This document shows positions 1 through 34,356 of a stretch of DNA of 34,356 bases, piece by piece. The number at the start of each line of letters is the position of its first letter. Position 1 is the first letter of the stretch. This DNA comes from a virus. The notes below the pieces were generated by a model. That model worked only from the letters and a program-made list of their open reading frames with translations, was not told where the DNA came from and made no database searches. Made by a program: the position numbers and the translations under genes. The DNA lies in the IMG/VR virus record IMGVR_UViG_3300034063_000366, positions 1 to 34,356 of that record. One strand, written 5' to 3'.

Positions 1-120
1 CCCACCAGACCCCCCACCCCCAATCAGCACAAGCCTGATGTACTGCGCCCAGCTTTGCTTGCTGAACGTGCCTGAGCCCGAAGTGAGCTTCGTAACCTTG
101 ATCTGAGATGCTGCGGTCAT
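1..120 (-). CDS. Gly-rich tail fibre-like protein (partial, C-terminus beyond window)
   Basis: Starts at ATG 120 on the minus strand, overlapping the stop of the upstream gene (ATGA), and stays open to the window edge, so only about 40 residues are seen. They read MTAASQIKVTKLTSGSGTF, then KQSW, then the beginning of a glycine tract. The TSGSG...K.SWA...IGGGG pattern matches the N-terminus of the neighbouring 117-1028 protein, so the two are tandem paralogues. It is probably a virion appendage subunit of the Gly-rich domain type common in phage fibres. The role is inferred from composition and location. Confidence 0.7.
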   Translation of the reverse strand, partial: MTAASQIKVTKLTSGSGTFSKQSWAQYIRLVLIGGGGSGG

Positions 121-1028
121 TGGCTGATGACGATCACGATGCCCGCCCCTCCTGTTCCGCCTGCTGCAGCAGCGCCGCCTGTGATGGATGCGCCGCCGCC
201 GCCTGCACCGCCTCCGGGGAAACCACCAGCGCCGCCAGCGAAAGCCGCTGTTGCGTTGGCACCGCCACCAGAACCACCAGCGCCCGCAAAACCAAGAGGC
301 GCAGTGCCTCCTGGAAACGGCCCTACACCTACGTTTGTACCGCCTGTTGCAGCGTCAAGCCCAGCAGCGCGAGATTGTCCGCCTGCGCCGCCCGCATTGT
401 AGGCTGGTGCCGTTGTTTTGCCACCGCCGCCGCCTCCTCCGCCACCGCCCATAATTGACGCGCCGCCAGCAGTGCCTGCCGCGCCTGCATTGCTTGCGCC
501 ACTTCCGCCACCACCACCCAAATTGGCCTGCGCCGTTGCCGCGCTGCTAGCGCCAGCAATGCCTCCGTTGTTTCCAGCCGTGCCACCTGTGCTAGTCGTT
601 GCATCACCGCCAACACCAGAAAGCCCCGCCCCTCCACCGCCAGCGGACGCTGTGGATGCAGAGCCACCAGACCCACGGCCACCGCCATAACCCGTCTGCA
701 CCGTGGTCATCACGTTGCCGCCGAAGGTAGAGTTCCCGCCGCCGCCACCGTTGCCGCCACCTGAGCCGGAGCCCGCCGTTCCCGCCGTCCCGCCAGCGCC
801 TACGCTGTAGGGCTCCGTGGTGCCGAGATCAGCCGCATCGTAGAGCCGCTCGACGCGAGAAGCGCCGCCGCCGCCGCCGCCGCCAGAGACTGCTGTAGCC
901 GAAGCAGCCGTATCACCGCCACCTCCACCTCCACCTCCGCCGATGGTGGTGACGGTGACGATCTTGGCCCAACTGGGCTTCGTCCAGTTGCCGGATCCAG
1001 ACGTGAAGATTTGAACGTCAATGCTCAT
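117..1028 (-). CDS. Gly-rich tail fibre-like protein
   Basis: 303 aa. The N-terminus TSGSGNWTKPSWAKIVTV leads into IGGGGGGGGG, the pattern of the Gly-rich domain found in many phage fibre and tail proteins (T.TKP.....V..IGGGGGGG). The rest is an almost continuous Gly/Ala/Ser/Thr repeat with GGGGG tracts ending in GIVIVISQ, which suggests a polyglycine or collagen-like sandwich fold rather than an enzyme. It lies in the leftward structural operon after the portal. Its start codon overlaps the preceding stop at 1025-1028 and its stop overlaps the next start. Long proline-rich frames on the opposite strand are shadows. A surface-exposed appendage, possibly receptor-binding, is inferred. Confidence 0.8.
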   Translation of the reverse strand: MSIDVQIFTSGSGNWTKPSWAKIVTVTTIGGGGGGGGGDTAASATAVSGGGGGGGASRVERLYDAADLGTTEPYSVGAGGTAGTAGSGSGGGNGGGGGNSTFGGNVMTTVQTGYGGGRGSGGSASTASAGGGGAGLSGVGGDATTSTGGTAGNNGGIAGASSAATAQANLGGGGGSGASNAGAAGTAGGASIMGGGGGGGGGGKTTAPAYNAGGAGGQSRAAGLDAATGGTNVGVGPFPGGTAPLGFAGAGGSGGGANATAAFAGGAGGFPGGGAGGGGASITGGAAAAGGTGGAGIVIVISQ

Positions 1029-1324
1029 TCTTCGGGTTCCGGCTGTGGCTCCGGTGCGGGCGCGGGAGTAACCTCACCTGTCGCCAAATTCATCGTGTCG
1101 CCAATGTTCATGGGCGCAAGCGGGCGCACGGCCAGATAGGTAAACTCGCGCGGCGGCGGCTTGATCTCATAATTGGCAGGCGGCGTGGGATCAGGCTCGC
1201 CAAATTCGCAAGTGATGTACCGCCCATATCCAGGCCAGTAATCCTGCGGGTACGGATCGTTGACGAGGATGCCGTTCAGCTTGACGCCATTCTGATCGAG
1301 AACAGCATAGCGAAGTGCAGTCAT
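1025..1324 (-). CDS. small virion-associated protein with Pro/Glu-rich tail
   Basis: 99 aa from ATG 1324, chosen because it overlaps the preceding gene's stop as ATGA; a start at 1372 would run 48 bases into that gene. The protein begins MTALRYAVLDQNGVKLN, has an aromatic middle (PYPQDYWPGYGRYI) and ends in an acidic proline repeat (PAPAPEPQPEPEE). I do not recognise a family. The tightly coupled position between fibre-like genes suggests a small structural or fibre-assembly protein. This is inference only. Confidence 0.7.
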   Translation of the reverse strand: MTALRYAVLDQNGVKLNGILVNDPYPQDYWPGYGRYITCEFGEPDPTPPANYEIKPPPREFTYLAVRPLAPMNIGDTMNLATGEVTPAPAPEPQPEPEE

Positions 1325-1788
1325 GTCTTGGTCACTTTCAGTGTCAGAACCACGTTGGTGATGGTAGAGCAACTGTCCACGTTGAAATACAACACATTGC
1401 CCGCCGCAATTGACGTCGTCCAGCCCGTCAAGGTCGAACTGTTGCCTTTGTTGCTGGCTGAGATCGTGGGCTTAGCCGAGCCCGTAATTGTATCCGCTAC
1501 GGTCGGCGGGAAATTGGCGTAAGTATCCTTCCAGATGTCAATGACAATGCTGCCCGATACATCCGCCTGAAGCGTCCATTCATTGATGGTGCAGTTGAAT
1601 GGGATGGTCAGCCCTACGCCCGCAATGCCCGTGGTGATCACCGCGCCGCCGCCGTTGATTGTGTAGCCAACGGCGGCGGTCGAAATGTTATCGAGCCCGG
1701 TAACGACATGGTTGGCGTCCCACGCAACCGCGCCGGTTGCGCTAAACGAGCCGTCAGCAGGCGTAGAGTGCGTTACGACAACAGTCAT
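1321..1788 (-). CDS. putative fibre/appendage protein
   Basis: 155 aa from ATG 1788, which overlaps the upstream stop as ATGA. The sequence begins MTVVVTHSTPADGSFSATG and is rich in Ser, Thr, Val, Gly and Asn with alternating hydrophobics, typical of beta-structured fibre or adhesin domains. Segments such as PTVADTITGSAKPTISASN resemble the C-terminal parts of predicted phage fibre proteins. No catalytic motif is seen. It is translationally coupled to the Dps-like gene upstream and the 99-aa gene downstream. The function is inferred from composition and the structural operon. Confidence 0.7.
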   Translation of the reverse strand: MTVVVTHSTPADGSFSATGAVAWDANHVVTGLDNISTAAVGYTINGGGAVITTGIAGVGLTIPFNCTINEWTLQADVSGSIVIDIWKDTYANFPPTVADTITGSAKPTISASNKGNSSTLTGWTTSIAAGNVLYFNVDSCSTITNVVLTLKVTKT

Positions 1789-2150
1789 GCGAGGAACTTC
1801 AGCTTGTAGATCGTGGTGTAATAAAGCCCGACAATCTCGTCGATCACGTTCTGAAGCGGCGTGCAATCCTTGTTCACCACGTCATAACGGGTTTTTTCGA
1901 TCTGTTCCGCCTGCCGCTCAAGAAATTCCAGCACGTTGCTGGACTTGTCCGCCGACATGAGCGCGACGGGGCCAATCAGGCCATACTTGCCCTGATACAT
2001 CTCGGCAAACTTGTCCGCGAGGTCGATGATCTCGTCGTAAAAGCCGCCAAGCGCCTGGTGCTTGGCGAACGACCGCGTGTTGAGGTGCGCCGAGTGCGTC
2101 ACGTCACGCGCGAGGAACAACATACCCAGAAACTTGTCGCAGTTGCTCAT
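1785..2150 (-). CDS. Dps/ferritin-like phage protein (DUF5856-like)
   Basis: 121 aa, predicted all-helical, directly after the portal gene with a 4-base overlap. The N-terminal half carries HSAHLNTRSFAKH, then FYDEIIDLADKFAE. Residues H19, H31, D46 and E50 keep the spacing (12, 15, 4) of four ferroxidase-centre ligands of Dps proteins (E. coli Dps H51, H63, D78, E82). The fifth ligand position (D67 in Dps) is a glycine here (G35). The pattern resembles what I recall of phage family DUF5856. Dps proteins are usually around 160-170 aa, so this one is short. It could be a virion-associated ferritin-like protein or a helical protein that has lost activity. Membership in the Dps/ferritin fold is inferred by eye. 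Confidence 0.6.
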   Translation of the reverse strand: MSNCDKFLGMLFLARDVTHSAHLNTRSFAKHQALGGFYDEIIDLADKFAEMYQGKYGLIGPVALMSADKSSNVLEFLERQAEQIEKTRYDVVNKDCTPLQNVIDEIVGLYYTTIYKLKFLA

Positions 2151-4291
2151 ACGGGGGCTCCTTCAGGCGCCATAGGCATTTCGCGCGGGGTTTCGGACGG
2201 CTGCGGCATCAACGGTCGCCCGTTGGAAATGTCACCTGTCTCGATGGCAGCCGCGATGGTGCCCATGACAATGTCCTGTATCTGTTCGGGCGTCATGGCC
2301 TGTTGCACGGCGCTGATACGCTTGGTCTCGGCGTCATACGCCTTGATCTGCAGTTCCTGGGCCTCCATCGAGTTCTGGATGTTCTCGACCATGCCCATGG
2401 TCTGGTTCAGTTGCTGGGTCAGCGCCTCGACCATCTGTTCGGCGGACTGCAATTCGGGCGACTTGTCGTCTTCCGCCAGCACCTTGGGGTCGATAATCTT
2501 CTTGAAGCGGGCCGCCATCTCCTGCGCGCCCGGCCAGTCCATGTTTTTGATAAACAGGTCGCCGGCCACCTGCCACAACTGCGGGCTGGTCTGGAGGATG
2601 TTGGCCATCGCCTCGACCGCTTCCTGGCGCTTGGTCAGGTAGCTCGGGCCTGTGGTGATGACGACGTCGTAAGTGCCGACCGTCGGGTTGTATATCTTCT
2701 CGACCACATTGCCCGCCTCATCGACGATCTTCTTGACGGGCTCCTGCTGCTGCGGGTTGATCTTCGCCATGCCGACCTCGCCGTCGAGGCCGATGATCCG
2801 CGCGATGCGCTCCGTGTCGTAGATCTTGGGGATCATGTCCACAAGCTGGCGCGTGATGTGGCGGATGGCGCGGCCGAGGTTGTCAACATAGTGGTAGGTG
2901 CCCGTGTCGCCTTCCTGCACGCGGGCCATGATGGCCTTGCCGGAGCGTTCGTTGCCTTGCTGCCCCAGCGAGGCGTTATACTGCCCAGTGGACGACTTGA
3001 TGTCCTCGGCGGCGCCCATCTTGGCCTGTATCAGGCCCGTCTGCGCCATGGGCGGCTGGGCACGCTGCGGAAGAGGCAGGACATTGCCAGCACCGTCGGT
3101 CACATCCGGGTTCACTTCGAGGTACGGCCAGTTGGTCGTGTTGGCCGTCTTCCACTGCATCTCGTAGCCTTCGAACTGGCCGCCATAGGCAATGAACGGT
3201 GCCTTGGGCGCCAGAGCCAGCATCTCGGCCTCTTGGCTGGTCCAGTAATTGTACATGCGCTGCGCGTCCTTGGCGTTGCGCACCAGACCGGAGACGTACA
3301 GCCGGCCGTCCACCTCGAACTCGTTGCCGATGACGCGCACGACCGGAATGTACTTGCCCGGCCACTCGCGCTCGTCGAGAATTTCGTACCCGTTGGTCTT
3401 GAGCCACATGACACGGCGACGGTCCACCGTGCGGGTGCGCAGCGGCTTGCCGAACATGGCCTTGAGTTGTTCGTTCTGCGGGGTCTTGTCGAAGGCCGTG
3501 ACGTTGCCCGGATACAGGTTCAGTTTGGCCTTCTGGTGGTCAATGTAAAAGTACTCGGCAATGCGGACGGTGTTCTCGCTGATCCACTGGCTCAGGGACT
3601 GGTCGCCGATGCCCTGCGCCATGATCGAGGTGATGGGCGCGGCGTCGGGGAACGTGCGCTCAAACTCTTCCTTCAGCATGTCCTGCGTGATGAAGCACCA
3701 CTGCGCGTCGGACCCGCAAGGGTCCTGGATCGTCGGGTCCATGTAGACGCTGAAGGAGTTGCGGACGCGCCCGATGCGCAAATCCTGATCAAAACTGTCT
3801 TCTCGTGCGTATTCTGTCAGGATGCGGATGTAACCTTCGCCGTAGGTCACCTGGTTGTCGCACGCGGTGTCGTAGGCCACGTCGGCGTCGGACATGTACT
3901 CGATGTGCCGGATGATGCCGTCGAAGACCTCGGCCACCGCCACGTCCGCGCGGTCGTCGGCGGGGATGACCTTGCCGCTGGGCCGGTTCTGACGCTGCTG
4001 GTTGGTCACCTGCCGGACGTGCTGTGGCAACTTGTTGATGGTCAGGCAGGGCCTGGCGTTGATGGTCTGGCCCTGCACCGAGCCGCGGGTCGCCAGCACG
4101 TCAGCCGGCCACTGCCACTGGTTGTCGGGCGAGCCCGCCATGAAGCGCAGGTCGTCCAGTTCGTCCTCGCGGCTCTCGCCCAGCGCGGCGATGGCCATGG
4201 TGTAGCGCGAGCGCATGGTCGCCAGCAGGTCGGCCTTGTCGGTGCCCCCGTTGGCGACGTTCGCCGCGCCTGTCAGACCGTCATCGGCCAT
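2147..4291 (-). CDS. portal protein (P22 gp1-like)
   Basis: 714 aa, close to the P22 portal (725 aa). It forms the dodecameric ring at the head vertex through which DNA is packaged and ejected. Recognisable P22-type segments are the N-terminal RYTMAIAALGESREDELDD and WPADVLATRG, the region NKLPQHVRQVTNQQRQNRP near residue 90, and GNERSGKAIMARVQEGDTGT near residue 450. The C-terminal 100 residues are rich in Gln, Glu and Met, consistent with the helical barrel of the family. It starts at ATG 4291, overlapping the stop of the 46-aa gene. The 728-aa frame on the opposite strand is an antisense artefact. Confidence 0.93.
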   Translation of the reverse strand: MADDGLTGAANVANGGTDKADLLATMRSRYTMAIAALGESREDELDDLRFMAGSPDNQWQWPADVLATRGSVQGQTINARPCLTINKLPQHVRQVTNQQRQNRPSGKVIPADDRADVAVAEVFDGIIRHIEYMSDADVAYDTACDNQVTYGEGYIRILTEYAREDSFDQDLRIGRVRNSFSVYMDPTIQDPCGSDAQWCFITQDMLKEEFERTFPDAAPITSIMAQGIGDQSLSQWISENTVRIAEYFYIDHQKAKLNLYPGNVTAFDKTPQNEQLKAMFGKPLRTRTVDRRRVMWLKTNGYEILDEREWPGKYIPVVRVIGNEFEVDGRLYVSGLVRNAKDAQRMYNYWTSQEAEMLALAPKAPFIAYGGQFEGYEMQWKTANTTNWPYLEVNPDVTDGAGNVLPLPQRAQPPMAQTGLIQAKMGAAEDIKSSTGQYNASLGQQGNERSGKAIMARVQEGDTGTYHYVDNLGRAIRHITRQLVDMIPKIYDTERIARIIGLDGEVGMAKINPQQQEPVKKIVDEAGNVVEKIYNPTVGTYDVVITTGPSYLTKRQEAVEAMANILQTSPQLWQVAGDLFIKNMDWPGAQEMAARFKKIIDPKVLAEDDKSPELQSAEQMVEALTQQLNQTMGMVENIQNSMEAQELQIKAYDAETKRISAVQQAMTPEQIQDIVMGTIAAAIETGDISNGRPLMPQPSETPREMPMAPEGAPV

Positions 4292-4431
4292 TACTTGCCC
4301 TTCTTGCCCTGCGCCTTGCGCATGACGTTGTATGCGATGGCCAAAGACTGCTTTTTCGGCTTGCCGGCGGCCATTTCAGCCTTCAAATTCTTGCGGAAGG
4401 CCCCTTTTGAGGCTGATTTGACCAGCGGCAT
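4291..4431 (-). CDS. tiny basic phage protein (46 aa)
   Basis: ATG 4431 to TAA 4291-4293, giving 46 aa beginning MPLVKSASKGAFRKNLKAE and ending in a KKGK tail. About a quarter of residues are Lys or Arg. The KGAFRKN.KAEMAAGKP core recurs in small proteins of many phages next to the portal, but I know of no function. It overlaps the portal start by one base and follows the 67-aa gene, so it is translated from the same packaging-gene mRNA. Binding of nucleic acid or of an acidic head protein is only a guess from the charge. Confidence 0.75.
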   Translation of the reverse strand: MPLVKSASKGAFRKNLKAEMAAGKPKKQSLAIAYNVMRKAQGKKGK

Positions 4432-4432
4432 G

Positions 4433-4636
4433 TCACTTGCCCTTCTTGACGCGCTTCATGCCGGGCAGTCCGCCGTAGCCGGACAGTGACCGCTGGGCCG
4501 TTTTGGCTGATTTCTTGAAGTCTGCGGCGGTCGGAGCCCCCTTGGACCCCGGTTTCCGCATCTTTTCGCCCGATCCGGCGGCGATGCGGGCTTTCTTGGC
4601 GTGAATGTTGGCATAAAGTCCGGGTTTCTTGGCCAT
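4433..4636 (-). CDS. small basic phage protein (67 aa)
   Basis: 67 aa beginning MAKKPGLYANIHAKKARIA and continuing with GSGEKMRKPGSKGAPTAADF, a sequence style repeated in many phages beside the portal and terminase. It is strongly basic and ends KRVKKGK. No catalytic motif, signal peptide or membrane segment is seen. It lies one base from the 46-aa gene and one base from the 85-aa gene. Function is unknown. With its neighbours it makes a run of three small cationic proteins between the 142-aa surface-like gene and the portal. Confidence 0.75.
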   Translation of the reverse strand: MAKKPGLYANIHAKKARIAAGSGEKMRKPGSKGAPTAADFKKSAKTAQRSLSGYGGLPGMKRVKKGK

Positions 4637-4637
4637 T

Positions 4638-4895
4638 TTAGCACTTCCACCGTCTCATAGAGGCTTTCGCCCGTTCTGCGTTCTTCGACTTGGCGACCAC
4701 GCCGCCCATCCGGGCGCAGAAACTGGCCTTCCGGCCCTTGTCCGCAGCCGTCTTGGGCGAAGGCGCGGGCGGCTTCAGCTTGCTGCCCGTCGCCTTGTTG
4801 TACTTGGCACGCCCCTTGGCCGTCAGCCCGGCACCCTTGCTGACGGGCAGCTTCTCGCCACGGCCTACGGCCAGAGAGACGCTCTTGCGGGCCAT
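4638..4895 (-). CDS. small basic protein, DUF6321-like
   Basis: 85 aa with the segment GRGEKLPVSKGAGLTAKGRA followed by KYNKATGS and, near the C-terminus, KASFCARMGGV. This matches from memory the phage and plant-associated family DUF6321 (GLTAKGRAKYN...FCARM). The protein is very basic, contains two cysteines and has no membrane segment. Its operon position is just upstream of the 67-aa gene and downstream of the putative surface protein. The biochemical role of the family is not known to me. Confidence 0.72.
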   Translation of the reverse strand: MARKSVSLAVGRGEKLPVSKGAGLTAKGRAKYNKATGSKLKPPAPSPKTAADKGRKASFCARMGGVVAKSKNAERAKASMRRWKC

Positions 4896-4896
4896 G

Positions 4897-5325
4897 TTAC
4901 AGGCAGTGAATGACTGCGAAGTTCAGCACCACGGCCTCGGACAGGTTGCCTGCCGAGATGTTGCGGAGCACAAACGAGCATGAACCCGCCGAATGGCCTG
5001 AAACCCAGCAGTTGTATGTTACGTTCGACGCCACGCCGCCAGCCACGTTGACGATGATCACGTCCTTGGCACTGATCGTGCTGTTGGTCAGCGTGAACGA
5101 CACGTTGGTCGTTGCGTTCAGCGTGGCGTTGCTCATCGTAATCTGGCCCGCCGACTTGTTCAGCGTGACGCCCGTGGACTTGTCAGTCAACTGCGTGACC
5201 GTGCCTTGCGCGGCGGCGGTGTAGCCGAGTTCGTCGGTCGCGTAGATGTCAACGCCGCTGATGAGGTCGGCGCCGGAAATGTCCTGGTCTTCATACGCCA
5301 CGCCAATCGGTTTGGTATTGCCCAT
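4897..5325 (-). CDS. putative head/appendage protein
   Basis: 142 aa from ATG 5325, which follows the terminase stop (5328-5330) by two bases and has AGGA about 8 bases upstream; an in-frame TTG at 5343 would overlap the terminase. After MGNTKPIGVAYEDQDISGAD, the protein is rich in Thr, Ser, Asn and Val in beta-type runs (TNVSFTLTNSTISAKDVIIV) and has three cysteines in its C-terminal third. It looks like a beta-sandwich decoration or fibre domain. No family is recognised. A structural role is inferred from composition and position between terminase and portal. Confidence 0.7.
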   Translation of the reverse strand: MGNTKPIGVAYEDQDISGADLISGVDIYATDELGYTAAAQGTVTQLTDKSTGVTLNKSAGQITMSNATLNATTNVSFTLTNSTISAKDVIIVNVAGGVASNVTYNCWVSGHSAGSCSFVLRNISAGNLSEAVVLNFAVIHCL

Positions 5326-5327
5326 TG

Positions 5328-6854
5328 CTATGATCCTAGCCAAGAGGTTGAAATACTAGCCTGACCATAAGCCTTGCGCGGCGTCCTGTCAACGCGCTCG
5401 CCTCTGGAGGCCACGGGGAACGCGAATGTAACGGCAATCGCGTCCGCAGCGTCGGGGCTTGCGAGCCCACGGGCTTTCATCTCCTTCTTGCCTTCGAGGT
5501 AGATCGTGCCCTTGCTGTCCGGCTTCATCAGCGGCGAAATCAGGTCCGTCTTCAGCACCCGGTCGGGCGGGATCGACGCGCTTTTCAGCCATTCCCGCAT
5601 GGCTCCCCACATCTCGGCCCGCTTGTTGCCGTACATGACCGGCTTGCTGCTCTTAGACCCAAAGTTCACCCCCTTGACCTTGTACCGCTGCTCCTTGAGC
5701 CGGTCCACGACGCCTGCGCCTAGGCCCCCCTCGTCGATCACGACCATCGTCGGCTGGAACTCCTCCATGGCCTCGATGACGCGGCCTACGACTTCCATGG
5801 TGTCGTCACCACGGTATCGGCGGATTGCCACGATGTCCCGGCCTTGCCGTACCGCGATAACCGTAGCGTCGGCACCGAAGCGTGCCGGGTCCACGCCGAG
5901 GACGACAGGAGCCGAGGCGTCCTTATAGCGGGGTCGTTCCATGGCGTCGTCGACGAGATGGATGGGGATGAACTGGTCATCTCCAGCCGAGGGAAACTCA
6001 CCGTAGACTTCAACATGCGCCTGAGCGCTGTCAGGCCCGTATTCCTGGATGATTTGCTCATAGACCGCCTTGTCCGTTCCTTCGACCGTGCGGGCGTCCA
6101 CGGTCTTGTTGCGCCAGAAGTCCCGCTTGGCGTTGAACGCCTCGTAGAAGTAGCCCGTGTTGCGGCGGGGGTTGGAGAACGCCATCCAGAAGCGGTGCGG
6201 CGTGTTCTCGGTGAAAAAGCCCGCCGCGACCTGCCAGATGGCGTCGGCGATGCCCGAGGCTTCGTCGAAGATCAGCAGCACGCCGTCGAAGTTGTGGACG
6301 CCCGCGTAGGCGTCCGGGTTTTCTTCCGACCACAGCCGGCCCTCAACGCCCCAGTAGCGCGTGCCCTTCTTCAGGTCGCGCTCGACCAGTTCCGCAATCC
6401 ACTTGGCGGGCATGACGCGGGTGGCCGAGACCTCGAACCAATGGCTGTTCAGGGCCAGTGCCATCCACTTGGTGATTTCGGCCCAGGTGATGGAGCGCAA
6501 CTGCGTCTCGGAGTTGGCCGACACGATGGTCGTGGACCCAATGCGGGTGGTCAGCATCCAGATGACGAGCCATGAGACAAGGGCCGACTTGCCGATGCCG
6601 CGGCCGGAGGAGACGGCCATGCGGAACACGTCGAAGTCCACCTTGCCGCCGTTCTGCTTGATGTGCGCCGTCAGATCCTGCAGCACCTCGCGCTGCCACC
6701 GGCGCGGACCGGAGAAGTGCTCCAGCGGCGTGCCGGGCTGGCCCCACGGAAACAGGTAGAGCACGAACTTGTACGGGTCGTCCTTGAGGCTGGGCGACCA
6801 CAGGGTCGCCATCAGCGTCTGCTCGTCGTCAGCGCTGTAAATCGGGGTCTGCAT
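5328..6854 (-). CDS. terL: terminase large subunit
   Basis: 508 aa from ATG 6854. Earlier frame residues overlap the small terminase and are not protein-like. It is the packaging motor: an N-terminal ATPase that translocates DNA through the portal and a C-terminal RNase H-like nuclease that cuts genome ends. Walker A is SGRGIGKS near residues 83-90. Walker B with its catalytic Glu is LLIFDE near 193-198. The nuclease acidic residues lie in GVDPARFGAD (about 321), VVIDEGG (about 373) and SPDAADA (about 467). Length is normal for phage terminases. It overlaps terS by 26 bases. Confidence 0.95.
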   Translation of the reverse strand: MQTPIYSADDEQTLMATLWSPSLKDDPYKFVLYLFPWGQPGTPLEHFSGPRRWQREVLQDLTAHIKQNGGKVDFDVFRMAVSSGRGIGKSALVSWLVIWMLTTRIGSTTIVSANSETQLRSITWAEITKWMALALNSHWFEVSATRVMPAKWIAELVERDLKKGTRYWGVEGRLWSEENPDAYAGVHNFDGVLLIFDEASGIADAIWQVAAGFFTENTPHRFWMAFSNPRRNTGYFYEAFNAKRDFWRNKTVDARTVEGTDKAVYEQIIQEYGPDSAQAHVEVYGEFPSAGDDQFIPIHLVDDAMERPRYKDASAPVVLGVDPARFGADATVIAVRQGRDIVAIRRYRGDDTMEVVGRVIEAMEEFQPTMVVIDEGGLGAGVVDRLKEQRYKVKGVNFGSKSSKPVMYGNKRAEMWGAMREWLKSASIPPDRVLKTDLISPLMKPDSKGTIYLEGKKEMKARGLASPDAADAIAVTFAFPVASRGERVDRTPRKAYGQASISTSWLGS

Positions 6855-7254
6855 GTATTTCCGTGGCGGCCAGTTCAATGACGCGGTGCTGCGCCTGCTC
6901 CAGCGCGGCCGTGATGCTGATCTTCTGGTCCACCGTGACCTCGATGGCCTGCTTGGCCGCCCAGCCGTGGGCGTAACGCAAGACCTCAAGCGCCGCCTTG
7001 CTGTCGCCCGCCCGCGCGGCGTCGTGCAGGACGGTGGCCATCTCGTGCTCGCCGTCGGCGCGGCCTTTCTGCTCGGCATACTCCGCGATGGGGTCCATCT
7101 GGCAGAGCCTGCGGTATTCGGTCGGCGTCATGCCTGCGGCGAGGGCGAGGGTGTCGCCCTTCAGCCCCAGCTTGGCCGCCGCATAGATGGCCTCCAGACG
7201 CGCTTCGGTGGCAGTCAGCGGACGCGGGTCGTATGGGAGCGAGTGGAAGGTCAC
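6829..7254 (-). CDS. terminase small subunit (putative)
   Basis: 141 aa, helical, directly upstream of terL with a short overlap, the standard place for the small terminase that recognises the packaging site and loads the large subunit. The N-terminal half (TATEARLEAIYAAAKLGLKG, then LALAAGMTPTEYRRL) reads as a helix-turn-helix DNA-binding segment. The remainder (HEMATVLHDAARAGDSKAAL) is helical and suits oligomerisation. The assignment rests on size, helix-turn-helix pattern and synteny rather than on a diagnostic motif. Confidence 0.8.
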   Translation of the reverse strand: MTFHSLPYDPRPLTATEARLEAIYAAAKLGLKGDTLALAAGMTPTEYRRLCQMDPIAEYAEQKGRADGEHEMATVLHDAARAGDSKAALEVLRYAHGWAAKQAIEVTVDQKISITAALEQAQHRVIELAATEIHADPDLQR

Positions 7255-7553
7255 TTTTTTAGTGTTTTGCGGCCTGCAAAAGCTTTTCCTTTGCGGCGGG
7301 CCATCTCTTTTTTGGCTTCTGCTACCTGGGCGGCGTACAGCATATCCGAGGCTTTGTAGGCTTTATTGCTAGAAGCAATTTTTTTTTCGCGGAACAAACG
7401 CTCTCCCATATTTGCGGCGACGTTTGATGCGTCAGAAGCAGTCATCACACGCGCCATGGGCGTCTTACCGCGCACATACTGCTGCGACCCGTCAGGGTTC
7501 TTGGTGGTCTTGAGCTTCTTGGTGCCGCTACGCGGCATAGAACCCTTGGGCAT
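7251..7553 (-). CDS. small lysine-rich protein at head of packaging operon
   Basis: 100 aa from ATG 7553, preceded by a CGGAG ribosome binding site 7 bases upstream. The start at 7703 is rejected because its extra 50 residues fall in palindromic non-coding DNA. The protein starts MPKGSMPRSGTKKLKTTK and ends GKAFAGRKTLKK, about a quarter Lys plus Arg with a helical middle. It is the first gene of the leftward packaging operon and overlaps terS by four bases. It resembles in charge and style the small basic proteins near the portal. Function is unknown; nucleic acid binding is possible. Confidence 0.72.
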   Translation of the reverse strand: MPKGSMPRSGTKKLKTTKNPDGSQQYVRGKTPMARVMTASDASNVAANMGERLFREKKIASSNKAYKASDMLYAAQVAEAKKEMARRKGKAFAGRKTLKK

Positions 7554-7608
7554 GGTGCGTCTCCGATTGACTGAGCGGAATGTAACATGGGGCCGTGCTG
7601 CAGGAAAT

Positions 7609-7619
7609 AAAAAATTTTT
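7609..7619. other. A6T5 tract
   Basis: An uninterrupted A6T5 run within a short AT-rich patch about 60 bases upstream of the first packaging gene, in otherwise GC-rich DNA. Such tracts bend DNA and often sit near promoters or origins. I could not find a convincing -35/-10 pair here for the leftward operon, so the site of its promoter stays open. Confidence 0.4.
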
Positions 7620-7686
7620 CTTGTGGCCCTTGGCCTCGGCAACAGCAGCCGCGCTCGGCCCTGCCCCCCCTCCCCTCTGAGCACTC

Positions 7687-7760
7687 GCAGCAAAATGCTG
7701 CACTGCACCAATCTGCTAGCATGGTAGCAGGCTAGTTTAGCTAGCATGCTAACATGTTAG
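7687..7760. repeat. cluster of overlapping palindromes
   Basis: Four dyads in 74 bases: GCAGC-AAAAT-GCTGC (7687-7701), CTGCTA-GCATGG-TAGCAG (7713-7730), TAGCATGCTA (7742-7751) and CTAACATGTTAG (7749-7760), the last two overlapping. The TAGCA word recurs in several. They lie between the packaging operon and the 15-bp repeat array in non-coding DNA. This could be an operator cluster or part of the origin region. No ORF crossing it looks protein-like. Confidence 0.6.
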
Positions 7761-7819
7761 TTGCTGGCATCGATGCCTGGCGGCTGTGTGCTCTTGGACC
7801 TTTTGACCTAGCGTCAAGC

Positions 7820-7837
7820 ATGGGCACTATGGGCAAC
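7820..7837. repeat. outlying pair of ATGGGCA 9-mers
   Basis: Two abutting 9-mers, ATGGGCACT and ATGGGCAAC, close to the 9-mer ATGGGYAAT found as pairs at 8103-8120, 8198-8215 and 8250-8270. They have the same orientation as the 8103 pair and lie about 280 bases to its left, before the 15-bp array. Confidence 0.5.
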
Positions 7838-7875
7838 GCCTGGAAGCGCCAGCTATCGGCGCCGGCGTGGTGCGG

Positions 7876-8025
7876 CAGCTGTCGATTGAGCGGCTGTCGA
7901 TCGAGCGGCTGTCGATCGAGCGGCTGTCGATCGAGCGGCTGTCGATCGAGCGGCTGTCGATCGAGCGGCTGTCGATCGAGCGGCTGTCGATCGAGCGGCT
8001 GTCGATCGAGCGGCTGTCGATCGAG
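7876..8025. repeat. 15-bp tandem repeat array, 10 units
   Basis: Ten head-to-tail copies of CGGCTGTCGATCGAG. The first (7876-7890) differs at two positions and the other nine are identical. Each unit contains the 8-bp palindrome TCGATCGA. The 15-bp period keeps several frames open and encodes meaningless pentapeptide repeats on both strands, so it is not treated as coding. There are no spacers, so it is not CRISPR. Perfect identity implies recent expansion or active homogenisation. Next to the DnaA-box region it resembles an iteron array or a protein-binding centromere-like element. Its function is unproven. Confidence 0.9.
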
Positions 8026-8026
8026 C

Positions 8027-8066
8027 GGGGTAGCGTTTGGGGTATTCTTGGGGCATGTTTGGGGTA
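8027..8066 (+). repeat. phased GGGGYA boxes
   Basis: GGGGTA at 8027, GGGGTA at 8039, GGGGCA at 8050 and GGGGTA at 8061 are spaced 12, 11 and 11 bases, about one helical turn, so they face the same side of the DNA. Two copies in inverted orientation (TGCCCC 8275-8280, TACCCC 8287-8292) lie on the far side of the DnaA-box palindrome. The arrangement suggests a protein binding repeatedly along one face. Confidence 0.6.
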
Positions 8067-8078
8067 GTCCAAAAAGCT

Positions 8079-8089
8079 CAGAAAACCAA
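8079..8089 (+). repeat. 11-bp direct repeat, left copy
   Basis: TCAGAAAACCA occurs here and again at 8189-8199, exactly 110 bases apart and bracketing the 9-mer and DnaA-box core of the presumed origin. Confidence 0.5.
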
Positions 8090-8102
8090 TAACGACGCGG
8101 TG

Positions 8103-8270
8103 ATGGGTAATATGGGCAATCGCAAAACGCTATGCTTATAGACTACAGTTATTCACAATCTGTGAAGATATTACAGACTTTGGACTATCAGAAAACCATT
8201 ACCCATATTACCCATATGCCGATGGCATAAGGCTTTTGCCGCTCTTACGATTGCCCATGTCATTACCCAA
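8103..8270. repeat. paired 9-mer iterons (ATTRCCCAT)
   Basis: Six 9-mers in three pairs: ATGGGTAAT and ATGGGCAAT abutting at 8103-8120, ATTACCCAT twice abutting at 8198-8215, and ATTGCCCAT with ATTACCCAA at 8250-8258 and 8262-8270. The first pair is inverted relative to the other two. The inner pairs (8103-8120 and 8198-8215) form an interrupted dyad with 17 of 18 bases matching, whose centre is base 8159. Regular paired short repeats around an AT-rich core are typical of initiator or repressor binding sites. Confidence 0.7.
8149..8169. promoter_or_regulatory. DnaA box with inverted partner
   Basis: TTATTCACA (8149-8157) matches the DnaA box consensus TTATNCACA exactly. On the other strand ATCTTCACA (8169-8161) is a weaker box with two mismatches. 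Together they make the perfect inverted repeat TTCACA-ATC-TGTGAA (8152-8166), centred on base 8159 within the most AT-rich part of the intergenic region. This is the core of the candidate origin. Confidence 0.6.
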
Positions 8271-8298
8271 GCAATGCCCCAACGACTACCCCAAAACA

Positions 8299-8324
8299 AA
8301 ACGCGCGGCAATTGCCGCGCGTTT
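8299..8324 (-). terminator. bidirectional-type terminator hairpin
   Basis: A 26-base perfect palindrome with arms AAACGCGCGGCAA and its complement. Read on the minus strand it is followed by TGTTTTGGGG, giving a T-rich tail of TTTTGTTTT, so it can terminate the leftward gene at 8367-8609. Read rightward it is followed by GCTTTC, a weaker tail. It separates that gene from the origin-like region. Confidence 0.7.
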
Positions 8325-8329
8325 GCTTT

Positions 8330-8347
8330 CTACGCCATATGGCGTAG
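8330..8347. other. 18-bp perfect palindrome
   Basis: CTACGCCATATGGCGTAG is fully self-complementary with no spacer. It lies between the terminator palindrome and the stop of the 80-aa leftward gene. It may be an operator or a second hairpin of the terminator; no T tract follows it directly. Confidence 0.5.
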
Positions 8348-8366
8348 CACGATTATAAGACGCGCG

Positions 8367-8609
8367 TCAAGCGCGCTCAATCGCCTTGAAACGATAGTTC
8401 GGTCCGTACACAATCCGCCATTCGTTTCCGCCGGCGGTCCAAACGCGGATGACGTCGCCGCGCGACTTCTTTGCCTCGACCGGCGTCGACGTGCCGCGTT
8501 TGGCAAATTCGGCGCCGGCCATATAGGCAAGCCAGGCGTCACTGGACCACAGATAAGGATTGTCAATTTCGGTTCCGTTGTAGCCTTCCAAAAATTCTGC
8601 GGTAAGCAT
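8367..8609 (-). CDS. small protein with Rmf/CrpP-like signature
   Basis: 80 aa from ATG 8609, preceded by AAGGAAACAG, the same ribosome binding style as the early rightward genes. The segment GYNGTEIDNPYLWSSDAWLA, followed by YMAGAEFA, resembles the Rmf/CrpP fold (G...G....NPY/CPY......W..G), which includes ribosome modulation factor and related phage proteins. The C-terminal half (GDVIRVWTAGGNEWRIVYGP) looks like a small beta hairpin not found in Rmf. It is transcribed alone and leftward, and ends at the terminator 8299-8324. It shares the divergent control region with the early operon. The family assignment is tentative. Confidence 0.65.
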   Translation of the reverse strand: MLTAEFLEGYNGTEIDNPYLWSSDAWLAYMAGAEFAKRGTSTPVEAKKSRGDVIRVWTAGGNEWRIVYGPNYRFKAIERA

Positions 8610-8640
8610 CGCTCTGTTTCCTTGTGTTGTGTTGACAGTA

Positions 8641-8656
8641 TGTGAACTCTCTCACA
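8641..8656. promoter_or_regulatory. CRP/FNR-like operator
   Basis: TGTGA-ACTCTC-TCACA is an exact match to both half-sites and the 6-base spacer of the CRP consensus (TGTGA-N6-TCACA). It lies between the divergent genes at 8609 and 8749, 31 bases upstream of the -35 box of the rightward promoter. It could bind a host CRP-family regulator or an unrelated protein using the same dyad. Confidence 0.45.
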
Positions 8657-8687
8657 CCCGCGTCATGCCGTCAACTATATTTTGTCA

Positions 8688-8716
8688 TTGACATGATGTG
8701 GGCAAATCATTATTCT
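8688..8716 (+). promoter_or_regulatory. sigma70-type early promoter
   Basis: TTGACA (8688-8693), a 17-base spacer and TATTCT (8711-8716). The -35 is consensus and the spacing optimal. Transcription would start near 8724, about 25 bases before the first early gene at 8749. No phage RNA polymerase is seen, so host RNA polymerase would read it. Confidence 0.75.
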
Positions 8717-8748
8717 CAGGGCGTCAACGCAAGAGAGGAAACGACACT

Positions 8749-8943
8749 ATGACACTGGAACAGTATGAACAGCGCGCACGCGCGATTGATACATGGGCGC
8801 GCGAACAATACAAAGCGCGCAAGCTGACGGAAAACCAGATCGAACGCGCCGTCGAACGCATGTTTGATGCGCTTGATGATGAATACATGGGCCCATGCAT
8901 CGATCGGGTCCAAACGGCCGCAGACTTTTATTTGGAGGAATAG
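8749..8943 (+). CDS. small early protein, unknown
   Basis: 64 aa from ATG 8749 behind AGAGAGGAAACGACACT; an upstream in-frame ATG at 8698 lies inside the promoter and is rejected. The protein MTLEQYEQRARAIDTWAREQ is helical and highly charged, ending in an acidic helix with DALDDEYMG and DFYLEE. No family is recognised. As the first gene behind the strong promoter it is probably made in quantity early in infection. A small host-interaction protein is plausible but not shown. Confidence 0.75.
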   Translation: MTLEQYEQRARAIDTWAREQYKARKLTENQIERAVERMFDALDDEYMGPCIDRVQTAADFYLEE

Positions 8944-8953
8944 AGCCTAGACG

Positions 8954-8974
8954 GCCGCCGGCAAGCCCGGCGGC
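8954..8974 (+). other. GC-rich leader hairpin 1
   Basis: GCCGCCGG-CAAGC-CCGGCGGC, an 8-bp perfect stem, in the 64-base gap between the first two early genes. It is followed by CACTAGACCCTA and then the RBS AGAGAGGAAACAGC before ATG 9008. There is no T tract, so it is not a classical terminator. The same flanking words occur around hairpin 2. Confidence 0.6.
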
Positions 8975-9007
8975 TCACTAGACCCTAACCAAGAGAGAGG
9001 AAACAGC

Positions 9008-9187
9008 ATGAACTATTACACAGGCGATAGCTACTGGTACGCGTACGGCTACACGTCACGCGTCAAGGCCGAAATTGCCCTCGAGATTGCCTATAGCCGC
9101 GGCGACGTCATGCCCGGCGAAAACCCCCGCGTTGAACAGTACCGCACCACAACGGGCGCCAAAGCCTACGGCATCCGCGTCAACTAG
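9008..9187 (+). CDS. small early protein, unknown (59 aa)
   Basis: ATG 9008 to TAG 9187, behind AGAGAGGAAACAGC. It begins MNYYTGDSYWYAYGYTSR with a striking aromatic run (six Tyr and one Trp in the first 15 residues), continues with an amphipathic helix (VKAEIALEIAYSRGD) and ends KAYGIRVN. There is no signal or membrane segment and no recognised family. It is a single gene between two hairpin leaders. Confidence 0.7.
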   Translation: MNYYTGDSYWYAYGYTSRVKAEIALEIAYSRGDVMPGENPRVEQYRTTTGAKAYGIRVN

Positions 9188-9196
9188 GACCTAGCC

Positions 9197-9218
9197 AACG
9201 GGCGGCAAGCCGCCCGTT
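9197..9218 (+). other. GC-rich leader hairpin 2
   Basis: AACGGGCGGC-AA-GCCGCCCGTT, a 10-bp perfect inverted repeat, followed by CACTAGACCCTAG as in hairpin 1, then the RBS AAAGGAAACGACACT and ATG 9262. There is no T tract. Confidence 0.6.
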
Positions 9219-9261
9219 CACTAGACCCTAGTCTAAACTCAACCTGAAAGGAAACGACACT

Positions 9262-9507
9262 ATGAGAAAGCCAATCAAGTTTAAGACGTCCTACGCTAAC
9301 GACGTGACGCGCAAGGGCGAGCTTGCAGCACCTAAGCAGTTGTTCGGCGATTGCAGCCGCTACGCCGTGGCCCCCGTGCATTCGCGCTTTGACGCCGTGC
9401 AATGGTTTGTATGGGATGCGGAAACGAATTGCCCCGACACAAGATTGCCTGAGGTCATCCGAATTGAGCCCACGCTGGCGCAAGCGCTTGCGGGTTTATC
9501 TGAGTAG
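9262..9507 (+). CDS. small early protein, unknown (81 aa)
   Basis: 81 aa from ATG 9262 behind AAAGGAAACGACACT. It begins MRKPIKFKTSYANDVTRKGE, with a central FDAVQWFVWDAE and a C-terminal helix (PTLAQALAGLSE). Composition is that of a small soluble globular protein. I do not recognise a family. It stands alone between leader hairpins 2 and 3, like other genes in this early cluster. Confidence 0.7.
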   Translation: MRKPIKFKTSYANDVTRKGELAAPKQLFGDCSRYAVAPVHSRFDAVQWFVWDAETNCPDTRLPEVIRIEPTLAQALAGLSE

Positions 9508-9554
9508 GCTCTAGCCAACGGGCGCCGCGCGTTCTATCGCTTGACAACTAAAGC

Positions 9555-9584
9555 TTGACGGGCGGCTACGGCCGCCCGTATACT
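9555..9584 (+). promoter_or_regulatory. second early promoter overlapping a hairpin
   Basis: TTGACG (9555-9560), an 18-base spacer and TATACT (9579-9584). The spacer is nearly filled by the perfect inverted repeat ACGGGCGGC-TACG-GCCGCCCGT (9558-9579), which also touches both boxes. The dyad could be an operator that occludes the promoter, or a C(UACG)G tetraloop RNA when transcribed from upstream. Confidence 0.55.
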
Positions 9585-9617
9585 CTTCACGCAATGTCAA
9601 CTAAGGGAAACGACACC

Positions 9618-9983
9618 ATGACCAAAGTCTATGACCAGCATCGCGCCAGCTTTCCGCATGTTTCCGCGTTTGTCATCATGCGCGGATCAAAGCAGGTGGG
9701 CTCAATTGCGTTCAAGTTCCCGCGTGACGGAGCGGGGCGCTTGTACGCATACATCCACTGGTTCGGCGTACACATGGTGCGCGGTTATGCTGGTGGCTAT
9801 GGCTATGACAAGAAGTCCGCCGCATGCTCGAGCGCCGCGCGTGCCATGCCTGCGAGCCTGCCAGACGGCTATGAGGACGATGGCAGCTATACCGCGTTCA
9901 AGGCCGCCATATCGCAGGACGACGGTCACGAATGGCACAGCCATTTGCGCAAGTTCGGCTTTGACGTGCTGCAGGCGGTCTGA
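9618..9983 (+). CDS. early protein, unknown (121 aa)
   Basis: 121 aa from ATG 9618, chosen because AAGGGAAACGACACC precedes it; the in-frame ATGs at 9555 and 9597 lie in or next to the promoter. The N-terminal half is beta-rich (SAFVIMRGSKQVGSIAFKFP, then GRLYAYIHWFG). After a Gly/Tyr loop (RGYAGGYGYDKKS) comes a helix with two Ala/Ser clusters, and the C-terminus has GHEWHSHLRKFGFDVLQAV. It looks like a compact alpha/beta protein found in early regions of other phages. No function is assigned. Confidence 0.72.
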   Translation: MTKVYDQHRASFPHVSAFVIMRGSKQVGSIAFKFPRDGAGRLYAYIHWFGVHMVRGYAGGYGYDKKSAACSSAARAMPASLPDGYEDDGSYTAFKAAISQDDGHEWHSHLRKFGFDVLQAV

Positions 9984-9985
9984 TC

Positions 9986-10174
9986 ATGACACTGGATCAA
10001 TTCGCCCGCGAATATGCCGCGCTAGTCAATATTCCGGCCAATGCCTGGGGCCAGCACGTCCATCCGGTATATGGACGCTCTGACGTCATGCTGTACCGCA
10101 TGGTAAAGAAATTTGGTAGCGCCGCGGCACACGCTGCCATTGACGCCGCATTTGCCGAGCGGCGGCCGTCATGA
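9986..10174 (+). CDS. small early protein, unknown (62 aa)
   Basis: 62 aa starting two bases after the stop of the preceding gene, so probably translated by re-initiation. Sequence MTLDQFAREYAALVNIPANA, then a mid loop with HVHPVYG and an Ala-rich C-terminal helix (GSAAAHAAIDAAFAERRPS). It is helical and soluble, without a recognised family. Its stop overlaps the start of a 31-aa membrane peptide. Confidence 0.65.
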   Translation: MTLDQFAREYAALVNIPANAWGQHVHPVYGRSDVMLYRMVKKFGSAAAHAAIDAAFAERRPS

Positions 10175-10266
10175 CCGCCACCCTTTACCTCACCCTGCAG
10201 CTCGCCAAAGTCGCGCTTGTGTGCGCGGGCATCTATGCCTTCACCTACACCATGCTCGCCATCTGA
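10171..10266 (+). CDS. tiny membrane protein (31 aa)
   Basis: ATG 10171 overlaps the preceding TGA. The 31 residues run MTATLYLTLQLAKVALVCAG and continue IYAFTYTMLAI, one hydrophobic helix with a single Lys. The start coupling and open frame support expression. It could be a holin-like or regulatory micropeptide in the inner membrane. Length leaves the call uncertain. Confidence 0.5.
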   Translation: MTATLYLTLQLAKVALVCAGIYAFTYTMLAI

Positions 10267-10280
10267 CGGGGAACTTGACC

Positions 10281-10304
10281 GCCGGCGCACCATGCGGCGC
10301 CGGC
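10281..10304 (+). other. GC-rich leader hairpin 3
   Basis: GCCGGCGC-ACCATGCG-GCGCCGGC, an 8-bp stem in the 68-base gap before ATG 10335. It is followed by CCCGGAGGAAACACA, the RBS. There is no T tract. It is placed like hairpins 1 and 2. Confidence 0.55.
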
Positions 10305-10334
10305 GTGCGGGCAATCCCGCCCGGAGGAAACACA

Positions 10335-10646
10335 ATGGCCTATGTTTATGTGCCGGTCACGATCGGCGTTTACCGCGGCGACGTCCATTTGACGGACTTT
10401 GATTGCGAGGCCCGCGTTGACTATGAATTGCCAGACGGGCCGTCTGGCGTTCTGGGTTGGGACGTAACGGGCTTTTACTTCACGTCCAAGCACAACGGCA
10501 AGCCGGTCTATACCGAGATCGGCAAAACCGACGCCCTTTGGCGCGACCTTTATGACCATATGGACCGCGAATGGATCCACGATCAGGCCCGCGAAACGCT
10601 CGCGGCCGACGGCATCTGCAATCTGTACCTGGACCCCGACGCATGA
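10335..10646 (+). CDS. early protein, unknown (103 aa)
   Basis: 103 aa from ATG 10335 behind CGGAGGAAACACA; upstream in-frame residues from 10113 are out-of-phase shadow of earlier genes. It begins MAYVYVPVTIGVYRGDVHLT, with beta-rich stretches (DCEARVDYELPDGPSGVLGW), and ends with a helix and an acidic tail (DLYDHMDREWIHDQARETLA). The sequence suggests a small alpha/beta domain. No family is recognised. Confidence 0.72.
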   Translation: MAYVYVPVTIGVYRGDVHLTDFDCEARVDYELPDGPSGVLGWDVTGFYFTSKHNGKPVYTEIGKTDALWRDLYDHMDREWIHDQARETLAADGICNLYLDPDA

Positions 10647-10816
10647 CGCGCCCCCAGTATGACGCGCGCGGCCTAGTGCCGGACCCTGACCGGGTCGCGG
10701 ACGCGCGCCACGTCACGCGCGACCCGGACACTGACGAAATATCATGGCCGCCGTCACGCATGGCGGACGTGCTGCGTGAACTCAAATTGATAGAGGAAAA
10801 AGACCATGACACATGA
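10643..10816 (+). CDS. small early protein, unknown (57 aa)
   Basis: ATG 10643 overlaps the preceding stop (ATGA). 57 aa: MTRPQYDARGLVPDPDRVAD, Asp/Arg-rich and probably flexible, ending in a charged helix (ADVLRELKLIEEKDHDT). It overlaps the next gene by 11 bases. No function is recognised; coupling and codon use are the evidence that it is real. Confidence 0.6.
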   Translation: MTRPQYDARGLVPDPDRVADARHVTRDPDTDEISWPPSRMADVLRELKLIEEKDHDT

Positions 10817-11099
10817 CTACACCTACCTGCGCCAATTGCCCGTGCAAGATCTGCTCGACCGCGCGCACCGCGGCGCTTGGACGGGCCCGGAGGCGCACAT
10901 GATCCGCGCGCTTGCCGAACGGCTCGAAGAGCACCTCAACGCCGTTGCTGATTACGACGCCGTCAATGACGCTCTCATGGACGCAAACCAACGCGCGGAA
11001 GACCTTGCAGAAGAGGTTTCCGAATTGGAGCGCGCCCGCAACGAATGGCAGTCCATCGCCGAGGCGCTGAACGGCCGTGTGAAGGCGTTGACCTATTGA
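10806..11099 (+). CDS. coiled-coil early protein (97 aa)
   Basis: 97 aa from ATG 10806, preceded by GAGGAAAAAGACC. The N-terminal part (MTHDYTYLRQLPVQDLLDRA) is followed by a long charged helix from about residue 30 (MIRALAERLEEHLNAVADYD) to the C-terminus (EELERARNE-type heptads: EEVSELERARNEWQSIAEAL). A dimeric or trimeric coiled coil is likely. It shares the early operon with small proteins on both sides. No enzyme motif is seen. Confidence 0.7.
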   Translation: MTHDYTYLRQLPVQDLLDRAHRGAWTGPEAHMIRALAERLEEHLNAVADYDAVNDALMDANQRAEDLAEEVSELERARNEWQSIAEALNGRVKALTY

Positions 11100-11305
11100 C
11101 CCCCAACCGCGCCTATTGGGCGGCCCATTGCGCCGCATTCAGTGACGGGCACCTGCTCCGCTTCCTGACCGCCACCGAACGCCTGCAGGACCGCTACGCG
11201 GTCGCGCAACAGGTCGCGGAAGCGGAAGCCCGCCGCCGCAACCTCATCAAAGAAAAGGCCCCCGTCACCGGGGGCCAGTCAACTCAGGGGAGGAAACAGC
11301 CTTGA
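11096..11305 (+). CDS. small early protein (69 aa)
   Basis: Assigned from TTG 11096, which overlaps the upstream TGA (TTGA); an earlier ATG at 11045 lies inside the previous gene. The 69-aa product starts MTPNRAYWAAHCAAFSDGHL and carries a basic helix (VAQQVAEAEARRRNLIKEKA), ending with a polar tail. Its last 17 codons contain leader hairpin 4 and the ribosome binding site of the DnaA-like gene, so the two are probably regulated together. Function unknown. Confidence 0.6.
   Translation: MTPNRAYWAAHCAAFSDGHLLRFLTATERLQDRYAVAQQVAEAEARRRNLIKEKAPVTGGQSTQGRKQP
11257..11276 (+). other. GC-rich leader hairpin 4
   Basis: GGCCCCCG-TCAC-CGGGGGCC, a perfect 8-bp stem with a 4-base loop, inside the end of the preceding gene and 17 bases before GGGGAGGAAACAGC and the TTG start at 11302. 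It has the same hairpin-then-RBS order as hairpins 1 to 3. Confidence 0.55.
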
Positions 11306-11769
11306 CCTATCACGAGCCGGCCATTGACGCAACAGAGATTGAACAGCGCCTGTGCGCGTACCTGGACGAGCTGGTCCGGCTCGCCGGCGGCCCGCTGACC
11401 GTCTGGCGCGTCGCCCGCGTCGCAATGGAACGCCTGCGGCACGCCGCCGCCGCGCCGCTCGACGAGCCGGTGACACTGCCGACCCTCCGGCCCGAGGCGG
11501 TGCTGACGGCCGTCGCCGAGGCCCATGGCCTGACGGTGGACGACCTGCGCGGCCCGTCACGCGGGCGCAGGATCAGCGCCGCCCGCCACCATGCGGCATG
11601 GGAACTGCGCCAGCGGCGGCCCGACCTGCCGCTGGTCAAGATCGGCGCGCAATTGAACCGATGCGACCACGTTACCATCATCAACAGCCTGCGGCGGTTT
11701 CAGATGTTCATCATCACGGGCCAATACGCGACAGAGCGCGCCCAAGTGGAGCGCGCCCTGTCATGCTGA
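11302..11769 (+). CDS. DnaA domain IV-like DNA-binding protein
   Basis: 155 aa from TTG 11302 behind GGGGAGGAAACAGC. Residues about 65-135 match the C-terminal DNA-binding domain of DnaA. They comprise AVAEAHGLTVDDLRGPSRGR, a basic loop and helix (RRISAARHHAAWELRQ), then LVKIGAQLNRCDHVTIINSL, equivalent to the DnaA signature (GGRDHTTVLHA). There is no AAA+ ATPase domain. By eye, D122, H123 and T125 match E. coli D433, H434 and T436, while T435 is Val and R399 falls on Ala, so base recognition may differ. The N-terminal 60 residues are unrelated helices. It could act at the origin-like repeats or compete with host DnaA. Confidence 0.8.
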   Translation: MTYHEPAIDATEIEQRLCAYLDELVRLAGGPLTVWRVARVAMERLRHAAAAPLDEPVTLPTLRPEAVLTAVAEAHGLTVDDLRGPSRGRRISAARHHAAWELRQRRPDLPLVKIGAQLNRCDHVTIINSLRRFQMFIITGQYATERAQVERALSC

Positions 11770-11822
11770 TCCTGATCGCTGTTCTGCTGGCGGCCCTTGT
11801 GGCTGCCTGGCTCGACCTCTAG
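11763..11822 (+). CDS. possible 19-aa membrane micropeptide
   Basis: ATG 11763 within the end of the DnaA-like gene to TAG 11822, encoding MLILIAVLLAALVAAWLDL, almost pure hydrophobic helix. The stop lies in CTAG, which on the other strand is also the stop of the primase-helicase gene. There is no clear ribosome binding site, so the evidence is only the membrane-helix composition and end-on arrangement. Confidence 0.3.
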   Translation: MLILIAVLLAALVAAWLDL

Positions 11823-14125
11823 CCCTTGACTACCGTCAACCCCGGACCTGCGGCGTGCTCGACCATGCGCCGCAGGTCGCTTTTCGAGTAGGTGCGTGTC
11901 ATGTCCTCGCGTGCCCAGATGTTCTTTTTCGTCTGGAACTCGGCCGATTTGACCGCGCCCAGGTCGATCCAGCCGGCCTCTTTCAAACCATGCAGGAACG
12001 CCGCCTGCGGGATCTTGACGCCGCCGGGCGCACCCTGCTGCAGTTGGTTGCACAGCCGATAGAACGGCGATGCAATGACGCCGGCGGCAAATTCAGGTGA
12101 TGGGCGCAGCACCTGCTCAATCACATAACTTTCGGCCATGCTGCGGCCCGTCTCGATCAGGCGCGTGCGGTAGTCCGTCCAAGGCGGCATCGCCTTGGGA
12201 TTGAACGCGGACACGTTGCGCATCTTCAGCCACCGCGCGACCGCCACCAGCCCGCCGCCCTTGTACCAGTCCCAGAGCGCCGCGGCATCGGCCTTATCCA
12301 TGCGCGGCGCATAGGACCAGATGCAGAACCAGCGCCGGTCCTGGCTGGGCAGCGTCAGCGGCACCGGGTCGTTGGTGAACGCGAGCACGAACAGGCGATT
12401 GACCATGTCATACGGATGCAGGCCCTTCCGCTCGATGGTCAGCGTGTCCGGCGGCGCGGCGATGATCGGCTTCAGATGATTGGACAGCGCGCGGCGCTCG
12501 CCGGCGTCCGGCTCCTTCAGTTCATTCAGGATCAGGATCTCGCTCTCCAGCGCGTAGCCCCAGCGCGAATTGATCCCCTTGGCGTCCACCAGCCCCCGGT
12601 TTCGCAGGTTCGGCCCGCACACGGACCAGATGAACGGGAACCAGAGCGTGTCCTTGCCGCAGTCCTCATCGCCGCCGTGCAGGACCGCATGATTGATCTT
12701 CACCTCCGGGTGCTGGAGCTTGTAGGCCATCACGTCGAAAACGTGTTCCCGCTCGACCGGGTCGGGTATCAGCATCTCGGCATGGGCCAGCCACGGTGAA
12801 ATTTCACTGGCCGCAACGCCGGACAGGTCCGGCCGCGCGTCAATCCAGCGGTTGCCGTAGACCTCGCCATCGCGCGCCACTAGCACGCTCTCGCCAGCGG
12901 CGTAGGTCAGACCGCGCAGCACACGCGCCCCGGACGCCTGGCGGTTCTCATCGTAGCAGGTCGCGGCCTCGATCTTGCGCTGGTTGTGGATCGACTTGCA
13001 GTCGATGTGCCGGAACACAGCATTGAACGCGCCGCGCGTCATCTCGCGTCGGTCAATCATGTCGAAGTAGGCGTCATCCTCGACGATGTAGGCGAAACGT
13101 GAATACCATTCGCGTTTGGTCAGGCGGCCCAGTTCCTTGCGGTCCACCTCGGCCACGACCTCGGCGGCGGTGTCGGGGAACGCCTCGGTCGGCTGGATCG
13201 CCGCCGCGACCTTGGCCATGCGCTCGGCCACCAGTTCCTCGCGGAAGCCCGCCTGCACCGTCGGCCCACCCTGCTCGGCCACCCACGCGAGGAAGGCGTT
13301 GCTGTCGAGGTGCTCGCAGTGGGCGTGATAGCAGCAGAACGCCCGGTTGACGGGCGAGTAACGGCCCTCGATCTGGCCGTCCGTATGTTCGTGATTGTTC
13401 GGGCAGACAACGCCGCACCAGCCCTCGCGGTTGACCTGCGAGAGCACCAGCCCTTGGTCGGAGAGCCACTTGAGCACGCTGTCGGACCCGGTGTCGCGCA
13501 GGCGGATGACCTGCGGCCCGGCGCTGTCGGCGGGTGCTGGCGTGACGCCCAGGCCCTCGCAGATCTGCGGCAGCGTGTACTCGCGGTCGGGGTGGAACTC
13601 GACCAGACGGGCCTCGAACCCGTCCCGCCCCGGCTTCATGTTCGGGCTGCCCGGCAGGCGGCAGTTCCTAACGGCATTGGTGGCGCCGGGGTCGGTATAG
13701 CCCGCCTCGGCGATGGCCGTGATGGCCGCGACGAACTCGCCCTTGCTCGGCTGCTCCTTGAAGGCATAGCCCCACTGGCAGTTGCCGGGCGACGTCTCGA
13801 CGACCCATGTCGGCGGCACGGGCGGCGTCTTGGACTTCGTGCCGATGTCGTCCAGCATCATGAACAGGACGTACTCGCAGTTGGCCGCACTGGCCGACGG
13901 CTTGCCGTCGGTGAAGCGGTCGATGATGAACGAGCCGGTGTTGATGAACCAGCTTTCGCCATCCTTGCGCTGGCGCGACGGCAGGAAGGCGGGCCATGTG
14001 TACTTCGGCGTACCGTCGCGGTGTGTGGCCTGCACGCCGTCACGCATGACGGCTTTCTGGCGCACGATCAGCGCGGTCTCGCCCTCGGGGGCAAGGCCGG
14101 TCAAGTATTCAAGCAGGTCTGTCAT
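11819..14125 (-). CDS. primase-helicase (RepB-type primase plus SF3-like helicase)
   Basis: 768 aa from ATG 14125, behind GAGGAAACA. The N-terminal third resembles archaeo-eukaryotic RepB/PrimPol-type primases: MMLDDIGTK with D92 and D93, then ETSPGNCQWGY and RLPGSPNMKPG. Residues 237-272 hold a Cys/His cluster (C237, C241, H245, C265, H269, C270) in the PNNHEHTDG...YHAHCEH style of phage primases. The helicase domain has Walker A GGDEDCGKDT (about 484-493) and Walker B ILILNELKE, like the NrS-1 polymerase-type (DUF5906) helicases. It would prime and unwind DNA for the phage polymerase encoded upstream. A single protein for both roles is common in phages. Confidence 0.88.
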   Translation of the reverse strand: MTDLLEYLTGLAPEGETALIVRQKAVMRDGVQATHRDGTPKYTWPAFLPSRQRKDGESWFINTGSFIIDRFTDGKPSASAANCEYVLFMMLDDIGTKSKTPPVPPTWVVETSPGNCQWGYAFKEQPSKGEFVAAITAIAEAGYTDPGATNAVRNCRLPGSPNMKPGRDGFEARLVEFHPDREYTLPQICEGLGVTPAPADSAGPQVIRLRDTGSDSVLKWLSDQGLVLSQVNREGWCGVVCPNNHEHTDGQIEGRYSPVNRAFCCYHAHCEHLDSNAFLAWVAEQGGPTVQAGFREELVAERMAKVAAAIQPTEAFPDTAAEVVAEVDRKELGRLTKREWYSRFAYIVEDDAYFDMIDRREMTRGAFNAVFRHIDCKSIHNQRKIEAATCYDENRQASGARVLRGLTYAAGESVLVARDGEVYGNRWIDARPDLSGVAASEISPWLAHAEMLIPDPVEREHVFDVMAYKLQHPEVKINHAVLHGGDEDCGKDTLWFPFIWSVCGPNLRNRGLVDAKGINSRWGYALESEILILNELKEPDAGERRALSNHLKPIIAAPPDTLTIERKGLHPYDMVNRLFVLAFTNDPVPLTLPSQDRRWFCIWSYAPRMDKADAAALWDWYKGGGLVAVARWLKMRNVSAFNPKAMPPWTDYRTRLIETGRSMAESYVIEQVLRPSPEFAAGVIASPFYRLCNQLQQGAPGGVKIPQAAFLHGLKEAGWIDLGAVKSAEFQTKKNIWAREDMTRTYSKSDLRRMVEHAAGPGLTVVKG

Positions 14126-14142
14126 TGTTTCCTCGGGGGTTT

Positions 14143-14559
14143 TTATCGTGTGACCTTGCGGGCGTAGGCTTGGATTGACTTGGGGATGCGCTTCCACTTG
14201 AGGACGCCGAACCCGCCGTTGTGGCAGGCGGCGGCGCGGAACTGATTGCCCTTGGCACCGCGCCAACAGATCGCCAGGTGCTTCATCCCGGCGCTGGTCT
14301 GGGTGGCGCAGGACGCCTTGCGGATGTTCTTGTAGCCCAGCCCCGCGGCAGTGCGCGGCAGCACCTGCAGCGGCCCACGCTCGCCTGCGGCACCCACGCG
14401 ACCGCACTTGACGCCGCTCTCGACGCGGGCCACGCGCAGCGCGAAGGACTGCGGCACGCCGTGCTTGTGTGCCATCTGCTTGACGATGACGGTGGCGTCC
14501 TTGGCCTGCGCGGCCGATGTGGCGATGGCAAGCGCCATCATGGCAATAACAACTCTCAT
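14143..14559 (-). CDS. secreted lytic transglycosylase (SLT-like)
   Basis: 138 aa from ATG 14559, two bases from the polymerase stop. The N-terminus MRVVIAMMALAIATSAAQA is a Sec signal peptide with probable cleavage after AQA. The mature part has ALRVARVESG with catalytic Glu47, then GERGPLQVLPRTAAGLGY, the glutamate and G..QVLP.TA features of soluble lytic transglycosylases. It cleaves peptidoglycan glycan strands. Its location between polymerase and primase is unusual for a lysis gene. It might open the wall for exit, or have been kept from a host gene. Three cysteines lie in the mature domain. Confidence 0.85.
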   Translation of the reverse strand: MRVVIAMMALAIATSAAQAKDATVIVKQMAHKHGVPQSFALRVARVESGVKCGRVGAAGERGPLQVLPRTAAGLGYKNIRKASCATQTSAGMKHLAICWRGAKGNQFRAAACHNGGFGVLKWKRIPKSIQAYARKVTR

Positions 14560-14561
14560 GC

Positions 14562-16520
14562 TTAACCCTTTCCGTATCTGTCCATGATTGAGGCTTCGGC
14601 TGCCAGCGGCAGGCCCTCGGCCCATGCAGGCGGCGTGCTCATCACCCGCTGCATCTGTTCAAGCACGTCTTCGGGCTGGTCCGTTTCAATGACGATCTCG
14701 TCGTGGACATGCAGCACCACGTCCGGCAACTGCCGCAACGCATGACGCAGGATGTCGGCGGCGGTGGCCTGCGTGATGTTTTCGCACGCGAGCCCCTTCC
14801 AGAGCCGCGCGCGCGGCCACTGCTTGGCGTCCGCTGCGGGCTTCCACGCCGCCTTGGCATAGGTCACGCCGTCCTCCTCCAAAAGAGCATGAGGGTAACA
14901 GAGGACGCGACCGCTCGGCAACGAGTACCAAAGATGAACGCCGTCGTAATAATATGTAACGCGGCCCGCTACCATTTGTGTCTTCGGGTTGCGGATCGCG
15001 CGCGTATAGGCCACCTCCAGATCGAACCAGTAAGGCACGGCCCAGGCGTTGGCGCGGCGCCAGCCGTCCACCATCTTGCGCGCCTCGCTCTCGGGCAGCA
15101 CGATGCCGTAGGCGCGGCCCATGGCGGCGAAGGCCCCAACGCCGCCGGCGAAGCCGCAGGCGAGCTCTTGAACCTTGCCGACCTGGCGCTGGTCCTTCGT
15201 GACCTCGTCGATCCTGCACTGGAACGTCGCGGCGGCGTTGACCTTGTAGACATCCTCGCCGTTGCGGAACAGGTCCAGCTTGGCCTCGCCGGGCTTGCCG
15301 CTGCACCACGGCGTGACGCGGGCCTCGATGGACGACCAGTCGGCCACGACGAACTTCTTGCCCTCGGCGGGGATCAGCGCCGGGCGCAGCATGGATTTGA
15401 GCACGTCGGTCACGCGCTTGCCGAATTGTGGCACGATGGCATGACGGCGCACCATGGCCTGCCGGACTAATTCAGGCTCGGCGGCGCATTTCCGGGGGAA
15501 GTTGTGGACCTGGAGGCCATACGACGAAGCTCGTCCTGTAGCTGCACCGCCCGCGAATACAAACGCACCCCTGACGCGACCGTCTTCATCATCTCCAAGC
15601 GCCGCTGCTCGCTCAAACTTCGCCACGGACGATGCCCAGACATCGTCCGCGCACTGCACCACTTCAGCGACTTCCGCAGGGACTTCATCAGGGTTCTCCA
15701 TCGCCAGCAGGTTGGCACGCACGGCCTTGTCGATGCTGACCTTCGCCTCGCCGTCCTTCCAGACCGTCATCAGCCTGCGGGCCTCCGGCCCGACACGCTC
15801 CCAGACCCATTCCCTCATGCGCGGGCTGCGGATGCTGGTCAAGCCCGTGATCTCGCGGAACGTGACCTCGATCTCGTCCAGTTCGGCTGCCGCATAGGCG
15901 ACCGCCGCCTTGGCCAGCGGCACGTCCAGCCGGACGCCCCGGTCGTTGATGCGCTCGTTGATGTGGTAGTCGGCCAGTTCCTCGTCGGTCAGGTCGCGCA
16001 TGGCCTGCGAGAAGGCCCGCATGGCCAGCACGTCCTGCTCGCAGTAGCGGATCATCTCCTGCATCAGGTCGGCGTCCTCACGGAACCGCCCGTCTGCCTG
16101 CGGCACGGACAGCGCGCGGATCAGCGCCGCACCGCGGTGGTCCTTCTTCATGGACGCGCCCGCGAAGCGGCCCACGTCCTCCAGAGAGCCCGGCGCGCAG
16201 TTGGCGCGGGCCTGCGTCGCGGTGCAGTAGAACTGCGTCAGCGCAGGCTCGGGCACCTTGAAATCAGGGCAGATCACATACCAGAACAACAGCCGCTCGA
16301 AGGCGGCGTTGTGGGCGCGGATCTGTACACCAGAAAGAATTGCGGCCGAAACTTTCTGTGGAAAGGGTTGGTCAGGGGTCCATGTGATCACGTCTTCGTC
16401 GTCGAAGGCATAGGACATGCATAGCACCTCGGTGCTGGCGTCCTGCATGTAGTTGTAGACGCCGCGTCCCGGCAGGTCGCAGTGGCTGCGGGTTTCGAAA
16501 TCAAGCCAGAGTATGGTCAT
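14562..16520 (-). CDS. DNA polymerase, family A, with 3'-5' exonuclease
   Basis: 652 aa from ATG 16520, which overlaps the methyltransferase stop. The DEDD exonuclease has LDFET (D7, E9), HNAAFER (about 70-76) and YCEQDVLA (D163). The polymerase has motif A VADWSSIEAR (D394), O-helix motif B with R445 and K449 (RQVGKVQELACGFAGG), and motif C VHDE (606-608 region). Relative to E. coli Pol I, positions F762 and Y766 are Leu453 and Phe457. Length suits phage family A polymerases. It is the replicative enzyme, with primase-helicase downstream and nuclease genes upstream in the same operon. Confidence 0.95.
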   Translation of the reverse strand: MTILWLDFETRSHCDLPGRGVYNYMQDASTEVLCMSYAFDDEDVITWTPDQPFPQKVSAAILSGVQIRAHNAAFERLLFWYVICPDFKVPEPALTQFYCTATQARANCAPGSLEDVGRFAGASMKKDHRGAALIRALSVPQADGRFREDADLMQEMIRYCEQDVLAMRAFSQAMRDLTDEELADYHINERINDRGVRLDVPLAKAAVAYAAAELDEIEVTFREITGLTSIRSPRMREWVWERVGPEARRLMTVWKDGEAKVSIDKAVRANLLAMENPDEVPAEVAEVVQCADDVWASSVAKFERAAALGDDEDGRVRGAFVFAGGAATGRASSYGLQVHNFPRKCAAEPELVRQAMVRRHAIVPQFGKRVTDVLKSMLRPALIPAEGKKFVVADWSSIEARVTPWCSGKPGEAKLDLFRNGEDVYKVNAAATFQCRIDEVTKDQRQVGKVQELACGFAGGVGAFAAMGRAYGIVLPESEARKMVDGWRRANAWAVPYWFDLEVAYTRAIRNPKTQMVAGRVTYYYDGVHLWYSLPSGRVLCYPHALLEEDGVTYAKAAWKPAADAKQWPRARLWKGLACENITQATAADILRHALRQLPDVVLHVHDEIVIETDQPEDVLEQMQRVMSTPPAWAEGLPLAAEASIMDRYGKG

Positions 16521-17041
16521 GTTGGCAACCGAAACAACCCGCGCCAAGTCTCCCATGCGCGCGACACCGCGCCGGTGCCGGGAAACAAATCGTGCATGTC
16601 ATCCTCAGGCCGCGCACCTACAACCTCAAACAGCCAGTGACACACCTTTTCCGGCTTTGCGCCCGTCAACCCGCGCCTCATCGTGATGTTGCAGTCCACC
16701 CAGTCGCGCATCACCAGCCGCTTGCTGACGACAGGCTTTCGCGCCGGTTTAACGATCACAGGTTCCCACGCATAGGCAACGGGAACGTTGCGTTTGAACG
16801 CTGCGAACGGCTTAACCCATGCCATCCATCTTGCGCCTGTACTAGATACTAGCGGCGCAAGCACAGCCATACTTGCAGGCGTCGCCGCTGCGTGGAGCAC
16901 CCAGCCGTCAAATTCCGATTGCAAACGGGCTATCAGCGCGGCGTGGTCAACTTCGCCGCCGTAATCGGGGTGGTCTTTGTAGAGATGGGCGCAGTTTATG
17001 TATGGTGGGTCTGCGTACCCAATTTTGCGTGCGTCTGTCAT
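16517..17041 (-). CDS. DNA N6-adenine methyltransferase-like (DPPY type)
   Basis: 174 aa. It carries YADPPYIN (residues 9-16) as catalytic motif IV and, at the C-terminus, DLFPGTGAVSRAW as the AdoMet-binding FxGxG motif. Having motif IV before motif I fits a circularly permuted, beta-like order, though the protein is much smaller than most. The family recurs in phage replication clusters and probably methylates phage DNA at adenine. No cognate restriction enzyme is seen. It overlaps the polymerase start by four bases and follows a 48-base gap that holds a hairpin. Confidence 0.75.
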   Translation of the reverse strand: MTDARKIGYADPPYINCAHLYKDHPDYGGEVDHAALIARLQSEFDGWVLHAAATPASMAVLAPLVSSTGARWMAWVKPFAAFKRNVPVAYAWEPVIVKPARKPVVSKRLVMRDWVDCNITMRRGLTGAKPEKVCHWLFEVVGARPEDDMHDLFPGTGAVSRAWETWRGLFRLPT

Positions 17042-17050
17042 GAAATGGTC

Positions 17051-17082
17051 GGGGCGCGGCCCCTGGACAGAAACCGCGCCCC
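17051..17082 (-). other. stem-loop between methyltransferase and SSB-like genes
   Basis: GGGGCGCGG (17051-17059) and CCGCGCCCC (17074-17082) are perfectly complementary 9-mers with a 14-base loop. The first arm can also pair locally as GGGGC-GCG-GCCCC. It fills the short gap in the leftward operon. There is no T tract; it may be a partial terminator or an mRNA processing or stability element. Confidence 0.5.
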
Positions 17083-17089
17083 TTGCCCG

Positions 17090-17728
17090 TTACGCGCTGC
17101 GACGGCGGCGGGTGGGTGTCTCCACCGGCGCTTCGCTCACGGACTGCTCGTCAGCCTGCCCATCGAGGCTCACCCACGCGGTGATGTCGAACACCGGCGT
17201 GAAGATGCGGCCATAGGACTTGTGCGTATAGTGCTCCTTCTTCAGGCGCACCACCGGCACGGGCTTGGACTGGTCCTGTTCGACCTGCGCGGCGATGTCA
17301 AGGGCCAGCTTCTGGACGGCGCGCTTGCCGCCCACGGAGGTGACGTTGTAGACGACCTCCAGCCCCTTGTCCTCGCCGCTCATGCACTTGAGGCTCATGC
17401 CGACCTGCAGTTCCCAACCGCGCTTGGCGTTGGGCGGTGCAGCATCGACCTCCGGCAGCGGGTCTGCCACCGGCACCATCTTCTCGGCCAGCACCTCGCC
17501 GTCGCCCCAGGCAATGTAGCCGTGGACGAACGAGAAGGGGTTGACCGCCCAGGTCGAGGTTTCCTCAACCTCGGTCTGATCGGCGCCGAACACCCAGTGG
17601 CCCGTCTTGTCCATCTTGAGGATGGCCATGCCGCTGCCGCCGACCTCATGCTCAAGCGAGCGCAGGGCCTTGGACAGAGACTGGACGGAGGGGAGCTTGG
17701 CGTTGCCAAAAGTCACGATGTCGTTCAT
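17090..17728 (-). CDS. replication protein in SSB position, unknown family
   Basis: 212 aa from ATG 17728. It lies between the DUF2800 nuclease and the polymerase/methyltransferase genes, where many phages carry an ssDNA-binding protein (DUF2815). Its middle is beta-rich (GHWVFGADQTEVEETSTWAV, LQVGMSLKCMSGEDKGLEVV) and its tail is basic (TPTRRRRSA), unlike the acidic tip of bacterial SSB. I see no DUF2815 motif. An OB-like or other ssDNA-binding protein is inferred from synteny only. Confidence 0.7.
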   Translation of the reverse strand: MNDIVTFGNAKLPSVQSLSKALRSLEHEVGGSGMAILKMDKTGHWVFGADQTEVEETSTWAVNPFSFVHGYIAWGDGEVLAEKMVPVADPLPEVDAAPPNAKRGWELQVGMSLKCMSGEDKGLEVVYNVTSVGGKRAVQKLALDIAAQVEQDQSKPVPVVRLKKEHYTHKSYGRIFTPVFDITAWVSLDGQADEQSVSEAPVETPTRRRRSA

Positions 17729-17741
17729 TGTATTGTCCTTC

Positions 17742-18866
17742 CTAGACAAGTTTACCAAGGGCAGCCGTCAATTGACGACCAACCTGCAACACGGCGGGTC
17801 GCGGATCATCCGCGCTTGCCAGCGTGTTACCCGATGAGACGGCGGTGATGAGCCCTTCCGGCATGTCGATCTTGCGCTTCTTCAGCACCTTCTCGACCTG
17901 CGCCGGGCTCTTCAACTCCGTCAATTCCTGCGCACTACACCCTGCTTCGGTGAGTGCTGTCAAGGCCGCAGCCTCATTCGCCCACTGCCGGGTCGCGCGC
18001 TTGGCGACCAGCTTGTAGCCGGGCACCTCGGTTCCGTTCTCCAGCAGCGTCTGCGCCAGTTCCTTCGCGTCCTTGATCCAGCCCTCCAGCAACTCGATCC
18101 GGTCGAGCGCAGCGGCAAGGTCGTCCACGTTGATGGTCTTCAAGGCGGTACGCTCCGCACGGGCCACGGCGCCCGTCACCAGCGGGCAGACCGACTTGGC
18201 GGCGCACCAGCGGCAGTGGTCGCCGGTGGCCAGCGGCGCGTCCGGCTGCTCGGAGGCCCGCACGGCGAGGATCAGGTCGGCCTCGAACCGCTTGATGCGG
18301 GCGAGGTCGGTCGTCCACTTCTTCACAAACGGCGGCTGGACGATGTAGACGTCAATCGCCTCGACATCCTGGAACGCCCACCGGGTGGCCGTGGTGTGAA
18401 GAGCGGCAGCGATGTAGAACATGGCCTGCGGGTTCTCTTCCGCCTCGACCGCCACGCCATCGCCGAACTTCCAGTCCACCAGAATGCCGCGGTCGCCAAT
18501 ACGGCCAACCAGATCGGCGGAACCAAAAACGCCAGGGATAGCATCACCAAAGCCGACAACCTTTTCGGCATCAAATTCCATGGTCTTGTCGGGGTCGATC
18601 TCGTCAAGTGCCGCAAGCGCCGGCAGCAGCTTGCGCTCCAGCCGGTCTTCCGTCAACTCGATGCCGTTGTAGACGGTGCCGAGGAACTCCTCCGGCGGCT
18701 TGCCCGTCTCCAGCACCGCTGCGATGACGTGGTGCAGCAGCGTACCCTCGTCGGCGTAGCTGCTGGACGGCTTGGGCGGCATCTTCTGCACCAGCGCCAC
18801 GCTGCCGGGGCACGCGATGACGCGCTTGGCGGTCGAGCCGCCAACAATGTTAGAGTGTTGGGCCAT
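17742..18866 (-). CDS. DUF2800 Cas4-like nuclease
   Basis: 374 aa, first gene of the leftward replication operon, starting at ATG 18866 behind CAGGAGACGACAGT. PD-(D/E)XK residues are E40 (ADEGTLLH), D118 (GSADLVG), and D131 with K133 (ILVDWKFGDG). Cysteines C19 (ACPGS) and C218, C221, C227 (HCRWCAAKSVC) are arranged as in Cas4/AddB iron-sulphur nucleases, one N-terminal and three C-terminal. The C-terminal third (WANEAAALTALTEAGC onward) is typical of DUF2800. It probably processes DNA ends in replication or recombination. Confidence 0.88.
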   Translation of the reverse strand: MAQHSNIVGGSTAKRVIACPGSVALVQKMPPKPSSSYADEGTLLHHVIAAVLETGKPPEEFLGTVYNGIELTEDRLERKLLPALAALDEIDPDKTMEFDAEKVVGFGDAIPGVFGSADLVGRIGDRGILVDWKFGDGVAVEAEENPQAMFYIAAALHTTATRWAFQDVEAIDVYIVQPPFVKKWTTDLARIKRFEADLILAVRASEQPDAPLATGDHCRWCAAKSVCPLVTGAVARAERTALKTINVDDLAAALDRIELLEGWIKDAKELAQTLLENGTEVPGYKLVAKRATRQWANEAAALTALTEAGCSAQELTELKSPAQVEKVLKKRKIDMPEGLITAVSSGNTLASADDPRPAVLQVGRQLTAALGKLV

Positions 18867-18892
18867 ACTGTCGTCTCCTGTTGTTTCGTCTG

Positions 18893-18921
18893 TCGTTACA
18901 GATTTCTTGTTGACCTGTCAA
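18893..18921 (-). promoter_or_regulatory. candidate promoter of the leftward replication operon
   Basis: Read on the minus strand, TTGACA (18921-18916), a 17-base spacer and TAACGA (18898-18893). The -35 is consensus but the -10 is poor. The -35 lies in the dyad TTGAC-CT-GTCAA (18910-18921), so a facing TTGACC points rightward toward the VRR-NUC operon, though without a good -10. The dyad may be a shared operator. Confidence 0.35.
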
Positions 18922-18944
18922 GCGATGTTTGTTAGGAGATGGTC

Positions 18945-19262
18945 ATGGGTGCGGAAAGCCAGATCGAGAAGTACTTCGTGCAGACGGTCGCGCGCATGGG
19001 CGGGACGGCGTACAAGTTCACGTCACCCGCCCACCGCGGCGTCAGCGACCGCATCGCCTGTCTGCCGGACGGCTCGACGTGGTTCGTAGAACTGAAAGCG
19101 CCCGGCGGGCGGCTATCGCCGCTCCAGAAGCTCTTCGCGGCCCGCATGAAGGAACTCGGACAGAACTACACGACACTATGGTCAAAGACGGAGATAGACG
19201 AATGGCGATTGAATTTGGAGACTGCCGCGACATCATGCGGCGCTGGGCAGCCCAAGGCGTGA
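18945..19262 (+). CDS. VRR-NUC domain nuclease
   Basis: 105 aa from ATG 18945, placed 6 bases after AGGAG (18934-18938); ATG 18939 touches the RBS and is rejected. The sequence is a minimal VRR-NUC domain: GVSDRIACLPDG with D35, then STWFVELKAP with E49 and K51, and SPLQKLF after it. The family is a PD-(D/E)XK nuclease used by phages in replication and recombination, comparable to the Holliday-junction-type enzyme of FAN1. It is the first gene of the rightward operon and overlaps the methyltransferase by 61 bases. Confidence 0.88.
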   Translation: MGAESQIEKYFVQTVARMGGTAYKFTSPAHRGVSDRIACLPDGSTWFVELKAPGGRLSPLQKLFAARMKELGQNYTTLWSKTEIDEWRLNLETAATSCGAGQPKA

Positions 19263-20113
19263 AGGCGCAGATGTGCGTGACCTCGCCGCCCTATTTCGGC
19301 CTGCGCGACTACGGCGTCGAGGGTCAGATCGGCCTTGAGCAGACGCCCGACGAATACGTCGCCGCGATGGTCGAGGTGTTCCGCTGCGTGCGTGACGTGC
19401 TGGCAGACGATGGGACGCTGTGGCTGAACATTGGGGATAGTTACGCGGCAAGCGGCGCGGGGGGAAATCCTGCCGAGAGCAAGCATAAGAAGCAAGCTAC
19501 TAACGTGGGCTCTCTGAAACGCGGCAGAAAGGCTCCGGACGCACTAAAGCCCAAAGACATCATCGGCATCCCGTGGATGCTGGCCTTCGCCCTTCGCGCT
19601 GACGGCTGGTATCTGCGCCAAGACATCATTTGGCACAAACCCAACCCCATGCCGGAAAGCGTACGCGACCGCTGCACCAAGTCGCATGAGTATGTGTTCC
19701 TGTTGTCCAAGTCGGAACGGTACTTCTTTGATAGCGAGGCAATGAAAGAGCCCGCAGCGCAACCTGTCCGTAAACGCGCCGACAGGTTTGGCGGAAATAA
19801 ATATACCGGCAAGACAACTATGCACAGCGACGGCAGCATTTTTACGGGCAGCGAAATGCGCAACCGCCGCAGCGTCTGGACCGTTGCCACCCGTCCATAC
19901 AAGGGTGCTCATTTCGCCACCTTCCCGCCCGCGCTGATTGAGCCGTGCATTCTAGCCGGCAGTCGCTTCGGCGACGTGGTGCTGGACCCGTTCATGGGTA
20001 GCGGCACAACGGCGGCGGTCGCGCTTCAACACAAGCGCCAGTACTTGGGTTGCGAACTGAACCCCGAATATGGCGCACTGCAACAGGAGCGGATTGCCCG
20101 TGCTATCGCTTAG
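19202..20113 (+). CDS. site-specific DNA methyltransferase (N4/N6 type)
   Basis: 303 aa from ATG 19202, behind GGAGATAGACGA. Motif IV TSPPYFGLRDYG (27-38) is followed by target-recognition sequence and, near the C-terminus, DPFMGSGTTAAVA as AdoMet motif I, the order of beta-class enzymes of the N-4/N-6 methylase family. SPPY is common in N4-cytosine enzymes and also in some N6-adenine ones, so the base is not settled. No restriction enzyme gene is adjacent, so it is an orphan methyltransferase that could protect phage DNA. Confidence 0.9.
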   Translation: MAIEFGDCRDIMRRWAAQGVKAQMCVTSPPYFGLRDYGVEGQIGLEQTPDEYVAAMVEVFRCVRDVLADDGTLWLNIGDSYAASGAGGNPAESKHKKQATNVGSLKRGRKAPDALKPKDIIGIPWMLAFALRADGWYLRQDIIWHKPNPMPESVRDRCTKSHEYVFLLSKSERYFFDSEAMKEPAAQPVRKRADRFGGNKYTGKTTMHSDGSIFTGSEMRNRRSVWTVATRPYKGAHFATFPPALIEPCILAGSRFGDVVLDPFMGSGTTAAVALQHKRQYLGCELNPEYGALQQERIARAIA

Positions 20114-21419
20114 ACCCTACCAGAACGACGCCGTGACGTTCCTCTACGAGCGTGACCGCGCCATGATCCTGGCCCCGGTGGGCGCCGGCAAGACCGCCAT
20201 CACGCTGCGGGCCATGGCCGAGATGAAGCGCGACGGCCATGCCAAGCGGTGGCTGGTGGTGGCGCCCAAGCGCGTCTGCACCGACGTGTGGCCGGTCGAG
20301 GTCAAGAAGTGGGCGCCCGACCTGACCATGGCGGTCGCCATCGGCAACGCGGCGCAGCGCAAGGCGGCGTTCGCGGCCAAGGTGAACATCGTCGTGTTCA
20401 ACTACGACAACCTCGACAAGCTGCCGGAACTTGATTTCGACGGTATCGTCTTTGACGAGTTGACCCGGCTCAAGAACCCGTCCGGCCTGCGCTTCAAGGC
20501 GCTGGCCAAGGTGCTTGACCGCTTCAAGGTGCGCTGGGGCCTGACCGGCTCGTTCACGTCCAACGGGCTGGAGGACGTGTTCGGCCAGTGCAAGGTGATC
20601 GACGAGAAGCTGCTGGGCCGGGCCAAGGGTGCGTTCCTGCAGCAGTACTTCGTCTGCATGAACCGGGACTTTGGCGACTGGGCTCCGCGCCGCGGTGCGC
20701 TGGAGCAGATCATGACCCGCATCCGCCCGGCGACGTTCGTGCTGGAGCCTGGCGTCTACAAGGACAAGCTGCCGCCGTGCCATGTGGTCGAGATGCGCTG
20801 CGACCTGCCCGACCGCGAGCCATACGAGAAGATGAAAAAGGAGTTCGTGGTCGAGATGCAGGGCAAGGAGATCAGCGCACCGTCGGCCGCTGCGGTCACG
20901 ACCAAGCTGCAGCAGATGGCCAGCGGCTGGGTCTACCATACGATGGACTGGAACGGCCCGTACCGTCTGCCGGTCTGGTACTCGACGCACCGCTTCGACC
21001 TGCTGGACGAGGTGCTGGACGGCAACCAGCGGGCCAATACGCTGATCGTCTACAACTTCGTCGAGGAGTTGGCGGAACTGAAGCGCCGCTATCCCGGCAA
21101 GCTCTGGACGCTGGACGACGGCGCTGATGTCATCGAACGCTGGAACGCAGGCAAAATCCCGCTGCTGGCGGTCCACCCCAAGTCGGCGGGCCACGGCCTC
21201 AACCTGCAGCACGGCGGCCATCACCTGGTGTTCCTGTCGCTGCCGTGGTCGCTGGAACTCTACGAGCAGGTGGTTGGCCGGCTGCACCGCAGCGGACAAG
21301 AGCGCGACGTGTGGGTCTACGTCCTGCTGACGAACAAGACCATCGACGAGCGCATCTGGGCGGCCCTTGCCGACAAGCGCGCCATATCGGACATTGCACT
21401 GGAGGAGTTGAAGGGATGA
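20100..21419 (+). CDS. SNF2/DEAD-like helicase
   Basis: 439 aa from GTG 20100, 11 bases after AGGAG; an in-frame ATG at 20070 lies further inside the methyltransferase gene. SF2 motifs are Walker A ILAPVGAGKT (K31), motif II IVFDELTRLKN (DELT in place of DEAH), a motif III-like GLTGSFTSNG, and motif VI QVVGRLHRSGQ in the SNF2 style. It ends IALEELKG. Phages with VRR-NUC often carry this helicase next to it; it probably remodels protein-DNA complexes or unwinds DNA during replication. Confidence 0.9.
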   Translation: MLSLRPYQNDAVTFLYERDRAMILAPVGAGKTAITLRAMAEMKRDGHAKRWLVVAPKRVCTDVWPVEVKKWAPDLTMAVAIGNAAQRKAAFAAKVNIVVFNYDNLDKLPELDFDGIVFDELTRLKNPSGLRFKALAKVLDRFKVRWGLTGSFTSNGLEDVFGQCKVIDEKLLGRAKGAFLQQYFVCMNRDFGDWAPRRGALEQIMTRIRPATFVLEPGVYKDKLPPCHVVEMRCDLPDREPYEKMKKEFVVEMQGKEISAPSAAAVTTKLQQMASGWVYHTMDWNGPYRLPVWYSTHRFDLLDEVLDGNQRANTLIVYNFVEELAELKRRYPGKLWTLDDGADVIERWNAGKIPLLAVHPKSAGHGLNLQHGGHHLVFLSLPWSLELYEQVVGRLHRSGQERDVWVYVLLTNKTIDERIWAALADKRAISDIALEELKG

Positions 21420-21604
21420 CGTGGAACTGGCACGATCTGAACGTGGTTCTGACGATGCGCAACGAGGCCCAGGTCAAGGCCATGCTGGACGAGGAGGTCG
21501 AGGTCCACAAGCGTCCGACCTACGCGGTGCGCATTCACCAGCGATACTCGACGTTGCGGGCGCAGCGGGAGCGGAAGGAAATATTGGAGAAGATCAATGG
21601 ATAG
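21416..21604 (+). CDS. small protein after helicase (62 aa)
   Basis: ATG 21416 overlaps the helicase stop (ATGA). 62 aa: MTWNWHDLNVVLTMRNEAQV, then KAMLDEEVEVHKRPTY and a basic helix (RIHQRYSTLRAQRERKEILE). It is helical, soluble and of unknown family. It resembles the small genes that follow helicases in phage operons. Its stop overlaps the next start by 8 bases. Confidence 0.68.
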   Translation: MTWNWHDLNVVLTMRNEAQVKAMLDEEVEVHKRPTYAVRIHQRYSTLRAQRERKEILEKING

Positions 21605-22037
21605 ACCGATATGGGTGCGGCTGCTGGCGGTGCTGGAGCGCAACCCGGAGAGTACGACAGTGACGTTGAACCGCGCGTCGGCAGAGGAGATGCTGCACGA
21701 AATCAAGCGTCTTCAAGATGGCGGCTGCGCACGCAATCAGGGCCTGACGCAATACTGCGCGGAGGCTGCGGAAAAGGATGTCGAGATCACCCGCCTCAAG
21801 GCGGAGGTTCAGTGGCACAAGGACAACAGCGCCCGACGTGGAACGGCACAGGCAACCCTGATCCGAGAGATCACCCGCCTCAAGGCGGAGGTGGAGCGGC
21901 TGGGCAGAGACTACAACACGGCCCGCGATGCACACGACAGTATGCTGCTTGAGAACGACCGCCTGCGGAAGGCGCTGGAGTCTTGGGACTACGCTGTCCG
22001 TGTGAACCTGACCCCCTCTCAGGAGCAACCGAAGTGA
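21597..22037 (+). CDS. coiled-coil protein with internal duplication
   Basis: 146 aa. After an N-terminal globular part (MDRPIWVRLLAVLERNPEST) it is a long helical coiled coil. The segment EITRLKAEV occurs twice 28 residues (four heptads) apart, and the DNA is identical over 26 bases (21783-21808, 21867-21892), showing recent duplication. No enzyme motif. It may oligomerise or act as a scaffold for the operon's other proteins. The 4-base overlap of its TGA with the next GTG start couples them. Confidence 0.72.
   Translation: MDRPIWVRLLAVLERNPESTTVTLNRASAEEMLHEIKRLQDGGCARNQGLTQYCAEAAEKDVEITRLKAEVQWHKDNSARRGTAQATLIREITRLKAEVERLGRDYNTARDAHDSMLLENDRLRKALESWDYAVRVNLTPSQEQPK
21783..21892 (+). repeat. 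26-bp duplication inside coiled-coil gene
   Basis: Identical 26-base copies at 21783-21808 and 21867-21892. The offset of 84 bases is exactly 28 codons, so the heptad register is preserved. Confidence 0.85.
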
Positions 22038-22267
22038 TCACAGCAGAACAGATACCGGATGAAGTGGTGGAGGCTGTGCGATCCCTTCTGTCTATGTATT
22101 ACAGGGACGGAGAAGGGAACTGGATTTCCAAAGAACACGCCAGCGCCGCCCTCGCGTTAGGGCTGCCTGCATGGCCGGGGGCTGAAACAAAAGTTGAGGA
22201 TTGGTACTCGCCACCCGACACAGTTCTCATCCTGCCCCTTCAGGAGACACAGAATGATCAAGGCTGA
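22034..22267 (+). CDS. small paralogous protein A (77 aa)
   Basis: GTG 22034 overlaps the preceding stop (GTGA). 77 aa beginning MITAEQIPDEVVEAVRSLLS, with HASAALALGLPAWPGAE and ILPLQE at the end. It shares IPDEVVEA, GL.AWPGAE and LI..LQE with the next protein and 26 identical DNA bases at the start (22049-22074, 22269-22294), so it is a tandem duplicate. The alternating helix/loop pattern suggests a small helical domain. Function unknown. Confidence 0.68.
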   Translation: MITAEQIPDEVVEAVRSLLSMYYRDGEGNWISKEHASAALALGLPAWPGAETKVEDWYSPPDTVLILPLQETQNDQG

Positions 22268-22466
22268 GCAGATACCGGATGAAGTGGTGGAGGCGCTGAA
22301 AGACGCAGCAAACCAATGGGCGATGTGGTTGACGGATGAAGAAGTCCGCGCCGCCGTTGCAGCAGGGCTGGCGGCATGGCCGGGGGCAGAGCAAACGGAA
22401 CTGTGCGGAGGCCGCAGCGGCCCCGCCCTCATACTCTCGCTACAGGAGAACACCGATGGAAAGTGA
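22254..22466 (+). CDS. small paralogous protein B (70 aa)
   Basis: ATG 22254, preceded by AGGAGACACAGA and overlapping the end of protein A. 70 aa: MIKAEQIPDEVVEALKDAAN, then QWAMWLTDEEVRAAVAAGLA, with AWPGAE and LILSLQE near the C-terminus. It keeps the features of protein A with a shorter, different middle. The pair is the end of the rightward replication operon. No family is recognised. Confidence 0.68.
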   Translation: MIKAEQIPDEVVEALKDAANQWAMWLTDEEVRAAVAAGLAAWPGAEQTELCGGRSGPALILSLQENTDGK

Positions 22467-22475
22467 TTCTAATTG

Positions 22476-22685
22476 ATGGCAACCAAGGCACAAATTGATG
22501 CGGCCATCGCGCATGTCAAGGCGGTCAGCCCGAACACCTATGAGGAGTGGGTCGGCGTCATCATCGACTTTGCTTGCATCGCTTGCGGTGATGATCCCAC
22601 TCGCCGCCCCGGCGAATGCAATCCCGCCACTCCTGCTCCTTCTCAGGCGGCATTCTCTTCATTAGGAAGGGCAACGCTGCCTTGA
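22476..22685 (+). CDS. possible small gene or remnant, antisense overlap at end
   Basis: 69 aa from ATG 22476 (MATKAQIDAAIAHVKAVSPN). The first 29 codons have strong third-position GC bias and read as protein. From about codon 30 it overlaps the minus-strand gene 22561-22797 tail-to-tail for 125 bases and reads as shadow. It may be a real short gene whose end was lost or frame-shifted. There is no convincing ribosome binding site. Confidence 0.35.
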   Translation: MATKAQIDAAIAHVKAVSPNTYEEWVGVIIDFACIACGDDPTRRPGECNPATPAPSQAAFSSLGRATLP

Positions 22686-22797
22686 ACATGGCAGCTCCCA
22701 GGCCTAACCAGAAACCAGGCCGCTGGGCGACGAGAAAGCCGCCAGCGCCGATGCCGATCAATAGCGCAGCGATGGCGGCAATCTCGATCCAGTTCAC
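22561..22797 (-). CDS. small membrane protein of lysis region (78 aa)
   Basis: 78 aa starting MNWIEIAAIAALLIGIGAGG, a long N-terminal transmembrane helix, then a second hydrophobic stretch (GFWLGLGAAMFKAALPFL) and a basic C-terminus with DCIRRGGEWDHHRKRC. The C....GGEW......C pattern occurs in small phage proteins near holins. It is likely an inner-membrane lysis accessory or spanin-like protein. It overlaps the holin-like gene stop by four bases. Confidence 0.7.
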   Translation of the reverse strand: MNWIEIAAIAALLIGIGAGGFLVAQRPGFWLGLGAAMFKAALPFLMKRMPPEKEQEWRDCIRRGGEWDHHRKRCKQSR

Positions 22798-22958
22798 TTC
22801 TTCTTGGACCAGACAGACCAGCCTGCGATAAACAGCGTGCCAATGGCACCGATAATGCTGGTCATGGTCGCGTTGTCAATCCAGCCCTTGGCGACGATAT
22901 AGCCGCCGCCGGCCGCGAGGATCGTACGCACGATGCCCCATACCTGTTCTGCAGTCAT
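22794..22958 (-). CDS. holin (Pam3-gp28-like)
   Basis: 54 aa from ATG 22958 behind CAGGAGCAAAGAA; the frame from 22997 runs into the endolysin. MTAEQVWGIVRTILAAGGGY, then VAKGWIDNATMTSIIGAIGT and LFIAGWSVWSKKK: two transmembrane helices with a short loop and a lysine tail. This resembles the Pam3-gp28 family of putative holins. It would form membrane lesions that release the endolysin. It lies directly after the endolysin gene, which is coupled by overlap. Confidence 0.78.
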   Translation of the reverse strand: MTAEQVWGIVRTILAAGGGYIVAKGWIDNATMTSIIGAIGTLFIAGWSVWSKKK

Positions 22959-23380
22959 TTCTTTGCTCCTGTCTTGGTGCCGGGGTAGGATACCCACGGC
23001 AGTTGATAATGAGGCCCGTCACGAAATTTGACCCAATCAGCACCTGCTTCGAGCGGCACCTTCTCGGCCTTCGCCGCCGCCTTCATGCGCTTGGCGAGGC
23101 GGTCGTAGAGCGGGAAATCCCAGCGCACCTGGCCCTTGATGGTGCAGGCCAGATCGACGGCGTGCGAGTATCCGTTCGCCGCCTTGAGGTGGCGCGAGCG
23201 CAGCGTCTTGCTGGCGCCTTTGGCCTTGAGGATCTTCTGCTCCTCCAGCGTACGGACGCCGCAGGTGACGATGAAGCCCGTTGCCGGATCGGCCCAGTCG
23301 GCAGCGCAGCGCATGACGACACGGACGAGGTCGGGGTGGACGCCCTTGAGGCGGGCGTATGAGGCGGGGGTCAGTTTCAT
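22955..23380 (-). CDS. endolysin, M15 D-Ala-D-Ala/L-Ala-D-Glu peptidase type
   Basis: 141 aa. The M15/VanY-like zinc site is seen as SRHLKAANGYSHAVDLA (H64, D76) and, near the C-terminus, KFRDGPHYQLP (H124). GVRTLEEQKILKAKGASKT is the usual N-terminal substrate-binding segment of T5-like endolysins (TCGVRT..EQ). It cleaves peptide cross-links of peptidoglycan. It has no signal peptide, consistent with release through the holin encoded just downstream. Length is usual for single-domain phage M15 endolysins. Confidence 0.88.
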   Translation of the reverse strand: MKLTPASYARLKGVHPDLVRVVMRCAADWADPATGFIVTCGVRTLEEQKILKAKGASKTLRSRHLKAANGYSHAVDLACTIKGQVRWDFPLYDRLAKRMKAAAKAEKVPLEAGADWVKFRDGPHYQLPWVSYPGTKTGAKK

Positions 23381-23634
23381 TGGCGCGGCGTCATCTGGTT
23401 GAGACGTTCAAAGATCGTGTTCAGCGTCCGGTCGATGTGGGAAAACCCCTCGCGCAGGTCCGTCTTCATGTCGCGCATGGCGATGTTGAAGTCGTCTTTC
23501 TGGACGTAGTTGACCGGGATCTTGCGCACGTCGTCGTCAAGCCGGTCGATGGCATTGTAGATGCGGGTCAAGACATATCCTCCAAGAACACCAGCCAAGC
23601 CGAAAGCGATGTTGAAAAGCACCTGATAATCCAC
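23377..23634 (-). CDS. membrane-anchored lysis-region protein (85 aa)
   Basis: 85 aa from GTG 23634, with AAGGTGAC just upstream; the frame extending to 23769 lies inside the ejection protein gene. It starts MDYQVLFNIAFGLAGVLGGY with one transmembrane helix, then a charged coiled-coil tail (NAIDRLDDDVRKIPVNYVQK, REGFSHIDRTLNTIFERLNQ). The arrangement is like XhlA or other holin-partner proteins in phage lysis cassettes. It overlaps the endolysin gene by four bases, so both are translated together. The specific role is inferred. Confidence 0.72.
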   Translation of the reverse strand: MDYQVLFNIAFGLAGVLGGYVLTRIYNAIDRLDDDVRKIPVNYVQKDDFNIAMRDMKTDLREGFSHIDRTLNTIFERLNQMTPRQ

Positions 23635-23638
23635 GTCG

Positions 23639-25147
23639 TCACCTTGCCATGGCGTTGCGGTTAGTTTCGGCGGAAACAGCGCCCGGCCGTAACCGCTGAA
23701 CGTTAGCGGCGGCGCCCAAACCGCGCTCGCCCATCGTAATCGGTACGCTAGGCGGGAGAACTTCGCCACGCAGGATGCTGTCGTAAAGTCGGTTCACCTG
23801 TTGTTCGGCCATGCGGTTTGCCATTTTACGGCTAGCCATAGCGCCGCCACCAACAACCGCTGCGGGGATAGTGACGCCGCTTCCGGCCAAAAGACCGTAA
23901 ATGCCGCTCAAGATAGCGCGGTCCATACCTGGGGCCATGCGACCGTAAAGCTGGAATAGCCGTTGCGATTTCGGGCCTCCAGCAGCGATGTCTTCAATCA
24001 ACGCGCGCTCGGTTGGACTAAACTTTTTCAGCGCAGCTTCGTTCTTAGCCAAAGACTGAAATTTAGTCCTCGCTACGGTCGCAATATCCTTGTCGGCACT
24101 TTCAACGCGAATGTCATTCAATATGGTTTCGACAGTTTCGCTTTTCAGTTTGCGTCGCCACGTTTCCTTGGCAGACGCAAGCGTCTGTTTTGCTTTCGGA
24201 AGATTACCCGCTTCCAAAAGTTTGTCGGACGCTGAACCCATAAAATCATCAACAGAACGCTTCATGTTGCCAAGAATGGTGGCTTGTGTTGCGTCCTTGC
24301 TTTCCGCTGCTGCTGCGCCGAGACGCGACGACAAACCTTGCAGCCGCTCATAGGTCAGTGGTTGCTGTATGGTCTTCTCAATATCGCGCATACTGCGAAT
24401 GACTTTGGTATGCTGGACCGGCGAAAACAACGGGTCTTTCTCAATGCCGGTAACAACATTGTCGATCAAAACGTCGCCTGCTGCTGGTTTGAACTTGAGC
24501 GCTTTAACTTCCGGCGCGTTAAACAATTGTTGCGCTTCCGTCTTTACAACCTCACTTGGCCTCGCCTCTAGTGCGGGCTTTACTGCGCGTTGCGCAGTCG
24601 TCTTTGTAGCCGCTTTTGCGTATGCCGGCGCGGTCATAATCGGGTTCGGCTCCGCAAACATGAGCATAGCGTTCAGTTCTTGCGCCAGCTTGCGGCGGCC
24701 CGTAACAGGCTCAAACTTACCGCCTTGCGTGGCGATGTCGTAACCTAGCGCGCCAGTCAGCGCAGACGCACCTTCAACGCCGAGCCCAACCGCGCCCGTT
24801 GCCAGCGTACCAAGACCACCAAGCGCCGCTTTGCCAAGCCCGGTAACACCTTCGACCGCGCGCGCCGCGGTGCCTGGGGCTTCGCGCGGCGCGTACAGTG
24901 CACCAACGCCTTCAGACAACATCTGGCGCGACGGCGCGGTAATTTCCGCCGTCACATCACCAAACGAATATTCGCGCGGTTTGCTGACGCCTGCGCGCGT
25001 TTCCGGTGTTGGAGGGCCAAGCTCCTGCGGCTCAACGGGGGCAGCGCGCAGCCGCGCAATCTCTTGAGCAAAACGCCGCGCGGCTTTTGTGTCCCCAGCG
25101 GCGTCTGCGTTTTTAAGCGCGGTTTTCAGTTGATCAAGCGTTGCCAT
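23639..25147 (-). CDS. internal virion / DNA ejection protein (large)
   Basis: 502 aa. The N-terminus MATLDQLKTALKNADAAGDT, followed by KAARRFAQEIARLRAA, is a common N-terminal motif of large phage virion proteins that are injected. The middle has hydrophobic Gly/Ala stretches (GKAALGGLGTLATGAVGLGV) and a central helical part. A second hydrophobic patch (AILSGIYGLLAGSGVTIPAA) lies near the C-terminus. In P22-like phages this place after gp7/gp20 homologues is taken by the gp16-type ejection protein that enters the cell with DNA. Assigned by position and composition. Nucleotide bias is lower in GC than the neighbours. Confidence 0.68.
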   Translation of the reverse strand: MATLDQLKTALKNADAAGDTKAARRFAQEIARLRAAPVEPQELGPPTPETRAGVSKPREYSFGDVTAEITAPSRQMLSEGVGALYAPREAPGTAARAVEGVTGLGKAALGGLGTLATGAVGLGVEGASALTGALGYDIATQGGKFEPVTGRRKLAQELNAMLMFAEPNPIMTAPAYAKAATKTTAQRAVKPALEARPSEVVKTEAQQLFNAPEVKALKFKPAAGDVLIDNVVTGIEKDPLFSPVQHTKVIRSMRDIEKTIQQPLTYERLQGLSSRLGAAAAESKDATQATILGNMKRSVDDFMGSASDKLLEAGNLPKAKQTLASAKETWRRKLKSETVETILNDIRVESADKDIATVARTKFQSLAKNEAALKKFSPTERALIEDIAAGGPKSQRLFQLYGRMAPGMDRAILSGIYGLLAGSGVTIPAAVVGGGAMASRKMANRMAEQQVNRLYDSILRGEVLPPSVPITMGERGLGAAANVQRLRPGAVSAETNRNAMAR

Positions 25148-25158
25148 TGGCGGAGCAC

Positions 25159-26292
25159 CTACTTCGGCAGATACTTATTCAAAAGTTCATCTAATTCCGG
25201 GTCTTCGCCCGCTACCGTTGGTGTTTCGGTGCCGCCGCCTAACGGCGTCAAAAGTTGTTCAAACGCTGCGTCCATTTCTGGCGTCCATGCGCGCCCGGCT
25301 TTAATTTTGGCGTTTTGGATAAGCCCAATAAGGGCTGCGCGTTTATCTTCACGCGTGCCTTCGCGGTCCGACCATTTGGGGATGTAACTCTCCATCTGGC
25401 CTTCCAACTGTTCCTTATTGTATGCCGCGCCCGTAGCCAAGGTCAGCAAAGCATCAATCAGTTCGCGCTGGGCCGCCGACACGCGCTGCCGTTCTTCACC
25501 ACGAAGAATGTTGGGGTCTGCAACACGGCCAACTGCCGTTTCGATCAGCCCCGGCGCGGTGGCTTCAGGATCGGTTGTAACTGCGGTGGCGATACGTTTT
25601 GCGGCGTCAAGCGCGCGCCCTGCGTTGTAGCCCGCCAAGCGCTCGCTCTCCGTTGTCGCCCCGCCGCCGCCTGCCGGGGCCGTAGGCTTCCCGGCCTTCG
25701 GCAACATGCCGATCTCATTGCCCGCAGCGTCGTACATGCGGACGTTGCCTTCCGCATCTGTTTCACGGAACGCCACTTTAGGCTGACCAGCGCCGGCTGC
25801 TTCGGCCGCCATCTTGGCCGCATCCTGCGCCAACCGCTGCCGCGACACGTCCAACTGCCCGCGCTGAATGTCGGCGGTCATTCGCTGCGCGGCGGTTGGC
25901 TCCAACTGCGCCAGCAACGTGCGGCCAGCTTCGTCCTGCACCAAACCCGCGCGGATAAGGTCTTTGCGGCGGCCAACGTCAGGCAGCGCGCGGATTTGGT
26001 CCAGTTGCGCCTTGGCCGCGTCGCGGAACTGTGCGGGGACCAGCCCTAGCGCAGCGTCAAGACCGGCATCGCTGGGGTCGCTGAACGCCGCAGCGATGGC
26101 GGGCGATAGCGCCTCGAGCGCCGCCGCCTCCTGTTCCTTCTGTGCCGCCTGAGCCTGCGCCGCGCGCTGCTGCTCGATGTTGTAGATGTTCTCCAGACCC
26201 GCCGTGCGGGTCTGTATCATGGCGTTCACGTCCGGCAGGCGCGGCTGCGCCATCTGGTTGCCGGAGAGGATGATGTTCGGGTTGGTCTGCAT
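25159..26292 (-). CDS. internal virion / DNA ejection protein (gp20-like position)
   Basis: 377 aa, mostly helical and rich in Ala, Gln, Glu and Leu. It starts MQTNPNIILSGNQMAQPRLP and includes long Ala/Gln/Glu runs (QQRAAQAQAAQKEQEAAALE). A short beta element (GNVRMYDAAGNEIGMLP) and a Gly-rich linker follow, and the C-terminus is acidic (DPELDELLNKYLPK). It lies between the gp7-like and large ejection genes, where P22 has gp20. The family is not otherwise recognised. It probably leaves the head with the DNA at infection. Confidence 0.65.
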   Translation of the reverse strand: MQTNPNIILSGNQMAQPRLPDVNAMIQTRTAGLENIYNIEQQRAAQAQAAQKEQEAAALEALSPAIAAAFSDPSDAGLDAALGLVPAQFRDAAKAQLDQIRALPDVGRRKDLIRAGLVQDEAGRTLLAQLEPTAAQRMTADIQRGQLDVSRQRLAQDAAKMAAEAAGAGQPKVAFRETDAEGNVRMYDAAGNEIGMLPKAGKPTAPAGGGGATTESERLAGYNAGRALDAAKRIATAVTTDPEATAPGLIETAVGRVADPNILRGEERQRVSAAQRELIDALLTLATGAAYNKEQLEGQMESYIPKWSDREGTREDKRAALIGLIQNAKIKAGRAWTPEMDAAFEQLLTPLGGGTETPTVAGEDPELDELLNKYLPK

Positions 26293-26295
26293 GGG

Positions 26296-27090
26296 TTACC
26301 TCGGCCCGCCAAACGTTGACGACATGATGCGCGGGTTGTACGACGACGCGCCAACGGCGCCGGGCGTGACCGTCGTTGTGGGCGTGATGGAGCGGAGATA
26401 GTTCTGGTACGGCAACCCGGCCTGATACTGGCCGTAAGCTTCAGCACCCTGCGTAGCAAGCCCCGAAATATTGCTCAGCGTATTGGTGAACGCATTGGCG
26501 CGTCCCATGATGCCCGCCGACTGGATGTTGCCCAGCGACGTCGTCAGGTTGCCGACGTTCTGCGCTGTCGTGCCGATGTTGACCCCTTGGTTGGATGCCG
26601 CATTCTGACCCAGACCGATGCGGTACTCCAGCGGCTGCAGCTTCTGCCGACGCTCTTCCAGATACCGCTGGAAGGCGTTCTGGTATTCCTGGCTGGCAAC
26701 GTCCTGCCCGAACCGCGTGATATCCTTGAGCGTACCGCCGGACTGCAGGATGCCCCGCGCCGCAGCCGACCGCTCCAGAGCCTTCATGCCTTCCGACATG
26801 CGGAACTGGTAGCCGGGGTCGGCCTCGAACTGCGGCATTCCGAACGGCGTGTACTGCGAGGCCGTTGCGTAGTCGGCCAGCGCGTTGACGCCCGTCTGCC
26901 GGAACGGTTCCTGCAGCCCGATCTGCCGCTCCAGCGCACGCTCCTGCTGCGCGATGGTGGCCTTGGTGGCCTTCGTCTGCGCGGCGGCTGCGGATTTGGC
27001 TGCCTTAGCCTGCGACCGCCCGCCGAGAATGGATGATATGCCGCCTACAGCCGCAGACGCTGCAATTGTACCTGTTACGGGATCTGGCAC
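26296..27090 (-). CDS. DNA ejection protein (P22 gp7-like)
   Basis: 264 aa from GTG 27090, which overlaps the preceding gene by 16 bases. It begins with a Gly/Ala/Ile hydrophobic N-terminus (TIAASAAVGGISSILGGRSQ), followed by an Ala/Gln coiled coil. The diagnostic block is EPFRQTGVNALADY, DPGYQFRMSEGMKALERSAA and RGILQSGGTLKDI, seen in injected virion proteins of many podoviruses. It is in the gene order gp10, spike, gp7-like, gp20-like, gp16-like. It probably helps open a channel across the envelope. Confidence 0.75.
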   Translation of the reverse strand: MPDPVTGTIAASAAVGGISSILGGRSQAKAAKSAAAAQTKATKATIAQQERALERQIGLQEPFRQTGVNALADYATASQYTPFGMPQFEADPGYQFRMSEGMKALERSAAARGILQSGGTLKDITRFGQDVASQEYQNAFQRYLEERRQKLQPLEYRIGLGQNAASNQGVNIGTTAQNVGNLTTSLGNIQSAGIMGRANAFTNTLSNISGLATQGAEAYGQYQAGLPYQNYLRSITPTTTVTPGAVGASSYNPRIMSSTFGGPR

Positions 27091-27527
27091 GGCGGAAACT
27101 CCTTCAGATATTCGTGCAACGTCTCGCCATAGAGGTGCATGACGGTCTTGGCGTCCTTCATAGCATCCGCGTGCCCTTTCGTCAAAAGCACAACCAGCAG
27201 GACGAGGTCATAGTAGCCCGCCCGCCAAACAAACGACCGGGCGTCGGCCTGCCCCTGCCGCTCGGCGTCGTCGGACGCCTGCCACTTGAGCACCAACTGC
27301 GCCAGTGCCGTCTGCAAGGCCGCGGCGTTGGCAAGAAAGAACGGGTTGGCGGGCATGGTGACAAGCGATGCCCAGATGACGCCGTTCAGGTCGTCACGGC
27401 TGACAGGGTCGCCATCCGCAACGTCGTCTAGCATCTGGATCATGCGCCACACGTCCAGCAGCCACTCGACCGCCGCAGACGGCAGGTCGAGGGTCACAGA
27501 GAAGTGATGGCGCAGATCGTCGATCAC
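27075..27527 (-). CDS. unknown virion-region protein with DDxxD motif
   Basis: 150 aa from GTG 27527, which overlaps the preceding stop (GTGA). Helical throughout. It contains WLLDVWRMIQMLDDVADGDP, whose DDVADGD resembles the first Asp-rich motif of class I terpenoid synthases, but the protein is only half that family's length and lacks a visible second motif. The C-terminal half (YYDLVLLVVLLTKGHADAMK, then YGETLHEYL) is helical. Sequences of this type occur among phage head/tail genes with unknown role. A structural or assembly role is more likely than an enzyme. Confidence 0.6.
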   Translation of the reverse strand: MIDDLRHHFSVTLDLPSAAVEWLLDVWRMIQMLDDVADGDPVSRDDLNGVIWASLVTMPANPFFLANAAALQTALAQLVLKWQASDDAERQGQADARSFVWRAGYYDLVLLVVLLTKGHADAMKDAKTVMHLYGETLHEYLKEFPPCQIP

Positions 27528-27946
27528 GCCATACCGTCCAGCAGCGTCTTGAGCGCGTCTACCGTAAGCGCGGCGGCGATCTGGGTCTGCAAGGCAGCGT
27601 CGGCATCGCGGATAGCCTGACGCTTGGCCTCGGCTGCAGCAGCCTTGGCCGGGATCGTCGCCTCGATGTCGAGCGGCGCGAAGGCGCCCGCGCGCTTGGC
27701 GCGGCGGCGGTCATGCGCGATGGCCTTGGCTTTGCTCATGTCGTGTTCAACGCGGCTGTTTCGCAGCACCCAGGCGTCGCGGAACGTCCGGTCAGACGGG
27801 ATGTCGGCGGCAGGGACAACTGCGTATACTCTGCCCGCCGGAACATCCTTGACCGCGATCTGCGCCAGCGAGAGCCCGCTGGCCGCAGCAGGAATGACGA
27901 CCGCAACGCCGCCTGTGTCAGTGGTATATACGATCACGTCCTGCAT
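27524..27946 (-). CDS. phage tail-region protein (fibre-assembly-like)
   Basis: 140 aa from ATG 27946. The N-terminus MQDVIVYTTDTGGVAVVIPA and the block PSDRTFRDAWVLRN, followed by EHDMSKAKAIAHDRRRAKRA, recur in small proteins beside fibre genes in many phages. The C-terminal part is an Ala-rich helix. It may help fibre assembly or form a small tail part. The biochemical role is not known to me. Confidence 0.68.
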   Translation of the reverse strand: MQDVIVYTTDTGGVAVVIPAAASGLSLAQIAVKDVPAGRVYAVVPAADIPSDRTFRDAWVLRNSRVEHDMSKAKAIAHDRRRAKRAGAFAPLDIEATIPAKAAAAEAKRQAIRDADAALQTQIAAALTVDALKTLLDGMA

Positions 27947-27954
27947 GGTGGTTC

Positions 27955-28341
27955 CTATCGAAATATGGCAACGCTGACTGTGGTGGCGTCAATGTAAGTG
28001 TTCGCTACGTTAAACGTGTACACAGGGACAGACCCCACCGCAGTTGCTCCGTAAGATATGATGATGTTGTTTAGGCCACCGCTACGATACACAGCGCACG
28101 CAACACTGTACGAGGCGCTGGGCATGTTGGTGGTAAAGTTGACCCTGCTTTCGCCCGTGCCTAGGTCAGTGACGCTGGATACGTTGGCCGATGCCAGAAT
28201 AGCCCTGCTTGACCCACTGAATACCACCCACGCACGCGCAGCATAGTAGAGCGGATTGCCGCCCGTCATGGTCATACCATTGGTCTGCAAAACCGCGTCA
28301 GGAAACGTGATGCCTGCGCCGCCGTCGATGGTGATTGACAT
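27955..28341 (-). CDS. tail fibre C-terminal-type protein
   Basis: 128 aa from ATG 28341: MSITIDGGAGITFPDAVLQT, then NGMTMTGGNPLYYAARAWVV. The remainder is beta-rich (SRVNFTTNMPSASYSVACAV) and ends VSVAIFR. The ITFPDAVLQ.. and AWV.F......V NFTT.MPSA.YSV pattern is typical of short fibre/receptor-binding domains at phage C-termini. It follows two other fibre-like genes in the same operon, so it is probably a component of the adsorption apparatus. Confidence 0.72.
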   Translation of the reverse strand: MSITIDGGAGITFPDAVLQTNGMTMTGGNPLYYAARAWVVFSGSSRAILASANVSSVTDLGTGESRVNFTTNMPSASYSVACAVYRSGGLNNIIISYGATAVGSVPVYTFNVANTYIDATTVSVAIFR

Positions 28342-28344
28342 GGG

Positions 28345-28941
28345 TTAGCTCCAGTTGCCGATGCTGGTCACCGCGCTGCCGCCGAGCGCCCGGATCTTGA
28401 AGAAGGAGCCGATGCCGACGACCGCCGCCGCCGCAACGCCGAGCGACACCTGCGGGATCAGCGTGCCGCCAACCGTGACGATCACGACGCCGTGAATGCG
28501 GGCGAAGGCGACAGTCGCGGTTGATGCCGTGGCGATGGTTGTGTTGGCGGCGGTGTTGAATGTGACTTGGCCGTTGGCGGCGGTTGCCAGCGTGGCCTTG
28601 TTGGCGAGCGACCACCAATACTGTGTAAGGGTTGCGCCGCCGCCCAGCGCGAAGCCGAACGAACCGGACGAACCGCTCATGCTGGACAGCGAAAACTGAC
28701 ACTCGAACTCGTAGGTGCCCGCCACCAGCGTGACCTGGCCGCTGCCCGTCACGTCGAACAAGGCTTGCGCCGCCGTCTGGCTGGTCAGTGTGTTGGTGGC
28801 CTGAAGCAGGATGAACTGATCGACCAGCACCGCGCCGCGCTGGGACGTGGCGCCCGTCATGTAGAAGGCGGGGTTTTCAAACTCGAACGTGCCTGTCGTG
28901 GCGCTGCCGAGCGGGTCGCTGGTGAGGGTAAGCTGAGACAT
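28345..28941 (-). CDS. tail fibre-like protein
   Basis: 198 aa from ATG 28941. It starts MSQLTLTSDPLGSATTGTFE and continues with beta-type sequence and a FEFENPAFYMTGATSQRGAV segment typical of fibre or C1q-like domains. The central region (SGQVTLVAGTYEFECQFSLS) and later VAFARIHGVVIVTVGGTLIP resemble TNF-like jelly-roll fibre heads. Between the spike and a smaller fibre gene. It probably binds the cell surface. Confidence 0.72.
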   Translation of the reverse strand: MSQLTLTSDPLGSATTGTFEFENPAFYMTGATSQRGAVLVDQFILLQATNTLTSQTAAQALFDVTGSGQVTLVAGTYEFECQFSLSSMSGSSGSFGFALGGGATLTQYWWSLANKATLATAANGQVTFNTAANTTIATASTATVAFARIHGVVIVTVGGTLIPQVSLGVAAAAVVGIGSFFKIRALGGSAVTSIGNWS

Positions 28942-28951
28942 GGTCGCTCCG

Positions 28952-30019
28952 TTACAGGATCACCCAGCGTGCGCCGGATGGGATGGTGATGGTGACGCTG
29001 CCGTTGACCGTCAGCGGTCCAGTGGATGACGCGTTCTTGCCGGACGGAATGGCGTAAGACGTGGTGACGACCTGGCTGTTGAGGATGAACACCTCATCGC
29101 CGCCGGCACCCGTAGCACCGCCGCCGATACCCGCCCAGCCAGACGCGCCGTAACCTTCAAAGGCACTGTTGGTGCTGTTGTACCGGATCATGCCTGTGAC
29201 TGGCGCGTCCGCAATCGCCGTGCCTGCGGCAACCGTCTGCGAGACGCTGACCGTGTATGTGCCGATGCCGCCAGATCCAGTGAGGAAATCCGTGACGCGA
29301 GTGCCTGCGGTCACGCCTGTGCCGGTGATGGTAGCCCCGATGTACAGCGCGCCGCTGGTGACGTTGGTAATGGTCAGCGTCGTGCTGCTGATTTGACCCG
29401 TGCCGCTGAACGCCCCCGCGCGCTGGGCCGTTGAGCCAACCGGCAGCTTGGCCTGGCCCGTGCCGGCCATGTAGAGGTAGCCGTCGATGTTGACGGTCTG
29501 CGAAGCCGACAGCAGGCGTCCGCTGATCGTCTTGGACCCGGTGATGTTCTCGGATGCCGTGATCGTGGCAAACGCAGCCGTTCCCGTGAAGGTCGGGTTG
29601 CTGGTCAGCGCGACAGTGCCGGTGGCGGCCGGAAACGTGACGGTGTTCGTGCCCGCGACCGCAGGAGCCACCAGGTCGATGTAGCCCGATGTCGAGCCGT
29701 ACAGACGAACGAGGTTGATGTTGATCGGCGGGATGCCGTCGATGTTGTCGTAGGTGCCGACCGTGATGTCGGTGCTGGTCTTGAGAATGAACTTGTAAGC
29801 GTCGCCGTAATTGAGCCAGACCTCGTTCGGCGTGCGGCCCGCTGCGTCGAGGATGATCGGGTTGGCGTTGGGCGTCCCGCCTGTGAAGTCCGTGTAGGTC
29901 GCCTTGGGCGTGGTGGTGCCCGCCGCATAGGTGAAAATCTTGCCGCCCGACAGCGGGTCGCCGTTGTCGTCGAAGAACTGTGCGCCGACACCGGCGAAGG
30001 GGGACAGGTTGACGGTCAT
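28952..30019 (-). CDS. tailspike/fibre protein with P22-type head-binding N-terminus
   Basis: 355 aa from ATG 30019. The first 120 residues ([20 protein letters not shown], then [40 protein letters not shown]) match the head-binding domain seen at the N-terminus of P22-like spikes and other podovirus fibres. The rest is Thr/Ser/Gly-rich beta structure with a segment [20 protein letters not shown] common to fibre C-termini. No catalytic endorhamnosidase parts are seen, so this may be a non-enzymatic receptor-binding protein. Confidence 0.8.
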
Positions 30020-30046
30020 GTTGCGAACCTAGCGTAAAACGGGTTG

Positions 30047-30514
30047 TCAGGCAATCTGGTAGTTGACGTTGAAGGCGTAGACGGCAGACGCGGTGTTGAC
30101 GGCGTTCAGGCGAAACTCAAGCGTACCAGAGACCGCCACGACGGACCCGATGTCGCTGGCCCCTGAAGCCGTGGTAACGAACGTGCCGGCGGCGGTGGAC
30201 AGGGTCAGCCCGTCCAGAACCGGGGGCGTCATGCGGAAGACCGTGTTGCCAGCCGCAGTCGGGTCAAGCGTAAATGTGCCCGTCAGCGCGACGACCGTGC
30301 CCATCTGGTTGGCAAAGCAACCGCCTGCCGTCAGCGCGGTGACGTTGGTGACAGGGGTGAAAACAGGGGTGAAAACCGTCGGGGTCGGCAGATAGGTGTG
30401 GACCGTGTCGAAGAACCGATACCACTCGCGGGCTGCGTATACGGGCGCGGACGGCGTCTCGTTCATCGAGACACGTTGGGCCGGGATTTGGCTGGCGTTA
30501 GGAAGCAGTGCCAT
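30047..30514 (-). CDS. virion-associated protein after gp10 (155 aa)
   Basis: 155 aa from ATG 30514, overlapping the gp10-like gene by 17 bases. It begins MALLPNASQIPAQRVSMNET with SREWYRFFDT-type sequence (APVYAAREWYRFFDTVHTYL), followed by repeat-like PTVFTPVFTPV and beta-rich Thr/Ala/Val stretches. The AREWYRFF element is usual at the N-terminus of small podovirus fibre-associated proteins. It lies between gp10 and the spike, where a tail needle or fibre adaptor would lie. The call is inferred. Confidence 0.68.
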   Translation of the reverse strand: MALLPNASQIPAQRVSMNETPSAPVYAAREWYRFFDTVHTYLPTPTVFTPVFTPVTNVTALTAGGCFANQMGTVVALTGTFTLDPTAAGNTVFRMTPPVLDGLTLSTAAGTFVTTASGASDIGSVVAVSGTLEFRLNAVNTASAVYAFNVNYQIA

Positions 30515-31937
30515 TGAGGATCAGTTCCGCGCCCATGATGGTGATCTTGACCGGATCGGTGCCCGACACCTCATACACACGGTCGCGGATTTTAAGCGTC
30601 ATGCCCAGCCGCCGCCAGAACGTCCGGTGGCCGTACTGGCCGATCTGGCCCATGGACGACCAGTGTTCGCGCGACCAGGTGTGGCCACCATCGTCAGACC
30701 ACCGCAGCATGGCCTGCGGGCTATAACCCTGCCCGTTGTTGAGGCCAACGCCCGTCTCGGCGTCAAGCTGCAGCGAGTGGTGCGCCGTGCGGCGCAGGTT
30801 GTTCTGGCCTGTCGGCAGCGCCCGCCACGACCGCAGCCATTTCTGCGGTTGGTCGTCGTCGGCGTACACATCGAGGTCAAAGGCGTAGATGTTGCCGTTC
30901 TCGTAGTCGCCAACAATGATCTCGTTGTTGAAGTTCATCTGGCAGTTGGAGCGGTGGCGCACGAAGCGGCCATTGTCCCAGCCCGCGCGCTCATGCCACG
31001 CGCCCGTGATGGCGTCGTAGACCCATGTCGCATTGGCGGTCGGGAAGGTCAGGACGTAGAACTTGTGGCCTTCCTGCTGGTAGGAATAGGCCACGGCGTC
31101 GGAGATCGTGCCGTAACTCTGGATGGCGAACTCGATGGCGTGGGTCGAGATGCGCTCGCCGCGGTAGCCGTTGGCGCGGTAGACGATGCCGTTGCCGCGG
31201 GCGTCGGAGCCCAGCCAGAACAGCGTGTTGTCCAGTTTGGCAACCGAGTAGACGGCAGAGCAGCCCAGTTCGTTGAACGCGCCCTGGATGCGCTGGAGCG
31301 GAAAGTCGGCGGTGCCTGCGTTGTACCAGACCTCGACTGTGCCTGTACCAAACAGCCATGCCTCGCGGTGATCGACGTTGACCGACAGAAGCTGGTCCGG
31401 TGCGCCCTCGGCGCTGGCGAAGTCGAGCGGATCGACACTGGTGCCGTCCAGCAGGCTCGTCACCCAGACACGTTGGCTGTCCGGTTCGTTGAAGACGAAA
31501 TAGCCGTCCAGATAGCCGACCGTGGATGCGCCGGGAAAATCCGGGTCACCGATAGGTGCGAACGCCCCGGTGCTCATGTTGTAGATGTAGCCGTCAGGAT
31601 CGGCAGCGATGAAGATCTGCGTGCCGTTGTCCGCGATGGACACTTGGCCCGTGCCGTTGATCGTGCCGAGAAACGTCGCGTTGTAGGCCGTGTCGATCTT
31701 GTACAGCCCTTGGCCGGACACGACGTAGCCGTCCGAGCCCGTGATCTGCGTCGCCCACAGCCCGCGAATGGGGCCTGTGCCAATGGTTGCCAACTTGCGC
31801 AGCCCCGGCGCGCGGTTGAGGAAGGCGGGTTGCTTGCCGCCCTCCGGTACAACTTCGGGGAACATATTGATCATGCGGTTCGCCGCAGCGTTGACGCTGC
31901 GGGCGACGTATGCGGACCCCAAGATCGGCGTCTGCAT
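30498..31937 (-). CDS. packaged DNA stabilisation protein (P22 gp10-like)
   Basis: 479 aa, close to P22 gp10 (472 aa). It starts QTPILGSAYVARSVNAAANR, followed by MINMFPEVVPEGGK and beta-propeller-like repeats with conserved EVWYNAGTADFPLQR and SVAKLDNTLFWLGSD segments typical of gp10. It forms part of the tail under the portal and keeps DNA inside. Gene order coat, gp4, gp10 matches P22. No membrane or signal sequence. Confidence 0.9.
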   Translation of the reverse strand: MQTPILGSAYVARSVNAAANRMINMFPEVVPEGGKQPAFLNRAPGLRKLATIGTGPIRGLWATQITGSDGYVVSGQGLYKIDTAYNATFLGTINGTGQVSIADNGTQIFIAADPDGYIYNMSTGAFAPIGDPDFPGASTVGYLDGYFVFNEPDSQRVWVTSLLDGTSVDPLDFASAEGAPDQLLSVNVDHREAWLFGTGTVEVWYNAGTADFPLQRIQGAFNELGCSAVYSVAKLDNTLFWLGSDARGNGIVYRANGYRGERISTHAIEFAIQSYGTISDAVAYSYQQEGHKFYVLTFPTANATWVYDAITGAWHERAGWDNGRFVRHRSNCQMNFNNEIIVGDYENGNIYAFDLDVYADDDQPQKWLRSWRALPTGQNNLRRTAHHSLQLDAETGVGLNNGQGYSPQAMLRWSDDGGHTWSREHWSSMGQIGQYGHRTFWRRLGMTLKIRDRVYEVSGTDPVKITIMGAELILNGTAS

Positions 31938-32648
31938 TTAGTAGTTCCCAGCGAAGATGTTAAACCGCTGCCTGGTTGCAACAATGCTGTAAGGCAGTGC
32001 CATGATGTCGTCGGGGTTGTTGATGCGCTTGAGGTTGCGCTTGGATGTCATGGCGATGCGCTGCACCTGCCGGGACGGCTCCGTGCCAAACTCAGGCGCC
32101 AGTTCGCAGGCAAGGTTGTAGCGGAAGCAGCGCAGGTAGCCGGGCGGAAAGGCCAGATCGGTCGCCAGATTGGCGGGCTGGGTCAGTTCTTCAATCGAGA
32201 CGACATGGAACTCCAGCACCTTGGTCGGCACCGGGTAGACGTACATCTCAACGTCGGGGTAGGTCATGTTGACCCACAGCACCTGCGGGTAGGTGCTAGT
32301 GACGGTTTTGACAGCGATACCGTTGTACTGCTGCTGGTTGATCAGCTTAAGGCCGAACGAAATGCCGTTGGACGGATCGCGGAAATAGGTGCTGTCGTCG
32401 ATGGCGACAGGGCGATTGGCGACAATGTCGCCGGTTGGGCCAAAAGTGCGTGAACGCTCGCCGGGGGGCCATGACACGATTTGATCCTGCGTCGAAAACA
32501 CCGCGAGGCGTTCCGTGTTCCACGACTGGATCATCTGGTTCATGGCGTTAAGCGCGTCCTGCGACGTTTCAGACGAAGGCGTTTCGCCTTCAGCCAGAAC
32601 GCCCAGAAGGCGCAAGGAACCGTCAATCAGGTCGCCAGCCGTCGTCAT
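31938..32648 (-). CDS. tail accessory factor / head completion protein (P22 gp4-like)
   Basis: 236 aa from ATG 32648. It begins TTAGDLIDGSLRLLGVLAEG, then ETSQDALNAMNQMIQSWNTE, and later YLRCFRYNLACELAPEFG, the pattern of gp4-like tail accessory factors that bind under the portal and seal the filled head. Some P22 gp4 forms have muramidase activity; I see no such signature here. It lies one gene from the decoration-like protein and directly before gp10. Confidence 0.88.
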   Translation of the reverse strand: MTTAGDLIDGSLRLLGVLAEGETPSSETSQDALNAMNQMIQSWNTERLAVFSTQDQIVSWPPGERSRTFGPTGDIVANRPVAIDDSTYFRDPSNGISFGLKLINQQQYNGIAVKTVTSTYPQVLWVNMTYPDVEMYVYPVPTKVLEFHVVSIEELTQPANLATDLAFPPGYLRCFRYNLACELAPEFGTEPSRQVQRIAMTSKRNLKRINNPDDIMALPYSIVATRQRFNIFAGNY

Positions 32649-32649
32649 G

Positions 32650-32838
32650 TCATTCGCTCGCTTCTAGCCGGGGCCGACCCCGGCGCCGGGGTTCGAGCAT
32701 CACGTTATCCTGTTCCGGCGTGTCATTCAACGGTGCGTCGGGGTCAAACCGCGACCAGCCGTGCATCTCATCGTACTGCGCTTCCATCTCCATGGACGCA
32801 ATCTTGACGCCGTGCTTGGGGTGGCGAAGATAGATCAT
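32650..32838 (-). CDS. small conserved phage protein (62 aa)
   Basis: 62 aa from ATG 32838: MIYLRHPKHGVKIASMEMEA, an aromatic acidic middle (MHGWSRFDPDAP) and an AT-hook-like basic tail (PRRRGRPRLEASE). It starts 16 bases after the 32854-32877 hairpin, in the leftward direction. Proteins beginning with YLRHPKHGVKIA-type sequences occur next to coat and gp4 genes in many phages. Function unknown; GRPR suggests DNA contact. Confidence 0.7.
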   Translation of the reverse strand: MIYLRHPKHGVKIASMEMEAQYDEMHGWSRFDPDAPLNDTPEQDNVMLEPRRRGRPRLEASE

Positions 32839-32853
32839 TTTCCCTCCAGAAGA

Positions 32854-32877
32854 GGCGGGCGGCCGGAGCCGCCCGCC
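32854..32877 (-). terminator. strong hairpin after coat and decoration genes
   Basis: On the minus strand, GGCGGGCGGC-TCCG-GCCGCCCGCC: a 10-bp perfect stem with a C(UCCG)G tetraloop, seven bases after the stop of the decoration-like gene. The following sequence is TCTTCTGGAGGG with no real U tract, so it is probably a leaky terminator or stabiliser of the coat mRNA 3' end, before the RBS of the next gene. Confidence 0.65.
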
Positions 32878-32883
32878 GTTAAG

Positions 32884-33300
32884 TTAGGCCGCGCGGTACA
32901 GCGTCCATGCGCCCGCCGCAGACTTGCGGGCGATAAGGAACGCGCCGGTCGTCACGGGGATCGTCATGGTGAGCGAACCCGTGATCGTCCAGCCCGTGCC
33001 AGCGGCGATGATCGCCGTGGCCGAGGAAGTGCCGAGGTTCACCACACGGAAGGTGAACGCCGTGCCCACCTTGTCCGAGTTGACGAGAACCGCTTCAAGA
33101 TCGGCAACCGTCGGCAGCGTGTAGGTCACGGATGCCGCGGTAATGCCGCTGTTCGCAAGGATCAGCCCGTTCAGAACCTGAGCCGGGGTGAGCGTTGCCG
33201 CGGTCGTAACCGATACGGGATCGGGGAGCGCGTCGATGAGCGGTTCGTTAAGATTGCCGTCACCGATCTGGTAACCGCCGCCGCCATTGGGAAGTGACAT
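32884..33300 (-). CDS. decoration / head fibre-like protein
   Basis: 138 aa from ATG 33300, 24 bases after the coat stop. It begins MSLPNGGGGYQIGDGNLNEP and continues with beta-type sequence (TLTPAQVLNGLILANSGITA, TYTLPTVADLEAVL), ending AAGAWTLYRAA. Such proteins directly after the coat gene are commonly head decoration or fibre proteins. The Gly-rich tip followed by a small beta domain fits a trimeric surface protein. The function is inferred from context. Confidence 0.74.
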   Translation of the reverse strand: MSLPNGGGGYQIGDGNLNEPLIDALPDPVSVTTAATLTPAQVLNGLILANSGITAASVTYTLPTVADLEAVLVNSDKVGTAFTFRVVNLGTSSATAIIAAGTGWTITGSLTMTIPVTTGAFLIARKSAAGAWTLYRAA

Positions 33301-33324
33301 GTGATTATCTCCTGTCTTTACCTG

Positions 33325-34356
33325 TTAGCCCCAGATGCGCGTGGCCATCTGCGGACGGATGGTCGAGAAGCCGTACAGCACGTCGATACGGCACGGCAGA
33401 CGATCATTGTTGATGTCGTACTGACGCACGATACGCATCGAGATGCCGTTGTGCACTTGGCGGGAAGCCATATCGACGCCGCTCGGCATGATCAGGTCAG
33501 CCGTGGCGAAGGAGATGGCGTCCTTATGGTACACAAGGTTCTGCGGGTACTGGGTCGAAGCCGCGCCGATGAAGGTGACGGCCTTGCCGGTGATCGTCAG
33601 GGTGTTAACGGTCGCCAGAGCGTTCGACGGCGAGTAAAGCGCCGGAGAGACGCTGAGGGTCACGGCACCGCCAGCAGACGAGGTTGCAGCGGCAGTCACG
33701 ACGAACTGCTGCAGCGCGCCCGTGCTTTCGCGGGTCTGCGGGTTGACGGAGAAGCAGTCCGCCACCGTGAAGACATCGCCCACCGTAAAGGTGAGGGCGT
33801 TGCCGGCGGATGCAAGCGTGATGGCCGTCGCACCTTCCGAAGCGTTGCCGTTGACAGTCGCGCCCGTGGCAGCGCGCGAACCAGTCGTGTGCTGCTTGAT
33901 CGACTGCGACATGTTGATCTCCTCGTAACCGAGGACGCCCTCTCCCATCATGCCGTTCTTGAACTGGCGGGAAATCGTGTCAACGGGGTTGAAAAGGCCC
34001 TTCATGCCCTCGACCAGACCCGCGTTGGCCGCCGGGTTAACGGTGGCGTAGCGGTTCGGCATCATGGCAGCGTACTCGTTCAGCTTCTGCTGGGCCTGAA
34101 GCAGGACAAGCGAAGTGGACGGGGTCGTGCCGGGGGTGCCAACGGACGAGAAGATCGACTTGTAGGAGTTGGCAACGTCAGCGTCGATGGAGGACGCAAG
34201 CTGCGAAATACGCGGCTTGAGCACACGATCAGCGAAGTCGTCAAGCTGCATCGTAAGTTCGGCGGACGTGAAGTTGACGCCGATGTGCTTCTGGTTGGAG
34301 ACGGTGAGCGTGGTGAACTGCTCGTTGTCGTCCTGCACCTGAAGGGCAGCGCCGTC
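33325..34356 (-). CDS. major capsid (coat) protein, P22-fold, N-terminus beyond window
   Basis: The frame is open to the right edge; 343 residues are seen of an expected roughly 430. The visible part has VQDDNEQFTTLTVSNQKHIG at its start, LDDFADRVLKPRISQLASSI, then FNPVDTISRQFKNGMMGEGV and, at the C-terminus, the VRQYDINNDRLPCRIDVLYG region ending TRIWG, all typical of P22 gp5-like coats. An insertion-domain-like beta segment (TVGDVFTVADCFSVNPQTRE) lies in the middle. It assembles the icosahedral shell around a scaffold that is not in this window. Confidence 0.88.
   Translation of the reverse strand, partial: DGAALQVQDDNEQFTTLTVSNQKHIGVNFTSAELTMQLDDFADRVLKPRISQLASSIDADVANSYKSIFSSVGTPGTTPSTSLVLLQAQQKLNEYAAMMPNRYATVNPAANAGLVEGMKGLFNPVDTISRQFKNGMMGEGVLGYEEINMSQSIKQHTTGSRAATGATVNGNASEGATAITLASAGNALTFTVGDVFTVADCFSVNPQTRESTGALQQFVVTAAATSSAGGAVTLSVSPALYSPSNALATVNTLTITGKAVTFIGAASTQYPQNLVYHKDAISFATADLIMPSGVDMASRQVHNGISMRIVRQYDINNDRLPCRIDVLYGFSTIRPQMATRIWG

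Follow-up and report, generated by a model that had tools for sequence, protein, structure and literature searches.

The alpha protein of satellite phage P4 is a fused primase-helicase that initiates replication at iterons. In the origins of PICIs, an AT-rich region, taken as the melting site, always lies between two sets of iterons, and P4 alpha and its cognate ori site are named in the same source (PMC6092414). In SaPI Rep the origin iterons are read by the C-terminal domain, and assembly into two hexamers is assumed for this protein and for Cch2 (PMC7581432). Similarly, the isolated C-terminal domain of SCCmec Cch2 binds the short iterons (AAGTG) of a putative origin (PMC7581432). For their part, the sections of PMC7102993 at hand describe in the NrS-1 primase-polymerase a Tail of novel fold that is needed for hexamer assembly, and they describe no iteron array.

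The window analysed here, a viral record taken at its full length of 34,356 bp, comes from a small freshwater phage of podovirus-like type. Its TerL is akin to those of epsilon15-like phages, and its structural genes include a P22-type portal (phrog_156), the head closure Hc3 and a major head protein. The replication-type genes encode a family A DNA polymerase, an exonuclease, a DNA methyltransferase/helicase pair and a RepB-primase/DUF5906 protein; a DNA-level similarity search against annotated phages gave no match. The array of boxes considered below (Table 1) lies within a ∼730-bp non-coding stretch that separates the terS/terL operon from an 80-aa gene on the minus strand (8367-8609). We estimate at roughly 84% the probability that 8027-8293 is a phage replication origin of the PICI/P4 type, bound by the phage primase-helicase and not by DnaA. 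This reading, drawn from sequence comparison, is supported because the boxes co-vary with a PrimPol/SF3 helicase and because the anatomy matches the PICI plan.

Table 1. Features of the array and of the genes discussed (window coordinates)
Feature	Coordinates	Strand	Remarks
Distal box pair, TGGGCA at 7821 and 7830	7821-7835	+	9-bp step; similar distal pairs in several relatives
15-bp minisatellite (GAGCGGCTGTCGATC-type), 10 units	7875-8024	+	Not conserved
Left outer boxes: GGGGTA 8027-8032, TGGGGTA 8038-8044, TGGGGCA 8049-8055, TGGGGTA 8060-8066	8027-8066	+	Start-to-start distance 11 bp
Left inner pair, 9-mers ATGGGTAAT ATGGGCAAT	8103-8120	+	Inverted partner 8198-8215
AT-rich spacer, putative melting region (DUE)	8121-8197		60-bp windows at most 67% AT; loop 64% AT
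Central dyad TTCACA-ATC-TGTGAA (TTCACAATCTGTGAA)	8152-8166		One DnaA-box-like 9-mer, TTATTCACA, at 8150-8158; not conserved in relatives
Right inner pair, 9-mers ATTACCCAT ATTACCCAT	8198-8215	-	9-bp spacing kept in near relatives
Right outer boxes: 8252-8257, 8264-8269, 8275-8281, 8287-8293	8252-8293	-	11-12 bp steps
Inverted repeat CGCGCGGCAA/TTGCCGCGCG with T-rich flank, probable terminator	8294-8329		Closes the array on the right
Terminase small subunit (TerS)	6829-7254	-	Array in the gap upstream of the terS operon in all relatives examined
Bac_DnaA_C (PF08299) protein	11302-11769	+	Unlikely box reader
PrimPol (RepB-primase-like)/SF3 helicase fusion with C-terminal winged-helix-like domain	11819-14131	-	Proposed initiator
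C-terminal winged-helix-like domain, primase-helicase residues 653-759	11855-12175	-	Predicted model and fold comparison
Codons 728-734 (KSAEFQT), tip of predicted beta-hairpin wing	11930-11950	-	Residues co-varying with box sequence

The array and its polarity are strongly non-random and conserved. As the sequence-only reading had noticed, 8103-8120 and 8198-8215 form an inverted pair with 17 of 18 matches centred on 8159, and GGGGYA boxes lie on both sides in opposite orientation (8027-8066, plus; 8275-8293, minus); the GGGGYA arms 8027-8053 and 8266-8292 are centred on 8159.5. That reading treated the 9-mers and the GGGGYA boxes apart, and it overlooked the minus boxes at 8252-8257 and 8264-8269 and the plus boxes at 7821 and 7830. 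All these elements are versions of one motif, TGGG(G)YA, and their polarity is perfect, every box to the left of the centre being plus and every box to the right minus, that is, pointing inward. Eleven inward boxes were counted in 271 bp, whereas 150 dinucleotide shuffles gave 0.8 on average and never more than 3, and the best 18-nt inverted pair reached 17 matches against a shuffle maximum of 14. Elsewhere in the window, no 270-bp stretch contained more than three boxes.

Relatives were fetched in three ways, by TerL, by the right arm and by the primase. In more than 200 related phage contigs the inward boxes, the AT-rich spacer, the 9-bp inner pair and the 11-12 bp outer steps were kept, upstream of terS. 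The order was kept as well: the plus boxes precede the AT-rich spacer, after which come the inner minus pair with its 9-bp step, an interval of ∼44 bp, the outer minus boxes with steps of 11-12 bp and finally the terminator. The offsets of the right outer boxes (∼57, 69, 80 and 92) were seen again in near relatives, and a hairpin occupies the place of the 8294-8329 repeat in relatives too. Distant relatives showed an equivalent array plan in the gap upstream of terS with other box words, and an AT-rich spacer was present at the corresponding place in relatives with other boxes. Wholly different boxes may occur between phages that share 86-99% identity in TerL, TerS, primase and polymerase. No box class could be assigned to 13 of the 221 arrays.

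Several further observations concern the surroundings of the array. Minisatellites with unrelated units (12 or 15 bp) were found at the corresponding place beside the array in L008, L004 and L015. Palindromic operator-like repeats of the GCTAGCATGCTAAC type lie upstream of the late operon at 7700-7765 of the window, and at that place L004, L011, L036, L051 and L026-L048 carry repeats of the TGAATGAACGTTCAATCA type (TetR-like) or of the GGAATATAGTTCTATGC type. The 80-aa gene lies on the opposite strand in L027, L032, L041, L046 and L048, as if the segment flipped or were re-acquired. In L058, L060, L065 and L071 the replication gene block is inverted with respect to the terminase operon, and the array still adjoins terS. 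Of DnaA, the protein encoded at 11302-11769 has just domain IV (Bac_DnaA_C), in which DHVT stands in place of the recognition motif DHTT; the motif varies among relatives without following box class. An ORF of L172 (13908-14516) resembles a DNA polymerase sliding clamp (DnaN-like), as judged by eye from its translation.

The sequence-only reading had laid weight on a midpoint shared by two dyads. In the window this stands, since TTCACAATCTGTGAA (8152-8166) and the 17/18 pair are both centred on 8159, and in shuffled spacers the chance of a dyad with arms of at least 6 was ∼0.00025 (P) exactly at the centre and ∼0.05 anywhere in the spacer. The shared midpoint is not conserved, however. Dyads with arms of at least 6 were present in 13 of 27 near-relative spacers (window included), more commonly than the ∼5% expected from shuffles of the window spacer with odd gaps, and only 4 of those 13 lay within 1 bp of the middle; the dyad sequences differed among near relatives. 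Loss of the shared centre in most close relatives, which that reading had itself named beforehand as grounds for its refutation, was therefore observed, and it affects the midpoint element only. AT-rich spacers with short dyads of unrelated sequence were seen in the window (8152-8166) and in L007, L019, L084 and L011 (AACTGTTATAACAGTT, TATATTAGCATTTACTAATATA, ACATAAAGACTTCCTTATGT, TTCACAATCTGTGAA), and a spacer dyad containing TTAGCATTTACTAATATA was seen again in L050, though the box class differs.

The same spacers bear on an origin opened by DnaA, with either DnaA of the host or the DnaA_C protein of the phage (11302-11769), both proposed at the outset as binding proteins, acting on the central TTATTCACA/palindrome and on the boxes. 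This explanation draws on the Bac_DnaA_C domain of the phage protein (E = 4e-11), on the single TTATTCACA at the array centre and on one class of relatives with DnaA-box-like words, such as TTATCCACA in L172. However, a DnaA box was found in only 2 of the 27 near-relative spacers (window included), which makes host DnaA an unlikely actor, and the window has one box in place of the conserved DnaA-box array (TTWTNCACA) of a DnaA/oriC-type origin. The phage protein is also an unlikely actor: there was no PF08299 match in 21 of 44 relatives, array-bearing contigs of 38-40 kb among them, gene absence in a contig being weak evidence because the records are mostly fragments. L172, with the most DnaA-box-like boxes, has no PF08299 match, and its class is accounted for by the primase loop KSRE(F/Y)DT. 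The DnaA_C protein was rejected as box reader, since arrays are present in relatives without PF08299 and the recognition helices vary within one box class. Altogether, opening by DnaA is very unlikely.

Box class follows residues 728-734 of the primase-helicase, numbered from the codon ending at 14131 as residue 1, with Met as residue 3. A first comparison of primases in 25-residue bins gave no signal, which appeared only column by column. In a subclade of eight genomes with two box classes, nine primase columns discriminated between the classes, five of them within 728-734, compared with one column in PolA and none in TerS or TerL. When the labels were permuted over the 56 possible splits, one other split yielded five discriminating columns in a 7-residue stretch; that split falls between deep lineages, with 44 columns discriminating overall. 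Among 160 dereplicated genomes, the top four of 770 primase columns were 728, 734, 730 and 733 (0.82, 0.69, 0.64 and 0.64, respectively; next, 0.37; s.d., 0.094), and the best column scores in the other proteins were 0.20 for TerS, 0.30 for PolA, 0.12 for TerL and 0.26 for the exonuclease.

These scores also weigh against a packaging site (pac/cos) whose boxes would be bound by TerS, the product of the adjoining operon. Iteron-like TerS sites occur in other phages, and the array always lies in the gap upstream of terS, even where the replication genes are inverted (L058 and L065). TerS, however, remains nearly unchanged as the boxes swap (91% identity between L172 and L177), none of its columns discriminates between the classes, and its top score over all genomes stays at the 0.20 given above. 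A TerS site was set aside because TerS residues do not track the boxes, and we regard it as hardly probable.

The primase loop also predicted the boxes of further genomes. With box class defined by word counts in a 420-bp stretch, using words picked by the analyst from the first genome set, the loops learned from that set gave the right box in 52 of 53 later-fetched genomes, the test being limited to those whose loop occurred in the first set, whereas the closest relative, judged on the remainder of the primase, gave it in 29 of 53. Loop and relatedness disagreed in 24 cases, and the loop was correct in 23 of them. The ACGTCA and CCTACC classes were added after the second set, so their loops lie outside the 53. 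New loops came with consistent words (NSK(D/E)... with ACGTCA, M(S/A)RDY.. with TAGTCA, and GSKEYSS with CCTACC), and (H/A)SVEY(P/A)T occurred mostly with TGGGTCA. Two exceptions were recorded: L201, which has a borderline box class (TGGGYA 6, TGGACA 5), and the loop ACVDHPT, which is found with TAGGC in three genomes, yet L055 has boxes of the TGGGTCA type. At residue 728, for example, K goes with TGG, G with AGG, N with ACG and M with AGT; at residue 733, D goes with TGGA, and Q or G with TGGG.

Natural pairs locate the switch in the loop. The primases of L172 and L174 are 95% identical and have different boxes, and five of the seven loop residues differ. In contrast, those of L172 and L187 are 83% identical, with one box in common and six of the seven loop residues shared. 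The loop flanks follow ancestry in this comparison: L172 agrees with L174 at 83 of 88 positions in residues 640-727 and 28 of 35 in 735-769, with 2 of 7 in 728-734, and with L187 at 74/88, 26/35 and 6/7, respectively. A linked exchange of the segment from primase to array was therefore rejected, since the switch is confined to the loop and both flanks track ancestry. Selection for a pure hairpin or cruciform, in which the arms would be complementary and their sequence free, was likewise rejected, as the outer boxes repeat one word and box class tracks protein residues. We think it likely that box specificity has switched many times in this phage family and that the seven wing-tip residues read no fewer than eight box types through a partly readable residue-to-base code, so that co-infecting relatives could not fire each other's origins.

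Both PF16793 and DUF5906 were found in the primase-helicase. An AlphaFold2 model (56 sequences) contained PrimPol, helicase and C-terminal domains with a mean pLDDT of 77, and domain placement in this whole-protein model is unreliable because its pTM is 0.38. The C-terminal part modelled alone (95 sequences) reached a mean pLDDT of 86.6. In it, a hairpin is predicted from strands 722-727 and 736-740, after a conserved helix at 709-718; its tip, 728-735, corresponds in the model to the predicted wing of a winged helix. Whole-protein fold matches were the C-terminal region of NrS-1 (Z 22.3 over 333 residues), SaPI5 Pri-Rep (Z 16.8), S-2L PrimPol (Z 15.1) and RepB' (Z 12.4). The NrS-1 primase-polymerase, with its helicase and C-terminal Tail, was thus the best whole-protein structural match among the matches listed. 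The C-terminal domain alone gave weak matches, mostly to winged helices (Foldseek E of 0.067 or more, Z of at most 6.4), and neither P4 alpha nor its origin-binding domain was among the matches listed in the structure searches.

The locus resembles the Pri-Rep-ori modules of PICIs and SaPIs (SaPI5 Pri-Rep, SaPIbov1 Rep and EcCICFT073 of E. coli) in its primase and AAA+ (SF3-like) helicase initiator and in having opposed iteron sets on the two sides of an AT-rich region. Reading of the boxes by the C-terminal domain of the initiator, as in those modules, is proposed here from the strong co-variation. Unlike the PICI origin, which lies immediately 3' of the initiator gene, the array (8027-8293) adjoins terS, ∼3.5 kb from the primase-helicase gene, which ends at 11819, with other genes between. 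It also differs in its 9-bp inner pair and 11-12 bp outer steps and in the many box specificities of one family. PICIs are integrated satellites with int, whereas the window family consists of phages with P22/epsilon15-like structural genes and no detectable tyrosine integrase (PF00589, 0/44 relatives). Because of the origin position and the integrated-satellite features, the locus is not filed as a PICI replicon. The proposed initiator shares its primase-helicase fusion with P4 alpha, and the window has one array where P4 has ori plus crr. Iteron reading by a C-terminal domain, as proposed here, is known for SCCmec Cch2, which differs in having three direct repeats, a separate primase and a staphylococcal element as its carrier.

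The integrase result bears directly on an attP reading, in which the array would hold arm-type and core-type sites for an integrase, as two inverted arms and a variable core might suggest. The search covered tyrosine integrases (PF00589) and was positive in 14 of 14 control genomes; MAGs gave only phage-like contigs, with no integrated copy. On both counts attP was rejected, its probability being practically negligible. A bipartite operator for late or early promoters, acting via the primase-helicase or another regulator and in place of an origin, would fit a gap that is expected to hold late-operon control elements and that has the further palindromic repeats at 7700-7765. Yet the protein that tracks the boxes is a PrimPol/SF3 helicase, and two opposed iteron sets around an AT-rich spacer are the PICI origin plan, so that an operator instead of an origin is most improbable; as a secondary role of the array, it may exist.

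The idea of a designed binding array, and of an origin, is thus supported by the conserved two-arm anatomy around the AT-rich spacer and by the co-variation of boxes and primase-helicase, and the DnaA actors first proposed for it are not. Cumulative GC skew, suggested as a check, gave no support, with no minimum at the array; at 4-fold sites of minus-strand genes, the skew was about equal to the left (-0.019) and right (-0.006) of it. For the proposed origin at 8027-8293, we infer that several copies of the primase-helicase would use the C-terminal wing to bind the inward TGGG(G)YA iterons of either arm. Two ring helicases would thereby be loaded face to face on the AT-rich spacer and would melt it, and the PrimPol domain would then prime both strands. 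As box and wing co-evolve, related phages would come to carry mutually incompatible origins.

The PICI-type plan probably provides the origin of an independent phage family. In the open-access PMC literature, we found no description of natural specificity switching to this extent, tracked by a seven-residue wing. The natural box/wing switches make a change of initiator origin specificity testable with natural protein pairs that are up to 95% identical, and they hint at what the C-terminal Tail may do in primase-polymerases of the NrS-1 kind. Reading seven residues would, moreover, allow origins to be located in metagenomic phages.
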